From Bradyrhizobium sp. cir1 (GTDB taxonomy: Bacteria; Pseudomonadota; Alphaproteobacteria; Rhizobiales; Xanthobacteraceae), in contig NZ_JACIHE010000001.1 in assembly GCF_014198245.1 (NCBI RefSeq), forward strand, positions 124,001 through 188,000: a DNA stretch of 64,000 bases. Reading direction: 5' to 3'. The notes under the pieces were generated by a model. That model did not search any database. It was not told the DNA's origin and saw only the letters and a list, made by a program, of their open reading frames with translations. The translations under genes and the position numbers were made by a program. Shown here one piece after another: positions 1 to 64,000 of the stretch. Positions within the stretch are counted from its first letter, which is position 1. Each line of letters opens with the position of its first letter.

Positions 1-197
1 ATCGTCGCCGCATCGGCCGCGCGCACGGCATAGCCGTCCATCGCCGACATCGCCTCCGGCGGCTGCGTCCGCCGCGCCGCGACGTCGCGGGCGAGCACGC
101 GGTGGAAAGCTGCGTTGAGGGAGACCGTCTCCTCAGGCAGCGGCTCCGCGCCGGCAAGCACAGCGGCAAGCGCGTCAGAAACCGGCATCAAGGCCAC
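1..197 (-). CDS. moeA: Molybdopterin molybdenumtransferase MoeA, N-terminal fragment
   Basis: Only the first 65 or so codons are inside the window; the gene runs off the left edge. The reverse strand gives a MoeA-like N-terminus with a stretch ending MSAMDGYAVRAAD, typical of the family that inserts molybdate into molybdopterin-AMP to finish the molybdenum cofactor. The start is placed at GTG 197 because an AGGAG lies 9 nt upstream (207-211). An in-frame ATG at 188 is the alternative. The moaC gene of the same pathway lies about 16 kb away on the same strand, although in many related genomes, as I recall, the two adjoin. The fragment is short, so the function rests on the N-terminal signature alone. 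Confidence 0.8.
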   Translation of the reverse strand, partial: MALMPVSDALAAVLAGAEPLPEETVSLNAAFHRVLARDVAARRTQPPEAMSAMDGYAVRAADAAT

Positions 198-331
198 GGG
201 TGAAAACTCCTGCTGAGCACGTTCGGCAAATCGGCGGCGAGAGTTCTAGCCGAGTGCAGGCGCAGAGGCAAAACAGTGTGGATGCAGGATGATTCAGCCT
301 GCGCCGTCAGCTCCGTCATGAAAGATAGACG

Positions 332-424
332 TCAAATCCTCCGCGGCATGATCCGGAAGGCGAGACAGACCGGTACGAGGACGGCCATGGCAAGCACGAG
401 AAGAACGAGCGCCACGGCCAGCAT
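332..424 (-). CDS. Very small predicted membrane peptide (30 aa)
   Basis: This is a 30-codon reading frame that starts 3 nt after the stop of the upstream 93-aa gene. An AGGAG sits 7 nt before its ATG, which makes translation plausible. Residues 2-23 are almost entirely Leu, Val and Ala, forming a single transmembrane helix, and the C-terminus is basic (RIMPRRI). I do not recognise a family. The tight coupling to the preceding gene suggests the two are co-expressed. It could be a genuine small membrane protein or a chance frame; the ribosome-binding site and the hydrophobic bias favour the former. Confidence 0.45.
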   Translation of the reverse strand: MLAVALVLLVLAMAVLVPVCLAFRIMPRRI

Positions 425-427
425 GGG

Positions 428-709
428 TCAACTCCTGGCCGGGTCGTCCGGACTGACGTCCGGCGCTTTGGGGCCCTGGTCCTTGTCGGGCAGCGGGTCG
501 GCCTGAGATTTCAGGTCGGCGGCCTTGCTGATCAGCTTGGCGGATAGGTCGGAATCCGAGGTGGTTCTGGCGAACTCGAGCAGGAGAGAGGCTTGCTTGG
601 TGAGGTAGGATTTGCCCAGCACGTCGATCCGTCCAGTGTAGAAGTCCCCAACGGACTCAAGAGTCCGGAAGGACGGATTCCGTTCCCGGAACTCTGTACA
701 AAAATGCAC
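428..709 (-). CDS. Hypothetical protein (93 aa)
   Basis: I do not recognise a family. The protein is soluble, with no signal peptide or membrane segment. It has a helical middle (roughly residues 35-70) and a proline- and aspartate-rich tail. The start is a GTG at 709, with GGAGG about 14 nt upstream, which is a rather long spacing. It is followed immediately by the 30-aa membrane peptide on the same strand, so the two probably share a transcript. A general stress or envelope role is possible but nothing in the sequence shows it. Confidence 0.5.
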   Translation of the reverse strand: MHFCTEFRERNPSFRTLESVGDFYTGRIDVLGKSYLTKQASLLLEFARTTSDSDLSAKLISKAADLKSQADPLPDKDQGPKAPDVSPDDPARS

Positions 710-778
710 AAAGTGCTTTGGTTCCTCCTTTTTTGGCAGACGAGTTCCCGGAACCGCTCCTGCCGGGAGATGGATCCG

Positions 779-1411
779 TCAAATCCCGAGCTTTTTCAGC
801 GCATCGCCGACGTCACGGGGCGAGGTCACATGCACCGCGGTCAATCCGCGCGCCCGTGCCCCTTCGATGTTCTCTGCGAGATCGTCGAAGAACACGATGC
901 GGCTCGCCGGCACGCCCATGGCCGCCACGACATGGTCGAAGGCCTCCGCGTCCGGTTTGCGCAGGCCGATGCGGGACGACAGATAGAGCTCGCGGAAATG
1001 GCCGAGCAAGCCGGCATATTCCTTCGAGAAATGGTCGACATGCGGCCGGTTGGTGTTGGAGAAGGCGTAGAGCGGCATCTGCTTGGCCGCACGCGGCAAC
1101 AGGTCGGCGATGTCAGGCATCTCGCCGGCGAAGATTGCGTTCCAGCCTTCCAGGAACTGCGCGTCGGAAATGGCGATCCCGAGTGAGTTGCGCAGCGAGG
1201 CGAAATAATCCTCGTCGCTGATCTTGCCGACCTCGTGCAGCCGGTAGGCTTCGCTGTCGCGCACATAGCGCGCGACGATGGCTTCGGGCTTGCAGCCGGC
1301 ATGTCCCGCCCAGCAGGCGATCGCCCTGGAGAAATCGATGTCGAGCACCACGCGCCCGAGATCGAACAGAAGCGCATCTGCGCTGCCGGGAGAGAGCGGG
1401 GTCACCTGCAT
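779..1411 (-). CDS. HAD-superfamily phosphatase, YihX-like
   Basis: This is a 210-aa haloacid dehalogenase-type hydrolase. HAD motif I is at residues 16-24 (FDLGRVVLD), motif II is the SNTNR segment near residue 119, the conserved lysine is in the LRKPDAEAF segment, and motif IV is FFDDLAENI. The arrangement, and the SNTN and FFDD forms in particular, resemble E. coli YihX, a glucose-1-phosphate phosphatase; the substrate here is not determined by sequence. It starts 8 nt after the FMN-dependent dehydrogenase gene and is very likely in one operon with it. A GTG at 1405 has a better-spaced AAAGG than the ATG at 1411, so the true start may be two codons later. Confidence 0.85.
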   Translation of the reverse strand: MQVTPLSPGSADALLFDLGRVVLDIDFSRAIACWAGHAGCKPEAIVARYVRDSEAYRLHEVGKISDEDYFASLRNSLGIAISDAQFLEGWNAIFAGEMPDIADLLPRAAKQMPLYAFSNTNRPHVDHFSKEYAGLLGHFRELYLSSRIGLRKPDAEAFDHVVAAMGVPASRIVFFDDLAENIEGARARGLTAVHVTSPRDVGDALKKLGI

Positions 1412-1419
1412 CCTTTCAC

Positions 1420-2553
1420 TCAGTATCGATAGGGATCGTGGTCGAACAGCGGGAACGCGCTAAACACGCTCGGCGCGTTGGTCGCGATGGCCGGGTGCAG
1501 GCAGGACTTGCCGACCTCGGCGAACGAGGTGGCGCCCAGAAGGCCGAGACAGCGCAGCACCTCGTCTTCCAGCAGCTCCAGCATCCGCGTCACGCCGGCT
1601 TCGCCGGCCGCCGCCAGGGCCCAGCATTGCAGCCGGCCGATGCCGATGAGGTCGGCGCCGGCCGCAATCGCCTTGACGATGTCGGTGCCGCGGCAGAAGC
1701 CGCCATCGACCATGATCTTGGCGCGGCCTTTCACGGCGTCGACGATTTCAGGCAGCACATGCATGGCACCGCGCCCGTGATCGAGCTGGCGGCCGCCATG
1801 GTTGGAGACATAGATCCACTCGACGCCGTGATCGAGCGCGATCAACGCGTCCTCGGCGGTGGCGATGCCCTTCAGGATCAGAGGGATCTTGAACTTATCC
1901 TTGATCATCTTCACGGTCCGCCACTCCAGTCCCTTCTGGTAGTCGCCGCCGGTGGCGCGCAGGCGGCTCTCGCGAACATAGCGCTTGGCGATGTCACGTT
2001 CGCGACGGCTGTAATGGGCGGTGTCCACGGTCAGGCAGAAGGCGGCGTAGGCGTTCTTCTCGGCCCGGCTGACGACATCGGTGACGTAGGCGTCGTCGCC
2101 ACGCACATAGAGCTGATAGAGACGCAACGCATCGGGGGCGGCCTCGGCGGTCTTCTCCAGGCCGGGCTCGGACACCGAGCTCAGCATGTGCGCCGCACCG
2201 AAGGTGCCGGCAGCACGCGCGACGCTCGCGGCGCCATCTGGATCGAAGATCTCGAGCGCGCCGACCGGGGCCAGCAACACCGGCAGGCGCATCTTGCGGC
2301 CGAACTGCTCGACGCTTCCGTCGACCTTGCGCACGTCGCGCAGCACGCGCGGGCGGAATGCGATCTCGTCCAGCGCCATGCGGTTGCGGCGCATCGTGGT
2401 TTCCGTCTCCGCGGCGCCGACGATGTAGTCCCAGGCGTTCTGGTTGAGGTTGGCGCGCGCCTTCCGGATGAATTCGTGCAGATTCTGGAACGGCTCGTTG
2501 CTGGCGCCGAGTTCGACGTTCCGTTCCGGCCGGATGCGGGGCGCTTCGTTCAT
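1420..2553 (-). CDS. FMN-dependent alpha-hydroxy-acid dehydrogenase
   Basis: This 377-aa TIM-barrel flavoenzyme belongs to the lactate/glycolate/mandelate dehydrogenase family and oxidises a 2-hydroxy acid to a 2-oxo acid. Recognisable family segments in order are NAWDYIVGAAE near the N-terminus, LAPVG, LTVDTAH, LILKGI, the active-site SNHGGRQLDHG with the catalytic histidine and arginine, and the FMN-phosphate loop DGGFCRGTDIVKAIAAGA. The length matches the family. GGAGGG 6 nt upstream supports the ATG. There is no membrane-anchoring insert that would mark it as classical LldD, so the exact substrate is open. It is followed at once by the HAD phosphatase gene. Confidence 0.88.
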   Translation of the reverse strand: MNEAPRIRPERNVELGASNEPFQNLHEFIRKARANLNQNAWDYIVGAAETETTMRRNRMALDEIAFRPRVLRDVRKVDGSVEQFGRKMRLPVLLAPVGALEIFDPDGAASVARAAGTFGAAHMLSSVSEPGLEKTAEAAPDALRLYQLYVRGDDAYVTDVVSRAEKNAYAAFCLTVDTAHYSRRERDIAKRYVRESRLRATGGDYQKGLEWRTVKMIKDKFKIPLILKGIATAEDALIALDHGVEWIYVSNHGGRQLDHGRGAMHVLPEIVDAVKGRAKIMVDGGFCRGTDIVKAIAAGADLIGIGRLQCWALAAAGEAGVTRMLELLEDEVLRCLGLLGATSFAEVGKSCLHPAIATNAPSVFSAFPLFDHDPYRY

Positions 2554-2846
2554 TGTTACCCTCCCGAGAATTTGAAGCCTTGTGTCATCGCCTAACCCGT
2601 CCGGCTCTCCAAAACCATCCTAAAATCGCATAGCTGCGAGGCGCGGGCCGGCCGGCCGATTCCCGTCTTTCGCGCGAGACGGTTTCGGAACGTTGCCAAA
2701 AGTTTAGACCCGAACGAAGGGCTTTTTGCAGGTGCCCGCCGCCGTGGCAGGGCGGCCTTGAAGAAACCTGAATGGTGTTGTGAGAAGCGGGCTGGATCGC
2801 CATTTGCATGGCACCCCAAGCCCCGAGCAAAAAGGCAAGCCTATCC

Positions 2847-4184
2847 ATGCGGAAAACCCTGCTGTTCCCCCTTGGCGCGCTCACCGGAGCGTGTCTGACC
2901 CTTCTGGTATCCGTTCCGCAGGGCGGGCTATGGGCGGCGAGGGCGGCGGCGGGCGCGGACGATGCCTATTCCAGGCTCAACCTGTTCGGCGAAGTGTTCG
3001 AGCGGGTGAAGGGGAACTACGTCGAGAAGCCTGATAATGCCAAGCTGATCGAAGGTGCGATCACCGGCATGGTGACCTCGCTCGATCCGCATTCGCGCTA
3101 CATGAACGACAAGGCCTGGACCGAGATGCAGGAGACCACCTCCGGCGAGTTCGGCGGGCTCGGCATCGAGGTCACGATGGAGGAGGGCCTCGTCAAGGTC
3201 GTCTCGCCGATCGACGACACGCCGGCCTCGAAGGCCGGAATCATGTCCGGCGACCTCATCAGCAAGATCGACGGCGAGGCCGTGCAGGGCATGACGCTGG
3301 AGCAGGCGGTCAACAAGATGAAGGGCCCGGTCGACACCAAGACCAAGCTCACCATCGTGCGCAAGGGCGCGGACGCCCCGCTCGACGTCGCGATCACGCG
3401 TGAGATCATCCATGTGCGCCCGGTGCGCTTCCACGTCGAGAACGGCGACATCGGCTATATCCGCGTCACCTCGTTCAACGAGCAGACCACCGACGGCCTG
3501 AAGAAGGCGATCGCTGCGATCTCCAAGCAGGTGCCGCAGGAGAAGCTCGTCGGCTACGTGATGGACCTGCGCAATAATCCGGGCGGATTGCTCGACCAGG
3601 CCGTGTCGGTGTCGAGCGCCTTCCTGCAGCGCGGCGAGGTCGTCTCGACCCGCGGCCGCAATCCGGAAGAAACCCAGCGCTTCACCGCGCATGGCGGCGA
3701 TCTCACCAAGGGCAAGCCGCTGGTGATTCTGGTCAATGGTGGCTCGGCTTCGGCCTCGGAGATCGTGGCCGGTGCGCTGCATGACCACAAGCGCGCCACG
3801 ATCATCGGCACGCGCTCGTTCGGCAAGGGCTCGGTGCAGACCATCATCCCGCTCGGCTCCGGCAACGGCGCACTGGCGCTGACCACGGCGCGCTACTACA
3901 CGCCGTCGGGCCGCTCGATCCAGGCCCAGGGCATCGCACCCGACATCGAGATCCTCCAGGACGTGCCGCCCGAGCTGAAGGGCCGGATGGACACCATGGC
4001 GGAGTCGCAGATGCGCGGCCATCTGCAAGCCGCCGACGGCACCGAGCAGACCGGATCGCAATCCTACGTCCCGCCGGAAGAGAAGGACGACAAGGCCCTG
4101 CACGCGGCCTATGACTTCCTGCACGGCGTCACCGCCAATGCGGTCGCCGCCAAGCCGGCGCCGAAGGCGGCGGTGCCGAACTAG
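2847..4184 (+). CDS. ctpA: S41-family carboxyl-terminal processing protease CtpA
   Basis: This is a 445-aa periplasmic tail-specific protease. It has a signal peptide (residues 1 to about 30, MRKTLLFPLG then a hydrophobic stretch), a PDZ domain around residues 95-170 with the GGLGIEV carboxylate loop, and the S41 catalytic domain with the serine-containing SASASEIVAG loop and the lysine in SFGKGSVQ. The last 60 residues are low-complexity and alanine/lysine-rich. In-frame starts exist further upstream at 2808, but the ATG at 2847 puts the signal peptide at the N-terminus and is preferred. It stands alone here, without the envC-like neighbours often found beside the main ctpA in this group, so it may be a paralogue. 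Confidence 0.9.
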   Translation: MRKTLLFPLGALTGACLTLLVSVPQGGLWAARAAAGADDAYSRLNLFGEVFERVKGNYVEKPDNAKLIEGAITGMVTSLDPHSRYMNDKAWTEMQETTSGEFGGLGIEVTMEEGLVKVVSPIDDTPASKAGIMSGDLISKIDGEAVQGMTLEQAVNKMKGPVDTKTKLTIVRKGADAPLDVAITREIIHVRPVRFHVENGDIGYIRVTSFNEQTTDGLKKAIAAISKQVPQEKLVGYVMDLRNNPGGLLDQAVSVSSAFLQRGEVVSTRGRNPEETQRFTAHGGDLTKGKPLVILVNGGSASASEIVAGALHDHKRATIIGTRSFGKGSVQTIIPLGSGNGALALTTARYYTPSGRSIQAQGIAPDIEILQDVPPELKGRMDTMAESQMRGHLQAADGTEQTGSQSYVPPEEKDDKALHAAYDFLHGVTANAVAAKPAPKAAVPN

Positions 4185-4202
4185 AATTGTGACTCTCAGA
4201 GA

Positions 4203-4244
4203 TCGCCCGGGAGCGGATCGCCGCTCCCGGGCGAATTCGTTTTG
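4203..4244. terminator. Rho-independent terminator shared by convergent genes
   Basis: A perfect 14-bp GC-rich inverted repeat (4203-4216 and 4221-4234) encloses an ATCG tetraloop and is followed by a T run at 4240-4243. It lies between the stop of ctpA and the stop of the oppositely oriented SDR gene and could terminate both. Confidence 0.85.
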
Positions 4245-4247
4245 AGC

Positions 4248-5003
4248 TCAGTTCGGGTTCATGGCCGCAAAGGTCGCCTCGTAGCGGCCGTCGCGTTCGG
4301 CCCAGCGGCGGGCGCGGTCGCGCTCGACCAGCACTTCATCGCGGGGATGGACCCGCAACTCCAGTAATTGCATGACCTCCGCGATGTAGGCGGCGAGCGG
4401 CATGGCGCGCGCATCGCTTGCCTGCGCGGCGCCGGTGAGCTCGGTCTGCACATAGGGCGGCGTAAGCTCCAGCACCTCGATTGGGATCCTGCGGAGCTGA
4501 TGCCGCAGCGACTGCAGCCAGGAATGCAGGAACGCCTTGCTGGCGCAGTAGGTCGGGAAGTCGGCGCGGGGCACGAAGGCAAGGTTCGAGCTGGTTGCGA
4601 TGATCGTCGCGTTCGGCTGCTTCTTCAGAGCCGGCAGGAACGCCGCCGTGACGCGCAGCACGCCGAGAATGTTGGTCTCGACGATCGCCTCCGCGTCGGA
4701 GGCATCCCAGCCGGCCGCACTCATGTCCTCGGCTCGCGAGATGCCGGCGTTCGCGATCAGCACATTGAGCTCGGGAAATCGTGCGCGCATTTCGGCCGAC
4801 AGGCGCGGCAGGCTCGCGGGATCGTCGAGGTCGAGCGACATGCCGATCAGGCCGGGGCGCCCAGCCGTGATCTGATCGAGCAGAGCTTGCCGTCGCCCGG
4901 TGACGATGACGCGGTTGCCGCGGTCGTGGAAGGCTTCAGCGAGCGCGCGGCCGATGCCGCTGGTGCCGCCGGTGACGAGGATCGTGTTGCCAGTCATCTT
5001 CAT
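4248..5003 (-). CDS. Short-chain dehydrogenase/reductase, DltE-like
   Basis: This 251-aa NAD(P)-binding Rossmann protein has the classical SDR motifs: TGGTSGIG for the cofactor, NAG (IANAGISRAED) in the central strand, a serine in the ATSSN segment, and YCASK for the catalytic Tyr and Lys. The substrate cannot be read from sequence. The ATG at 5003 puts the Rossmann fold right at the N-terminus, as expected; longer in-frame starts would add about 120 residues of unrelated, unlikely sequence. An AAGG lies about 10 nt upstream. The gene is monocistronic and convergent with ctpA. Confidence 0.87.
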   Translation of the reverse strand: MKMTGNTILVTGGTSGIGRALAEAFHDRGNRVIVTGRRQALLDQITAGRPGLIGMSLDLDDPASLPRLSAEMRARFPELNVLIANAGISRAEDMSAAGWDASDAEAIVETNILGVLRVTAAFLPALKKQPNATIIATSSNLAFVPRADFPTYCASKAFLHSWLQSLRHQLRRIPIEVLELTPPYVQTELTGAAQASDARAMPLAAYIAEVMQLLELRVHPRDEVLVERDRARRWAERDGRYEATFAAMNPN

Positions 5004-5388
5004 GGTTGCTGCCTTTCGGTGGAGGTGAAGGCCACGGCAACCCTGGGAGTCCCGATGGTGCGCGATCCGGCAAGACAACGAACATCCAGGCGTGGTTGGG
5101 CAGCGCCGGAATGGGCATCTTGAACGGGGGAGCGTCCGCAAACAGGACGAGTGATGGCATGACCGTGGCGTCTCGTGAATCGAGATCTCCCTGCTGGGAT
5201 CCTCCCGACAAAGGACGCGTTGGATGACGGTAACGCCTACGGCAGCACCGTTTCGGCGGCTGCAATTCAGGAAATACGTTGGCCGGCCACGATCGTCAAG
5301 TCTGCAGCAACGGGAGTGGCTCGGCCCCGGGTTGATCTGGGAGGCGGTGATCCCGCAGCACGCAAGCCACGGGATCACGGCGCGATCG
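5004..5388. other. Intergenic stretch with no recognised gene
   Basis: These 385 bases contain open frames on both strands, but none has convincing codon use, a ribosome-binding site or a recognisable product. Upstream elements for the SDR gene are expected here, but I see no clear promoter. Confidence 0.4.
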
Positions 5389-5652
5389 TCATTGCTCCTT
5401 CTTCGAGCCCATGTGATGCGGGACTTCGGTCTTCGGTCCGCCGCCGTAATGGTGGCTGCCGCCAGATCCGCTGGTCGAGCCGCCGTCGCCCTCCTTCTTG
5501 CCCATGTGGTGCGGGACCTCGGTCTTGGGCCCGCCCGAATAATGGTGGCCGTTCTTCTCGTCGGTCGTGCCCGTCGTGCTCGTCTGCGCCACGGCGGGCA
5601 ACGCGACGAACGACATGATCGCGGCGGCGACGATCAGCTTGCGGTGACTCAT
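5389..5652 (-). CDS. Small exported protein with an internal tandem repeat
   Basis: This is an 87-aa protein with a clear signal peptide (MSHRKLIVAAAIMSFVALPA, cleavage near AVAQ). The mature part is essentially two copies of a unit reading HHYxGGPKTEVPHHMGxKK, joined by a Gly/Ser-rich linker. Each unit ends in a His-His-Met cluster, so metal binding is conceivable, but I know no characterised homologue. The ATG at 5652 follows TCCTG-type sequence on the plus strand (CAGGA on the coding strand). A TTGA-N6-TCAA box at 5748-5761 and a palindrome at 5689-5715 sit upstream, so expression may be linked to oxygen or redox state, like the divergent operon. Confidence 0.72.
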   Translation of the reverse strand: MSHRKLIVAAAIMSFVALPAVAQTSTTGTTDEKNGHHYSGGPKTEVPHHMGKKEGDGGSTSGSGGSHHYGGGPKTEVPHHMGSKKEQ

Positions 5653-5688
5653 TCTGGTTTCTCCTGTTTTGAACTTGTCGAGTTGGTG

Positions 5689-5715
5689 TCAATCAAGTCC
5701 CGGTGGCTTGATTGA
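5689..5715. promoter_or_regulatory. 9-bp inverted repeat upstream of the small exported protein
   Basis: TCAATCAAG and CTTGATTGA form a perfect inverted repeat around a 9-nt spacer, 37 nt before the start codon of the 87-aa gene. It may be an operator or a 5'-UTR hairpin; the sequence does not decide between them. Confidence 0.4.
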
Positions 5716-5747
5716 GTGCAAGCAAACCCGGAGTGTGTTCGCGCAGG

Positions 5748-5761
5748 TTGAGCAAGATCAA
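5748..5761. promoter_or_regulatory. Candidate FixK/FNR-type box (TTGA-N6-TCAA)
   Basis: The 14-mer TTGAGCAAGATCAA matches the rhizobial FixK/FNR half-sites exactly. It lies about 100 bp upstream of the minus-strand start at 5652. A second match 234 bp away faces the divergent opgC-cytochrome operon. Confidence 0.5.
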
Positions 5762-5994
5762 ATAGGAACGCGCGCGCTGGCGCGGGCCCTTGCGTAGATC
5801 GTCGAGTTGCAGCGGGCGACGAGAAGCATCGATCTTCTTACAGAAAAAAATTAATCCGCAGCGCGAAGTCGCGAGCGGCGCGCAGGGGCCTCGATCGTGC
5901 AGCGACATGGGCGCGAGATTGTCGTGGACGACAGGCGTCTCGATTCATTACGCGATTGAATCACAAAAAGATTTGGCTGGTGCCGCGATCGAGT

Positions 5995-6008
5995 TTGATG
6001 TCGGTCAA
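5995..6008. promoter_or_regulatory. Candidate FixK/FNR-type box upstream of the opgC-cytochrome operon
   Basis: TTGATGTCGGTCAA is an exact TTGA-N6-TCAA match and is further flanked by T on the left and A on the right, which extends the dyad to 16 bp. Its centre is about 102 nt before the TTG start of opgC. That spacing allows a class II position at a promoter whose transcript begins roughly 60 nt before the gene. Confidence 0.6.
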
Positions 6009-6103
6009 ATCGGGATCAATGACACAACCTAGCGTGCCGACGCGAATGAGCGGCGACGAGGTTGCGATCCGAAAGGCCGACCGCAAAAAAGGAGAACGCG
6101 CCG

Positions 6104-7324
6104 TTGACTGACGAGACTATTCACGACCCTGGTCGGCCCCTGCAGATTGCGCTTCTTTTGCGTCGGCGTCTCTGGGAGACGATCACGATCAGGTCGGTGC
6201 TGGTCAAGTCCCGGCGCGACGTGCGGCTGGATCTGTTTCGCGGCCTCGCGAACTGGCTGATCTTCCTCGGACACATTCCGGATTCGGCGCTCGCCTGGTT
6301 CACGACGCGAAACTATGGCTTCAGCGATGGCGCCGACCTGTTCGTGCTGATCTCCGGCTATACCGCGACCTTCGTGTTCGGCTCGATGATGATGGAGCGC
6401 GGCTTCGTCATCGGAGCAACTCGGCTGCTGCGGCGGGTATGGCAGCTCTATGTCGCCCACCTGCTGTTGTTCCTGGTTTATCTCACGTCCGTGCACTACG
6501 TCGCGCACAATTTCGACGAACTTCATTTGATGGATCAGTTCAACGTCGCGCCGCTGATGAACTTTCCGGTCGAGACGCTCTCGCAAGGTCTGGTCCTCAA
6601 GTTCAAGCCGCTCAATCTCGACGTTCTACCGCTCTACATCGTGTTGATGGCAGCATTTCCCATCGTGCTCTGGTTCATGCTGCGATGGCGCAATGCGGTG
6701 ATGACCGGCTCGCTTGGTCTCTATCTGGCCGCCCGACATTACGGCTTCAATCTGCCGTCCTATCCGGCTGGACTCTGGTATTTCAATCCGTTCGCGTGGC
6801 AGCTGCTCTTCGTATTTGGAGCCTGGCTGGCCTTGGGAGGGGCGGCAGCGAGCCGCTGGCTGCTGTCGTCCCGCACGCTGCTTGTCCTATGCGGTGGCTT
6901 CCTGCTCTTTGCGCTCGCGATGACGCTGGCTGAACGGATCCCGGGCCTCCGGGACTACATTCCCGGCGGGCTCGCCGCGATCTTCATTCCGAACGACAAA
7001 ACCAATCTCGGGCCGTATCGCATCATCCATCTGGCGAGCCTGGTGCTCATCGTCGTCTCGCTCATTCCAATCGACTGGCCCGGTCTGAAGTCGCCGCTGC
7101 TCCAGCCCCTGATCAGATGCGGCCAGCAGTCGCTGTCCGTGTTCTGCGTCGGCCTCTTTCTGTCCTTCGTCGCGCATTTCGTGCTCGAGTCCGGATCTGA
7201 GGGACTATGGGCCCAGTTGCTGGTCGGTGCCGCAGGCCTCTGGATCATGACGATCGTCGCCTATTACCGAACGTGGTCGAAGGACGTCGACAGGAGCCGC
7301 TCGGTCGCGGAGGCGGGCGGATGA
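6104..7324 (+). CDS. opgC: OpgC-domain membrane protein
   Basis: This is a 406-aa polytopic membrane protein of the OpgC family, which in other proteobacteria decorates osmoregulated periplasmic glucans with succinyl groups. The family signature near residues 43-58 reads DLFRGLANWLIFLGHIP, and about ten hydrophobic segments follow. The start is taken as TTG 6104, because a strong AAAAAAGGAG ends 9 nt before it; in-frame TTG 6062 lacks such a site. The stop codon overlaps the ATG of the next small gene (ATGA). It heads an unusual operon of metal-binding and electron-transfer proteins, so its role here may differ from plain osmoadaptation. Confidence 0.85.
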   Translation: MTDETIHDPGRPLQIALLLRRRLWETITIRSVLVKSRRDVRLDLFRGLANWLIFLGHIPDSALAWFTTRNYGFSDGADLFVLISGYTATFVFGSMMMERGFVIGATRLLRRVWQLYVAHLLLFLVYLTSVHYVAHNFDELHLMDQFNVAPLMNFPVETLSQGLVLKFKPLNLDVLPLYIVLMAAFPIVLWFMLRWRNAVMTGSLGLYLAARHYGFNLPSYPAGLWYFNPFAWQLLFVFGAWLALGGAAASRWLLSSRTLLVLCGGFLLFALAMTLAERIPGLRDYIPGGLAAIFIPNDKTNLGPYRIIHLASLVLIVVSLIPIDWPGLKSPLLQPLIRCGQQSLSVFCVGLFLSFVAHFVLESGSEGLWAQLLVGAAGLWIMTIVAYYRTWSKDVDRSRSVAEAGG

Positions 7325-7458
7325 TAAATTCCGAGCTGATCTTCACGGACGAGATTCAGGGCCTCGTTCTGCACGGCCTGCACTGGACCGCATCGACCAT
7401 CGAGCTGCTCGGGGTGGTGGTGATCGTCTGCGGAGTGCCAACCTCGATGATCAGATGA
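7321..7458 (+). CDS. Small single-pass membrane peptide (45 aa), possibly truncated
   Basis: The ATG overlaps the opgC stop as ATGA, so translation is probably coupled. The 45-residue product has an acidic N-terminus and one hydrophobic segment (about residues 25-39, ending VVVIVCGV). The HGLHW...IELLGVVVIVCGV portion is reminiscent of the N-terminal helix of DUF1622-type small membrane proteins, which are roughly 100 aa or more. If so, this copy is truncated right after the first helix. The family link is only by eye. Its TGA in turn overlaps an in-frame ATG (7455) of the next gene. Confidence 0.45.
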   Translation: MINSELIFTDEIQGLVLHGLHWTASTIELLGVVVIVCGVPTSMIR

Positions 7459-7487
7459 CCATCCGAATCAAACTTTGGAGAATGACC

Positions 7488-8195
7488 ATGAACTGTTCGA
7501 GAAAAATCGCCATGAGCGCAGCCGCTTTTGCCGGCCTCGCCCTCGGGCCGGTCGGGTTGTCGCCCGCAATCGCCGCTGGTCTTACGCGGACCGCGATGAT
7601 GGATGACGACAAGATGTCGAAGATGCCGAACCCGTCGGATTCCAGCGACAAGATGAACATGGGCCAGCCAGCGAGGCAGCCGCAGAACACGGGCGGCGGC
7701 CGGATGAACGACGACAAGATGAAGATGCCGCAGCAAGGCCAGATGCGGGACTGCCAAGGCGCCGGCTGTCAGGACAATTCCGGCATGACGCCGATGATGC
7801 AAATGATGGAGAAGATGATGCGCGGCCAGATGAGTTCATCCGGCAGCAGCGGCGCGATGAGCGGTCCTGTGGACGTGACCGAGCGGCTCGAGGGGCGGAT
7901 CGCCTTTCTGAAGGCGGAGCTGCAGATCAGCGACAGGCAGACCGCGGATTGGAACAGTGTCGCAGACGCCTTGCGTTCGAGCCGGCAGCACTTGCTGGAA
8001 GCACGCAAGATGCTTGCAATGGATGACAGGCTCGGAAGTGCCGATCGTCTGGAGCATTACGAGCGGCACTTGTCCGAGCGTCTGGAGGCAATCAAATCGG
8101 CTCGCCTTGCCTTCACGCGGCTCTACGCGTCGTTGAACGAGAACCAGAAGCAGACCGCGGATACGATCCTGCTGCCACTGATTGCGTCGTTCTGA
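7488..8195 (+). CDS. Met-rich periplasmic Spy/CpxP-like (LTXXQ) protein
   Basis: This is a 235-aa exported protein. The signal peptide covers residues 1 to about 29. A methionine-rich, Asp/Lys-containing region follows (about residues 32-125, with runs such as MTPMMQMMEKMMRGQM), and then a helical domain that ends in LNENQKQTADTILLPL, a variant of the LTXXQ motif of Spy/CpxP periplasmic chaperones and metal-stress proteins. Methionine clusters of this type bind Cu(I) or Ag(I) in other proteins, so metal binding is a reasonable inference. A GGAG 7 nt before ATG 7488 decides the start, although ATG 7455 overlaps the upstream stop. The next gene encodes a related periplasmic domain fused to a reductase. 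Confidence 0.75.
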   Translation: MNCSRKIAMSAAAFAGLALGPVGLSPAIAAGLTRTAMMDDDKMSKMPNPSDSSDKMNMGQPARQPQNTGGGRMNDDKMKMPQQGQMRDCQGAGCQDNSGMTPMMQMMEKMMRGQMSSSGSSGAMSGPVDVTERLEGRIAFLKAELQISDRQTADWNSVADALRSSRQHLLEARKMLAMDDRLGSADRLEHYERHLSERLEAIKSARLAFTRLYASLNENQKQTADTILLPLIASF

Positions 8196-8217
8196 CCGCT
8201 GAAGTGAACGCGGGATC

Positions 8218-10212
8218 ATGTTCGCTTTGTCTCTTCGACAACGCTCCGGCGTGCTGGCCCTTGTTGTCCTGGCGAGCCAGCTTGCGGCGATTGCCGCGCC
8301 GGCGTCGGACGTCGGCCGCGGCGTAACGCATCCGGCCGGGCAAATCGCCCAGCGCTGGGAGGTGGCGGAGACAGAAGGCGACCACGCGGCGCACCATCCC
8401 GCAGCGTCCGGCTCCACAGGCGATGCGGCGCCGAAGGGGGAGGGATCAGCAGGGCCGAGCGAGCGCCAAGCCGCCGGCCCGCCGCCCAGCGGCGCCACGT
8501 CGGGAATGATGGGGGGCATGGACGGCATGATGGGCCGGCCGCGCAAGGAGTTCTATCCGGCATTGATGGACATGCCGGCGCTGTCTGCCGAGCAGCGGAG
8601 CAAGCTGGCGGTCCAGGCGCGCGCGCGGATCAGCGCCGAGGCCGATCGCCTGGCGGGTGCAGAAATGGATCTGCGGCACGCCATGGCCGCGGGCGACATC
8701 GTTGCCGCGGATCAGGCGTCGCGGCGGCTTCGCGAGTCCCTGAACACCGTCCAGAGCGGCGTGATCGCGCTGCGCTCGCTGCACGTGGGCAGGCCGCCGC
8801 AGCAAATCGCGCAGGCCTGGTTCAAATCGCAAATGAACCTGCTGCCTCAGCAAGGCGGTGCAGATGTCGATAACGGCGCGCCGGGAGTCTCGTGGTTTCA
8901 CGTCACGACCATGGCGCTGTTGGCGCTGTTCGCGCTGGGGATGCTCGCGATTTACGTCGCGCGCATGCGCCGGGCGAACGCGCTGGTCGACCGGCTGACG
9001 CGCGCGGCGGTCGCGCCGGCTGCCGTCATGCCACTCGTGTCGATGCCAGCTGCCGGCTCGCCGAATGACAAGGTCGGGACGACATCTTCTTCTGAGACAA
9101 GCCGCCAACCGCGGCGCGATGAGGCGAGTAGCTTCTGGAAGGGCTCGCTGAGGATCTGCGCGATCTATCAGGAGACGCCAAACGTGAAGACCTTCCGTCT
9201 GCAAGCACCTGGCGGCGGGGCGATTCCGTTTGCGTTCCTGCCCGGCCAATTCCTGACCTACGCCATCGAAATTGGCGGAGCAACAGTCAGGCGCTCCTAC
9301 ACCATCGCATCATCCGCAGCCCAGACCGCCTATGTCGAGACCACGATCAAGCGCGAAGACGGCGGGCTTCTGTCCGACTACATGCATGGCCAGCTGAAGG
9401 AGGGAGACCTCGTCGAGGTTGCGGGCCCCTCCGGCGCCTTTACGTTCACGGGCTCGGAAGCTGACAGTGTCGTCCTGATCGGTGGCGGCGTCGGCATCAC
9501 GCCGCTGATGGCGGCGATCCGGTATCTGTCGGACATCGCATGGCCCGGCCAGATCTACCTCGTCTATGGTGCGCAGACGACCGAGCAATTCATCTTCCGG
9601 GACGAGCTCGAGTATCTCCAGCGCAGGATGATCAATTTGCACGTCGCGGCCACGATGATGCGGGCCGCAGGCACGTCCTGGATGGGAAGCGAGGGTCAGA
9701 TCACGGCCGAGTTCCTGACGCAGGCAGTGCCGGATCTTGCGAAACGGCGCGTTCATCTGTGTGGTCCGCCCGGAATGATGGAGGCGCTCCGGAAAACCCT
9801 GATCGGCCTCGGCGTGCCGCGCGAGCAGATCAAGACGGAGGCCTTCGGACCGGCCCGCGGAGCCGTTCCACCTCCTGGCAAAATCATCGCCGAAGCGCCG
9901 ATGGCGCAAGGTGAGGGCGGCAATCGAGAAGCCGCGGCGGTCGGTCCTGCAACGGCCACGATCCACTTTGCGAGATCGGGCAAGGTGGCGGCGCTGCCTC
10001 CGGACAAGAGCGTCCTGGAGGTGGCTGAAAGCGCCGGCGTGTCGATCGACTATTCGTGCAGGGCCGGGGTCTGCGGCGTCTGCAAGACGCATCTTCTGCA
10101 AGGCTCCGTCACGATGGAAGTCCAGGACGCCCTGACTGCAGACGACAAGGCGAACGGTCTCATCCTGGCCTGCCAGGCAAGATCGGTCGGAGATCTCGTC
10201 GTCGAGGCCTGA
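8218..10212 (+). CDS. Fusion of Spy-like periplasmic domain, TM helix, FAD/NAD(P) reductase and 2Fe-2S ferredoxin
   Basis: This 664-aa protein joins parts that are normally separate. Residues 1 to about 27 form a signal peptide or anchor. Residues 28-225 are periplasmic, with HAAHHP, a Met-rich stretch (MMGGMDGMMGRPRKEF) and a helical Spy/CpxP-like segment. Residues 226-248 are a transmembrane helix followed by Arg (ARMRR), which places the rest in the cytoplasm. Residues about 305-545 are a ferredoxin-NADP reductase-type module with the FAD motif RRSYTIAS (about 356), the pyridine nucleotide loop GGGVGITP (about 421) and CGPPGMM (about 515). Residues 575-664 are a plant-type 2Fe-2S ferredoxin with Cys614, 619, 622 and 652. 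It would pass NAD(P)H electrons to the b-type cytochrome encoded one base downstream. Confidence 0.85.
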   Translation: MFALSLRQRSGVLALVVLASQLAAIAAPASDVGRGVTHPAGQIAQRWEVAETEGDHAAHHPAASGSTGDAAPKGEGSAGPSERQAAGPPPSGATSGMMGGMDGMMGRPRKEFYPALMDMPALSAEQRSKLAVQARARISAEADRLAGAEMDLRHAMAAGDIVAADQASRRLRESLNTVQSGVIALRSLHVGRPPQQIAQAWFKSQMNLLPQQGGADVDNGAPGVSWFHVTTMALLALFALGMLAIYVARMRRANALVDRLTRAAVAPAAVMPLVSMPAAGSPNDKVGTTSSSETSRQPRRDEASSFWKGSLRICAIYQETPNVKTFRLQAPGGGAIPFAFLPGQFLTYAIEIGGATVRRSYTIASSAAQTAYVETTIKREDGGLLSDYMHGQLKEGDLVEVAGPSGAFTFTGSEADSVVLIGGGVGITPLMAAIRYLSDIAWPGQIYLVYGAQTTEQFIFRDELEYLQRRMINLHVAATMMRAAGTSWMGSEGQITAEFLTQAVPDLAKRRVHLCGPPGMMEALRKTLIGLGVPREQIKTEAFGPARGAVPPPGKIIAEAPMAQGEGGNREAAAVGPATATIHFARSGKVAALPPDKSVLEVAESAGVSIDYSCRAGVCGVCKTHLLQGSVTMEVQDALTADDKANGLILACQARSVGDLVVEA

Positions 10213-10213
10213 C

Positions 10214-10921
10214 ATGATGAACGGAAGAGCGCGCCTGTTCGCCGACGTCACTCTGGCGGCCCTGTTGCTGCTGGTGCCGGCTTTCCTGCTTCACTCCGAC
10301 GGCCGGTTTGCGGGAAGCCTGGCCGGCTTTGTGCTCGGGGCCGGTGCGGCGGCGCTGATGCTCCTCCTGCTCGTCTATCCCCTGGCGAAATACAGCACTG
10401 GCGTGAAGGCCCTGGTCACGCGATGGGTGTCGATGCCGACGCTCCTGGCGTTTCATGCCTATGCGGGAATCGTCGCAGCGTTCTTTGCGCTGCTGCATAC
10501 CGGCCACAAATTTCAGAGTCCGCTCGGGATCGCCCTGGTGACGTGCATGCTGATCGTCGTCGTCACCGGATTTGTCGGGCGCTATTACCTGCCGCTAACC
10601 GCGCTGGAGCTCCGCCAGCGGCAGTCGTATCTGGCGACGTTGAGATCGGCGTATGAGTACACCGCAGCGGCCATGTCGTCGCCCGATCGGGCGGAGCGTG
10701 ACGGGCCTGACATGCCTGCATTGGCCTTGCAGAATGTGCCGCTGCTGCAGCTCGTCGATAGCATTTCCGATCTCGAATCGGCCATCGGATCGAGTGAGGC
10801 GGTCAAGGCGATCTTCATGCAGTGGATCGGGCTGCATGTCTTGGCCGCGATCGTCATGTACGCGCTGCTGGCGGTGCATGTGTCGGCCGAGATCTATTAC
10901 GGACTGTGGTGGCTCGCGTGA
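10214..10921 (+). CDS. Membrane b-type cytochrome-like protein
   Basis: This 235-aa protein has about five or six hydrophobic helices. It carries two His pairs, His81/His95 and His208/His222, each 14 residues apart on one predicted helix. That is the classic spacing for two stacked hemes held between two helices of a cytochrome b or ferric reductase-like membrane domain. A hydrophilic loop of about 60 residues (138-197) separates the halves. I do not recognise a named family. It begins one base after the reductase fusion and its stop overlaps the start of the multiheme cytochrome, so it probably carries electrons across the membrane between them. Confidence 0.7.
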   Translation: MMNGRARLFADVTLAALLLLVPAFLLHSDGRFAGSLAGFVLGAGAAALMLLLLVYPLAKYSTGVKALVTRWVSMPTLLAFHAYAGIVAAFFALLHTGHKFQSPLGIALVTCMLIVVVTGFVGRYYLPLTALELRQRQSYLATLRSAYEYTAAAMSSPDRAERDGPDMPALALQNVPLLQLVDSISDLESAIGSSEAVKAIFMQWIGLHVLAAIVMYALLAVHVSAEIYYGLWWLA

Positions 10922-11697
10922 CCATCCGGGGCGTGCTCTACGTCGTGGTCGCGACACTGGCGATCGCAAGTGCAGCGGTCGCGTCGATCGCCTTGTATCG
11001 GGGCAGCTCGGGAAGCGTCCCGGGCTGGACGAGGCTCGTCAGTCCCGGACCGCTTTCCGCAAAACATGCATTTCTGTCCGACAGATGCGAGAGCTGCCAT
11101 ACGCCGATCAAAGGCGTCGAGGCGGCCGCCTGTATCACCTGTCATGCGCCTTCCGCCGCGGATCTCGCCAAGCAATCGACGGCGTTTCACGCTGTGGTGG
11201 GCGGTCAATGCTCCGGCTGCCACCGCGAGCACTCTGGCGACTTGCGGCCGATCAGGATGAACCATGCGTCGCTGCTGCAAGTCACGATGCCCGCCTCCGG
11301 CAAGAAGGTGTTCGACCGGACCTCTGCCGACCAACTGAGGGCCGACCTGACGGAGTTTCTGGGCCTGCCAAGGTCCGACCGGCCGGAAAGAGCTGCGCTC
11401 GATTGCGCCAGCTGCCACAGCAATCGGGAACCGCACCGCGGATTGTTTGGACCGGAATGCGCGGATTGCCATGGGCTCGAGGCCTGGAAGATCGCAGGTT
11501 TCCTGCATCCCTCGCCGACCTCGAAGGACTGCGCCCAATGCCATCAGGCGCCGCCGAGCCACTACATGGGCCACTTCATCATGATGGATCGGATGATCGC
11601 GGGGCAGGAGCACGCATCGGTCGATCAATGCTTTCTGTGCCACAGGACGGACTCGTTCAACGACATCAAAGGCGTCGGCTGGATGAAGCATCATTGA
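10918..11697 (+). CDS. Heptaheme c-type cytochrome, membrane-anchored
   Basis: This is a 259-aa protein with an N-terminal signal anchor (residues 6-27) and seven CxxCH heme c sites, in order CESCH, CITCH, CSGCH, CASCH, CADCH, CAQCH and CFLCH. Extra histidines are available as distal ligands. The pattern resembles cytochrome c3/class III or NapC-like periplasmic multiheme proteins. The GTG start at 10918 overlaps the TGA of the cytochrome b gene. It would act on the periplasmic face as the outlet, or inlet, for electrons from the upstream reductase and cytochrome b. The natural donor or acceptor is unknown; the linked metal-binding proteins make a metal ion one candidate. Confidence 0.88.
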   Translation: MTIRGVLYVVVATLAIASAAVASIALYRGSSGSVPGWTRLVSPGPLSAKHAFLSDRCESCHTPIKGVEAAACITCHAPSAADLAKQSTAFHAVVGGQCSGCHREHSGDLRPIRMNHASLLQVTMPASGKKVFDRTSADQLRADLTEFLGLPRSDRPERAALDCASCHSNREPHRGLFGPECADCHGLEAWKIAGFLHPSPTSKDCAQCHQAPPSHYMGHFIMMDRMIAGQEHASVDQCFLCHRTDSFNDIKGVGWMKHH

Positions 11698-11860
11698 CCG
11701 GCGCTCGACGCAGACGGGCCTCCTACATTACAGGGACAGCGAAAAATATCTCACGAGCCACGCCGCCGGAGCATGATGGCTTTGCGTCGCCCGGAACCGT
11801 TGGACGAATGTGGCGCAGCGTCTGTCCCGACGCTGCCGGCTCGAGATGCATCGTTTTCTG

Positions 11861-11889
11861 TTGGCCGACAGTACAACCAGAGTTATATG
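11861..11889 (+). promoter_or_regulatory. Possible sigma-70 promoter for the His/Cys-rich gene
   Basis: TTGGCC and TATATG are separated by 17 nt and end 26 nt before the ATG at 11916. The -10 is good and the -35 only partial, so the next gene may be transcribed separately from the cytochrome operon. Confidence 0.35.
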
Positions 11890-11915
11890 TTCCACGGCGC
11901 GTAGCGGGAGCGGAA

Positions 11916-12305
11916 ATGATTGGCTTGATCAGGCCAAGGCGAAGGTGGTGGGGATGGCTTGTCGCCATCGCCTATCTGCTTGCGTCGATGACGCCGTCTC
12001 TCGCGGTCTCGATCGTCCCCGTCACGGCGATTCCGTGCGAGCATCAACCTGCGCATGAGGCCGATGCCGGACCGGCGGTGCATTCGCACGACGTGGCGAT
12101 GACCGGCGATTGTGACGACGACCGGGACGAGCCCAGGGATCGGCATGCGACCTGCTGCGGCTCGGTGCTGTGCTTCAGCGCCGTATCGCCTCAAGCTCCC
12201 GCGATTGCGGAGTTCGTGGTGCCGCACTCGCGCTGCGAGGCGCAGCCGGACGTGATCGGCGACGAAGGTGCGTTCCGTCGTCACTACCGGCCCCCCATCG
12301 CCTGA
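11916..12305 (+). CDS. Exported His/Cys/Asp-rich protein, possible metal binder
   Basis: This is a 129-aa protein with an arginine-rich N-terminus and a hydrophobic signal or anchor (residues 11-34). The mature part contains CEHQPAHE, VHSHD, an acidic CDDDRDEPRDRH segment and a CC pair followed by SVLC. The composition resembles small exported proteins found beside copper-resistance genes (the DUF2946 type comes to mind), but I cannot confirm the family. GGGAG lies about 6 nt before the ATG. It sits between the heptaheme cytochrome and an ECF sigma factor with its own cysteine motif, which strengthens a metal-response reading for the neighbourhood. Confidence 0.6.
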   Translation: MIGLIRPRRRWWGWLVAIAYLLASMTPSLAVSIVPVTAIPCEHQPAHEADAGPAVHSHDVAMTGDCDDDRDEPRDRHATCCGSVLCFSAVSPQAPAIAEFVVPHSRCEAQPDVIGDEGAFRRHYRPPIA

Positions 12306-12625
12306 GATAGCTCCCAAAGACCGAACTGCGTCGCTCAGATCCGGGCGCGAAGCGACACGTCTGCGAAGGACACATGTCCAAGCAGACGGCGGCGATGCGC
12401 GCAAGGTCTCGCACGCGCAGGCGCGGCAGAGCCGGCCTCGCTCGCTGCTCGCGCGCGCTGCGCGTTGAGCGGGAGAGCGCCGAAATCGTGATCAGCACTT
12501 GCGGTAGCCAAGTTGGCCGCGTGAGTGCCGCCATAGCGGCGGCCTCTCGCGCCCCTTGTCCGGATTTGACCCGTTCCCGCCACCGTGAAGCGAGCTGCTG
12601 AAATGGCATGCAAGGACGATACGTC
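12306..12625. other. Intergenic region upstream of the ECF sigma factor
   Basis: This is a 320-base gap. Open frames here, on either strand, look like frame shadows. ECF genes are often autoregulated, so a promoter is expected, but I could not identify convincing -35 or -10 elements. A GG-N10-GC pair near 12511-12524 departs too far from the sigma-54 consensus. Confidence 0.4.
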
Positions 12626-13237
12626 ATGAAATCGCCGAACGAGAGTCTGCCGATGCAGACAGCCGATTCCCTGAACGCGCAGGACACGGTCGTTCGGGCC
12701 GCCCTCGTCGGCAGCTACGATCGCCTCCGCGGTTATCTGCAGCGACGCTTTGGTGGTCAGGCGGAAGCGGAGGAGGTGCTCCAGGCATTCATGTTGCGCG
12801 CACTGGAGCGCTCCGCCGACATCCGCGATGCGGATTCGGTTCGAGGCTGGCTGAGCAGGGTCCTGGCAACGACCATCGCCGACTTTCACCGCCAGGCATC
12901 AAGGAGCAGGACGCGGGAGGTGCCGTTCCCGAACGAGCTCAACGATCGTCTTGCGGCCGAGCAGGACGCCGCGGCGAATGCCGCGGTCTGCGAGTGTCTT
13001 CATACGCACCTTTCACTGCTGAAGCCGGAGCATGCCGAGGTCATCAGAAGGGTCGATCTCGGCGGTGAGCCGCGGGAGCTCGTTGCAGCCGATCTGGGGG
13101 TGACCGTGAACAACCTGACTGTCCGGCTTCATCGCGCGCGGCACGCACTGAAGGAGCGCCTCGAGCAGACCTGCGTCGTATGTCTCGAGGAGAGCTTCTG
13201 GGAGTGCCGCTGCGCCGACAACCGAGGTCCGACCTAA
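12626..13237 (+). CDS. ECF-type RNA polymerase sigma factor with C-terminal cysteine motif
   Basis: This is a 203-aa sigma-70 family protein. Region 2 covers about residues 28-95 (LRGYLQRRFGGQAEAEEVLQ, then SVRGWLSRVL). Region 4 covers about 120-178, with a helix-turn-helix and the LHRARHALKERLEQ recognition end. After region 4 come four cysteines, Cys183, 186, 194 and 196, in a CxxC-x7-CxC arrangement. Metal-sensing ECF factors such as Myxococcus CorE carry a C-terminal Cys-rich domain, so direct sensing is a reasonable hypothesis, and no anti-sigma gene is adjacent. The start at 12626 follows AAGGA by 9 nt. Its stop overlaps the stop of the convergent GGDEF-EAL gene. Confidence 0.85.
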   Translation: MKSPNESLPMQTADSLNAQDTVVRAALVGSYDRLRGYLQRRFGGQAEAEEVLQAFMLRALERSADIRDADSVRGWLSRVLATTIADFHRQASRSRTREVPFPNELNDRLAAEQDAAANAAVCECLHTHLSLLKPEHAEVIRRVDLGGEPRELVAADLGVTVNNLTVRLHRARHALKERLEQTCVVCLEESFWECRCADNRGPT

Positions 13238-15966
13238 CCGGCCTCGCGCCGGCGGCTCTCGCCGCCTTCGCGCCGGGCGAGCCGGCTGCGATGCAGCGCG
13301 AACAGCTCCAGCACCTTGTCGGCAGGCTTGGCGGCGCTGAACAGATAACCTTGCATCTCGGAGCATCCGAGCGCGCGGAGCAGGCGCTGCTGCTCCTCGG
13401 TCTCGACACCCTCGGCCGTTGTGGTCATGCGACGGGCGGCCGCCAGGTTGACGACGGCCTGGACGATGCTGGCGGAGCCGTCGGGACCGGCGATGTCGTC
13501 GACGAAGCAGCGGTCGATCTTGATCTTGTCGAACGGGAAGCGGTGCAGATAGCTCAGCGAGGAATAGCCGGTGCCGAAATCGTCGAGCGCGATACGCACG
13601 CCGATGGCGCGGAGCTGGTGCAGGATCGCGAGCGCCGCGTCGTCGTCGCGGATCAGCACCGCCTCGGTGATCTCGAGCTCGAGCCGGCTCGCCGGCAGAT
13701 TGGAGGCGGCGAGCGCAGCCATGATCTTCAGCGCCAGCGTGCCGCTCTTGAACTGCACCGGCGAGACGTTGACGGCGAGGCGGATGTCGTCGGGCCAGCC
13801 GGCCGCATCCCGGCAGGCGGTCGCCAGCACCCATTCGCCGATCTCGTTGATCAGGCCGGTGTCTTCGGCGATCGGGATAAACTCGGCCGGCGAGACCATG
13901 CCGCGCTCCGGATGGCGCCAGCGCACCAGCGCCTCGCAGCCGGTGATGCGGTCGTCCTTCAGGGCGAGGCAGGGCTGGTAGTAGACCTCGAGGCCGCCTT
14001 CGAGCCCCCCTTGGGCGATGGCGTGGCGCAGGTCGATCTCGAGCTGACGCCGCTCGCGGACCTTGGCATCCATCTCGGGCTCGAAGAAGCGATAGGTGCG
14101 GCGTCCGGCGGATTTGGCGGCGTACATCGCAAGGTCGGCGTTCTTCAGGATCTGGTCCAGCGCCGTGCCGTGTCCCGGCGCCAGCGCGATGCCGATGCTG
14201 GCGTCGCTGGTGAGATGGTGGCCCATGCAGTCGAACGGGGTGCGGATGGCCTGGAAGACCCGGGCGACGAGATCGTTGACCTGATCCGGCGAGGTCACCG
14301 CGCTCTGCACGATGGCAAATTCGTCGCCGCCGAGCCGCGCCACGAAATCCGTCGGGCCGGCGGAGCGGCTGAGGCTCGTTGCGACCGATTTCAGCAGCTC
14401 GTCGCCGACGAGATGGCCGAGCGCATCGTTGACGCCCTTGAACTCGTCGATGTCGATGTAGTGCACCGCGACCTCTTCGCCATGGGCGATGGCGGCCAGC
14501 TCCTGCCGCAGATGCTCGTGGAACATGGCGCGGTTGGGCAGGTCGGTCAGCGCGTCGTAGTGGGCGAGGTGGGTGATGCGCTCTTCGATGCGCCGGCGCT
14601 CGGTGATGTCCTCGTGCGTCGCCACCCAGCCGCCGTCGGCGAGCGGTTCATTGAGGATTTGGATCGAGCGGCCATCCGCGGTGTCCACCACCATGGAATT
14701 GCGTACATGTATGTCGCGCAGCACGCGTTCGGTATATTGATCGACATCGCCGGTGAACGAGCCGGTCATCTTGCGATGAGCGATGACGTCGCGGAAGCTG
14801 CAGCCCGGCGTCACCACGGCGGCCGACAGGCCGTACATGTCGATGTAGCGCTGATTGCACACCACGAGCCGCCGGTCCGCGTCGAACAACAGCAAGCCCT
14901 GGGTCATGTTGTTGACGGCGCGGTCGAGACGTTGCTTCTCCAGCATCAGCCTTTCCCGCGAGAGGCGGTGCTGCTCCAGCAGCTTGCGCACGATCGCGAT
15001 CAGCACGCCGGCGATGGCGAGCGCGGAAGAGGCGGCGACCGAGATCAGGATGCCGATCTGCTCGCGCCAGTCTGTCAGCGCCGCCGCGCGTGTCGTGGTC
15101 GCCATCATCAGGATCGGGAAGTGGGGCAGGGCGTGCGAGGCGATCAGGCGGTCCTCGCCGTCGACCGGGCTCATGAAGCGTCCGGCGAAGTGATCGAGCC
15201 CGAAGACCCGCTGCTGCTCGAACGGGCCGGTCTTGAAATTCCGCCCCATCAACTCGCTGGAATGGGGATAGCGGGCGAGCAGCGTGCCGTCACGGTGCAA
15301 CATCGAGATCGTCGCGCCTTCGCCGAGCACCACGGATTCGAAGAACTTCTCGAAATTGGCGGGCTCGATGCCGCGCCCGACCACGCCGATGAACTCGCCG
15401 TTCGGGCCCACGATCTTGCGGACGATCAGGATGGTCCAGGCGCCGGAGATGCGACTGTGCAGCGGCTCGATCAGGACATCGGGCGAATAGGGGTCGTATT
15501 TGAAAGTGCGGAAATAGGCGCGATCGGCAACGTTCACCTTGGGGGCCGGCCATGCCGTCGACGAGTTGATCAGATTGCCGTCGGCATCGATGACATTGAC
15601 GCCGCCCATATAGGGCAGCGCCTCGATCTTCGAGCGCAGCATCCGATGGATGTCCTGCCCGGAGAGGCGCTTGCGATAGTCTTCCGCGCTGGCAATGCCG
15701 GTCGCGCGGACGTGGTCGACGAAATCCTTCTGGATGACCGCGAAATCCTGCAATTGCTGATCGAAATGATGGGCCAGCATCAGCACGGTGTTTTCCAGCT
15801 CGCGGCCGGAATTGCGCAGCGCGCGTTCGCGGAAATTCTGCGCCATCAGCGTCGCGCCGACCGCGATCGCGGCGATCAGCAGCGTGCCGCCCACGACCAG
15901 CCAGCGGATCGGTCCGCTGCGCACGAAGGCCTGGTCGAAAAGGCGACTGCCGTATTTCGTCATCAT
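13234..15966 (-). CDS. Membrane-bound Cache-PAS-GGDEF-EAL cyclic-di-GMP enzyme
   Basis: This is a protein of about 910 residues. It has a transmembrane helix (about 20-42), a periplasmic Cache-like sensor (about 45-290), a second transmembrane helix (about 300-325), a PAS domain (about 335-440), a GGDEF domain with intact RLGGDEF near residue 545, and an EAL domain with intact CEALVRW near 675 and DDFGTGYSS near 815. Both catalytic signatures look complete, so it could make or degrade cyclic-di-GMP depending on the signal. The start is uncertain: ATG 15966 is chosen over GTG 15987, and neither has a strong ribosome-binding site. It is convergent with the ECF gene; the two stop codons overlap. 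Confidence 0.9.
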   Translation of the reverse strand: MMTKYGSRLFDQAFVRSGPIRWLVVGGTLLIAAIAVGATLMAQNFRERALRNSGRELENTVLMLAHHFDQQLQDFAVIQKDFVDHVRATGIASAEDYRKRLSGQDIHRMLRSKIEALPYMGGVNVIDADGNLINSSTAWPAPKVNVADRAYFRTFKYDPYSPDVLIEPLHSRISGAWTILIVRKIVGPNGEFIGVVGRGIEPANFEKFFESVVLGEGATISMLHRDGTLLARYPHSSELMGRNFKTGPFEQQRVFGLDHFAGRFMSPVDGEDRLIASHALPHFPILMMATTTRAAALTDWREQIGILISVAASSALAIAGVLIAIVRKLLEQHRLSRERLMLEKQRLDRAVNNMTQGLLLFDADRRLVVCNQRYIDMYGLSAAVVTPGCSFRDVIAHRKMTGSFTGDVDQYTERVLRDIHVRNSMVVDTADGRSIQILNEPLADGGWVATHEDITERRRIEERITHLAHYDALTDLPNRAMFHEHLRQELAAIAHGEEVAVHYIDIDEFKGVNDALGHLVGDELLKSVATSLSRSAGPTDFVARLGGDEFAIVQSAVTSPDQVNDLVARVFQAIRTPFDCMGHHLTSDASIGIALAPGHGTALDQILKNADLAMYAAKSAGRRTYRFFEPEMDAKVRERRQLEIDLRHAIAQGGLEGGLEVYYQPCLALKDDRITGCEALVRWRHPERGMVSPAEFIPIAEDTGLINEIGEWVLATACRDAAGWPDDIRLAVNVSPVQFKSGTLALKIMAALAASNLPASRLELEITEAVLIRDDDAALAILHQLRAIGVRIALDDFGTGYSSLSYLHRFPFDKIKIDRCFVDDIAGPDGSASIVQAVVNLAAARRMTTTAEGVETEEQQRLLRALGCSEMQGYLFSAAKPADKVLELFALHRSRLARREGGESRRREAG

Positions 15967-16227
15967 GTCGGTTGTTGCCGCGCACACGCCAGGATCAATT
16001 CTTGATCCTCAAAACATCCGTTGGTTTACGGGAACGGTATGGAGGCGAAGTTAGGAAGCGCGGTTAACGCGACATGAATCGTTAAGCACAAAAGCGATCG
16101 ATGCGCGCGGGTGCAAGCCGTGCAGGAATTTCCGCAAGCCACCTGCGCTGCCGGTCAGTTCCTGCCGGTCAGGCGACGATCAACCAAGGCTTAACCATCT
16201 AAGGTGTTGGCGATCCTCAAGCCGCCA

Positions 16228-16245
16228 TTGGCACGTGAATTGCGA
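16228..16245 (+). promoter_or_regulatory. Sigma-54 (RpoN) -24/-12 promoter for the Flp pilin gene
   Basis: TTGGCACG, four bases, then TTGCGA gives GG-N10-GC exactly as in the RpoN consensus. A transcript starting about 12 nt past the GC would have a leader of about 26 nt before the GTG at 16281, which includes the AGGAG ribosome-binding site. Confidence 0.8.
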
Positions 16246-16280
16246 AACATGCCTGCCAACGACACAGTGAGGAGTTGATC

Positions 16281-16445
16281 GTGAAAACCGTTTTGAAGAA
16301 CTTCATTGCCGACGAAGCCGGTGCGACGGCGATCGAATACGGCCTGATCGCCGCCGGCATCGCGCTTGCGATCATCGCCGCGGTCAACAATCTCGGCTCG
16401 ACGCTGAAGCTGAAATTCGGATCGATCAGCACCTCGCTGAAGTAG
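16281..16445 (+). CDS. Flp/PilA-type pilin, stand-alone
   Basis: This is a 54-aa type IVb (Flp) pilin subunit. It has a short basic leader MKTVLKNFIADEAG, then the family-typical ATAIEYGLIAAGIALAIIA hydrophobic helix. The conserved Glu and Tyr follow the prepilin peptidase (CpaA/TadV) cleavage region. GTG 16281 follows AGGAG by 7 nt. No tad/cpa assembly genes are in the window, so export must depend on a locus elsewhere. A near-perfect sigma-54 promoter lies directly upstream. Confidence 0.93.
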   Translation: MKTVLKNFIADEAGATAIEYGLIAAGIALAIIAAVNNLGSTLKLKFGSISTSLK

Positions 16446-16465
16446 CAGCCGCTCCCGAGCGAGTG

Positions 16466-16981
16466 CTAGGCGCGGTAATGGCCGGACTTGCCGCCGAGCT
16501 TCTCGATGAGGTGGATGCCCTCGATGCGGACGCCGCGCTCGACCGCCTTGATCATGTCGTAGATGGTGAGGCAGGCGACCGACACGGCCGTGAGCGCCTC
16601 CATCTCGACACCGGTCGGGCCCGTGACCTTGACGCTGGCACGGACAAGGCAGCCCGGCAGCTTGGCGTCGGGCTCGATGTCGACGGTGACCTTGGACAGC
16701 GCGAGCGGATGACAGAGCGGGATCAGCTCGGATGTGCGCTTCGCCGCCATGATGCCGGCGATGCGCGCGGTGCCGAGCACGTCGCCCTTCTTGGCGTTGC
16801 CGGACACGATCAGGTCGAGCGTTGCCCTGGTCATGACGACGCGGCCTTCAGCGACCGCGAGCCGCTCGGTCGCGGGCTTGGCCGACACGTCCACCATCCG
16901 CGCCTCGCCGGAGGCGCCGATATGGGTAAGGGCAGGGCCTGCTTTCTTCGAAGGCCTGGTCGTGGAAGGCTTGCGCGCCAT
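16466..16981 (-). CDS. moaC: Cyclic pyranopterin monophosphate synthase MoaC
   Basis: This 171-aa enzyme carries out the second part of the first step in molybdenum cofactor synthesis, converting the MoaA product to cyclic pyranopterin monophosphate. Family landmarks are TRAT and [15 protein letters not shown], the [18 protein letters not shown] core with the catalytic-region residues, and the C-terminal [10 protein letters not shown]. The N-terminus has a basic extension of about 15 residues before ALTHI. It begins one base after the stop of trpC and ends the trpD-trpC-moaC series. A start slightly downstream would also keep the domain intact. Confidence 0.95.
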
Positions 16982-16982
16982 G

Positions 16983-17804
16983 TCAGCGCGTACCGGTCGC
17001 GCGCGCGCTGGTCTCGCGCGCGAGCAGTGCGCGCGTTGCGGCGGTGACGTCGGCCTGCCGCATCAGGCTCTCGCCGACGAGGAAAGTCGACATGCCGACG
17101 CGCTCGAGCCGGGCGAGATCGGCAGGGGTGAAGATGCCGCTTTCGCCGACCATTAGCCGCCCCTCGGGGATCAGCGGCGCCAATGCCTCGCTGGTCGCGA
17201 GCGTCGTCTCGAAGGTGCGCAAATTGCGGTTGTTGACGCCGATCATCGGCGAATGCAGTTTCAGCGCGCGATCAAGCTCGGCCCGGTCGTGGATCTCGAT
17301 CAGCACGTCCATGCCATAGGCGAGAGCAGCGTCTTCGAGGTCCTTGGCGGTGGCATCGTGGAGCGCGGCCATGATGATGAGGATGCAATCGGCGCCATGC
17401 GCGCGCGCTTCCGCCACCTGATAGGTGTCGAACATGAAATCCTTGCGCAGCACCGGCAGCGAGGTCGCCGCGCGCGCGGCCACCATGAAGTCGAGATGGC
17501 CCTGGAACGAGGGCGTGTCGGTCAGCACCGAGAGACAGGCGGCGCCGCCGGCCTCATAGGCCTTGGCGAGATCAGGCGGATCGAAATCGGCGCGGATCAA
17601 TCCTTTCGACGGCGAGGCCTTCTTGACCTCGGCGATCAGCGCGTAATCGCCATTGGCATGCTTGGCCCGGATCGCGCGCACGAAGCCGCGCGGAGCGGGC
17701 TGCGCCTTGGCCTTCGCCTCCACCGCCGACAGCGGCTGCGCGCGCTTGGCGGCGGCGATCTCCTCGCGCTTGTACGCCTCGATCTTGGTCAGGATGTCCG
17801 ACAT
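16983..17804 (-). CDS. trpC: Indole-3-glycerol phosphate synthase TrpC
   Basis: This is a 273-aa TIM-barrel enzyme of tryptophan synthesis that closes the ring of CdRP to indole-3-glycerol phosphate. Diagnostic segments are [12 protein letters not shown] with the catalytic Glu and Lys, SVLTD, RKDFMFD with the catalytic Lys, [10 protein letters not shown], and ESGIF near the C-terminus. The length matches monofunctional TrpC. It lies 7 nt after trpD and 1 nt before moaC on the same strand, indicating one operon. Confidence 0.97.
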
Positions 17805-17811
17805 GTCAGGC

Positions 17812-18825
17812 TCAGCCGTTGGAGACTGCGATCAGGTGTTTCAGCCGCGCGTTCGCCGCGCCGCTGTCGAGCGATTTCGCGCCGATCGCGACACCCTCCT
17901 TGAGATCCTTGGCACGTCCGGCCACGACCAGCGCGGCGGCGGCGTTCATCAGGGCCACGTCGCGGTACGGACTCGGCTTGCCGTTGAGCACGCTTTGCAG
18001 CGCAATCGCATTGGCGTCGGCATCGCCGCCCTTCAGCGCACCGGTCTCGCAGCGCGAGAGCCCGGCTTCCTCCGGCGTCACCTCGAAATTCCGGATCTCG
18101 CCATTGTGGAGCGCGGACACGAAAGTCGGGCCGGTGAGGGTGATCTCGTCGAGGCCGTCGGAGCCATGCACGACCCAGGCGGATTCGGAGCCGAGGTTCT
18201 TGAGCACCTGCGCCAGCGGCTGCACCCATTGCCTGGAGAACACGCCGACCATCTGCCGCTTCACGCCGGCCGGGTTGGACAGGGGGCCGAGCAGGTTGAA
18301 GATCGTGCGCGTCGCCAGCTCGACACGGGTCGGGCCGACGTTCTTCATCGCGGGATGGTGGGCGGGGGCGAACATGAAGCCGATGCCGCATTCGCGCACA
18401 CAGCGGCCGACTTGCTCCGGCTTGAGGTCGATCTTCACCCCGAGCGAAGCCAGCACGTCGGCGGCGCCCGAGCGCGACGACAGCGCGCGGTTGCCGTGCT
18501 TGGCCACCGGCACGCCCGCGCCCGCGACGATGAAGGAGGCGCAGGTCGAGACGTTGACCGAGCCGGAGCCGTCGCCGCCGGTGCCGACGATGTCGACGGC
18601 GTCGGGCGGTGCCGTCACGGTCAGCATCTTGGAACGCATCGCTGTGACTGCGCCGGTGATCTCGTCCACGGTCTCGCCGCGCACCCGCAGCGCCATCAAC
18701 AGACCGCCCATCTGCGAGGGCGTTGCTTCACCCGACATCATGGCATCGAAGGCGGATGCGGCTTCGTCACGCGACAGGCTGGCGCCGGTCGCCACTTTTC
18801 CAATGATCGATTTCAGGTCGTCCAT
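17812..18825 (-). CDS. trpD: Anthranilate phosphoribosyltransferase TrpD
   Basis: This 337-aa enzyme transfers phosphoribose from PRPP to anthranilate. It shows the PRPP-binding [14 protein letters not shown] segment (about residue 81), [18 protein letters not shown], and the [18 protein letters not shown] and [10 protein letters not shown] segments of the family. It is the first gene of the trpD-trpC-moaC run. Its ATG is 14 nt after the stop of the PpiD-like gene, so these genes may all be on one transcript. Confidence 0.97.
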
Positions 18826-18839
18826 CGCGTGCTTTCAAC

Positions 18840-20738
18840 TCACTGGTTCGCGCCGGTCACCTGCGCGAAGGCGGCCTGATTAATGGTGGTTCCGATGTCG
18901 GTTTCAAGCTTGTTGACGTAGGAGGCGACCTGCTCCTCGGTCTGGGCGCGGTCGAGGCTGTCCTTCAGCTTCTTGACCGCGTCGGAGGCGGCATCGACCG
19001 CGGGATCGATGATGTCGGTGACGCGAAACACGATCACCTCGCTGCCGCCGCTCACGGGCGTCTGTCCGACGCCGTCCTTGGCAGTGCGGAACGCGGCCGC
19101 CACGACGGTGCCGGGCACGCCGGCGGGCGAGTCGTCGCGCTTGAAGCCGGTCGCGGTCTCGACCTTGGCGCCGACCGCTGCCGCCTCATCCGCGAGCTTG
19201 CCGCCCGCTTCGAGCTTCTGCACCATCTCGGTCGCCTTGGCCTTCAGCTTGGTCGCGATCTGGTCCTGGCGCCAGCGTGCCTCGACCTGGTCGCGGACCT
19301 CGTCGAGGTTGCGATCGCGCGACGGCGTGATTGCAATCACGTCGTACCAGACATAACCGCCCTTGAACGAGATCGCGTCGTTGTCGACGCCGACATCGGT
19401 GTTGAAGGCCTGCGACACCACGTCGAGGCCCTGCGGGATGTTGGCGACCGGCTGGCCGTTCGGGGCGCGACCGGAGCGGTCGACGGCGTCGATGGTCACG
19501 GCGGTGAGGCCGAGCTTCTGCGCCGCGTCGATCACGCTGGAGCCGCCACCGCGCTCGTCTTCCATCTTGTCGCGGAGGTCGGCGACCTTGACGCGCGCGC
19601 GCTCAGTCGCGATCTCGCGCTTGATGTCGCCGGCAAGCTTCGCGTAGTCGGCCTCATTGCCCGGCTCGATCTTGTCGACCTTGACGATGGAGGTGCCGAG
19701 GGCGCCCTGGATCGGCTGGCTGATCTCACCTGCGGGCAGCGCGAAGGCGGCATTGCCGACCGCGGAGTCGAGCGAGGACTTGGTCACCAGCCCGAGGTCG
19801 ACGTCGGAGGCGCTGAGCCCGCGCTCCTTGCCGAGATCCTCGAACGACATTCCGCCGGCGAGACGCTCGCGCGCAGCCTGCGCCTCGGCGACGTTGGGAA
19901 ACACAAGCTGCTGGATCTGGCGCTTCTCCGGCGTGCCGAGCCGGTCCTTGCGCTGCTCGAACACTTTCTTGGCGTCCTCGTCGGAGACCTCGGTCCATTT
20001 GCCGATCTCTTCCGGCGAGATCACGACGAAGGCGACCTTGCGATATTCGGGGGCGCGGAACTGGACCTTGTGATCCTCGAAATAGGCGGCGAGCGCCTCG
20101 GGCGAGGGCGCGTCGATGGTGCCTGCCTGAGCTGCATCCAGCCTGACGAACTCGATGGAGCGCTGCTCGTTCTGGAAGCGCGTCAGCACGTCGAGCATGG
20201 CCTTCGGAGGCTCTAGGCCGGCGCCGATCGTGCCGGTGATTTGCCGGCGCAGCGATACCTTGCGCTGCTCGGCGACGTAGCGCTGCTCGGTGTAGCCGAA
20301 ATTGCGGATCATCGCCTGGAAGCGGTTCGCATCGAAGTTGCCGCCGACGCCCTTGAAGTTGGGGTCGTTCATGATGACCTGGCGGATCTGCTCGTCGGAC
20401 TGGCCGAGGCCGAGCCGGCGCGCCTCTTCGTCGAGAGCGGCTTCCGCGATCGTTTGTTGCAGCACCTGCCGGTCGAGGCCGAAGGCGCGGGCTTGGTCGG
20501 GCGTCAGCGGCCGGCCGAACTGGCGGCTGATCTGCTGCAGGCGGTCGGTGTAGATCTGCCGGAACTCGTTCAGCGAAATCTCGGTGCGGCCGATCTTGGC
20601 CACCGTGGACTGTCCGAAGCCGCGGAAGATGTCGGCGATGCCCCAAATGCCGAAACTCACGATCAACACGCCCATCACCACGGCCATAATGGTTTTGCCG
20701 AGCCAGTTTGATGAGGCCTTGCGCATTCCTCGAAGCAT
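18840..20738 (-). CDS. PpiD-like periplasmic folding factor (SurA N-domain, parvulin-type)
   Basis: This is a 632-aa protein anchored by a single N-terminal helix (about residues 13-35) with the bulk in the periplasm. The N-terminal SurA-like chaperone region (about 40-175) is followed by a parvulin-type peptidyl-prolyl isomerase region (about 235-355, with KRQIQQLVFPN and GMSFEDLGKERGLSASDVDLG) and a long C-terminal helical part. It resembles PpiD, which helps fold newly secreted proteins at the Sec translocon. ATG 20738 is chosen over a TTG three codons upstream. It is divergent from tpiA and upstream of trpD on the same strand. Confidence 0.9.
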   Translation of the reverse strand: MLRGMRKASSNWLGKTIMAVVMGVLIVSFGIWGIADIFRGFGQSTVAKIGRTEISLNEFRQIYTDRLQQISRQFGRPLTPDQARAFGLDRQVLQQTIAEAALDEEARRLGLGQSDEQIRQVIMNDPNFKGVGGNFDANRFQAMIRNFGYTEQRYVAEQRKVSLRRQITGTIGAGLEPPKAMLDVLTRFQNEQRSIEFVRLDAAQAGTIDAPSPEALAAYFEDHKVQFRAPEYRKVAFVVISPEEIGKWTEVSDEDAKKVFEQRKDRLGTPEKRQIQQLVFPNVAEAQAARERLAGGMSFEDLGKERGLSASDVDLGLVTKSSLDSAVGNAAFALPAGEISQPIQGALGTSIVKVDKIEPGNEADYAKLAGDIKREIATERARVKVADLRDKMEDERGGGSSVIDAAQKLGLTAVTIDAVDRSGRAPNGQPVANIPQGLDVVSQAFNTDVGVDNDAISFKGGYVWYDVIAITPSRDRNLDEVRDQVEARWRQDQIATKLKAKATEMVQKLEAGGKLADEAAAVGAKVETATGFKRDDSPAGVPGTVVAAAFRTAKDGVGQTPVSGGSEVIVFRVTDIIDPAVDAASDAVKKLKDSLDRAQTEEQVASYVNKLETDIGTTINQAAFAQVTGANQ

Positions 20739-21016
20739 TTGGTCCAACTTGTTTGGTCAGGAGGGGAACGGGAGCGCGTCTTAATGCAGATTCCGCAAAA
20801 GCGCGTCACCAAATTGATAGATCATCATAAAGTGGCGGCTTTCCCCCCGCAACCTCAGGCCATGCGACGGCGAGAAGCTGCGGTTAAAAGCCTCAAAGCG
20901 TTTTCCAGCGAAGTGGACCCCGGTTCGCGTCAAGAAAACGCGTCAGAACAAGAATCTGGAACTGCGGCAGGTCCTCTGCTAGCGCATGAACAAACCTCAT
21001 ATCGCTGGAAACTGAC

Positions 21017-21772
21017 ATGACCGACGCCATCCGACCGCTGATCGCCGGCAACTGGAAAATGAACGGCCTGAAGGGGTCGATTGCCGAATTCGACGCCATG
21101 CTCAATGGCGCGGCAGAGGTGGCCGGCAAGGCCGACCTGCTGGTCTGCCCGCCGGTGACCCTGGTCGCGGGTTTTGCCGAGAAGGTGCGCGGCAAGAAAG
21201 TTGCGGTGGGGGCGCAGGATTGCCATCCGAAGGCCTCCGGTGCCCATACCGGCGATATCGCCGCCGAAATGCTGGCGGATGCGGGCGCGACCGCCATCAT
21301 CGTCGGCCATTCCGAGCGCCGCGCCGATCACGGCGAGAGCGACATTCTGGTCAAGCAGAAGGCGGAGGCGGCCTGGCGTGCCGGGGTGACGGCGATCGTC
21401 TGTATCGGCGAGACGCAGGGCCAGCGCGACGCCGGCCAGACCCTCGACATCCTGCATGGTCAGCTCAATCTGTCGCTACCGGACGGCTCCACCGCCGCCA
21501 ACCTGGTCGTGGCCTATGAGCCGGTCTGGGCAATCGGCACCGGCCTGACCCCGACGGTCCAGGATGTCGAGCAGATTCATGGGTTTATCCGGGAACTCCT
21601 GACCTCCAGGTTCAGCGACGAGGGGGCCAGGATGCGGATCCTCTATGGCGGCTCGGTCAAGCCGTCGAACGCAGCCGAGCTGATGGCCGTGAAGAACGTC
21701 AACGGCGCGCTGGTCGGCGGCGCCAGCCTGAAAGCGGCCGATTTCCTTGCCATTGCCAAGGGCTGCCCCTAG
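21017..21772 (+). CDS. tpiA: Triosephosphate isomerase
   Basis: This 251-aa glycolytic enzyme interconverts dihydroxyacetone phosphate and glyceraldehyde-3-phosphate. The active site is complete: Asn12 and Lys14 in GNWKMN, the catalytic His in IIVGHSERR, the catalytic Glu in [11 protein letters not shown], and the phosphate loop [10 protein letters not shown]. The length is normal. GGAAA lies a few bases before the ATG. It is divergent from the PpiD-like gene and precedes secG and pyrG, an order common in alphaproteobacteria. Confidence 0.98.
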
Positions 21773-21812
21773 CTAACCCAAACCGTTGGCAGTTCTAAGC
21801 TAGGTTATTGGC

Positions 21813-21844
21813 CCGATCGGGGGTGGCAATACCCCCTCCGATCG
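21813..21844. terminator. GC-rich hairpin between tpiA and secG
   Basis: CGATCGG...GGGGT pairs with ACCCC...CCGATCG around a short loop, with a small bulge. No T run follows, so it could be an attenuating or RNA-stabilising structure rather than a true terminator. Confidence 0.35.
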
Positions 21845-21927
21845 TGTAACACCGCGCAACTTCAGGAAAACCCGCGAAGCGCGATCGGCCGCCGTCAGGC
21901 GCCGCCCGCTTGTGACGGAAGGATACT

Positions 21928-22314
21928 ATGCAGACTGTTGTCATCGTTATCCACCTCATGATCGTCGCCGTCATGATCGGCGCCGTCCTACTGCAGAAGT
22001 CGGAAGGCGGCGGCCTTGGCATGGGGGGAGGCGCCGGCTTCATGTCGAGCCGCGGCACCGCGAACCTCCTGACGCGGACGACCGCGATCCTGGCTGGGCT
22101 CTTCTTCCTCACCAGCATGTTCCTGTCCTGGCACGCGGGCTACAGCCGCGCGCCGTCGTCGATCATTGGCTCGCCGGCGTCCCAGACCCAGCCGGCCGGC
22201 GGATCGCCGATCGCGCCGCCGACCTCGGGCGGCATCCTGGATTCGCTGAAGAAGGCCGACGAACAGCAGCAGGCGCCGGCTCCGACCGGCCCGCAGGTGC
22301 CACGTTCGCAATAA
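21928..22314 (+). CDS. secG: Preprotein translocase subunit SecG
   Basis: This is a 128-aa inner-membrane subunit of SecYEG. It has two hydrophobic helices (about residues 3-22 and 54-73) joined by the conserved loop LLQKSEGGGLGMGGG...RGTANLLTR. The C-terminal third is a Pro/Gln-rich tail typical of rhizobial SecG. GGAAGG about 7 nt before the ATG supports the start. Its neighbours tpiA upstream and pyrG downstream agree with the usual gene order of the group. Confidence 0.95.
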   Translation: MQTVVIVIHLMIVAVMIGAVLLQKSEGGGLGMGGGAGFMSSRGTANLLTRTTAILAGLFFLTSMFLSWHAGYSRAPSSIIGSPASQTQPAGGSPIAPPTSGGILDSLKKADEQQQAPAPTGPQVPRSQ

Positions 22315-22468
22315 AGCAGGGGGGCCATGCAGGGCGGCCGCTACCGTCCTGCATCAACAATCCCCATCAAGGCACTGTCACCACTCTTAGTTCTGGCTCA
22401 CCCACAGGCCCGCAAAATCTTTGGGGCGGAATACGAATCGCTTTGGCGAATCGAATTCGAGGGATTAG

Positions 22469-24112
<1,644 letters not shown>

Positions 24113-24116
24113 CGGT

Positions 24117-24779
24117 TCAGCGCGCGGCCGAATAGTCGCGCGCGTGATGCATCGGCGCCAACGCGACCCGCGCGGATGGTTCAGGCGCAAGCGATCCCGT
24201 GATCAGCTTCATCTGCGGCCGCCGCGTCAGCTTGTAGACCGCGGCCGGCGGCACGTTCAGCAGGGCGCGATCCACGAGCCTTGCGCGCAGGCCCAGCCGG
24301 TCGAGCACGGGCCGCGGCACTGGGCAGCTCATGCCGTAGGTGAACTGGTAGAAGGCGCCGCCGGGGCGGACATAGCTGAACGCGCCGCTGAGGATCGAGA
24401 TCACCTTGCGCCTGCTCATGTTGAGCAGCGGCAGGCCGCTCACGACCGCGCCGACGGGAGCGCCGTCATAGAGGCGCTCGGTCGCAAGCCGCGCCGCGTC
24501 CATCCACAGCACGCGCGACCCGGGAAAGCGCATCTGCAGAAGCTTCATGAAGTCGGAGCCGTATTCGATCAGCGTGAGATCCTGCGGCCGGACGCCGCGT
24601 TTGAGCAGCTTGTAGGTGAACGCGCCGGTGCCGGGACCGAGCTCGAGGATCGGGCCCGTCGTTGCACTGATCTCGCGCGTGATGAGATCGGCGAGCGCCG
24701 TACCCGATGGTGCGATCGCGCCGACCCGACGCGGGGACGACATCCAGGACAGGAAGAAGGAAAGGAAATCGTTGGGCAT
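24117..24779 (-). CDS. Class I SAM methyltransferase, phospholipid N-methyltransferase-like
   Basis: This is a 220-aa protein. The SAM-binding motif I reads ILELGPGTGAFT (about residues 44-55), followed by a motif II region LTLIEYGSDF. The overall layout, including an N-terminal SPRRVGAIAPSG and the segment SGLPLLNM, resembles the PmtA-type phosphatidylethanolamine N-methyltransferases of rhizobia, which make phosphatidylcholine precursors. The exact lipid substrate is not proven. The ATG at 24779 has GGAG 5 nt upstream, whereas an in-frame GTG at 24785 would sit too close to that site. Confidence 0.75.
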   Translation of the reverse strand: MPNDFLSFFLSWMSSPRRVGAIAPSGTALADLITREISATTGPILELGPGTGAFTYKLLKRGVRPQDLTLIEYGSDFMKLLQMRFPGSRVLWMDAARLATERLYDGAPVGAVVSGLPLLNMSRRKVISILSGAFSYVRPGGAFYQFTYGMSCPVPRPVLDRLGLRARLVDRALLNVPPAAVYKLTRRPQMKLITGSLAPEPSARVALAPMHHARDYSAAR

Positions 24780-24800
24780 GCGCACTCCGGGATCTTGGTT

Positions 24801-24820
24801 CGCACCTCAATGGAGGTGCG
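24801..24820. other. Perfect 8-bp hairpin upstream of the methyltransferase gene
   Basis: CGCACCTC and GAGGTGCG enclose an AATG loop. It lies between the methyltransferase start and the end of the histidine kinase gene on the same strand. It may be a weak terminator or an operator. Confidence 0.3.
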
Positions 24821-24886
24821 GCGCATGCAGTGTCGCGGGAGCGCATTGCGACAGCATTGCGCTGCCGGACCCGAATGCGAATTGAA

Positions 24887-26263
24887 TCAGCTCTGCCGCA
24901 CTTCCGGCAGCGTCATCCGGAAACAGGCGCCGCCCTCCGGCCCGTCCGCCACCGAGACGTGGCCGCCATGCAGCTGCACGATCTCGCGCACCATGTTGAG
25001 GCCGAGGCCGGCACCGCGATCGAGCGGCGTCAGCCGATAGAACGGCTCGAAGATCTGCTCGCGCTGATCGGCGGGAATGCCGGCGCCTTCATCGGTGACC
25101 TCGATATTCGCGGGCTTGCTGACGCGAATCCCGATCGTGCCGCGGCGAGGGCCGTGCTGGATCGCGTTCTGCACGAGATTGGTCAGGGCGCGCTCCAGCG
25201 CCGCCGCATCGCCGATCGTCTCGATCGGCGTCGCCGGCGCATCGAGGGCCAGCTCGTAGCCCGCGGCAATCGCCAGCGGGGCGAGGTCGGCGGCGACACT
25301 TTGCGCAACGGCGACGAGATTGACGCGCATGAAGGGATGGCCACAGCGGTCGAGCCGCTGGATATCGAGCAATTGCTCGGCAAGCGTCGCCAGCCGCGCG
25401 GCATCCTCCAGCAGACGGGTCTTGTCCGGGCCGGGGCTAAGTGACTCCAGCCGCGTGTTCAGGATCGCGATCGGCGTGCGAAGCTCGTGCGCGGCGTCGG
25501 CGACGAAGCGCTTGTGGCGGGCATAGCCCTGGTCGAGCCGTGCCAGCGCGTCGTTGATCGCAGTCACGAGCGGCACGACCTCCAGCGGAATCCGCTCCAC
25601 CGGCAGCCGCGCGCCGCGCTGATGGATATCGATGCGCCGGGCCTCGTCCGCCGCAGTATCGAGCCCCCTGAACGCGCGCCGTACGATCATCGGCGTCGCG
25701 ATGAATGTCGCCGTTCCCATCAGCAGCAGGCCGGGCAGGGCAATGCCGAGGAACGCAAGGGACGTCGTGAACAGCGCTTTGGCGCCGGTCAGATGTCCTT
25801 GTGTCGCCGTGATGATCTGCACATTGCCCGCATCGGTATCGACCCGTTTCAGCCGCGCCGCCGGCTTGCGCGGATCGTCCTCGAACATCTGCCAGCCGAG
25901 CCGCGCCTGGCTGATCTGGTCGAGGCCGTTGCCGATCGCGGCGAACTCGGCTGGCACGGTGCCTTCGCTGAGCGAATGTCCCTGCTTGTCGCGCACCAGG
26001 AACCAGAGGTCCGGCGTCTCGCTGCGCAATTGCTGCAGCTCGGGCGTCGACCGCAAGGCCAGTCCGCCTTGCGCGTCGCGCGTGAGTGCGCGCTGGACGA
26101 CATCGATGACGCGGTCCTCGTCGCGCTCGGCCAGCACGAAGCCCGACGCGCAAAGCCCGGTCAGGACCACGGCCACCAGCGCAACCAGGATCGCGGCCTG
26201 GAGCGAGAGCAGGCGCCAGCTCAAGCGCGAGCGCAGGCAATAGGGATCGTCGTGTTTGCTCAT
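24887..26263 (-). CDS. Sensor histidine kinase of an OmpR-type two-component system
   Basis: This is a 458-aa membrane kinase. Transmembrane helices lie at about residues 18-42 and 165-187 and flank a periplasmic sensor of about 120 residues. A HAMP-like linker follows, then the H-box DAAHELRTPIAIL, an N-box NLVQNAIQHG, and G-boxes DEGAGIP and GAGLGLNMVREI. The layout resembles QseC/PmrB-type kinases. ATG 26263 lies 10 nt after the stop of the response regulator gene, so the two form an operon; a much longer in-frame extension upstream overlaps that gene and is not used. The signal is unknown. Confidence 0.92.
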   Translation of the reverse strand: MSKHDDPYCLRSRLSWRLLSLQAAILVALVAVVLTGLCASGFVLAERDEDRVIDVVQRALTRDAQGGLALRSTPELQQLRSETPDLWFLVRDKQGHSLSEGTVPAEFAAIGNGLDQISQARLGWQMFEDDPRKPAARLKRVDTDAGNVQIITATQGHLTGAKALFTTSLAFLGIALPGLLLMGTATFIATPMIVRRAFRGLDTAADEARRIDIHQRGARLPVERIPLEVVPLVTAINDALARLDQGYARHKRFVADAAHELRTPIAILNTRLESLSPGPDKTRLLEDAARLATLAEQLLDIQRLDRCGHPFMRVNLVAVAQSVAADLAPLAIAAGYELALDAPATPIETIGDAAALERALTNLVQNAIQHGPRRGTIGIRVSKPANIEVTDEGAGIPADQREQIFEPFYRLTPLDRGAGLGLNMVREIVQLHGGHVSVADGPEGGACFRMTLPEVRQS

Positions 26264-26273
26264 GTTAGCTTCT

Positions 26274-26951
26274 TCAGGCTGGCAGCTTCTTGAGGAGATA
26301 GCCGACGCCGCGAATGCCGTGGATCTCGATGCCGGCGTCGGCGTCCCCGAGCTTTCGCCGCAGACGCGAGACATGCGTGTCGAGCGCGTTGGACTGGATC
26401 TCGTCATCGAAATTGTAGACCGCCTCTTCCAGCGCCGAGCGCAGCACGGTCCGGCCCATGCGGCGGACCAACGCTTCGAGCACCAGGAGCTCGCGGCGGG
26501 GCAGCTCGAACGGCTCGCCGTCGATGCTGGCTTCGCGATGACCGAGGTCGAAGGCGAGGCGGCCGGCGCGGATGATTTCGGGAGAGAGGCCCGCGGGCCG
26601 CCGCAGCACGGCGCGCAGCCGTGCCAGCAGTTCCTCGACTGCAAACGGTTTTGCCAGATAGTCGTCGGCGCCGCTGTCGAGCCCGGCGATGCGGTCGGCG
26701 AGCTCGCCCCGCGCAGTCAGGACGATGATCGGCACGCCGTCGGCGCGCGCGCGGAGCTTTGGGATCAAGGCGAGGCCATCGCCGTCAGGAAGCTGGCGGT
26801 CGAGCAGGACCGCGGCATGGACGTCGGCGGAAATGGCCTCCGCCGCCTCCGCAAGCGTCGGCGCGTGGTCCACTACCATGTCGTAGCGCTTCAGCGCCGA
26901 GGCCAGCGCGCCGGCCATCTCCGCTTCATCCTCGACCAGCAAAATCCGCAT
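26274..26951 (-). CDS. OmpR/PhoB-family response regulator
   Basis: This is a 225-aa regulator. The receiver domain (1-115) has the acidic pair in LLVEDEAEM, the phosphorylated Asp in LLDRQLPDGDGL, and the Lys in YLAKPFAVEELL. A winged-helix DNA-binding domain follows (about 130-222), ending DTHVSRLRRKLGDADAG and GIRGVGYLL. ATG 26951 places the receiver at the N-terminus; longer in-frame versions have no sense. It is the first gene of the two-gene operon with the kinase, and is divergent from the NIPSNAP gene. Confidence 0.94.
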   Translation of the reverse strand: MRILLVEDEAEMAGALASALKRYDMVVDHAPTLAEAAEAISADVHAAVLLDRQLPDGDGLALIPKLRARADGVPIIVLTARGELADRIAGLDSGADDYLAKPFAVEELLARLRAVLRRPAGLSPEIIRAGRLAFDLGHREASIDGEPFELPRRELLVLEALVRRMGRTVLRSALEEAVYNFDDEIQSNALDTHVSRLRRKLGDADAGIEIHGIRGVGYLLKKLPA

Positions 26952-27137
26952 GTAACAGCCACCTGAACCGCAACTGAGCCTTTCTAGCGGCCCGATCATT
27001 GCGGCAGCATTGCGGGAGTCTGGCCGCGCCGGAAGCTCAAGCCATGCGCAGAACGCCACAGGGGCGAGCGGGCGGGGCTCAAGACACCATCTGGGGCAGC
27101 CGCTATAACCGCCGGACCTGTTCAGGGAGGAACATGA

Positions 27138-27464
27138 ATGATCTACGAAATGCGTCAGTATCGCTGCGTGCCGGGCCGCCTGCCGGCGCTCTTGAAGCGG
27201 TTCGAGACGGTGACGCTGAAGATCTGGGAAAAGCACGGCATCAAGCAGGCCGGCTTCTTCACCACGCTGATCGGCGAATCCCACCAGGAGCTGACCTATT
27301 TCCTGGCCTGGGAGTCGCTTGCCGAGCGCGAGACGAAGTGGGGCAAGTTCACGACCGATCCGGACTGGCTCGAGGGGCGGGCGAAGTCGGAGGCCGATGG
27401 CCAGATCGTTGCCAACATCGTAAGCCAGATTCTGGCGCCGACCGCCTTTTCGGCCGTGAAGTAA
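27138..27464 (+). CDS. NIPSNAP-family protein
   Basis: This 108-aa protein begins MIYEMRQYRCVPGRLPALLKRF, split as MIYEMRQYRC and PGRLPALLKRF. It belongs to the NIPSNAP family of small ferredoxin-like alpha/beta barrel proteins, whose biochemical role is not settled; several act as dimers in catabolic gene clusters. A strong AGGGAGG lies 7 nt before the ATG. It precedes kdsA by about 125 nt. Confidence 0.88.
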   Translation: MIYEMRQYRCVPGRLPALLKRFETVTLKIWEKHGIKQAGFFTTLIGESHQELTYFLAWESLAERETKWGKFTTDPDWLEGRAKSEADGQIVANIVSQILAPTAFSAVK

Positions 27465-27590
27465 GGGGCTGCCGGCGCAAAAGGCGGCGGGGAGCCCGGG
27501 CGCAACCCTGATATTCTGACGGCCCGGGCCGAATAGGGTTGATCCGACCCTCATGGCGGCTATGGTCGCGCCGAAAACGAGGGATTTGCC

Positions 27591-28439
27591 TTGAGCTCTT
27601 CGACGTCAACTGCGCCGGTCGTCACCATCGGCAAGGTCAAGTTCGGCAATGATCTGCCGATCTCGATCATTGCGGGCCCCTGTCAACTCGAAAGCCGCCA
27701 GCATGCGCTGGAGGTGGCTTCCGCGCTGAAGGAGATCGCGGCGCGGCTGAACATCGGCCTCGTCTACAAGACCTCATTCGACAAGGCCAACCGTACCAGC
27801 GCGTCGGCGGCGCGCGGGCTGGGCTTGGCGCAGTCGCTGCCGATCTTCGCCGAGATCCGATCCTCGCTCGGCCTGCCGGTGCTGACCGACGTGCACGAAG
27901 CCACGCAATGCGCCGAGGTGGCGCAGGCCGTGGACGTCCTGCAGATTCCGGCCTTCCTGTGCCGGCAGACCGATCTGCTGCTGGCGGCGGCCGCGACCGG
28001 CAAGGTCGTCAACGTCAAGAAGGGGCAGTTCCTGGCGCCGTGGGATATGGCGAACGTGGTCGCGAAGATCACCAGCGCCAACAATCCCAACGTCCTCGTT
28101 ACCGAGCGCGGTGCGTCCTTCGGCTACAACACGCTGGTCTCCGACATGCGCGCGCTGCCGATCTTGGCGCGCACCACCGGTGCGCCCGTGATCTTCGACG
28201 CCACCCATTCGGTACAGCAGCCGGGCGGGAAGGGGACCTCGTCGGGCGGTGAGCGCGAATTCGTGCCGGTGCTGGCACGCGCGGCTGTCGCGGTCGGCGT
28301 TGCCGGCGTCTTCATCGAGACCCATCCCGATCCTGATCGCGCGCCCTCCGACGGTCCCAACATGGTGCCGCTGCGCGAGTTCGAGGGACTGATCGCCAAG
28401 CTGATGGCGTTCGACGCGCTCGCAAAGAACCAGCGCTGA
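27591..28439 (+). CDS. kdsA: 3-deoxy-D-manno-octulosonate 8-phosphate synthase
   Basis: This 282-aa enzyme condenses phosphoenolpyruvate and arabinose-5-phosphate to KDO-8-phosphate for lipopolysaccharide. Conserved segments include [71 protein letters not shown] and [16 protein letters not shown]. The start is a TTG with GAGGG 7 nt upstream; the first ATG is far inside the domain. Its TGA overlaps the ATG of the MFS transporter gene by one base. Confidence 0.97.
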
Positions 28440-29647
28440 TGCAGCAAGGCGAGGCGCGGCCGCACGATCACGGCTTGCCGGCAGCGCTCTATGTCATTTC
28501 CGGGGCAAGCTTCGCCGCAGCGCTCTCGGCGCGCGCGCTCGATCCGGTGCTGCCGCATGTCGCCGAGGATTTCGGCGTCAGCATCGCGGCCGCGGCGGGC
28601 TTTGCCGCCGTGTTCGCCTTCACCTTCTCGATCATCCAGCCGGTGATCGGCGCGGCCGCCGATCTGTTCGGCAAGACGCGGCTGATGATCGCATGTCTCG
28701 CGTTGCTGGGCCTTGCCAACATCCTGGGCGCGTTCTCGACTTCGTTCTCGGTGCTGTTTGCCACGCGCATCCTCGCCGGCATCGGCTCCGGCGGCGTGTT
28801 TCCGGTGGCGCTGAGCCTGACCAGCGATCTGGTCGGGCCGGAGAAGCGTCAGGTCGCGATCAGCCGCACGCTCGCCGGCGCCATGACCGGCAATCTGCTC
28901 GGCGCCTCGGCTTCCGGCCTGATCGGCGATTTCCTCGGCTGGCGCGGCGTGCTGGCGGTGCTCGGCGTGCTCGTCATCGTCGCCTCGATCGCGGTCGCCG
29001 CCGGCTTTCGCGGCGCGAAGGTCAAGCATCCGCCGAAGACGAGCCTGTCCGCGCTGAAGGCGGGCTATCGCACCATCTTCACCAATCCCAATGCCTACGT
29101 GTGCTACTCGGCCGTGTTCGTCGAGGGCTGCTGCGTGCTCGGCCTGTTTCCCTATATCGCCTCGTTCCTGTTCGAGCTCGGGCAGACGTCGCTGTCGATC
29201 GCCGGCATCGTCATCGCGGGCTTTGCGGTCGGCGGCCTGTTCTACACGCTGACGGTGTCGCGGCTGCTGCCGTGGCTCGGCATGAAGGGAATGATGATCG
29301 CGGGCATGACCCTGGTGGCCTCGCAGCTCGTCGCCGTCGCCTTTGGTCCGCGCTGGGAGGTTCAGGCGCTGAGCCTCGTCGTCATGGGCTGGGGGTTCTA
29401 TATTGCCCACGGCTGCCTTCAGGTGTTCGCCAGCGAACTGTCGATCGGGGCGCGGGCGACGGCGATGTCGCTGCATTCCTTCTTCTTCTTCATGGGGCAG
29501 ACTGTGGGGCCAATCGCCTATGGCCTCGGTCTCCAGCATGGCGGCAAGGTTCCGACGCTGCTCGTGAGCGCTGCAATCATGGTGGTGCTGGGCCTGGTCT
29601 GCGCCCGGCTGCTCAGGCAGCGGGCACCGTCCGACGCGCTGGCCTGA
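28439..29647 (+). CDS. MFS transporter
   Basis: This is a 402-aa major facilitator protein with twelve predicted helices. The loop-2/3 motif is recognisable as GAAADLFGKTRLM, and helix 4 begins RILAGIGSGGVFPVALS. It resembles small-molecule or drug exporters of the DHA1 type, but the substrate is unknown. The ATG overlaps the kdsA stop. Its last 325 bp are repeated in decayed form at 33911-34235, on the far side of the AraC-BVMO-esterase block. Confidence 0.9.
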   Translation: MQQGEARPHDHGLPAALYVISGASFAAALSARALDPVLPHVAEDFGVSIAAAAGFAAVFAFTFSIIQPVIGAAADLFGKTRLMIACLALLGLANILGAFSTSFSVLFATRILAGIGSGGVFPVALSLTSDLVGPEKRQVAISRTLAGAMTGNLLGASASGLIGDFLGWRGVLAVLGVLVIVASIAVAAGFRGAKVKHPPKTSLSALKAGYRTIFTNPNAYVCYSAVFVEGCCVLGLFPYIASFLFELGQTSLSIAGIVIAGFAVGGLFYTLTVSRLLPWLGMKGMMIAGMTLVASQLVAVAFGPRWEVQALSLVVMGWGFYIAHGCLQVFASELSIGARATAMSLHSFFFFMGQTVGPIAYGLGLQHGGKVPTLLVSAAIMVVLGLVCARLLRQRAPSDALA

Positions 29648-29696
29648 CGGACGGCGACCCGATGCATATCCGGTTCGCAGGACTCGGTGGAGGAGG

Positions 29697-30584
29697 CTAG
29701 CTCACGCAGTTCTTGCGATACTCGGCCGGCGTGACGTTCATGTGTCTGCGGAAAATCCGATTGAGATGGCTTTGATCGGAAAATCCGCTCAAGAGCGCAA
29801 TTTCCTTCAGGGCGAGCCGATCCTTGCGCAGATGTTGGCGGGCGCGCTCCACCTTGCGGCTCAGGACATAGGCATGCGGCCGCATGCCATAGTGCACCTG
29901 GAACTTGCGCGCGAACTGCACCGGCGAGCAGTTGCAGATATTGGCTAGCTCCTCGAGCGTGATGTTCCTGGAGATGTTCTGTTCGACATAGTCCTCGATC
30001 AGCCTTGCATGCGCTGGCCTGAAGCGCCCCTGCGGACAGGGCAGCTTGAATTCCACCGAGGCATATTTTCGCAAGATGTGCACGCTCGCCTGAAGTGCCA
30101 GCGCATCGTAGCAGAGCCGGCCGCCCGGACCGCCTTCGGACACTTCCTGCACCATCCGGTCGCCGATCCAGGTCAGCACGGGATCTTCGATCCTGAGCAG
30201 ATCGTGGAGTTCGACGCTTCCTGAGTCGCGGTCGAATGCCTCGCTCGCGGTCTTCGTCATCAGGCTCGGCGAGATGTAGAAATGGCTGACTTCGAGGTCA
30301 TTGCTCCAGCGCCAGTTCGAAGGCTCCGCACGTGTCAGCAGGGTTGTGACGCCGCGTCCGACGTGATCCTGCTTCCAGGCGCCGGTCACACGGCGGTTCA
30401 TCGACGTTGTGCCTTCGCGGTAGACGACGATCAGGAAATTCTCGGAAGGCGGCACCCAGATGTCGGACGGCGCATAGCGGAAGACGCGCAGCCGAAAGTC
30501 AGTCTTGCCCACCGCCGAACTGTCCAGCATCAATTGGCCGGGAGCGTAACGTGGCAGCTCTTCGACCGTGATGAATTGGCCCAT
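29697..30584 (-). CDS. AraC-family transcriptional regulator
   Basis: This is a 295-aa regulator. The N-terminal ligand-sensing half (1-185) is not strongly similar to a known effector domain. The C-terminal AraC DNA-binding domain (about 193-292) has both helix-turn-helix units, with ITLEELANICNCSPVQFARKF and LKEIALLSGFSDQSHLNRIF, then RRHMNVTPAEYRK. AAGGAG lies 9 nt before the ATG. It is transcribed divergently from the Baeyer-Villiger monooxygenase gene and is the likely regulator of that gene and the esterase gene. Confidence 0.93.
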   Translation of the reverse strand: MGQFITVEELPRYAPGQLMLDSSAVGKTDFRLRVFRYAPSDIWVPPSENFLIVVYREGTTSMNRRVTGAWKQDHVGRGVTTLLTRAEPSNWRWSNDLEVSHFYISPSLMTKTASEAFDRDSGSVELHDLLRIEDPVLTWIGDRMVQEVSEGGPGGRLCYDALALQASVHILRKYASVEFKLPCPQGRFRPAHARLIEDYVEQNISRNITLEELANICNCSPVQFARKFQVHYGMRPHAYVLSRKVERARQHLRKDRLALKEIALLSGFSDQSHLNRIFRRHMNVTPAEYRKNCVS

Positions 30585-30899
30585 CGCGCGAGACTCCTTC
30601 CCTGAATTCTAAGGCGCGGTTGACCGCTTCTGCTTCTCATTGGCCGAACGGCGGCGACGAGCATAAGCCGGTTTTGCCATTTGCCAAGCGAGCCGTCTTG
30701 CCGAACTGCAGTACCGGCGAGGGAGCGTGCGGCTTCGTTCAAAGAATTGTCCGATTTGTTCAAGCTCCAGCCGCCGGAATACTCATAGCTTTCCCCCATC
30801 CCGTACTGACGGGATCAACAATGACGCGCTGCACCACCATCCGATCGCATGATGGGTGGGGAAGGTCGTGCGCACTCAAAAACCACCGAGGAGGAAAAA
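30585..30899. promoter_or_regulatory. Divergent promoter region between the AraC gene and the BVMO gene
   Basis: These 315 bases separate two divergent starts. A short perfect dyad, ATCCCGT-ACTG-ACGGGAT, lies near 30799-30816. An AGGAGG at 30888-30893 serves the monooxygenase. AraC-type regulators usually bind direct repeats; none was clear by eye. Confidence 0.4.
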
Positions 30900-32540
30900 A
30901 TGGCGGAAGCCCTGACCAAATCCAATGGAAGCAACGGTTCGCATGGAACAGTGAGGTTCGATGCCGTGGTTGTCGGAGCCGGCGTCGCCGGGCTCTATCA
31001 ACTCTATCGTCTGCGCGAGCAGGGATTAAGCGTCAGGGGGATCGACGCCGCGTCAGGCGTCGGCGGAACCTGGTATTGGAATCGATATCCCGGCGCGCGC
31101 TTCGACTCCGAGGCCTACATCTATCAGTATCTTTTCTCCGAGGAGCTCTACAAGGGTTGGAGCTGGAGCGAGAAGTTTCCGGGTCAGCCCGAAATCGAAC
31201 GCTGGATGAACTACGTCGCCGACCGTCTCGATCTGCGCAAGGACATCCAGTTCAGCACGACGGTCAAGAGCGCGCATTTCAACGAGGCCACGCAGCGCTG
31301 GCTGGTCACGACCGACCGGGGCGACGTGATCGACACCCAGTTTCTGGTCACCTGCTGCGGCATGCTGTCGGCTCCCTACGTGTCGTTTCCGGGGCAGGAG
31401 ACCTTCAAGGGGCAGTTGTTCCATACGGCGCGCTGGCCGAAGCAGCCTGTCGACCTCGCAGGCAAGCGCGTCGGAGTCATCGGCAACGGTGCGACCGGCA
31501 TCCAGGTCATCCAGACGATCGGCGGCGATGTCGGCCATCTCAAGGTGTTCATCCGCACGCCGCAATACATCATCCCGATGAAGAATCCGAAATTTGGAGC
31601 CGCGGATGTCGAGGACTACAAGTCGAGGTTCAAGTCGCTCACCGAACGCCTGCCGCGCACTTTCACCGGCTTTGAATACGACTTCGAGCACGCCTGGGCA
31701 GACCTCACGCCGGAGCGCCGCCGCGCGGTGATCGAGGCTTGCTGGAATGACGGTTCCCTGAAGCTATGGATATCCTCGTTCGCCGAGCTGTTCTTCGACC
31801 CGGAGGTCAATGCCGAGATCTCCGAATTCGTGCGCGGGAAGATGCGCGAGCGGCTCGGGGATCCGAAACTGTGCGATGCTTTGATTCCTGCCGAATATGG
31901 GTTCGGAACGCACCGTGTACCGCTCGAGCAGAACTTCCTCGAGGTCTTCCATCGTCCCAACGTCGAGATCGTCAGCGTCAAGAGCAATCCGATCGATCGC
32001 GTAACGCCCACGGGTATTCAGACCGCTGACGGTACGGTTCATGAGCTGGATATCATTGTCCTTGCAACCGGCTTCGACGCCGGCACCGGTGCCTTGACGC
32101 GCATCGATATCAGGGGCCGCGGCGGTCGCTCGCTGAGGGAGGACTGGGGCAGGGACATCCGCACCACGATGGGCCTGCAGGTTCACGGCTATCCCAACCT
32201 GTTCACGACCGCCGTTCCGCTCGCTCCGTCGGCCGCGCTGTGCAACATGACCACGTGCCTGCAGCAGCAGGTCGAATGGATCGATGACTGCATCAAGTAC
32301 ATGCGCAGCAAGGATCTGAAGGTGGTCGAGCCGACAAAGGACGCCCAGGACAGCTGGGTGGCCCATCACGACGAGATCGCGAACGCGACGCTGATCGCGA
32401 AAACCAATTCCTGGTACCTGGGCTCGAACGTCGAAGGCAAGCCGCGCCGTGTCTTGTCGTACTGCGGCGGCGTCGGCGCGTATCGGCAGAAGTGCGACGA
32501 GGTCGCGATGAACGGTTACGAGGGCTTCGTGATGCAGTGA
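30900..32540 (+). CDS. Flavin-containing Baeyer-Villiger monooxygenase
   Basis: This is a 546-aa FAD/NADPH monooxygenase of the cyclohexanone monooxygenase type, which inserts oxygen next to a ketone to form an ester or lactone. It has an N-terminal FAD Rossmann motif GAGVAGLY, then [15 protein letters not shown], the BVMO fingerprint [12 protein letters not shown] (residues about 169-180, fitting FxGxxxHTxxWP), a second Rossmann motif GNGATGIQ, and ATGFD near residue 390. AGGAGG 6 nt before ATG 30900 decides the start. A serine esterase follows, which could hydrolyse the ester product. Confidence 0.95.
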
Positions 32541-32596
32541 GCGCTCGCGACGCGAGCATCGACCACATCAATCAATCCAGCACGGGAAGCACAATC

Positions 32597-33790
32597 ATGA
32601 TCATGAATTTTGACGCGACGGCAGATGCCGTTCTCGACGGCGTCGTCACATCCACGCCGCGTGTGCCCGGCGTTGTCGCAATGGTGACGGACCGCCGGCG
32701 CAACATCTATGAAGGCGCGGCCGGCAAACGCCGCCTCGATCAGCCAGCGGACATGACCACCGACAGTGTCTTTGCCATTTTCTCCACGACCAAGGCGATT
32801 ACCGGCACGGCCGTTCTGCAACTCGTCGAGGAGGGCAAGCTCGATCTCGATGCGCCCGCGAAGCGCTACGCGAACGAGATCGGAAAGCTGCAGGTGATCG
32901 AGGGCTTCGATGCAGCGGGCGAGCCGATCCTGCGTGCACCGAAGCGCGATGTTACCACGCGCATGCTGATGACCCACACGGCGGGCCTGAGCTACGATTT
33001 CATCAACCACACCTATAACCGACTGGCCCAGGAGAAGGGGCAGCCCAGCGTGATCACCGCGACCAAGGCCTGCCTGATGACCCCGCTGCTGTTCGATCCC
33101 GGCGAGCGCTGGGACTATGGGACAAATCTCGACTGGTGCGGCCAGATCGTCGAGGCCATCACGGGCAAGCGACTCGGTGAAGTCTTCAAGACGCGCATCT
33201 TCGAACCGCTCGGGATCAAGGACATGACCTTCGAGCTGACCGACGCGATGCGCCAGAAACTGGCCGGCATCCACGCGCGAAACGCCGACGGGTCGCTGAC
33301 GCCGATGGATTTCGAGCTTCCGGCAAAGCCCGAAGTCCATATGGGCGGCCACGGCCTGTACGGCACGGTCGGCGACTACATGCGATTCATCCGCATGTGG
33401 CTGAATGACGGGGCTGGCGAGCACGGCCGCGTGCTGAAAGCCGAAACCGTCCGGATGGCGGAGAAGAACCATCTGGGCGACAGGAAGGTAACGCCTATCA
33501 CGGGTGTCATCCCGTCGCTGTGCAACGACGCGGAATTCTTTCCGGGCCAATCCAAATCCTGGGCGCTGAGCTTCATGGTCAACGACGAGGAAGCCCCGAC
33601 GGGACGTCCCGCCGGCGCGCTGGGCTGGGCCGGGCTTGCCAACTTGTTCTATTGGATCGATCGGCAGAACAACGTCGGCGGGTTCTGGGCCACCCAGATT
33701 CTGCCCTTCGGCGATCCGATATCGTTCATCGGCTATATGAACTTCGAGACGGCGTTCTACCAGAGCCTGAGGCAGCGCTTGGCTAGCTAG
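32597..33790 (+). CDS. Beta-lactamase-fold serine hydrolase, family VIII esterase-like
   Basis: This is a 397-aa protein with the class C beta-lactamase fold. The nucleophile motif SxxK is Ser63-Thr-Thr-Lys66, and a Tyr-containing WDYGTNLDW segment is in the position of the YxN motif. There is no signal peptide, which suits a cytoplasmic family VIII esterase rather than an antibiotic resistance enzyme. It starts 56 nt after the monooxygenase, on the same strand, and a hairpin terminator follows. The pair would convert ketone to ester to acid and alcohol. Substrate range is not predictable. Confidence 0.9.
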
Positions 33791-33806
33791 GACCATGATG
33801 CGAGAG

Positions 33807-33837
33807 CGGCCTCGTCGCTGTCGGCCGAGGCCGTTTT
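33807..33837 (+). terminator. Rho-independent terminator after the esterase gene
   Basis: CGGCCTCG (33807-33814) pairs with CGAGGCCG (33826-33833), and TTTT follows directly. It ends the BVMO-esterase transcript. Confidence 0.75.
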
Positions 33838-33910
33838 CTCTCGACGGTCAACGTGACCGAGCTATGCCCTGGGCCCGCCCGCGAGACGGCGCGTCGCCTT
33901 GCTCGGGGCA

Positions 33911-34235
33911 CCTCGCAACTCGTCGCCGTGGCCTTTGGCCCGCGCCGGGAGGTTCAGGCGCTGAACCCCGTCGCCATGGGCTAGGGGTTCTGCATCGCCC
34001 ATGACTGCCTCCAGGTCTTCGCCAGCGAGCTGTCGGTCGAGGCGCGCGCGACCGCGCTGTCGCTGCATTCGTTCTTCTTCTTCATGGGGCAGACGGTCGG
34101 GCCGCTCGCCTACGGCTTTGGGCTTCAGCACGCCGGTAAGTTGCGACCTTGCTCGCGAGCGCCGCGATCATGGTGGTGCTGGGTCTCGTCTGCGCGCGGC
34201 TGCTCAAGCAGCGGGCGCCCTCCGACGCGCGTTGA
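33911..34235 (+). pseudogene. Decayed 3' fragment of an MFS transporter gene, duplicate of 29322-29647
   Basis: The segment aligns with the last third of the intact transporter gene upstream at roughly 85% nucleotide identity by eye. A tryptophan codon is now TAG (ATGGGCTAGGGG), and one base is missing near 34140 (AAGTTGCGAC against AAGGTTCCGAC). The final residues again read QRAPSDA. No 5' part is present; similarity stops abruptly at about 33911. It is non-functional and marks one edge of the inserted AraC-BVMO-esterase block. Confidence 0.85.
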
Positions 34236-34296
34236 AGTCCGTTCGGTGACTTGAGCGGGGCGTCGTCCCTCACCACGACACCTCCGCCAGCGTATG

Positions 34297-34314
34297 CATG
34301 GCACGCGAATTGCT
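34297..34314 (+). promoter_or_regulatory. Sigma-54 (RpoN) -24/-12 promoter for the glutaminase gene
   Basis: TGGCACG-CGAA-TTGCT fits the RpoN consensus exactly, with GG at 34300-34301 and GC at 34312-34313. A transcript starting near 34325 would leave a leader of about 20 nt before GTG 34345 and would exclude the ATG at 34294 as start. Confidence 0.8.
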
Positions 34315-34344
34315 TTGATTTTGGGCAAATCGAGGTGTGAGATC

Positions 34345-36219
34345 GTGGACGCCCAGACCAGCCGTTCCGCCAGCGCAGCCAGCACGCCCCGCTTGACCGG
34401 ATATCTCACCAAGCCACCGCTGCGGCGTTTCCTCACCGATTGCCACGCCGAATTCCGGACCGACAATTCCGGCGAGCTCGCCGACTACATCCCCGAGCTG
34501 AAGCGCGCCAATCCCGCTCATTTCGGCATCGCGCTCGTCACCATCGACGGCCATGTCTACGAGGTCGGCGACAGCGACGTGCCGTTCACGATCCAGTCGG
34601 TGTCCAAAGCCTTCGTCTTCGCGCTGGCGCTGGAGATGGTCGGTGAGGAGCGTGTCGCGGCCACCATCGGCGTCGAGCCGAGCGGCGAAGCCTTCAACTC
34701 GATCCGGCTCACCAACGACAACCGTCCTTTCAATCCCATGGTCAATGCCGGCGCCATCGCCTGCTCGGGCCTGATCTATGAGGTGGACGGGAAGGGCGCC
34801 TTCGAGCGTGTCCGCGCCAAGCTCAGCCAGTTCGCCGGGCGCGAGCTCGGCGTCGATGAGGCCGTGCATGCCTCGGAGACCGCGACCGGCAACCGCAACC
34901 GGGCGATTGCCTGGCTGCTGCGGAATTACGCGGTGCTGCCCGACGACGTCGATGCCGTGCTCGACGTCTATTTCCGCCAATGCGCGATCCTCGTCACCGC
35001 CCGCGACCTCGCCGTGATGGCGGCAACGCTCGCCAATCGCGGCATCAATCCAGTGACAGGTGTCCAGGTCATCACGCCGAACATCGTCGCGCGCACGCTG
35101 TCGGTGATGACGAGCTCGGGCATGTACGACTATGCCGGCGAGTGGACCTATCGCGTCGGCATTCCCGCCAAGAGCGGCGTCGGTGGCGGCATCGTCGCGG
35201 CGCTGCCCTCGCAGCTTGGCCTCGGCACCTTCTCGCCGCTGCTCGACAACCATTTCAACAGCGTGCGCGGCCTGAAGGTCTGCGAGGCGCTGTCGGCGCG
35301 GTTCGACCTGCACATGCTCAACCGCAACGCGGACGTGCGTACCAGCATCATGGCGGACTACGACGTCTACGGCATCTCTTCGCGCCGCAGCCGCCAGCCG
35401 CACGAGCAGCAGATCCTCGACGAACGCCACAGCGACATCCGCGTGCTGGAGCTGGTCGGTGCGATGAATTTCGGTACGATCGACTACGTCACGCGAAGGC
35501 TCACCAGCGAGCCGCCGAATGCGCCGCTCCTGATCATCGATTTCCGCCGCGTCCCCGACATCACCGCGGCCGGCGCCGAGCTGCTCGGCGAGACGCTGAC
35601 CGCGCTCGGCAATTCCGGCGTCACCGCCATCCTGTCCGGCTTCGAGGAGAGCTCCGCGGTGTGGACGGCGATCGCCGCGCGCACGGCCGAGCCGCGCCGG
35701 CTGCGCCACTTCGCGCTGCTCGATGATGCCATCGAATGGGCCGAGGACCAGGTGATATACCGCTTCGGCGGCTTCACCGACGTCAAGGAGAGCGCGCATC
35801 TCGGCGAGCAGGCGCTACTCGCCGAGCTCGACGCGGAGGAGATCGCCGCCATCGTCAAGCTCTCGACCACGCGGCATTACGCGGCCGGCCAGCGCATCAT
35901 CGCCGTCGGCGAGCCGGCCAATTCGCTGTTCTTTCTCCAGAGCGGCATGGTCAGCGTGAAGCTGCGCAGCGGCGTGCGCCTCGCATCTCTCGGTCCCGGC
36001 ATGGAGTTCGGCGAGATGGCGATCCTGGAGCAAAGCCGCAGCGCCGACGTTCTCGCCGATACGCCCGTCACCTGCCTCGAGCTGCCGCTCGACAGCTTTG
36101 CCGACTACCGCCGCCTGCACCCGGAGACGTCGCTGAAGATCATGCGCAATCTCGCCGCGATCCTGGCGCGGCGGCTGGTTGCAGCCAATGCGAAGGTCGA
36201 TCTCCTGAGCGCGTATTAG
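34345..36219 (+). CDS. glsA: Glutaminase fused to STAS and cyclic-nucleotide-binding domains
   Basis: This is a 624-aa three-domain protein. Residues 1 to about 320 are a serine-dependent glutaminase (glutamine to glutamate plus ammonia) with the nucleophile motif Ser85-Val-Ser-Lys88, NDNRPFNPMVNAGAI and PAKSGVGGGI. Residues about 355-460 form a STAS domain (LIIDFRRVPDITAAGAELL). Residues about 475-605 form a cAMP-type binding domain (GEPANSLFFLQSGMVSVKL, GPGMEFGEMAILEQSRSADV). The canonical enzyme is only about 310 aa. GTG 34345 is preferred over ATG 34294 because a perfect sigma-54 promoter overlaps the latter. Binding of a nucleotide could tune glutaminase activity. Confidence 0.93.
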   Translation: MDAQTSRSASAASTPRLTGYLTKPPLRRFLTDCHAEFRTDNSGELADYIPELKRANPAHFGIALVTIDGHVYEVGDSDVPFTIQSVSKAFVFALALEMVGEERVAATIGVEPSGEAFNSIRLTNDNRPFNPMVNAGAIACSGLIYEVDGKGAFERVRAKLSQFAGRELGVDEAVHASETATGNRNRAIAWLLRNYAVLPDDVDAVLDVYFRQCAILVTARDLAVMAATLANRGINPVTGVQVITPNIVARTLSVMTSSGMYDYAGEWTYRVGIPAKSGVGGGIVAALPSQLGLGTFSPLLDNHFNSVRGLKVCEALSARFDLHMLNRNADVRTSIMADYDVYGISSRRSRQPHEQQILDERHSDIRVLELVGAMNFGTIDYVTRRLTSEPPNAPLLIIDFRRVPDITAAGAELLGETLTALGNSGVTAILSGFEESSAVWTAIAARTAEPRRLRHFALLDDAIEWAEDQVIYRFGGFTDVKESAHLGEQALLAELDAEEIAAIVKLSTTRHYAAGQRIIAVGEPANSLFFLQSGMVSVKLRSGVRLASLGPGMEFGEMAILEQSRSADVLADTPVTCLELPLDSFADYRRLHPETSLKIMRNLAAILARRLVAANAKVDLLSAY

Positions 36220-36237
36220 GGCGTACCGAGAGCCGCG

Positions 36238-37035
36238 CTATTTCGCTCCGCCAGCCGGGATCGGCTCCATTCCGCTCGCGATGATCGCTTCGCGTGCGGC
36301 GGGGGAGGCGAGGAAGTTTATCAAAGCGCGGCCGGCTTCGGGCTCCTTCGAACCGGTCGCGATCCCGGCCGAGAAGATCGTGATCTTCTGCAATTCGTTC
36401 GGCAGGGGACCTACGATGTCGATGCCCTTCACGGGCTTCAGTTCGCTGATCTGCTGAAAGCCGAGTTCGGCCTCGCCATGCGCGATGATCTCGCCGACCG
36501 GCGTTGCCGGAATCTTGCGCGCCTTGTCCTTCATGATTTCGGCAATGCCGAGCTTGTCGAACATCTCGGTCGAGACGTAGACGCCGCTGGCGCTGTCGGA
36601 ATAGGCGATCGTCTTCGCCGCCAGCAGCGCGCGCTTGACCGCGTCGACCGAGCTGATGTCCGGCTTCGGCGCGCCCGATTTCACGGCGATCCCGATCGGT
36701 GACCTCGTGAGATCGACCTGGCTGCCGGCCACGACCTTGCCCTTGCTCGCGAGGTCGTTGAGGGCATAGCCAACCATGATCAGGACATCGGCCGGCTCGC
36801 CGCGTTCGAGCCGGACCGGAATTGCATTGGTGGTGGTGCCCATCGAGGGCCCGAACGCCGTCAGCACCTTGTTGCCGGTGGCCTTCTCGAACTCCGGCAC
36901 GAGCGCCTGATAGGCCGCCGTCAATCCGCCCGAGATCATCACGCGGACCTCGGCAGCGTCAGACGCGCCGGAGAGCCACAGGACGCCCAGAACGCCCAGG
37001 GCGACGTTGCGGAATGTTGCTGACATCGTTTTCAT
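36238..37035 (-). CDS. ModA-like periplasmic substrate-binding protein
   Basis: This is a 265-aa protein with a signal peptide (about residues 1-27, ending GASDAAE). The fold and segments such as VMISGGLTAAYQALVPEFEKA, split as VMISGGL and LVPEFEKA, plus VGEIIAHGEAELGFQQISE are typical of the molybdate/tungstate-binding ModA family and its relatives. No ABC permease or ATPase gene adjoins it, so the ligand is uncertain and may be another oxyanion. GAGAAG about 7 nt before ATG 37035 supports the start; longer in-frame extensions lack sense. queF follows upstream on the same strand, 16 nt away. Confidence 0.85.
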   Translation of the reverse strand: MKTMSATFRNVALGVLGVLWLSGASDAAEVRVMISGGLTAAYQALVPEFEKATGNKVLTAFGPSMGTTTNAIPVRLERGEPADVLIMVGYALNDLASKGKVVAGSQVDLTRSPIGIAVKSGAPKPDISSVDAVKRALLAAKTIAYSDSASGVYVSTEMFDKLGIAEIMKDKARKIPATPVGEIIAHGEAELGFQQISELKPVKGIDIVGPLPNELQKITIFSAGIATGSKEPEAGRALINFLASPAAREAIIASGMEPIPAGGAK

Positions 37036-37051
37036 TGTTGTTCTTCTCTTA

Positions 37052-37504
37052 CTAGCCTCGCCCGCGATAGGGCGCGACGCCTTGCTCGGGCACCCACAGG
37101 CCCTTCGGCACGCGGCCGGTCTGCCAGAACACGTCGATCGGGATGCCGCCGCGCGGATACCAGTAGCCGCCGATGCGGAGCCATTTCGGCTTGATCTCCG
37201 AGGCAATGCGCTTGCCGATCATGACAGTGCAATCCTCATGGAAGGCACCGTGATTGCGGAAGCTCGCGATGTAGAGTTTCAGCGACTTCGATTCCAGCAG
37301 CCATTGGCCGGGCGCGTAGTCGATCATCAGATGCGCGAAATCCGGCTGGCCCGTGACCGGGCAGAGCGAGGTGAATTCCGGCACGGTGAAGCGGACCAGA
37401 TAGTCCGTGCCCTTTTGCGGATTGGGCACGCGGTCGAGCTGGGCTTCTTCCGGTGTGTGCGGCCATTCGACCGCGCGGCCGAGCTGGAGGGTCTTCTTCG
37501 CCAT
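37052..37504 (-). CDS. queF: NADPH-dependent 7-cyano-7-deazaguanine reductase QueF
   Basis: This is a 150-aa type I (unimodular) QueF that reduces preQ0 to preQ1 in queuosine synthesis. The catalytic Cys48 and Asp55 lie in [16 protein letters not shown], with the same 7-residue spacing as Bacillus QueF. The NADPH/substrate segment ESKSLKLY and the C-terminal [11 protein letters not shown] complete the family pattern. ATG 37504 has AAAGGA 10 nt upstream and is preferred to a GTG three codons before it. Other queuosine genes are not in the window. Confidence 0.97.
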
Positions 37505-37521
37505 CGTCGTCACATCCTTTC

Positions 37522-37590
37522 GAGCATGATCCGGACCCGAAGGGCCGCGTTAGCGCAAAGTGGGCACCGGTTTTCCGAAAGATCATGCTC
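37522..37590. repeat. Palindromic intergenic repeat (GAGCATGATC family)
   Basis: GAGCATGATC at 37522-37531 is a perfect inverted match to GATCATGCTC at 37581-37590. The inner part contains CCGG and the GGCACCGGTTTTCC string. I recall near-identical palindromes dispersed in Bradyrhizobium genomes; only one copy is in this window. Confidence 0.7.
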
Positions 37591-37659
37591 AACTAGAAAC
37601 CGGAGCGCGATGAGATCGCGCTCCAGAGGATGTCGGGATGGACGCAATCGCGGCTGTCG

Positions 37660-38637
37660 TCAACCCGAGGCGATCGTCCGGATCATGACGATCCGGTCGT
37701 TGCCGGACTCGCAGCCCCACAGCTCGCCCGGACGGCCGTCGAGCTGGCGGACATTGGCGTTGGCCTTGTCGCTGGCGAAGACGTTGAACTTCTCGGTGGC
37801 AGGATCGAAACGCACGATGGCATTGGCCGAAAAATCTGTCAGCCAGACCTTGTCCTTGTCGTCGACATAGACCGCGTAGGCGCTGGGACGCTCGCCCGGC
37901 AGCTTCCATGTCTTCCAGGATCCGTCGGCGGGATAGTGCACCGAGACGTGGCCGCTGTTCCACTCGCTGACCCAGATCCGGCTCTTCGAATCCGACCAGA
38001 CCCGCCGCGCGCCCTGGTTTGGCGTCGGCGGCTCGACGACATGGGCGCTGCCCGTCGCGAGGTCGATCCTGGCGATATGGCTGCCGGCGAGCGAGGCGTA
38101 CCAGACATCGCCCTTGGGCGTCACGGTGATGCCGTAGGGTCCGATGCCCTTCGGTGCCCTGAACACGTTCATCTCGCCCGACTTCGGCGCGAGGCGGCCG
38201 TAGTAACCGGACTGGCCGGTGAACCAGTAGGTACCGGTCTTGTCGAACACGCCGGTGTTGAGATTGGCATAGGCGAACTTTTCCGGCAGGCGGAACAGCG
38301 TGACCTTGAGATCGCCAGGATCGACCCGCGCAATCGCGTTCTGGCCGCCTTCGGTGATCCAGGGGGCGCCGTCAGGGCCGATCGTGACGCCGTGCGGGGC
38401 GGCGCCCTGGCCGAGGCTGACCGTCTTGAAACTGCCATCCCGGGGATCGAGCCTGCCGAGCAGGCCCTTGCCCTGGGCGGTGAACCAGACCGTGCCGTCA
38501 GAGGCGGGCGTGAGATCGTGCAAGCCAATGCCGGCGCTGATCGGGAAATATTTTGTCCGGAACGGGGCCTCCTGCGCAAGACTTGGGCGGGCGGCAAGGA
38601 CGGCGGCGCTCGAAGCAAGAAACTGGCGGCGATTCAT
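37660..38637 (-). CDS. Vgb-like beta-propeller protein, exported
   Basis: This is a 325-aa protein with a Tat-like signal (MNRRQFLASSAAVLAARPS) and repeated blades of the form G-(V/I)-T-x-x-P-D/K-G-x-x-W-(F/Y/V), characteristic of virginiamycin B lyase and SMP-30-like six- or seven-bladed propellers. Examples are HGVTIGPDGAPWIT and YGITVTPKGDVWYA. Most proteins of this type in rhizobia have no proven activity; antibiotic lyase function should not be assumed. GAGG lies about 8 nt before ATG 38637. It is divergent from eno. Confidence 0.85.
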   Translation of the reverse strand: MNRRQFLASSAAVLAARPSLAQEAPFRTKYFPISAGIGLHDLTPASDGTVWFTAQGKGLLGRLDPRDGSFKTVSLGQGAAPHGVTIGPDGAPWITEGGQNAIARVDPGDLKVTLFRLPEKFAYANLNTGVFDKTGTYWFTGQSGYYGRLAPKSGEMNVFRAPKGIGPYGITVTPKGDVWYASLAGSHIARIDLATGSAHVVEPPTPNQGARRVWSDSKSRIWVSEWNSGHVSVHYPADGSWKTWKLPGERPSAYAVYVDDKDKVWLTDFSANAIVRFDPATEKFNVFASDKANANVRQLDGRPGELWGCESGNDRIVMIRTIASG

Positions 38638-38793
38638 GGCGTTACCTCGGCTTCTTGGGATTGAGGATGGACGCGCAGACCCAGCGTTCTCAAGTTTAGT
38701 CTTGGGTGCTTCACGCGTCAGCCGAAGCCGGGCGTCCAAGCGTTCACATTTGCTTGCGGCCCGTGTAAGACCCGCGGCACCGATCAGCCCTAA

Positions 38794-40095
<1,302 letters not shown>

Positions 40096-40129
40096 GCCAG
40101 CGCTTCAACAAGACAAGGGGAGGATCGAC

Positions 40130-41266
40130 ATGAGCGACGGCAACACCGGACTGCAACTGCGTTCGCTGATCAAGGCGAGCGGCGAGCTCGAGATCTCGCT
40201 CGTCGACGTGCCGACCCCCGAGCCCGCGGACGACGAGGTCGTCGTCCGCGTCGAGGCGGCGCCGATCAATCCGTCTGACCTCGGCCTGCTCGTCGGCGCC
40301 GCCGATATGAGCACGGCCAAGTCCTCGGGCACCAAGCAGGCGCCCGTCATCACGGCAACCGTCCCGCAAGGCGCGATGCGCGCGATGGGGGCGCGCATCG
40401 ACCAGTCCCTGCCGGTCGGCAATGAAGGCGCCGGCGTCGTCATCAAGGCCGGCGCGTCGGATGCTGCGAAGGCGCTGATGGGCAAGACCGTTGCGATGAT
40501 CGGCGGCGCCATGTATTCGCAGTACCGGACCATGAAGGTCAGGGATTGCCAGCCGCTGCCCGAGGGCACGACGGCGACGGAGGGCGCGTCCTGGTTCGTC
40601 AATCCGCTCACCGCGCTCGGCATGACCGAGACGATGCAGCGTGAGGGCCACAAGGCTCTGGTGCACACCGCGGCCGCCTCCAATCTCGGCCAGATGCTGA
40701 ACAAGATCTGCATCAAGGATGGCATCCCGCTCGTCAACATCGTGCGCAGCAAGGAGCAGGCGGAGATCCTGAAGAAGATCGGCGCCAAATACGTCGTCGA
40801 CTCCAGCGTGCCGAGCTTTCTCGACGATCTCACGGCCGCGTTGGTCGAGACCGGCGCTACCATCGCCTTCGACGCCATTGGCGGCGGCAAGCTTGCCGGC
40901 GACATCCTCAACTGCATGGAAATCGCGATCAACAAGACCGCCAAGGAATATAGCCGCTACGGCTCCAGCGTGCACAAGCAGGTCTATGTCTACGGCGCGC
41001 TCGATGTCCGTCCGATCGAGCTGCCGCGCGGCTTCGGCATGGCCTGGGGCGTCGGCGGCTGGCTGCTGACGCCGTTCCTCCAGAAGATCGGTCCGGCCGA
41101 TATCGGACGGCTGCGCCAACGCGTCGTGAACGAACTGAAGACCACGTTCGCCAGTCACTACACCAAGGTGGTGTCGCTTCAGGAGGCACTCGATCCCGCC
41201 AACATCGCGGTGTACGCCAAACGCGCCACCGGCGAAAAATTCCTCATCAACCCAAATAAGTCGTGA
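40130..41266 (+). CDS. MDR-superfamily zinc-independent dehydrogenase/quinone reductase-like protein
   Basis: This is a 378-aa medium-chain dehydrogenase/reductase. It has an N-terminal GroES-like domain (about residues 15-140, with APINPSDLGLL and GNEGAGVVIKAG) and a cofactor-binding domain (about 160-310) with HTAAASNLGQMLNKI in place of the usual GGxxxG motif. The substrate is unknown. It follows eno by 35 nt with GGGGAGG upstream, so it may be co-transcribed with eno. Confidence 0.85.
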   Translation: MSDGNTGLQLRSLIKASGELEISLVDVPTPEPADDEVVVRVEAAPINPSDLGLLVGAADMSTAKSSGTKQAPVITATVPQGAMRAMGARIDQSLPVGNEGAGVVIKAGASDAAKALMGKTVAMIGGAMYSQYRTMKVRDCQPLPEGTTATEGASWFVNPLTALGMTETMQREGHKALVHTAAASNLGQMLNKICIKDGIPLVNIVRSKEQAEILKKIGAKYVVDSSVPSFLDDLTAALVETGATIAFDAIGGGKLAGDILNCMEIAINKTAKEYSRYGSSVHKQVYVYGALDVRPIELPRGFGMAWGVGGWLLTPFLQKIGPADIGRLRQRVVNELKTTFASHYTKVVSLQEALDPANIAVYAKRATGEKFLINPNKS

Positions 41267-41411
41267 CGCGCGACGGCGCGGCACCGCGTTCACTGGGTAT
41301 CTTCGGGAAACTCAGCGTTTCCAAACCGGACGGTTCATGCACTTGCATCCATTGGTCCGGATCGCTTAAGTGCCGCCCGGCACTTCCGCTCAAGTTTCTG
41401 AAGGACACCCC

Positions 41412-41963
41412 ATGGCCTACAATATCGTCGTTATCGCCGGCAGCCTGCGCAAGGACAGCTTTTCGCTGAAGATCGCCAATGCGCTGGCCAAGCTCGCGCC
41501 GGCCTCGCTCAAGCTCGAGGTCATCACGCCGGCGGGCATCTCCTTCTTCAATCAGGACCTCGAGGCCGCGCCGCCCGCGGACTGGCTGGCCTTCCGCGAC
41601 AAGCTCCAGAAGTCCGACGGCGTCATCTTCATCACCCCCGAATACAACCGCGCCATTCCGGGCGCGCTGAAGAACGCCATCGACGTCGCCTCGCGGCCCT
41701 ATGGCAAGAGCTCGTTCAATGGCAAGCCGGTCGGCATCATCTCGAACTCGCCGGGACCGCTCGGCGGTGTCAGCGCCGCCAAGACGCTGCAGCACATCCT
41801 GCCGGGCATTTCCGGCCCGATCATGCAGCAGCCCGAGACCTACCTGAACGCCGTCGGCGATGCCTTCGATGCGGAGGGCAACCTCACCAAGGACTCGCTC
41901 AAGACGGTGCTCCAGGCCTACATCGACGCCTTCGCCGCCCACGTGGCGAAGCATCACGGCTGA
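41412..41963 (+). CDS. NADPH-dependent FMN reductase (flavodoxin-like)
   Basis: This is a 183-aa flavoprotein with the flavodoxin-like fold. The phosphate-binding loop is AGSLRKDSFS near residue 9, and the typical TPEYNRAIPGALKNAIDVAS segment (split as TPEYNRAIP and ALKNAIDVAS) binds the flavin ring. Family members reduce FMN, quinones, azo dyes or chromate. AAGGA lies 7 nt before the ATG. A GC-rich perfect hairpin follows the stop. Confidence 0.92.
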   Translation: MAYNIVVIAGSLRKDSFSLKIANALAKLAPASLKLEVITPAGISFFNQDLEAAPPADWLAFRDKLQKSDGVIFITPEYNRAIPGALKNAIDVASRPYGKSSFNGKPVGIISNSPGPLGGVSAAKTLQHILPGISGPIMQQPETYLNAVGDAFDAEGNLTKDSLKTVLQAYIDAFAAHVAKHHG

Positions 41964-41977
41964 GCACACGCTTTCAT

Positions 41978-42002
41978 CATGGCCGGGCTTGACCCGGCCA
42001 TG
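41978..42002. repeat. Perfect inverted repeat (CATGGCCGGG), possible terminator
   Basis: CATGGCCGGG and CCCGGCCATG enclose a CTTGA loop, 15 nt after the FMN reductase stop. This hairpin type recurs in Bradyrhizobium intergenic DNA as I recall; there is no T run, so termination would be factor-assisted or bidirectional. Confidence 0.6.
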
Positions 42003-42029
42003 ACTACGACGCGGGTAGGGGCGGGTGCG

Positions 42030-42045
42030 TTAGCGCTCCCTTAAC
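42030..42045 (+). promoter_or_regulatory. Candidate CtrA-type site upstream of ftsB
   Basis: TTAG-CGCTCCC-TTAAC differs from the TTAA-N7-TTAAC consensus of the cell-cycle regulator CtrA at one base. It lies 22 nt before the ftsB start. Confidence 0.4.
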
Positions 42046-42067
42046 CAAGCTGCCCCATCTTCCCGAG

Positions 42068-42385
42068 ATGGTCTCCCGCGCGCGCCTGAAATCGATCCTG
42101 ACCGGTCTCGCCCTCTATGCGATGGCGGCCGCCATCGTTGGCTATTTTGGCGTCAACGCCTATACCGGCAAATACGGCCTCAACGCCCGTCAGGAACTCG
42201 ACCAGGAGATCATCGCGCTGACGAGCGAACTGGCGCAGCTCAAGCGCGAGCGTGCCAGGAGCGAGCAGCGCGTCTCGCTGCTGCGCACCTCGAGGATCGA
42301 TCCTGATATGCTGGACGAGCGGGCCCGGTTCCAGCTCGACTATGTCAATCCGCATGATCTCGTCCGGATGATCCCCCCGAACTAG
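42068..42385 (+). CDS. ftsB: Septum formation initiator FtsB/DivIC
   Basis: This is a 105-aa bitopic cell division protein. The transmembrane helix is at about residues 9-29 (ILTGLALYAMAAAIVGYFGV), followed by a short Gly-containing hinge (YTGKYGLN) and a coiled-coil heptad region (about 38-75, EIIALTSELAQLKRERA), then a C-terminal LDERARFQLDYVNPHDLV motif typical of the alphaproteobacterial form. It lies between eno and pdhA, as is common in the group. No good ribosome-binding site precedes the ATG; the transcript may be short-leadered. Confidence 0.93.
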   Translation: MVSRARLKSILTGLALYAMAAAIVGYFGVNAYTGKYGLNARQELDQEIIALTSELAQLKRERARSEQRVSLLRTSRIDPDMLDERARFQLDYVNPHDLVRMIPPN

Positions 42386-42540
42386 CGCTTTCGCGCGATT
42401 CGAAACCGGCATCGAAAGTCGGCGCCGGGACTGACAGTTCGCCGTTCCATCACTCGAAGGTCGTAAGGCGGCAGCCGCTTGCCGCCTTGACGGGGCTGCG
42501 CCGGCGGGGGCATGGCTTGTGCGGTGCGCTCCCCGCAAGA

Positions 42541-42554
42541 TTGACGGAGATCAA
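42541..42554. promoter_or_regulatory. Candidate FixK/FNR-type box upstream of the AcoR-like regulator
   Basis: TTGACGGAGATCAA is an exact TTGA-N6-TCAA match, with its centre about 55 nt before ATG 42603. This is the third such match in the window, and all three are in promoter regions. Confidence 0.5.
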
Positions 42555-42602
42555 TAAGGCCGCGCCGGCACGTCTTAAGGATGCCACCCGGAGGAAACGG
42601 TG

Positions 42603-43574
42603 ATGAATGGGCAAGCCCCCCAGCATCACGCGGCTCGCGTTGAGGCCGCCATCGCATCAGGCCAGGCGGCTCGCTCCGCGCTCGTGGCCTCCTGGCGCCG
42701 TTCCTCCCGATTGCATCATCTCGACCCCTCCGGCCGCGGCTTGCCGAAACGGCTGACGGAGGCGGAACTGCGCGAGGCGCGCGAGCGCATCGCGCCGCTG
42801 CTCGCCGCCGCGCAGGGCGCCATGGACCGGCTCTATCAGGCGGTGGGCGCGGCCGGCTGCTGCGTGCTGCTCGCCGACGGCGAGGGGGTGCCGGTCGACC
42901 GTCGCGGCACGCCCGCGGACGATGCGACGTTCCAATCCTGGGGCCTGTGGACCGGTGCGCTCTGGAGCGAGGAGCACGAGGGCACCAACGGCATCGGCAC
43001 CTGCGTCGTCGAGCAGCGGCCGCTGACGATCGACCGTGACCAGCATTTCTTCACCCGCAACACGCTTCTGAGCTGCACTGCGGTTCCGATCTACGACCAC
43101 GACGCGGCCTTTGCCGGTGTGCTCGACGTCTCCTCCTGCCGCGCCGACCGCACCGATGCGTTTTCCAGTCTGATCGCGCTGGCGGCGGGCGAGGCGGCCA
43201 AGCGCATCGAGGCCGACATGTTCCGCCGCGCCTTCGCCCATGCCCGCATCGTGCTGACGCCGGCTGCGGACGGCCAGTGCGGCGGCCTCGTGGCCGTCGA
43301 TGCGGACGATCTCGTGATCGGCGCGACCCGCTCCGCCCGGGTGGGACTTGGCATTGGACTTGGGATCGCGCCCGGCCGCCCGTTGCGGCCAGTGCCCGCG
43401 GCCGATCTGCTCGGCGGCGATATCGCGCGCGACCACCTTGCCGGAGGTCAGCGTGCGGTGTTGCAGCGGGCACTGCTCCGCGCGGGCGGCAATGTTTCCG
43501 CCGCCGCCAAGGCCCTCGGCGTCAGCCGCGCCACGCTGCACCGCAAGCTCAAGCGGTTCGAGCTGAACCACTGA
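42603..43574 (+). CDS. AcoR-like regulator with GAF and Fis domains but no AAA+ domain
   Basis: This is a 323-aa protein. A GAF sensor (about residues 60-205) includes TFQSWGLWTGALWSEEHEG and GTNGIGTCVVEQRPLTI, which are hallmark segments of AcoR-type activators. The C-terminal Fis helix-turn-helix reads LLRAGGNVSAAAKALGVSR, then ATLHRKLKRF. The roughly 240-residue sigma-54-interacting AAA+ domain that AcoR normally has is absent; only a linker of about 80 residues joins the two ends. It therefore cannot act as a standard sigma-54 activator. GGAGG lies 8 nt upstream. The aldehyde dehydrogenase gene and a perfect palindrome follow. Confidence 0.88.
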   Translation: MNGQAPQHHAARVEAAIASGQAARSALVASWRRSSRLHHLDPSGRGLPKRLTEAELREARERIAPLLAAAQGAMDRLYQAVGAAGCCVLLADGEGVPVDRRGTPADDATFQSWGLWTGALWSEEHEGTNGIGTCVVEQRPLTIDRDQHFFTRNTLLSCTAVPIYDHDAAFAGVLDVSSCRADRTDAFSSLIALAAGEAAKRIEADMFRRAFAHARIVLTPAADGQCGGLVAVDADDLVIGATRSARVGLGIGLGIAPGRPLRPVPAADLLGGDIARDHLAGGQRAVLQRALLRAGGNVSAAAKALGVSRATLHRKLKRFELNH

Positions 43575-43591
43575 GCCGCTGTCTTCTCTGC

Positions 43592-43670
43592 CGTCATTGC
43601 GAGCGCAGCGAACAATCCAGAGTCCCTCCGCGGTCGCAGCCTGGATTGCTTCGCTGCGCTCGCAATGACG
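43592..43670. repeat. Palindromic repeat CGTCATTGCGAGCG..., copy 1
   Basis: The 79-bp element begins CGTCATTGCGAGCGCAGCG and ends with the inverted form CGCTGCGCTCGCAATGACG. A second copy with the same arms lies at 51983-52062. It can fold into a long hairpin and belongs to a family that I recall as abundant in Bradyrhizobium. Confidence 0.85.
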
Positions 43671-43716
43671 ATGTGGAGGCTGCGAGCACCCCATCTCGCG
43701 CTTGCCTCGCCCACGA

Positions 43717-43736
43717 CTGTCGCAGAACTGCGACAG
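43717..43736. promoter_or_regulatory. Perfect palindrome, probable operator for the aldehyde dehydrogenase gene
   Basis: CTGTCGCAG-AA-CTGCGACAG is a 9-bp perfect inverted repeat, 114 nt before the ATG of the dehydrogenase. Fis-type helix-turn-helix regulators of the AcoR family bind dyads of this form as enhancer sites, and the gene for such a regulator lies immediately upstream. Confidence 0.6.
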
Positions 43737-43849
43737 GTCCACTCCGCCATCGCTCTCCCCCGGGCTGACAGAAAACGCCTCCCGCATCATCGTCGGCGCA
43801 AGTCGTGAACAGACGACGACAAGCGCAAACAGCAACATGGGAGTGATCA

Positions 43850-45367
43850 ATGAACAAGGTGGAATTCCTGGGTATCACCCAGCATCCGTTCGCCGAACGT
43901 TATGACAATTTCATCGGCGGCAAGTTCGTCGCGCCGGCCGCCGGCAAATATTTCGACAATGCCTCGCCGGTGAACGGCCAGATCGTCTGCAAGATCGCGC
44001 GCTCCGACGCGCAGGACGTCGAGGCAGCGCTCGATGCGGCGCATGCCGCGAAGGGCGCCTGGGGCCGCACCAGCGTCGGCGAGCGCGCCGCGATCCTGAA
44101 CAAGATCGCCGACCGCATGGAAGAGAATCTCGAGCGCCTGGCCGTTGCCGAGACCTGGGACAACGGCAAGCCGATCCGCGAGACCCGCGCCGCCGACCTG
44201 CCGCTCGCGATCGATCATTTCCGCTATTTCGCCGGCGTGGTGCGCGCCCAGGAAGGCTCGATCGGCGAGATCGATCACGACACCATCGCCTATCATTTCC
44301 ATGAGCCGCTCGGCGTGGTCGGCCAGATCATTCCCTGGAACTTCCCCCTGCTGATGGCCTGCTGGAAGCTCGCGCCTGCGCTCGCCGCCGGCAACTGCGT
44401 GGTGCTCAAGCCCGCTGAGCAGACCCCGGCCTCGATCATGGTCTGGGCCGAGATCATCGCCGACCTGCTGCCGGCAGGCGTGCTCAACATCGTCAACGGT
44501 TTCGGTCTCGAGGCCGGCAAGCCGCTGGCATCCAGCCCGCGCATTGCGAAGATCGCCTTCACCGGCGAGACCACGACGGGCCGGCTGATCATGCAATATG
44601 CCAGCCAGAACCTCATCCCGGTCACGCTGGAACTCGGCGGCAAGTCGCCCAACATCTTCTTCAAGGACGTCACAGCCGAAGACGACGACTTCTTCGACAA
44701 GGCGATCGAGGGCTTCGTCATGTTCGCGCTGAACCAGGGCGAGGTTTGCACCTGTCCCAGCCGGGCGCTGGTCCATGCCGACATCTACGACCGCTTCATG
44801 GAGCGGGCGCTGAAGCGCGTCGCCGCGATCAAGCAGGGCGATCCGCGCGTGGCCGACACCATGATCGGCGCGCAGGCATCGAGCGAGCAGCTCGCAAAGA
44901 TCCTCTCCTATATCGACATCGGCAAGCAGGAGGGGGCCAAGGTGCTGGCGGGCGGCGGTCGCGCCGAGCTCGGCGGCGACCTCGCGAAGGGCTTCTACGT
45001 CCAGCCCACGGTGTTCGAGGGCCACAACAAGATGCGCATCTTCCAGGAGGAGATTTTTGGCCCCGTCGTCTCGGTCACGACCTTCAAGACCGATGACGAA
45101 GCGCTCGCGATCGCCAACGACACGCTCTATGGCCTCGGGGCCGGCGTCTGGAGCCGCGATGCCAACCGCTGCTACCGCTTCGGCCGGGCGATCCAGGCCG
45201 GCCGGGTCTGGACCAATTGCTACCATGCCTATCCCGCACATGCGGCCTTCGGCGGCTACAAGCAGTCGGGTGTCGGTCGCGAGACCCACAAGATGATGCT
45301 CGATCACTACCAGCAGACCAAGAACCTCCTGGTCAGCTACAGCCCGAAGAAGCTCGGCTTCTTCTGA
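43850..45367 (+). CDS. NAD-dependent aldehyde dehydrogenase (acetaldehyde type)
   Basis: This is a 505-aa ALDH-superfamily enzyme. The Rossmann segment is [20 protein letters not shown], the general-base Glu is in [13 protein letters not shown], and the catalytic Cys is in [17 protein letters not shown] and [13 protein letters not shown] are also conserved. The best resemblance is to the ExaC/AldB-type acetaldehyde or chloroacetaldehyde dehydrogenases, which are often controlled by AcoR-like regulators. GGGAG lies about 7 nt before the ATG. It is terminated by a hairpin at 45394-45418. Confidence 0.95.
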
Positions 45368-45393
45368 TCGGCAAGATCTGATCGGAGGAGAGG

Positions 45394-45424
45394 GCGGCGC
45401 CGTTTCGGCGTCGCCCGTTCCTAA
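45394..45424 (+). terminator. Probable terminator after the aldehyde dehydrogenase gene
   Basis: GGGCGGCGCCG pairs with CGGCGTCGCCC around TTT, with one mismatch, and GTTCCT follows. The GC-rich stem suggests termination before the pdhA promoter region. Confidence 0.55.
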
Positions 45425-45659
45425 TGTCGGGTCTTGGTTGACCGGGCGTTTCTTGACGCGGCCACGAATCTGCGCGTGCCGTCCCCCGGGCAGCGATTTG
45501 TTGCCCGATCGGCGCCAAACATTTTGCAATATTACGATCACGTTGCAGTGCGGCATAATGAAAGTCGTGCCATGTCACCTGTCATGTCGCCGCGGTGCTT
45601 TCCAAGGGCGTTTGACTTGGGTTAGAGAAGGCGAAAGTTTTCTCTGACCCGGAATTCCC

Positions 45660-46682
45660 ATGGCCGCACCCAAGAAAGCCGCCGCAAGCACTCCACAGGA
45701 CAAGACCGACGGCGGTTCGCCGCCGGAATTCACGAGGGAGCAGGAGCTCAAGGCGCTCCGCGACATGCTCCTGATCCGGCGGTTCGAGGAAAAGGCCGGC
45801 CAGCTCTACGGCATGGGCGCCATCGGCGGCTTCTGCCACCTCTATATCGGCCAGGAGGCCGTGGTGGTCGGCATGCAGATGGCCCTGAAGGAGGGCGATC
45901 AGGTCATCACCGGCTATCGCGACCACGGTCACATGCTTGCGACCGGTATGGATGCCAATGGCGTGATGGCCGAGCTCACGGGACGCCGCGGCGGCTATTC
46001 CAAGGGCAAGGGCGGCTCCATGCACATGTTCAGCAAGGAGAAGCACTTCTACGGCGGCCACGGCATCGTCGGCGCCCAGGTTTCGCTCGGCACGGGTCTG
46101 GCCTTCGCCAATCACTATCGCGGCAACGGCAATGTCAGCGTCACCTATTTCGGCGACGGTGCGGCCAATCAGGGCCAGGTCTATGAGAGCTTCAACATGG
46201 CGGAGCTCTGGAAGCTGCCGGTGATCTTTGTCATCGAGAACAACCGCTACGCCATGGGCACCTCGGTGTCGCGCGCCTCTGCGCAGCAGGATTTTTCCAA
46301 GCGCGGCGCGTCCTTCAACATTCCCGGCAAGCAGGTCGACGGTATGGATGTCCGCGCCGTGAAGGCTGCGGGCGAGGAGGCGGCGGCCTGGTGCCGCGCC
46401 GGCAAGGGTCCCTTCATCCTGGAGATGCAGACCTACCGCTATCGCGGGCACTCGATGTCCGACCCTGCAAAATATCGCACGCGCGAGGAGGTCGAGAAGG
46501 TCCGTCACGACCAGGACCCGATCGAGCAGGTGCGCAACCGCCTGCTGGCGGCCAAGGTCAGCGAGGCCGATCTCAAGGCGATCGACGCCGAGGTGCGCGA
46601 CATCGTCAATGCGTCCGCCGACTTTGCCCAGCATGACCCCGAGCCGGATGCCGCCGAGCTCTGGACCGACGTTTACCGCTGA
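45660..46682 (+). CDS. pdhA: Pyruvate dehydrogenase E1 component, alpha subunit
   Basis: This is the 340-aa alpha chain of the thiamine-diphosphate-dependent E1 heterotetramer, which decarboxylates pyruvate. Conserved parts include [22 protein letters not shown], the cofactor-binding [17 protein letters not shown], and the phosphorylation-loop-like [15 protein letters not shown]. The N-terminal 25 residues are Ala/Lys-rich and variable. It starts the pdhA-pdhB-(DUF5076-deaminase)-pdhC-(membrane protein)-lpd cluster. The leader of about 290 bp upstream was not resolved into promoter elements. Confidence 0.97.
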
Positions 46683-46711
46683 ACGCGCGCAAGCTTTCTT
46701 TTGGAGTCGAT

Positions 46712-48109
<1,398 letters not shown>

Positions 48110-48112
48110 ACC

Positions 48113-48415
48113 ATGGCGGGCCCGAAGGAGCAGCCACTTCCGCCCGACGTCATGACCCGCGACGACGCGGTCGAGATCCTGCGCGTGTTCGTGCTGGACG
48201 GCGGGCTGTCGATGGCGTTCCAGCGCGCCTTCGAGGAGCCCGACATGTGGGGCCTGCTGCTCGTCGATCTCGCTCGCCACGCCGCGCGCGCCTATGCGCG
48301 CGAGAGCGAATATACCGAGGAGGACGCGCTGAACCGGATCCTCGACATGTTCCAGGCCGAGATCGAGCGTCCCACGGACACCGGCACCACGACGCCCCGC
48401 GGGAAGGGACACTGA
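48113..48415 (+). CDS. DUF5076-type small protein inside the pdh cluster
   Basis: This 100-aa soluble protein looks like the DUF5076 family. It has a conserved middle, MTRDDAVEILRVFVLDGGLS and WGLLLVDLARHAARAYARE, and a disordered C-terminus. Its function is unknown. It begins 3 nt after pdhB and ends 2 nt before the deaminase gene, so it is in the same transcript; a role connected with the dehydrogenase complex is suggested only by this position. Confidence 0.75.
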   Translation: MAGPKEQPLPPDVMTRDDAVEILRVFVLDGGLSMAFQRAFEEPDMWGLLLVDLARHAARAYARESEYTEEDALNRILDMFQAEIERPTDTGTTTPRGKGH

Positions 48416-48417
48416 AA

Positions 48418-48870
48418 GTGGCGATCGAATCCTACCACTTCAACTTCATGCTGGAGGCGATCCGCGAGGCGGAAGCCTCGATCGCGCAGGGCGGCCTGCC
48501 GATCGGCGCCGTGCTGACGCGCGACAACAAGATCATCGCCCGCGGCCACAACAACCGCGTGCAGGAGAACAACGTCATCCTGCACGGCGAGATGAGCTGC
48601 CTGCGCGAGGCCGGCGCGATCACGTTCCACGACACCGTCATGTACACCACGCTCTCGCCATGCTCGATGTGCGCCGGCGCGCTCGCACTGTTCAAGGTCA
48701 AGCTTGTGGTGATCGGCGAATCCGTCACCTTCGAGGGATCCAAGGACATCCTCGACAAGTTCGGCATCCCCTGGATCGACCTTGCCGACGACCGCTCCAT
48801 CAACATGATGAAGAATTGGCGTTCCATCCCTGCCAATGAGCGCCTGTGGCAGGGCGACATCGGCAACTAA
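48418..48870 (+). CDS. Cytidine deaminase-like nucleoside/base deaminase
   Basis: This is a 150-aa zinc deaminase. The zinc site is His56-x-Glu58 (in ILHGEMSCL) and Cys82/Cys85 (in SPCSMCAG), the HxE...PCxxC pattern of the cytosine/guanine/tRNA adenosine deaminase group. The HGE form and the context NNRVQENN resemble fungal-type cytosine deaminase and related bacterial enzymes more than TadA. GTG 48418 is used, two bases after the DUF5076 stop, with GAAGGGA upstream. Why it lies between pdhB and pdhC is unclear. Confidence 0.85.
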   Translation: MAIESYHFNFMLEAIREAEASIAQGGLPIGAVLTRDNKIIARGHNNRVQENNVILHGEMSCLREAGAITFHDTVMYTTLSPCSMCAGALALFKVKLVVIGESVTFEGSKDILDKFGIPWIDLADDRSINMMKNWRSIPANERLWQGDIGN

Positions 48871-48933
48871 ACCTGGTCTGTTCGTCTCCGCTGTCGGAGA
48901 CGACGTTTTTGCAAAGTTCTTCTTGAGGTCAGC

Positions 48934-50280
48934 ATGCCCATCAACATCCTGATGCCCGCTCTCTCGCCGACGATGGAGAAGGGCAACCTCGCCAAGTGGC
49001 TGAAGAAGGAAGGCGACAAGGTCAAATCCGGCGACGTCATCGCCGAGATAGAGACCGACAAGGCGACCATGGAGGTCGAGGCGATCGACGAGGGCACGAT
49101 CGCCAAGATCCTGGTCCCCGAGGGCACGCAGGACGTTCCGGTCAACGACGTGATCGCCGTGCTCGCCGGAGAAGGCGAGGACGTGAAGGCTGCGGGTAGC
49201 GCCAAGCCCAGCGCGTCGGCCGCGCCGCCGAAGGCCGCTGAAGCTCCTGCTGCCGCACCGGCGCCTGCGCCGGCCGCGCCCAAGGGGGCGCCGCCGCCCG
49301 CTGCTCCTGCGCCGCAGGCGACAGCTCCCGCTGCGCAGAGCAACGGCCATGGCGGCCGCGTGTTCTCGTCGCCGCTGGCCCGTCGCCTCGCCAAGGATGC
49401 AGGCATCGATGTCTCGATGGTCACCGGCACCGGTCCGCATGGCCGCGTGGTCGCGCGCGACGTCGAGCAGGCCAAGTCCGGCAAGGGCCTCAAGGCGCCC
49501 GCCGCGGCGCCGTCAGGCGCACCCGCGATCGCGCCGACCATGTCGGACAAGCAGATCCTGTCGCTGTTCGAGCCAGGCTCCTACGATATCGTCCCGCATG
49601 ACGGCATGCGTCGCACCATCGCGCAGCGCCTGACCGCGTCGATCCAGAACGTCCCGCACTTCTATCTCACCATCGACTGCGACATCGGCAAGCTGCTCGT
49701 CGCGCGCGAGGAGATCAATGCGGCTGCTCCCAAGGACAAGGAGAAGAAGCCGCTCTACAAGATCTCGGTCAACGACTTCGTCATCAAGGCGATGGCGGTC
49801 GCGCTGCAGAAGATCCCGAATTGCAATGTCAGCTGGACCGAAAGCGGCATGGTCAAGCACCATCATTCCGATGTCGGCGTCGCCGTGGCGATGCCGGGCG
49901 GCCTGATCACGCCGATCATTCGCAAGGCCGAGACCAAGACGCTGTCGACCATCTCCAACGAGATGAAGGATTTTGCCGCGCGGGCCCGCTCGCGCAAGCT
50001 GAAGCCCGAGGAGTACCAGGGCGGCACCACGGCCGTCTCCAACCTCGGCATGTACGGCATCAGCCACTTCACCGCCGTGATCAACCCGCCGCATGCGACC
50101 ATCCTCGCGGTCGGCACCAGCGAGGAGCGCCCCGTCGTGCGCGGCGGCAAGATCGAGATCGCGCACATGATGAGCGTGACCTTGTCCTGCGATCACCGCG
50201 CCATCGACGGCGCGCTCGGCGCCGAGCTGATCGGCGCGTTCAAGCAGCTGATCGAAAACCCTGTGATGATGATGGTCTGA
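48934..50280 (+). CDS. pdhC: Pyruvate dehydrogenase E2, dihydrolipoamide acetyltransferase
   Basis: This is the 448-aa E2 core of the complex. It contains one lipoyl domain (1-80, [13 protein letters not shown]), an Ala/Pro-rich linker, a peripheral subunit-binding domain (about 143-178, VFSSPLARRLAKDAGIDVS), a second linker, and the acetyltransferase domain (about 220-448) with the catalytic SCDHRAIDGALG near the C-terminus. The symbol follows rhizobial usage (elsewhere aceF). It follows the deaminase by 63 nt. Confidence 0.97.
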   Translation: MPINILMPALSPTMEKGNLAKWLKKEGDKVKSGDVIAEIETDKATMEVEAIDEGTIAKILVPEGTQDVPVNDVIAVLAGEGEDVKAAGSAKPSASAAPPKAAEAPAAAPAPAPAAPKGAPPPAAPAPQATAPAAQSNGHGGRVFSSPLARRLAKDAGIDVSMVTGTGPHGRVVARDVEQAKSGKGLKAPAAAPSGAPAIAPTMSDKQILSLFEPGSYDIVPHDGMRRTIAQRLTASIQNVPHFYLTIDCDIGKLLVAREEINAAAPKDKEKKPLYKISVNDFVIKAMAVALQKIPNCNVSWTESGMVKHHHSDVGVAVAMPGGLITPIIRKAETKTLSTISNEMKDFAARARSRKLKPEEYQGGTTAVSNLGMYGISHFTAVINPPHATILAVGTSEERPVVRGGKIEIAHMMSVTLSCDHRAIDGALGAELIGAFKQLIENPVMMMV

Positions 50281-50302
50281 CGCGGCCGCAGAGGGGGCAA
50301 TT

Positions 50303-50536
50303 TTGCATGTCCGGACCCGCTGGCCATGGATATCGCTGCTGCTTGGGGCCGTCGTCGCGCTCAACCCGGTTGGGCTCGATTTTCTTCACTCTGCGTTCTT
50401 TGCCGGTGAGCAACTGGCACGGAACATCGCCCAGCCCATCGTGCTCACCGCGCTGGCCATCATGGTCCTGGCGGTGCTGCTCGAATGGCTGGTGAGGTCT
50501 TTTCTGGTCAAGCGCCGCGCCCGCGGCGACTCTTGA
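50303..50536 (+). CDS. Small two-helix membrane protein between pdhC and lpd
   Basis: This is a 77-aa protein with two hydrophobic segments (about residues 8-22 and 46-66) and a basic C-terminus (LVKRRARGDS). The start is TTG 50303 behind AGAGGGGG. I do not recognise the family. It lies 22 nt after pdhC and 17 nt before lpd, so it is probably translated from the same message. It could be a neutral hitchhiker or a membrane tether for the complex; nothing in the sequence decides. Confidence 0.6.
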   Translation: MHVRTRWPWISLLLGAVVALNPVGLDFLHSAFFAGEQLARNIAQPIVLTALAIMVLAVLLEWLVRSFLVKRRARGDS

Positions 50537-50553
50537 GTTGAACGGGAGCCGAC

Positions 50554-51975
50554 ATGGCCGATACATCCTTCGACGTCATCATCATCGGCTCCGGTCCCGG
50601 CGGCTATGTCACCGCGATCCGCGCCGCCCAGCTCGGTCTCAAGACGGCGATCGTCGAGAAATCCTATCTCGGCGGCATCTGCCTGAACTGGGGCTGCATT
50701 CCGACCAAGGCGCTGCTGCGCTCGGCCGAGATCTACCACTACATGCAGCACGCCAAGGATTACGGCCTGTCGGCGGAGAAGGTCTCGTTCGATCCGAAGG
50801 CGGTGGTGCAGCGCTCGCGCGGCGTCTCGAAGCGGCTGAACGACGGCGTCGGCTTCCTGATGAAGAAGAACAAGGTCAGCGTGATCTGGGGCGCCGCCTC
50901 GATCGACGCGCCCGGCAAGGTCACCGTGAAGAAATCCGACGTCGAAGCGCCCAAGGGATCGCTGGGCGAGGGGACCTATCAGGCCAAGCACATCATCGTG
51001 GCGACCGGTGCGCGGCCGCGCGTGCTGCCGGGCCTCGAGCCCGACAAGAAGCTGGTCTGGACCTATTTCGAGGCGATGGTACCGGATCGGATTCCGAAGT
51101 CGCTGCTGGTCGTCGGCTCGGGCGCCATCGGCATCGAGTTCGCGTCCTTCTTCCACACCTTGGGGTCTGACGTCACTGTGGTCGAGGTACTGCCGCAGAT
51201 CCTGCCCGTGGAGGACGCGGAGATCGCAGGGCTCGCGCGGAAACGCTTTGAGAAGATGGGCATGAAAATCATGTCCTCGACCAAAGTCACAAAACTCGAG
51301 AAGAAGGCCGACAGCGTCGTCGCCACTATCGACGATGGCAAGGGCAAGCCCGTCACCACCGAGTTCGAGCGCGTGATTTCGGCCGTCGGCGTCGTCGGCA
51401 ACATCGAGAATCTCGGTCTCGAAAAGCTCGGCGTCAAAACCGACCGCGGCTGCATCGTCATCGACGGCTACGGCAAGACCAACGTTCCCGGCATCTACGC
51501 CATTGGCGACGTCGCGGGCCCCCCGATGCTTGCGCACAAGGCCGAGCATGAGGGCGTGATCTGCGTCGAGGCGATCAAGGGCCTGCATCCGCATCCAATG
51601 GACAAGAACATGATCCCGGGCTGCACCTATTGCCATCCGCAGGTCGCGTCCGTCGGTCTCACCGAAGCCAAGGCCAAGGAGAACGGCCGCGAGATTCGCG
51701 TCGGCCGCTTCCCCTTCGTCGGCAACGGCAAGGCGATCGCGCTCGGCGAGGATCAGGGCCTGGTCAAGGTCATCTTCGACAAGAAGACCGGCCAGCTGCT
51801 CGGCGCTCACATGGTCGGCGCCGAGGTCACCGAGCTGATCCAGGGCTACGTCGTCGCCATGAATCTGGAGACGACGGAAGAAGAACTGATGCACACGGTT
51901 TTCCCGCATCCGACCCTCTCGGAGATGATGAAGGAAGCCGTGCTGGATGCGTATGGACGGGTGTTGAATATTTAA
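50554..51975 (+). CDS. lpdA: Dihydrolipoamide dehydrogenase (E3)
   Basis: This 473-aa flavoprotein reoxidises dihydrolipoamide with NAD. The FAD motif is GSGPGGYVTAIRAAQLG, the redox-active disulfide is in GGICLNWGCIPTKALL, the NAD motif is VGSGAIGIEFA, the second FAD segment is IYAIGDVAGPPMLAHKA, and the C-terminal catalytic His-Glu is in HTVFPHPTLSEMMKE. It completes the pyruvate dehydrogenase set and is followed by a palindromic repeat. Confidence 0.97.
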   Translation: MADTSFDVIIIGSGPGGYVTAIRAAQLGLKTAIVEKSYLGGICLNWGCIPTKALLRSAEIYHYMQHAKDYGLSAEKVSFDPKAVVQRSRGVSKRLNDGVGFLMKKNKVSVIWGAASIDAPGKVTVKKSDVEAPKGSLGEGTYQAKHIIVATGARPRVLPGLEPDKKLVWTYFEAMVPDRIPKSLLVVGSGAIGIEFASFFHTLGSDVTVVEVLPQILPVEDAEIAGLARKRFEKMGMKIMSSTKVTKLEKKADSVVATIDDGKGKPVTTEFERVISAVGVVGNIENLGLEKLGVKTDRGCIVIDGYGKTNVPGIYAIGDVAGPPMLAHKAEHEGVICVEAIKGLHPHPMDKNMIPGCTYCHPQVASVGLTEAKAKENGREIRVGRFPFVGNGKAIALGEDQGLVKVIFDKKTGQLLGAHMVGAEVTELIQGYVVAMNLETTEEELMHTVFPHPTLSEMMKEAVLDAYGRVLNI

Positions 51976-51982
51976 TCGTCGC

Positions 51983-52062
51983 CGTCATTGCGAGCGAAGC
52001 GAAGCAATCCAGGCTGCCGCTGCAGAAAGATTCTGGATTGCTTCGCTGCGCTCGCAATGACG
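51983..52062. repeat. Palindromic repeat CGTCATTGCGAGCG..., copy 2
   Basis: Arms CGTCATTGCGAGCGAAGCG and CGCTGCGCTCGCAATGACG bracket an 80-bp element closely related to the copy at 43592-43670. The two lie at either end of the aldehyde dehydrogenase-pdh segment in the same orientation of arms, as separate insertions of the same family. Confidence 0.85.
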
Positions 52063-52103
52063 AGCAGAGAGAGCTGTTTGCAGAACAAGAAGGAAACCAC
52101 CCC

Positions 52104-53345
52104 ATGCACGACAACGACAACCTCACCATCGAACGCCCGACCTTCGTCACGCATCTTGAATGTGCGATGGAGGGCGACCACTACGCCGCCGATCAGGTTC
52201 ACAATCTCTCCAAGGCGGGCAAGCCGCTCTTGGTCCGCTACGATCTCGCCGGCGTGAAGAAGGCGCTGACCAAGGATGCGCTCAGCAACCGTCCCGGCGA
52301 CATGTGGCGCTACCGCGAGCTGCTGCCGGTGCGCAAATGCAAGGACATCGTCTCGCTCGGCGAAGTCACGACGCCGCTGATCCGGCTGCCGAAGCTCGGC
52401 AAGAAGCTCGGGGGCGGCGAGATCATCGTGAAGGACGAGGGGCGCCTGCCCACCGGCTCGTTCAAGGCGCGCGGCCTGGTGATGGCGGTGTCGATGGGCA
52501 AGGCGCTCGGCATCAAGCACATGGCGATGCCGACCAACGGCAATGCCGGCGCGGCGCTGGCGGCCTATGCGACGAGCTGCGGCATCAAGACCACGATCTT
52601 CTGCCCGGCGGACACGCCTGAGGTGAACGTCAGCGAGATCGAGCTCCAGGGTGCGACCGTCTACCGCGTCAACGGCTATATCGACGATTGCGGCAAGATC
52701 GTCGGCGAGGGCAAGGCGAAAGTCGGCTGGTTCGACACCTCGACCTTGAAGGAGCCGTACCGCATCGAAGGCAAGAAGACGATGGGCCTCGAGCTCGCCG
52801 AGCAGCTCGGCTGGGACGTGCCCGACGTGATCTTCTATCCGACCGGCGGCGGCACCGGCCTGATTGGCATGTGGAAGGCTTTTGACGAGCTGGAGAAGAT
52901 CGGCTTCATCGGAAGCAAGCGCCCGCGCATGGTCGCGGTGCAGGCCTCCGGCTGCGCGCCGATGGTGCGGGCTTATGAGGCCGGCACCGAGCATGCGACG
53001 CGTTGGGAGGATGCCCACACCATTGCGTCGGGCATCCGCGTGCCGCAGGCGATCGGCGATTTTCTCATTCTGCGCGCCGTGCGCGAGAGCAAGGGCTTTG
53101 CCATTGCCGTGGATGACGACAAGATCTCCGCGGCCCTGAACGAGGTCGCGCGCGAGGAGGGGCTGCTGCTGTGTCCCGAGGGCGCAGCCACCTACGCTGC
53201 CTACAAGGAGAGCCTTGCCGACGGCCGCGTCAGCAAGACCGATCGCGTCATGCTGTTCAACTGCGCAACCGGTCTGAAATACCCGCTGCCGCCGGTCACC
53301 CGTACGCTCGACCGCCACAAGCCGATCGACTACGCGCAGTTCTAG
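52104..53345 (+). CDS. Threonine synthase-like PLP-dependent enzyme
   Basis: This is a 413-aa fold-type II PLP enzyme. The Schiff-base Lys lies in LPTGSFKARGLVM. The segments NGNAGAALAAYA, VEG-like IEGKKTMGLELAEQL and YPTGGGTGLIGMWKA match threonine synthases of the Thermus/plant type, which convert O-phosphohomoserine to threonine. Close relatives include threonine dehydratases and other lyases, so the reaction is likely but not certain. AAGGA lies about 8 nt before ATG 52104. A palindromic repeat separates it from lpd. Confidence 0.85.
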   Translation: MHDNDNLTIERPTFVTHLECAMEGDHYAADQVHNLSKAGKPLLVRYDLAGVKKALTKDALSNRPGDMWRYRELLPVRKCKDIVSLGEVTTPLIRLPKLGKKLGGGEIIVKDEGRLPTGSFKARGLVMAVSMGKALGIKHMAMPTNGNAGAALAAYATSCGIKTTIFCPADTPEVNVSEIELQGATVYRVNGYIDDCGKIVGEGKAKVGWFDTSTLKEPYRIEGKKTMGLELAEQLGWDVPDVIFYPTGGGTGLIGMWKAFDELEKIGFIGSKRPRMVAVQASGCAPMVRAYEAGTEHATRWEDAHTIASGIRVPQAIGDFLILRAVRESKGFAIAVDDDKISAALNEVAREEGLLLCPEGAATYAAYKESLADGRVSKTDRVMLFNCATGLKYPLPPVTRTLDRHKPIDYAQF

Positions 53346-53379
53346 CGCCGAGCAAAGGAGGCCGCGGGCGAGTTCGTAG

Positions 53380-53527
53380 TTCTCCCTCGCCCCGCTTGCG
53401 GGGAGAGGGTTGGGGTGAGGGGGAGTCTCCGCGGGGACGGTGACAGCTGAATTTGCGGAAGCTCCCCCTCACTCGAAATCCGCGCTACGCGCGAATTCCG
53501 ACCTCTCCCCGCAAGCGGGGAGAGGTG
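53380..53527. repeat. Large inverted repeat around CTCTCCCCGCAAGCGGGGAG
   Basis: Both ends of this 148-bp stretch carry the hairpin CCCCGC-(TT/AA)-GCGGGG, and the inner flanks GAGGGGGAG and CTCCCCCTC are also inverted to each other. The whole forms a nested palindrome. I recall this string as a dispersed element in Bradyrhizobium and Rhodopseudomonas intergenic regions. Confidence 0.75.
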
Positions 53528-53555
53528 AAAAAGAAAAACGATGGGGAGAACACGA

Positions 53556-54527
53556 ATGAAGAAGGCCGTCTGGGCCGGACTGATCGGTATTCTCGCTATT
53601 GCAGGCGCAGCTCGCGCCGACGACTATCCTTCGCGCCCCATCACCATCATCGTGCCCTTTGCGGCCGGCGGCCCGTCGGATGCGATGGCGCGCGTGCTCG
53701 CCGAGCGGATGCGGGTCTCGCTCGGCCAGCCCCTGGTGATCGAGAACGTCACCGGCGCGGGCGGCTCGATCGGCGTCGGGCGTGCCGTGCAATCGCCGCC
53801 GGACGGCTACACCATCTCCTTCGGTCATCTCGGCACCCATGTCGCCAACGGCGCCGTCTACAAGCTCAGCTACGATCTCGTCACCGATCTCGAACCCGTG
53901 GTGCTGCTGCCGAGCAACCCGATGATCGTGGTCAGCAAGAATGCGGTGCCCGCGACCTCGCTGAAAGAACTGATCGAATGGCTGAAGGCGCGGCCGTCGC
54001 CGCCAACAGCCGGCACCGCCGGCGCAGGCTCCGGCAGCCACATCGCCGGCGTCTATTTCGAGAGTGTGTCCGGCATCAAGCTGCAATACGTCCCGTACCG
54101 CGGCACCGCGCCCGCGCTGAACGATCTGATCGCCGGCCAGATCGATATCATCGTCGACCAGACTTCCAACTCCATCAACCAGGTCCGCGCCGGCACCATC
54201 CGCGCCTACGCCATCACCGACAACAAGCGCCTCGCCTCCGCGCCAGACATCCCGACTGCGGAGGAGGCGGGCCTGAAAGGCTTCAACATGACGCTGTGGT
54301 CGGGACTGTGGGCGCCGAAGGGTACGCAGAAAGAGATCGTGACCAAGCTCAACGCCGCGGCCGTGGAGGCGCTGAACGATCCCGCCGTGAAGAAGCAGCT
54401 CGAAAGCCAGGGCCTGGAGATGACGCCGCAGAACCAGCTCACCCCGGAGGCTCTTGGTGCACGACAAAAGGCCGAGATCGCAAAGTGGTGGCCGATCATC
54501 AAGGCAGCCAACATCAAGGTGGATTGA
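53556..54527 (+). CDS. Bug-family (TctC-like) tripartite tricarboxylate transporter binding protein
   Basis: This is a 323-aa exported solute-binding protein. The signal peptide covers about residues 1-22 (ending GAARADD). The mature protein starts YPSRPITIIVPFAAGG, the family hallmark, followed by VIENVTGAGGSIG and YVPYRGTAPALNDLIAGQID, which shape the ligand pocket. Such proteins bind carboxylates or other small acids for TctAB transporters; none is encoded here, so it is an orphan of the large Bug paralogue family. ATG 53556 with GGGGAG upstream is preferred to one five codons earlier. Confidence 0.9.
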   Translation: MKKAVWAGLIGILAIAGAARADDYPSRPITIIVPFAAGGPSDAMARVLAERMRVSLGQPLVIENVTGAGGSIGVGRAVQSPPDGYTISFGHLGTHVANGAVYKLSYDLVTDLEPVVLLPSNPMIVVSKNAVPATSLKELIEWLKARPSPPTAGTAGAGSGSHIAGVYFESVSGIKLQYVPYRGTAPALNDLIAGQIDIIVDQTSNSINQVRAGTIRAYAITDNKRLASAPDIPTAEEAGLKGFNMTLWSGLWAPKGTQKEIVTKLNAAAVEALNDPAVKKQLESQGLEMTPQNQLTPEALGARQKAEIAKWWPIIKAANIKVD

Positions 54528-54595
54528 GCGCCCCGCTGTGGCTGCAGCGCACAATGTCCCGGCCGTGAGAACCGGCGGGACGCGGCGCCGCCGCG

Positions 54596-54982
54596 TCACA
54601 TCGTGGCTTTACTAGCGCCAGACAGTGCAGTCTCCAGGCACTCGATCAGGGCTCGCGTTGAAAACGGCTTGGCGAGAAAGCAGATCGCGCCGGCCTTCAG
54701 CGCGCGGTCGCGCACGGCCTCGTCCGGAAAAGCCGTCATGAAGATGAAGGGCGTGATGCGCCCGAGGCCGCGTATATGCGTCAGCAGCTCGACGCCGCTC
54801 ATGGCCGACATCTGCACGTCCGTGATCACGCAGGAACTCGTCTCCAGTTCGGCGGATTGAAGAAATTCGTGAGCGGAGCCAAAGGTGTAGACCGTGTATC
54901 CTCGCGACGTGAGGAGGTTGTTCGTCGCAAGGCGAACGGAGGGATCATCATCAATGACGGAAATGATCGAAGACACTGACAA
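54596..54982 (-). CDS. Stand-alone FixJ-type receiver protein
   Basis: This 128-aa protein consists of a receiver domain only. It has the acidic pair in ISVIDDDPSV, the phospho-acceptor Asp in VITDVQMSAMSG, and the Lys in FLAKPFSTRAL. There is no LuxR-type DNA-binding domain after it, unlike its neighbour at 55071. A TTG start behind AGGAG (8 nt) is used. It lies 88 nt downstream of the response regulator gene on the same strand, so it may be part of the same signalling series as a phosphate sink or a protein-binding output. Confidence 0.9.
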   Translation of the reverse strand: MSVSSIISVIDDDPSVRLATNNLLTSRGYTVYTFGSAHEFLQSAELETSSCVITDVQMSAMSGVELLTHIRGLGRITPFIFMTAFPDEAVRDRALKAGAICFLAKPFSTRALIECLETALSGASKATM

Positions 54983-55070
54983 TAGGATCGCTCCTGCACG
55001 GGGGAGCCGCCGGCCGCGGTTCAGGCGCTTGAGGGAAGGTGGGCCACCAGAGCGAGCTTGGAAAGCATAC

Positions 55071-55736
55071 TTAGGTTTGCAAGTGACCCCTATTGCGCGG
55101 GATTCCGAGCGCGTCCGTCATTCTGACGAGATCGGCCAATGACTTCGCTCCCATCTTCCGCATGATCTGCCCGCGATAGATCTTCACGGTGATTTCGGCC
55201 AATCCGAGCTCGGCGGCGACCTGCTTGTTCATCAGCCCGGATGCAACCAGCGCGAGGACGTCGCGCTCGCGTGCCGTCAGCCCCTCGAAACGGGATCGCA
55301 CACCTGAGATCGACTTCTCGGCATCGCGCCGCTTGCGATCTCGTTCGATCGCCGCCTGCACCGCATCCAGCATGTCCTGGTCGCGCACCGGCTTGGTCAG
55401 AAAATCGACGGCACCGCTTTTCATGGCTCTCACGGTCATGGGGATATCGCCATGACCGGTGATGAAGATAATGGGCGTGTGAATATTGGCCTTGGCGAGG
55501 TCCGCCTGGAGGTCGAGGCCGCTCGAGCCCGGCAGGCGGATGTCGAGCACGAGGCAACTGGGGACCGCAGGCGGTTTGGCTTCCATGATCTCCGCTGCCG
55601 AACTGAAGGCTTCAACCTTGAGACCGACCGATTGAAAGAGATTGGTGAGCGCGCGGCGCATCGACGGATCGTCGTCGACGATCAGGACGATCGGATCGCC
55701 GGCGCTCGCCTCGGTCTGCTTGGCATGGTCGGTCAC
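55071..55736 (-). CDS. FixJ/NarL-type response regulator
   Basis: This is a 221-aa regulator. The receiver domain (about 15-130) has [12 protein letters not shown], the phospho-acceptor Asp in [14 protein letters not shown] and the Lys in FLTKPVRD. The LuxR-type helix-turn-helix (about 155-215) reads [19 protein letters not shown], then [18 protein letters not shown]. The GTG start overlaps the kinase stop (GTGA), so the two are co-translated. It resembles FixJ and TodT/StyR-type regulators. Target promoters probably include the divergent genes at 58.6-59.8 kb. Confidence 0.94.
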
Positions 55737-58210
55737 GACGTGTCCTTGTGTGGCAAGGGCAGGGCGATCTGGAATGTTGCACCGCGCCCCTCATTTTGGA
55801 AGGCCGAAAGCCGGCCCGCGTGAGCCTCGATGATCGATCGGCAGATCGAGAGTCCCATGCCCAGACCGCCCGATTTCGTCGTGAAGAAGGGCGTGAAGAT
55901 GCGCTCCTTGACGTCTTTGCCGAGGCCGATACCGCGGTCCGTCACGGTGAGGAGCAGGCGGTCGTCATCGTCCGCCCGGCACGAGCGGATCGCCAGTTCG
56001 CGCGGGCGGTCGACATTGCCCTGCATGGCTTCGATGCCGTTCATCACCAGGTTGATCAGTACTTGCTGGAGCTGAATGCGGTCGCCGCAGATCCGGGGCA
56101 GGTCGGACGCCAACTCCATTCGCACCGACACCGCATGGGTCGCGAGCTCGCGCCGGACGAGCGCCACAGCTTCCCTGACGACCTGGTTGACATCGAGTGG
56201 AACGACTTCGATCTCGGTCTTCTTCGCAAGCGCCCTGATCCGGCGGATCACCTCGGTCGCCCGGTTGGCGTCCTCGACAATCCATTCGGCGGAACGGCGC
56301 GCGGCTTTCAGATCGGCCGGTTCGCGGTCGAGCCAGGCGATGCAGGCGTCCGCATTGGAGATCACCGCGGCAAGAGGCTGGGTGATTTCGTGGGCAATCG
56401 AGGTGGTCAATTCGCCGAGCGTCGTGACGCGCGTGACATGGGCGAGTTCGCTTTGCGCCTTGCGCAGCGCCTCTTCCGCCTGCTCGACGCGGATCGCCGC
56501 CGTGATGTCGCTGCTGACGCCGCGATAGCCGAGAAAATTGCCTTGCTCATCATGAAGGGGCTTGCCGCTGGTGCGCACGTAGATTGGAGATCCGTTACGA
56601 TCCCTGCTGCGGTAGATCAGATCTCGGAACGGAACGTGGGCATCGAGCGCCGCGCGATGCTGCTCCCATTTCTCCGGCTCGAACTCGGCATCGGGGGGAA
56701 TGTCCCAACGGGTCAGGCCGATCCAGCCCGTCGGCGCGGCGCTGGAGGTATCGGCATGTTCCGATATCCGCGTAATGCGGTGGTCCGGCCCGGTCTCCCA
56801 GAACCAGTCCGATGCGGTTTCGGCATAGTCGCGGAAACGCTGCTCGGATGCCTTGAGCTCGTCGAACGCCTTATGCAGCGCATCCTTGGCCGCGAGCTGC
56901 TCGGTGACGTCCACATGCGTGCCGATGATTTCCACCACCTCGCCGTCGCCGCCTAACACGGGATGTCCCTCGCTGTGGACGCGTCTGATCGAGCCGTCGG
57001 GGCGCAAAATCCGGAAGTCGATCTGGAAGGGCTGCTTCTGCCTGATAGCTTCGCGCTCCACCTTGATAATCCGCTGAAAGTCCTCCGGCAGGATGCGTTG
57101 CTGAAAAGCCTTGGCTGGGACATCGATCTGGTCCGGCTCAAACCCGAACAGGCGAAAGAGTTCAGCCGATCGGTAGGCGAACTCCTGACGATGAACGTCC
57201 CAGGCCCAGCTGCTCGTATGGCTGAGGCGCTGGGCTTCACTCAAATAGGCTTCGCTGCGACGAAGCTTCTCTTCCGCTTCCTTGGCAATCGTGACATCGG
57301 TCACCGCGCCGACGAACTCGATGCGCCCGGATGGATGTCGAACCGCGCGCGCCACGGAATGAAGATATTTGACCGATCCGTCGGGCATCAGCAGGCGGTA
57401 TTCGTGGTCGAAATCCTCCGCCAGGCGGTAGGCCCGATCAAGGGTGCTCCGGACCCTGTCGCGGTCTTCCGGATGGATGCGCTGAAAGACGAAGCGCAGG
57501 GTCGGCTTCGTCGCCGGGTCGCACTGGAAGATGCGGAAGGTCTCCCTCGACCAGACGGCCTCGCCGGTCGCAAGGTTCACGCCGAAGCTGCCGGTGTGGC
57601 TCAATTCCTGAGCCTGGGCGAGATAGGCCTCGCTCTGCCGCAGCGCGTCCTCCGTCTCCTTGCGCTGGGTGATGTTCTCGCAGGCGACCAGCAGGATCGG
57701 CGTGCCGTCGCCGCGCAGCATCGCCTTGGCGTTTTCGCGGACCCAGAGCACCGACCCGTCCTTCCGGAACTTGCGGATCTCCCAGGTATGCGACTGGTTC
57801 ACGGTCGTAAGGCACAAGGCGACGCATTGACGAACGAAGTCGTGGTCTTCCTCGAAGAAGACGTTCAGCACGGATTGGCCGATCAGCTCGTCCGTCGTGT
57901 AGCCCAGTTGTGCGGCGCCGAACGTATTGACGTTGAGCACCGTTCCGGCCGGATCGACCATGAAGTACATGACCGGATTGTGCTCGAACACCTCGCGCCA
58001 TTGCTTCACGGCGTCACGCAGATCGGTGTTCTGCCGCGCGGCGTCTGCGACCGCGGGCCTATCCTTCTCGCCGTTGCCGAATGATCGAAGCGCCGCAAGG
58101 CCGCCGAGCAGGAATTGAGCGGCGGAATTCCCGATTTTCGTGATCTGGCCAGGCATCATCGCAAGCGTCCCGGCTCGCCAGCCGTCGAGGCGAGTAGAGC
58201 ACTTTGCCAT
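55733..58210 (-). CDS. Soluble multi-PAS histidine kinase, FixL/TodS-like
   Basis: This is an 825-aa kinase without a clear transmembrane segment. About four PAS/PAC units occupy residues 70-190, 200-320, 325-450 and 455-580. The phosphotransfer H-box is [20 protein letters not shown] near residue 608, of the HPK4 type seen in FixL. The ATP-binding domain has [17 protein letters not shown] and [13 protein letters not shown]. No heme-binding His or Cys signature is obvious, so the signal is unknown. ATG 58210 is the first possible start; MM at 58159 is an alternative. Confidence 0.92.
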
Positions 58211-58632
58211 AACAGGGGCAATTCCCTCCGACCAAAGTCGGTTTCCCGGCAGAATTCCCGATTGCCGTGCAACTTGCGCGCGTTGCGCTGTCTCGTTGCG
58301 CAGGTGGGGCGGAGGTCCGGAGAACTACGGCACAAACCTACGTATAGCTCGCACAAGCCTAATTCTAGCGCACATTTACCTCCGTACAATTGAGCGGTGC
58401 GTTGCGAGGAGCCTAGTCTTGCGGCCAATCGAGAGGAGACGATTGCGGAGCACAATTGCTGAAAAGCTCGGCGTATTGCCTCCAAAGAACCAGCCTCTGC
58501 GTCCGCCGCCCTGACTTGCCGGATGAATCAGGCGGTCGCGATTGAGAAGCCGCATTTTCCGTGACGACCGTGGCGACCCCTGCATTTGCGCAAGAGGAAG
58601 CCAGGACCCCAAGAGGTCAAGAGGAGAGGATG
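58211..58632. promoter_or_regulatory. Divergent promoter region between the kinase and the small Cys-motif genes
   Basis: This is a 422-base gap without a convincing gene. Two similar 9-mers, ACCTACGTA (58336-58344) and ACCTCCGTA (58378-58386), are 42 bp apart, four helical turns, and may be binding sites for the adjacent FixJ-type regulator. An A+T-richer patch surrounds them. Confidence 0.35.
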
Positions 58633-58821
58633 ATGTGCGATAGCCCCGAGTACTCAGAACGCCGTCCCGAGTCCAAAGGCTGTGCCGTCTGTGCCGGGAA
58701 GTTTGGCCTGATCCGATACTACTCCTGGCGGACGCCGCTCTGCTCGCGGAAGTGTCTCGACCGGTTCAGGGCGCGTCGCGAGCGCGACCGCAGCTGGCTG
58801 TTCCGATGTCAGGCGGCATGA
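58633..58821 (+). CDS. Small CxxC...CxxxC protein, member 1 of 3
   Basis: This is a 62-aa basic protein with Cys17-x2-Cys20 and Cys37-x3-Cys41, a zinc-ribbon-like pattern. GAGGAG lies 6 nt before ATG 58633; an ATG at 58630 is adjacent. With this start, the first two cysteines fall at the same positions as in the two related small proteins downstream. The C-terminus is Arg-rich (RFRARRERDRSWLF). The function is unknown; nucleic acid or protein binding through a zinc site is possible. Confidence 0.65.
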   Translation: MCDSPEYSERRPESKGCAVCAGKFGLIRYYSWRTPLCSRKCLDRFRARRERDRSWLFRCQAA

Positions 58822-58876
58822 CGATCGGCTGCCGCACCTAGCCCGTCAGGCCATTTCTTCGTCCGGAGGCTGTGAG

Positions 58877-59272
58877 TTGAACCCTGGCTGCAAGCTCCTG
58901 TTGGCGATCGCACTGCCGCTTCCGCTGCTGACGGGCGTGCAGGCCGATGAGGTCGCACGGGATGGTTCACATCGTCACCATCCGCCTCAGGATCAGCTGC
59001 TGCACGAGAAATTCTATTCGGGCTGGCGCATGCCGGACAATCCGGTTCTGAGCTGCTGCAACAACGCGGATTGCTACCCGACCGAGATACGCTACGTCGA
59101 CGGCAGGATCTATGCGCGGCGCCGGGAGGACGGGAAATACATCCTGATCCCGTCCCAGAAGGTCGAGCGCAACAGAGACAATCCCGACGGCCGCAACCAT
59201 ATCTGCGCGCCGCCGCCGTCCGCCTCTCTGGTCGACACGGTCTACTGCTTCGCGCTGGGAGGTGCCACGTGA
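58877..59272 (+). CDS. Exported Cys-containing protein of unknown function
   Basis: This is a 131-aa protein with a signal peptide (about residues 1-23, ending GVQAD). The mature part is His-rich near its start (GSHRHHPPQD) and includes the motif YSGWRMPDNPVLSCCNNADC, then CAPP and a final VYCFALGG. I recall many uncharacterised Bradyrhizobium proteins of this type. Six cysteines could form disulfides or hold a metal. The start is TTG 58877 with GGAGG 8 nt upstream. Its stop overlaps the GTG of the next small gene. Confidence 0.7.
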   Translation: MNPGCKLLLAIALPLPLLTGVQADEVARDGSHRHHPPQDQLLHEKFYSGWRMPDNPVLSCCNNADCYPTEIRYVDGRIYARRREDGKYILIPSQKVERNRDNPDGRNHICAPPPSASLVDTVYCFALGGAT

Positions 59273-59457
59273 GATTCATATTGGTGAACGGCAGGACCCC
59301 GTTCCGCAAGACGTCGTGCCTGTGGTGCTGCGAGGAGGTCGAGGGAGGCTATCTGCGCGACGCCAGGACGCTGCTGCCCTATTGCAGTTACGAATGCTAC
59401 GCGATTCACCAGGAAGCGGCGCCGTTGATCGAGGGACGAACGCGCGCGGCATCCTGA
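59269..59457 (+). CDS. Small CxxC...CxxxC protein, member 2 of 3
   Basis: This 62-aa protein starts MRFILVN. It has Cys17-x2-Cys20 (with an extra Cys21) and Cys39-x3-Cys43. GTG 59269 overlaps the previous stop as GTGA and has GGGAGG 6 nt upstream. It is a paralogue of the next gene, which has the same MRFxLVN beginning and all four cysteines at identical positions. Cytoplasmic; function unknown. Confidence 0.7.
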   Translation: MRFILVNGRTPFRKTSCLWCCEEVEGGYLRDARTLLPYCSYECYAIHQEAAPLIEGRTRAAS

Positions 59458-59514
59458 ACAGCCAGCCTGAGAGGCGCATCGACGGATATTCCATCGGCAG
59501 GAGAGGACACGGCA

Positions 59515-59823
59515 TTGAGATTCATGCTCGTCAATCAGGAACATCCCTGCCACGACGCCGCATGCAGCGCATGCGCCCGGCCGCTGGGTTCGAGTTACGT
59601 CCGGCATGTGTCCAAGCAAGAGCGGTACTGCGACTACGATTGCTATCGCCAGCGGACGACCATGGACATGCTGTGGCCCCGCAGCCCGTTCGAGGCGATC
59701 GCGGTGCTGACGGTACTTACGAGCTTGAGCTGGATGATTCAGATGGGCGCGCTGTCGCGCTCACTGGCCGAGGCCTATCTGCGCGAGTACGACCTTCTGA
59801 CCACGGAAGGAGGTGACCGCTAG
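59515..59823 (+). CDS. Small CxxC...CxxxC protein with a membrane segment, member 3 of 3
   Basis: This 102-aa protein has an N-terminal half (MRFMLVN, Cys17, 20, 39, 43) that is homologous to the gene before it. The second half adds a hydrophobic helix (about residues 56-75) and an acidic tail. It could tether the cysteine domain to the inner membrane. The start is TTG 59515, with GGAGAGG about 8 nt upstream. It ends the cluster of four small genes transcribed divergently from the PAS kinase. Confidence 0.65.
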   Translation: MRFMLVNQEHPCHDAACSACARPLGSSYVRHVSKQERYCDYDCYRQRTTMDMLWPRSPFEAIAVLTVLTSLSWMIQMGALSRSLAEAYLREYDLLTTEGGDR

Positions 59824-59906
59824 CTGCTCGATGCCGGCCGCGCAGAGTTGTCGGCCGCAGTCACCGCGTCCAGCCCGCGCCGCGTCCAGCCCCGGCGGTC
59901 GCGAGG

Positions 59907-62093
59907 CTAGGGCGACGGGGCTGCGGCCGATACCGTTGGCTCCGCGCTCACCTCCTGCGTCGTGACGCGCTGCTCGGATTTCGACGCGACCATGTCGCTG
60001 CTCTCGAACCGTGCGCGGTAGACCAGCACGTTCTCAATCACGCGCTGAACGTAATTGCGCGTCTCCGACAGCGGGATGCGCTCGACCCAGTCGACCGGAT
60101 CGACATTGGGATCCCTGGGGTCGCCGCGCGCCTGCACCCATTCGCGCACCCGGCCACGGCCGGCATTGTAGCCGGCGAAGGTCATGATCTGGTTGCCGCG
60201 ATATTCCGACAGCAGTGCGCTCAGCTCGGCCGCGCCCATCTGCGTGTTGTAGACGGGATCGGAGACCATCCTGTCCCAGTCATAGGTCAGGCCGAAGCGT
60301 TTGGCGGTGTCGCGGCCTGCTTCCGGCGTCACCTGCATCAGCCCGACCGCATTGGCGGGCGACTTGTCGCGCTGGTCGAACGAGCTCTCGGTGCGTGCCA
60401 CCGAATAGATTACGCTGGTCTCGATCGGCGGAGCGAGCTGCTTGTGCTCGGGGATGCCGATGGTCGGGAAGGCGTAATGGTCGAGCGCGAGCCCGCGCGC
60501 CAGCGCCGACTTGCCGACCTCAAGCATCACGCGCGCATCGTTGCGCCGGCCGGCGAGTGCGCCGAGCGCCTCGAGCGCTGCGACGTCGGTGCTCTCCTTG
60601 GCAAAATCCTCGGCGTAATAGAACACCATGTCGCGCTCGCCGATCCCGTACAGCATGTCGGCGGCGCGCACGCGATCGTCGGCAGGCGGCGTGTCGGCAG
60701 AGGCCAGAACCGGCGAGGGTGCACGCAGCTCGATGCGGTCGAGCCCGAGCTTGGCGCGGGCGAGCTGGCCGTAATAGGCGGTCGAATAGCGCGCCGCGGC
60801 CTTGTAGCTCATGCGGGCGTCGGCGGCCGCACCCATGGCTTCCGCCGCGCGGCCGCGCCAGTAATGCGCGCGCGACAGCGCGATCGGATTGGCCGAGCCC
60901 TCGTCGATCGCGGCGAAATGCACCATCGCCGTCCTGGGGTCGTTGAGATAGCGCAGCGCGATCCAGCCGCACATGAAGTGATAATCGACGCGATAGACCT
61001 CCATCGCCGGCACGGCCGCGGCGCGGACCACGTCGTAAGCGGTCTTGAACTTGCCCTGGTCGAGCAGCTTGCGCGCCAGCAGGCGTCGCTCGCGCCACCA
61101 GGCGTCGGTGTCCTGCGCGGCCATCGTGTCGGGCGCGGCGGCGAGGATCACCTCGGCCGCATCGTCGATGCGGTCGTTCTGGAGATGCCATTGGGCGCGG
61201 CACAGCACATAGCCGAGATCGCGGCGCGCCTCGGCTGAGACATCGTCGAGATAGTCCTTGGCCTTGTTCGCCTTGCCGGTGACCGCAGCGCAGGCCTTGA
61301 CGATCGCGAGCGCATCCTCGCCGAGCCGTTTTGCCACGCGCCTTGCGCCGGCGTAGTCCTTGGCGCCGAGCCGCTTGTCCATGCGGGCGCGGTGATCGTC
61401 GGCGTTCAGGAGGTCGCGGAACGCCTCGTAGGAATCCTCCTCGCTGCGCTCGGACAATTCGTCCGTGCGCCAGGCCTCGCGTACGAGCCGCGCGGCCCTG
61501 TCGGTCTCGCCTTCGCTCAGCAGCACGCGGGCGAGCGCGAACTTGCCCTTGGCGCTGGTCGGGCGGTCCATCGTGAATTTGTGCACGGTGGCGGCGTCTG
61601 CCTTCTCCTGCCACAGCCGCGCCTCGGCGCGGCGGCGCAAGAGCGCGCTGCTCGGCCAGTCCGGGTTGGCGGCGAGGAAGCCGGCGTAGCGCCTGAAATT
61701 CGCGGTGCTCTCGGAATGGCGCAGCATGAACCAGTCGGCGAGCTTCTGCCCGGCGGGGTCGGCGATGCGGTCGCGCGCCGCGCTCGCGTCGTCGGTCTTG
61801 CCCTTGCGCGCGAGATCGATGGCGTCCTTCAGCGCGGCGAGATCGCCGGTGAGCGGCGGGGCGGCCGGCTTGTCCGCGGGCGCGTCGTCCTGCTTCTTCG
61901 ACTTTCGCTTGGCCTCGGCATGCTTGCCATGACGGGATTTCGCCGCGGCATGGCGCTGCTTGCCGGCTTTCGCCTCATGCGTCTTCTTCGACGCCGACGA
62001 TTTGTGACTGCTTTTCGCCGCCAACTCGGTGGGAACAAGGGCCAAGGCGGCCACGGCAACGACACACGCGAGCGAGCGTAGGCACTGGTTCAT
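59907..62093 (-). CDS. Soluble lytic murein transglycosylase (Slt)
   Basis: This 728-aa periplasmic enzyme cleaves peptidoglycan to 1,6-anhydromuropeptides. The signal peptide covers about residues 1-26. A Lys/His/Ala-rich low-complexity stretch follows (about 28-80), then a long alpha-superhelical region (about 90-540), and the C-terminal SLT catalytic domain (about 560-700) with the catalytic Glu in SVARTESSFDQ, GLMQVTPEAG, and FAGYNAGRGRVREW. ATG 62093 with GGGGGA about 8 nt upstream is chosen over longer in-frame extensions that lack a signal peptide at the N-terminus. Confidence 0.95.
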   Translation of the reverse strand: MNQCLRSLACVVAVAALALVPTELAAKSSHKSSASKKTHEAKAGKQRHAAAKSRHGKHAEAKRKSKKQDDAPADKPAAPPLTGDLAALKDAIDLARKGKTDDASAARDRIADPAGQKLADWFMLRHSESTANFRRYAGFLAANPDWPSSALLRRRAEARLWQEKADAATVHKFTMDRPTSAKGKFALARVLLSEGETDRAARLVREAWRTDELSERSEEDSYEAFRDLLNADDHRARMDKRLGAKDYAGARRVAKRLGEDALAIVKACAAVTGKANKAKDYLDDVSAEARRDLGYVLCRAQWHLQNDRIDDAAEVILAAAPDTMAAQDTDAWWRERRLLARKLLDQGKFKTAYDVVRAAAVPAMEVYRVDYHFMCGWIALRYLNDPRTAMVHFAAIDEGSANPIALSRAHYWRGRAAEAMGAAADARMSYKAAARYSTAYYGQLARAKLGLDRIELRAPSPVLASADTPPADDRVRAADMLYGIGERDMVFYYAEDFAKESTDVAALEALGALAGRRNDARVMLEVGKSALARGLALDHYAFPTIGIPEHKQLAPPIETSVIYSVARTESSFDQRDKSPANAVGLMQVTPEAGRDTAKRFGLTYDWDRMVSDPVYNTQMGAAELSALLSEYRGNQIMTFAGYNAGRGRVREWVQARGDPRDPNVDPVDWVERIPLSETRNYVQRVIENVLVYRARFESSDMVASKSEQRVTTQEVSAEPTVSAAAPSP

Positions 62094-62169
62094 TGGATGG
62101 TCCCCCTGCGAAACCACTACAAACCAAGGTCCGCGACGACATGCGGCTTGAGAATCAAAAACGACACCA

Positions 62170-62191
62170 AAACGATGCCATGACATCGTTT
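62170..62191. promoter_or_regulatory. 8-bp dyad in the slt/cyclase divergent region
   Basis: AAACGATG and CATCGTTT flank CCATGA, 77 nt upstream of the slt start. The whole gap 62094-62416 (323 bp) otherwise shows only a TTAA-N6-TTAAC string at 62275-62289, one base short of CtrA spacing. Confidence 0.35.
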
Positions 62192-62416
62192 CGCATTCCT
62201 CACGCTGTCGCAACAATGCGGCAAAATACGGATGAGGCGAGGGAACTTCCGCAAAGGAGAAAAGGGCAGGCGCTTTAACCTTTGTTAACGATTTGGGCTC
62301 GCGCGACGGTTGTGCGCGGTCTGGTGCGTCACAACGGCCAGATTGCGCGTGTTCCCGCCGCCAAATCCGGTGTATTGAGTTCCCTAAGCCGTCCTTTCAG
62401 CCTTTGCCCCGCAGCT

Positions 62417-64000
62417 ATGCCAATTTTCAACCAGTCGATCCGGCGCAAGATCGTCGGCATCGCCCTCGGGCTAATCGTCCTGATGCTGGTCACCTCGGTC
62501 TTGTCGATGGTGATGTCGAGCCAGGTCGGAATCCTGCTGGACGAGCTGACCAACCGCTACATCCCGGCCTATGGCGATCTGGCGCGCGCCAATATCCGCT
62601 CGCTGGAGCGGGCGGTGGCGCTGCGGCGCATGGTCATGATGAGGATGCAGTCGCCGACGGACGAGGAGGCCTATGCGGCGCGTCTGCGCGAGTTCGAGGA
62701 AGCGGACCGCAGGATCGAGGAGGAGGCCGAGCGCGCGCGCAAGCTGATCAACGCGATCATCGACGATCCCAGGACGCAGTCCGACAACGCGGCGCTGGCG
62801 CGGATCGAGATCCGCATCGAGGCCGCCGTCAGCGAGCTGCGTCGCGACCAGAGCGAGGATCACGCCAAACTCCTCAAGCAGATCGACGCAAAGCAGATGG
62901 CGGAGGCCCGCGTCACGCTCGAGCACATCGACCTGCTGCGCGACCAGTTCAACCAGAAGATCGACGGCATCCGCGCCGACATGCTCAAGCAGGTCTTCGC
63001 CTCGACGTCGCAGGTGATCAGCCGTCAGCACCAGGCGATCATCGTATCCGGCCTCGTGACTTTGCTCGCAGCGGTGGTCGGCTTTGTCTTCGCGTTGCTG
63101 GTCTCCAGCGGCATCACGCGTCCGGTGCGGCTCCTGCTCGCCGGCACCCGCGAGGTCGAGGCGGGTCGGTTCGACAAGCCCATCACGGTCTCGACGCAGG
63201 ACGAGATCGGCGAGCTCGCCGCCGCCTTCAACCGCATGATCGAGCAGCTCAGGCACAACGAGCGCATCCGCGAGACCTTCGGCCGCTACATCGACCCCAA
63301 GGTGGTGGAGGGCCTGATCGACCGGCCGGAGGTCGCCATCGACGGCCAGCGCCGGGTGATGACCATCATGTTCTGCGACATGAGCGGCTTCACCTCGATG
63401 AGCGAGGGCATGACCCCGCGCGGCCTCGTCAAGGTGATGAATCACTACTTCACGGTCATGTCCGCGCCCGTCAGGAGCAATCGCGGCGTGATCGACAAAT
63501 ATATCGGCGACGCCATTATGGCCTATTGGGGTCCGCCCTTCATCGAAGGGGACGAGCCGGCGCTGCTCGCCGGCCTTGCCGCCATCGAGATGGCCGACCA
63601 GGTGCCCGCGCTGCAGAAGCAGCTGCCGGATCTGCTCGGCATCCGCGCCATGCCGGCGCCGTGCGACCTGCGGATCGGCATTGCCACCGGAGAGGTCCTG
63701 ACCGGCAGCATCGGCTCAGAGCTGATGATGAGCTTCACCGTGATGGGCGATGCCGTGAACCTCGCCTCCCGGCTCGAGGCCGCCAACAAGGTCTACGGCA
63801 CCCGCATCCTGATCGCGCAGGCAACGGCGGATGCGATCGGCCCGCAGCTCGAGCTGCGTGAGGTCGATCGTCTCGCGGTCGCCGGCCAGACCGCGCCGCA
63901 AGCGATCTTCGAGGTGATGGGCAGGGCAGGCGCGCTGACCGAGGCGCAAGCGAGCCTGGGACAGCACTATGCCGCAGGCCTCGCCGCCTATCGCACCTGC
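62417..64000 (+). CDS. Membrane-bound class III adenylate/guanylate cyclase with HAMP domain (3' end outside window)
   Basis: The reading frame stays open for 528 codons to the window edge. An N-terminal helix (about residues 10-34), a periplasmic helical sensor (about 35-210) and a second helix (about 212-234) precede a HAMP domain (about 235-288, ending TQDEIGELAAAFNRMIEQL). The class III cyclase catalytic domain follows, with the metal-binding Asp321 in MFCDMSGFTSM, KYIGDAIMAYWG, and VMGDAVNLASRLE. It should convert ATP, or GTP, to the cyclic form. It is divergent from slt. A partner could be the cyclic-nucleotide-binding domain of the glutaminase fusion, but nothing links them directly. 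Confidence 0.92.
   Translation, partial: MPIFNQSIRRKIVGIALGLIVLMLVTSVLSMVMSSQVGILLDELTNRYIPAYGDLARANIRSLERAVALRRMVMMRMQSPTDEEAYAARLREFEEADRRIEEEAERARKLINAIIDDPRTQSDNAALARIEIRIEAAVSELRRDQSEDHAKLLKQIDAKQMAEARVTLEHIDLLRDQFNQKIDGIRADMLKQVFASTSQVISRQHQAIIVSGLVTLLAAVVGFVFALLVSSGITRPVRLLLAGTREVEAGRFDKPITVSTQDEIGELAAAFNRMIEQLRHNERIRETFGRYIDPKVVEGLIDRPEVAIDGQRRVMTIMFCDMSGFTSMSEGMTPRGLVKVMNHYFTVMSAPVRSNRGVIDKYIGDAIMAYWGPPFIEGDEPALLAGLAAIEMADQVPALQKQLPDLLGIRAMPAPCDLRIGIATGEVLTGSIGSELMMSFTVMGDAVNLASRLEAANKVYGTRILIAQATADAIGPQLELREVDRLAVAGQTAPQAIFEVMGRAGALTEAQASLGQHYAAGLAAYRTC

What the first reader, a model, noticed from the sequence alone, without database searches (positions are those of the whole stretch)
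7321..11697. Candidate undescribed transmembrane electron-transfer module joined to metal-binding proteins
Within a tightly spaced operon the sequence encodes a Met-rich Spy-like protein, a cytoplasmic NAD(P)H/FAD/2Fe-2S reductase carried on a periplasmic Spy-like domain, a membrane protein with two His pairs each 14 residues apart (81/95 and 208/222), and a membrane-anchored cytochrome with seven CxxCH sites. The parts make a complete path from NAD(P)H to the periplasm. From known families, Met clusters bind Cu(I)/Ag(I), and multiheme c proteins exchange electrons with metals or oxidases. The inference is a system that reduces or oxidises a periplasmic metal or an unknown acceptor under low oxygen.
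Basis: partly seen in the sequence, partly recalled or inferred. Interest (0 to 1): 0.88.

Follow-up and report, generated by a model that had tools for sequence, protein, structure and literature searches.

The report
Copper-linked electron relay across membrane
Neighbouring genes in a Bradyrhizobium-like bacterium encode a predicted relay that would carry electrons from the cell's NAD(P)H across the inner membrane to a seven-heme protein outside it; the same three core genes occur together in six phyla and on plasmids, often beside copper-resistance genes, so the relay likely handles copper, probably when oxygen is low.

Summary
The genes are as described. The core is three genes: an anchored FAD/NAD(P)/2Fe-2S reductase (FUS), a diheme-b-type membrane protein (B; H81/H95, H208/H222) and a heptaheme cytochrome (CYT). 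Their order holds in 73 of 80 fetched loci by an automated test, and on the 20 plasmids I opened of 52 (26 conjugative). In 49 genomes, CopB lies within 10 kb of B in 17 of 41 cases (expected 0.25), CopA-type oxidase 14 of 34 (0.21), DUF1622 20 of 38 (0.22); arsenic acr3 0 of 38, mercury MerT 0 of 27. Hydrogenase is a rarer neighbour (4 of 14 within 20 kb, expected 0.14). Against: the window's own clade has no copper marker nearby (0 of 13 loci), and the fused domain shows no homology to Spy. Best explanation: a low-oxygen, NAD(P)H-driven electron supply to the periplasm, most likely for copper; metal, direction and potentials are untested. Ten literature searches found no description of the three-gene system; by gene order B and CYT are the Orf1/Cyt of the Alteromonas hydrogenase cluster.

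The parts
5389..5652 (-). small secreted-looking His/Met-rich protein (two HHYxGGPKTEVPHHMG repeats), divergent from the operon
   Evidence: translation; tblastn match in 20 fetched loci
5748..5761 (.). perfect TTGA-N6-TCAA palindrome (FixK/FNR-like, name recalled)
   Evidence: present in 14 of 14 relatives with the same gene layout
5995..6008 (.). second perfect TTGA-N6-TCAA palindrome, 53 bp before the OpgC reading frame
   Evidence: present in 12 of 14 relatives
6062..7324 (+). OpgC-family membrane protein, possible first gene of the transcript
   Evidence: PF10129, 453.6 bits
7321..7458 (+). remnant (45 aa) of a DUF1622 gene; full-length in L003 and L014
   Evidence: PF07784 in L003
7485..8195 (+). 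standalone Met-rich Spy/LTXXQ protein
   Evidence: PF07813 69.1 bits; 23 Met of 236 aa
8218..10212 (+). FUS: signal peptide-like start - His/Met-rich linker - predicted periplasmic helical hairpin - TM - FAD/NAD(P) reductase - 2Fe-2S ferredoxin
8383..8400 (+). HxxHH motif of FUS (H56, H59, H60), candidate metal ligands
   Evidence: at least 95% conserved among 79 aligned sequences
8893..8961 (+). predicted single TM segment of FUS (about residues 226-248)
   Evidence: helix 226-264 in the model; hydrophobic run seen in the sequence
10214..10921 (+). B: membrane protein with two HX13H pairs (H81/H95, H208/H222), predicted to bind two b hemes
   Evidence: invariant in 57 members; AlphaFold2 pLDDT 86.4
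10918..11697 (+). CYT: N-terminal TM anchor plus seven CxxCH; PF14522, PF14537 and PF09699 over cut-off
   Evidence: seven CxxCH in 81 of 81 aligned sequences. Sites start at 11086, 11131, 11209, 11404, 11458, 11530, 11629
11916..12305 (+). small Cys/His-containing protein, weak CopL-family match (below cut-off)
   Evidence: NF033807 19 bits, cut-off 40; similar by eye to a frame family of 19 other loci

Best explanation
The genes FUS-B-CYT (window 8218-11697) form a conserved cassette, found also on plasmids, predicted to pass electrons from NAD(P)H through FAD and a 2Fe-2S cluster to two membrane b hemes and on to a periplasmic seven-heme cytochrome, which likely reduces copper(II), or copper held by Met/His-rich partner proteins, probably mainly when oxygen is low. 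Steps. (1) NAD(P)H is oxidised in the cytoplasm by the FUS reductase domain (domains shown, activity inferred). (2) Electrons cross the membrane through two bis-His hemes of B, by analogy pairs 81/208 and 95/222 (ligand pattern shown, hemes inferred). (3) They reach CYT, whose seven hemes could store several electrons (motifs shown). (4) The His/Met-rich periplasmic segment of FUS and the standalone Spy or PF13801-like protein would hold copper near CYT (inferred). (5) Cu(I) made there could be kept as Cu(I) for Cus/CopB/P1B-type handling; at low oxygen the O2-dependent CopA oxidase would not undo it (inferred). Expression is likely switched by a FixK/FNR-type regulator in Bradyrhizobium and other Alphaproteobacteria.
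For: Order FUS-B-CYT in 73 of 80 loci by an automated test (two of these, L071 and L081, with an interrupted FUS); of the other 7, four (L054, L055, L056, L080) have the same order with over-long reading frames, two (L063, L079) are cut by contig ends, one (L052) has gaps of 2.2 and 1.0 kb. Pairwise distances of the three proteins correlate at 0.90-0.95 over 2850 pairs (shared descent alone would also give this). Copper: in 49 genomes CopB 17 of 41 within 10 kb of B (expected 0.25), Cu-ATPase 19 of the 150 listed (0.76), copper_res_A 14 of 34 (0.21); acr3 0 of 38; MerT 0 of 27. A copper-marker match lies in 52 of 80 loci. Of 19 plasmid records opened first, 10 name copper resistance or multicopper oxidase genes beside the cassette; a 20th (L102) shows CopC, CopD and an RND pump. 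Low oxygen. H56/H59/H60 of FUS and nine non-CxxCH His of CYT are at least 95% conserved.
Against: None of eight copper markers in 0 of 13 loci of the window's own clade; in the window's genome the Cu-ATPases are on other contigs and no copper_res_A passes its cut-off (CopB was not searched there). 15 of 67 loci outside the clade also have none, 7 of these being under 13 kb. Nine of the first 19 plasmid records opened name no copper resistance or multicopper oxidase gene in the stretch shown. Some islands pair the cassette with hydrogenase or with sugar-storage and pentose-phosphate genes, so copper may not be the only or the true acceptor. Copper islands usually oxidise Cu(I) (recalled); making Cu(I) looks counter-intuitive. 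The MerR-type regulators beside five plasmid copies are not assigned to copper: MerR, ZntR and CueR models score alike, all below cut-off.
Confidence: 0.5

Rival explanations
1. Low-oxygen redox valve: the cassette disposes of excess NAD(P)H by passing electrons to a periplasmic or soluble acceptor other than copper, and shares islands with copper genes only because both help survival in the same habitats.
For: FixK/FNR-like sites near the head of the cassette in Alphaproteobacteria; neighbouring G6PDH, transaldolase, glycogen synthase, phosphorylase, DUF3141 and ATP-synthase genes in some loci; phosphoketolase, AdhP and gnd on plasmids.
Against: Does not explain the copper enrichment with zero within 10 kb for arsenic and mercury, nor the conserved HxxHH of FUS. 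Those carbon-gene families occur in few loci (3-9 of 82 each).
Confidence: 0.2
2. Hydrogen link: a periplasmic [NiFe] hydrogenase gives electrons to CYT, and the cassette runs inward, reducing NAD(P)+.
For: Full-length hydrogenase large subunit within 20 kb of B in 4 of 14 cases (expected 0.14); FUS-B-CYT one gene before the hydrogenase genes in Alteromonas and Glaciecola; a Spy-related one-CxxCH protein beside the hydrogenase in L030, L041 and L043 and, by eye, in BTAi1.
Against: Most loci show no hydrogenase: tblastn finds large-subunit matches in 4 of the 80 genome loci and small-subunit matches, some partial, in 7. By gene order Orf1 (B) and Cyt (CYT) were not necessary for maximal hydrogenase activity in E. 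coli (PMC3102683 passage), though that assay need not test electron transfer.
Confidence: 0.1
3. Protein repair: like MsrPQ, the cassette supplies electrons to repair oxidised methionines in Met-rich copper proteins.
For: MsrPQ is induced by copper and maintains CusF methionines (abstract of PMC9302797); the Spy partner here is Met-rich. That MsrQ is a diheme protein fed by a flavin reductase is recalled.
Confidence: 0.07
4. Passenger: the cassette is generic mobile cargo that rides in metal islands without a copper function.
For: Patchy: 5 of 149 family genomes, the window's own among them and one a weak partial match, and found on plasmids.
Against: The association recurs in six phyla and both halves of the B tree, and is absent within 10 kb for arsenic and mercury genes that also ride in islands.
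Confidence: 0.1

Closest known systems
Inner-membrane proteins of PCC3/PCC4 porin-cytochrome clusters (He et al. 2017, PMC5566968, sections 15 and 17 read)
   Same: B has HX13H twice, W-X3-H-X13-H on the last helix and a (T/S)GXXG between; both kinds are paired with multiheme c.
   Different: PCC3 proteins are about 300 aa and sit with a porin and MHCs of tens of hemes, and are thought to work with quinone; here a dedicated NAD(P)H reductase, 235 aa and seven hemes.
NADPH oxidase / ferric reductase family (NOX, FRE, SpNOX)
   Same: Flavin reductase feeding two stacked b hemes to the far side of the membrane (recalled; HX13H pattern also in PMC5566968 section 17).
   Different: Reductase is a separate polypeptide with its own TM, an added 2Fe-2S domain and a His/Met-rich periplasmic segment; electrons would continue to a heptaheme c. 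PF01794 match is below cut-off.
MsrPQ
   Same: Membrane-fed periplasmic reductase with a copper-stress link (abstract of PMC9302797).
   Different: No MsrP-like subunit seen; the periplasmic partner is a heptaheme cytochrome.
CrpH (PepSY_TM) and CcoG, proposed bacterial copper reductases (passages of PMC13038864)
   Same: Proposed copper reduction at or near the membrane.
   Different: Different protein families; CrpH is linked to heme-copper oxidases, not to resistance islands.
Orf1-Cyt of the Alteromonas macleodii HynSL hydrogenase cluster (PMC3102683, passages)
   Same: By gene order these are B and CYT of the same cassette.
   Different: Named there only among hydrogenase accessory genes; FUS and the copper setting are not mentioned in the passages I read.

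Membership tests
Spy/LTXXQ (PF07813): standalone protein | passes the family cut-off | tested here: met
   69.1 bits, cut-off 24.3
Spy/LTXXQ or Metal_resist: N-terminal domain of FUS | sequence homology to the family | tested here: not met
   no such family listed for 45 members; HHalign 0.1% and 3%. Fold search of this domain alone not done (no fold jobs left)
PaaE/BenC-like FAD/NAD(P) reductase with Fer2: FUS | FAD_binding_6 + NAD_binding_1 + Fer2 | tested here: met
   45 of 45 members; none of the 25 NCBIfam models shown reaches its cut-off
Ferric reductase domain PF01794: B | passes the Pfam cut-off | tested here: not met
   18 bits, cut-off 28; 5 of 57 members match at E up to 0.01, DUF4405 (PF14358) in 18 of 57
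Ferric reductase domain PF01794: B | two HX13H pairs on two helices | tested here: met
   H81/H95 and H208/H222 invariant in 57, on helices 74-95 and 170-234 of the model
Ferric reductase domain / NOX fold: B | fold match | tested here: inconclusive
PCC3/PCC4 inner-membrane proteins: B | SGXXG motif and WX3HX13H on two helices | tested here: inconclusive
   G119 and G122 invariant, residue 118 T or S in the rows shown; W204-X3-H208-X13-H222 present (W at least 90%); no W four before H81 in the window
PCC3 cluster | porin plus MHCs of tens of hemes in the cluster | tested here: not met
   CYT has seven CxxCH; no porin among the eight window proteins typed. A porin gene does lie some genes upstream in Glaciecola
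Cytochrome c7/c3 family: CYT | Pfam cut-off and CxxCH repeats | tested here: met
   PF14522 35.4 (24.8), PF14537 30.2 (25), PF09699 24.9 (20.6)
MsrPQ | MsrP molybdoenzyme partner | not tested
   absent from the four proteins; neighbours not searched for it specifically
Periplasmic copper reductase | Cu(II) reduction by the protein | not testable with these tools
   needs biochemistry

The most novel reading that the evidence does not exclude
A new kind of bacterial copper-handling machine: a FixK/FNR-switched, NAD(P)H- or hydrogen-powered transmembrane copper reductase with its own His/Met-rich copper-holding arm and a seven-heme electron store, spread between phyla on conjugative plasmids as the low-oxygen counterpart of the O2-dependent CopA oxidase.
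Probability: 0.3. Interest if true: 0.9.

Novelty: new variant of a known kind. Interest (0 to 1): 0.76.

Why it matters
How Gram-negative cells manage periplasmic copper when O2-using oxidases cannot work is poorly resolved (my own view of the field). A dedicated, mobile electron supply to periplasmic copper would give a concrete, testable answer, would explain genes now annotated 'cytochrome c3 family', 'iron reductase' and '2Fe-2S iron-sulfur cluster-binding protein' on copper plasmids, and would join hydrogenase, low-oxygen control and copper tolerance in one unit.

Tried and rejected
Spy homology of the fused domain: rejected. Foldseek of B against the PDB gave no match at E 0.001 or better; VIA-align gave b-type cytochromes among unrelated helical bundles of equal or higher Z. 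The FUS structure search is filled by the reductase domain, so the hairpin is untested. phmmer of CYT against PDB sequences: none at E up to 1; of B: three at E 0.66 or above, taken as chance. Rfam: none at gathering score in 5000-13500. Promoter/terminator scan near chance. The looser palindrome TTGAT-N4-ATCAA with up to 2 mismatches is in excess over the whole window (33 against 12.5 expected), so it says nothing about this operon; only perfect, kept sites were used. MerR-type regulators as proof of copper sensing: set aside, models tie; they carry a CP...DCPI-like tail and a Ser that I recall as CueR-like, no call shows that. PCC3 as the identity of the system: rejected (seven hemes). Cu(I) oxidation with electrons to NAD+: rejected on redox grounds (recalled potentials).

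Limits of the counts. The 49 genomes were chosen because they hold B (50 of 80 loci asked, one not held); near-identical genomes (for example L041/L043/L044, L069/L072/L073) are not independent; expectations use rounded genome sizes and ignore contig ends. Rows dropped: B matches with E above 1e-50 (4 of 66); two CopB pieces of one gene merged (42 rows to 41); copper_res_A only over its cut-off, first piece of each gene (34), from a list cut short by the tool; acr3 and MerT below cut-off (2 of 40, 3 of 30); two DUF1622 fragments of 40; hydrogenase limited to 14 full-length of 25; Cu-ATPase only the 150 that the tool listed. At 50 kb acr3 is 2 of 38 (expected 0.85) and MerT 4 of 27 (0.64), so islands do mix at that distance. 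The CopA and second-oxidase probes can find each other's families. The window's 'own clade' of 13 loci was set by me from identity. Palindrome background: 0.143 per kb in the Bradyrhizobium-like loci, the sites themselves included; the -210 to +105 interval was chosen after seeing the hits (the scan covered -1500 to +150), and several of the 15 loci are near kin.


Full report

IS IT A UNIT? Yes. Eighty loci encoding B were fetched from a collection with one genome per species (the best 80 of 92 confirmed). In 73 of 80 an automated test finds FUS ending within 200 nt of B and CYT overlapping or abutting B on the same strand; in two of these, L071 and L081, FUS is interrupted. The other seven: four show the same order with over-long reading frames (L054, L055, L056, L080), two are cut by contig ends (L063, L079), and L052 has gaps of 2.2 and 1.0 kb. 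All 81 CYT sequences aligned, window included, have exactly seven CxxCH, and nine further His are at least 95% conserved, two more than seven bis-His hemes would need. Protein distances of B, FUS and CYT correlate at 0.90-0.95 (2850 pairs; L052, L063, L071, L079, L081 left out), which shared descent alone could give. The loci span Pseudomonadota, Planctomycetota, Nitrospirota, Acidobacteriota and Candidatus Binatota; Bacteroidota come in through L052 and, with the genes in order, through Spirosoma and Pontibacter plasmids. In the window's family 5 of 149 genomes had a match, the window's own among them and one weak and partial. On the B tree two Pseudomonadota rows sit with Nitrospira (100/98), which fits transfer but does not prove it.

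MOBILITY. tblastn finds B and CYT each in 52 of 72,556 plasmid records, 26 of them typed conjugative. I opened 20 of the 52. All 20 show a 2Fe-2S/FAD-reductase gene, a gene of about 205-253 codons in the place of B, and CYT, in that order; CYT is unannotated at the matched place in two (L090, L098) and the reductase is in two pieces in L098.

COPPER. Families typed around the cassette include CopA-type oxidase (TIGR01480), CopB, Cu P1B-ATPase, CusA/CzcA, CusF, a CopI-like cupredoxin (below cut-off) and DUF411. In 49 genomes holding B, counts within 10 kb of any of 62 B genes were: CopB 17 of 41 (expected 0.25), Cu-ATPase 19 of 150 listed (0.76), copper_res_A 14 of 34 (0.21), arsenite acr3 0 of 38 (0.17), mercury MerT 0 of 27 (0.13), DUF1622 20 of 38 (0.22). 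At 20 kb acr3 is still 0 of 38 and MerT 1 of 27; at 50 kb they are 2 of 38 and 4 of 27. A match to one of eight copper markers is present in 52 of 80 loci: 52 of 67 outside the window's close clade and 0 of 13 inside it. So for the window itself the copper link is by kinship, plus a Met-rich Spy, a DUF1622 remnant and a weak, below-cut-off CopL-like gene. In the window's genome the two Cu-ATPases are on other contigs and no copper_res_A passes its cut-off. Of the first 19 plasmid records opened, 10 carry genes named copper resistance or multicopper oxidase in the stretch shown; 9 do not.

HYDROGENASE AND SUGAR STORES. Full-length [NiFe] hydrogenase large subunits lie within 20 kb of B in 4 of 14 cases (expected 0.14) and within 10 kb in 2 of 14 (0.07). 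In Alteromonas macleodii pAlt83_a the order is DUF411, TolC, RND pump, CopC, CopD ... FUS-B-CYT, one further gene, hydrogenase and its maturation genes, MerR, P-type ATPase, cupredoxin: the hydrogenase is nested in a copper island. By order, B and CYT are the Orf1 and Cyt of the A. macleodii HynSL cluster, reported as not necessary for maximal activity in E. coli (PMC3102683, passages). Other neighbours in some loci are G6PDH, transaldolase, glycogen synthase, phosphorylase and DUF3141; the first could supply NADPH (inference).

LOW OXYGEN. Two perfect TTGA-N6-TCAA palindromes lie at 5748 and 5995, between the divergent His/Met-rich gene and OpgC. The window has 3 such sites against 0.35 expected in shuffles. 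In 14 relatives with that layout the first is present in 14 and the second in 12, with varying spacers. Elsewhere 15 of 78 loci have a perfect site between -210 and +105 of the first cassette frame (longest-frame start, so offsets are rough; interval chosen after seeing the hits) where about 3.5 are expected from the background of 0.143 per kb; by record title all 15 are Alphaproteobacteria, several of them near kin. That such sites bind FixK2/FNR-type regulators is recalled, not tested.

HOW IT LIKELY WORKS. Electron flow from NAD(P)H outward is the downhill direction for a copper acceptor (recalled potentials). The conserved HxxHH of FUS and the Met-rich Spy or PF13801-like (below cut-off) partner would present copper to CYT; 42 of 67 loci with at least 2.5 kb upstream have such a partner ending within 2.5 kb upstream. 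I give the bare path 0.85, a copper-related role 0.7, and copper reduction under low oxygen as the main role 0.5.

LITERATURE. Ten searches listed no paper that I could recognise as describing FUS-B-CYT as a copper system; I read passages and sections 15 and 17 of PMC5566968, passages of PMC13038864 and PMC3102683, and the outline with abstract of PMC9302797; the rest only as search listings. The library lacks most subscription journals.

Noticed in passing
5389-5652 (-): Small secreted-looking protein with two HHYxGGPKTEVPHHMG repeats, divergent from the operon and sharing the palindrome-bearing intergenic region; matches in 20 fetched loci. Possible copper-binding peptide.
   Followed up: partly
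12608-13237 (+): ECF sigma factor, SigZ-like (below cut-off), with a Cys-rich tail; a relative lies in 17 other fetched loci.
   Followed up: no
L093:8123-9034 (-); L030:12566-13489 (+); L041 and L043:2871-3725 (-): Spy-related protein with one CxxCH beside a periplasmic-type [NiFe] hydrogenase; phmmer links the L030, L041 and L043 copies to the window's Spy, the L093 copy is likened by eye.
   Followed up: partly
L066:6259-8151 (+): Carbohydrate phosphorylase whose N-terminus reads like a YHS metal-binding motif (by eye; Pfam typed only the phosphorylase), directly upstream of FUS.
   Followed up: no
L082:13722-14162 (+), L092:10028-10474 (+): Genes annotated as four-helix bundle copper-binding proteins after CYT and DUF1622 on Sphingobium and Caulobacter plasmids.
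   Followed up: no
L003:597-1007 and other loci: DUF1622, a family of unknown function, is as strongly tied to the cassette as CopB (20 of 38 within 10 kb); no paper in the library holds both DUF1622 and copper.
   Followed up: partly
L093:32622-33257 (-): BTAi1 plasmid carries a second, shortened FUS with its own B-like gene and CYT beside an IS3 element.
   Followed up: no
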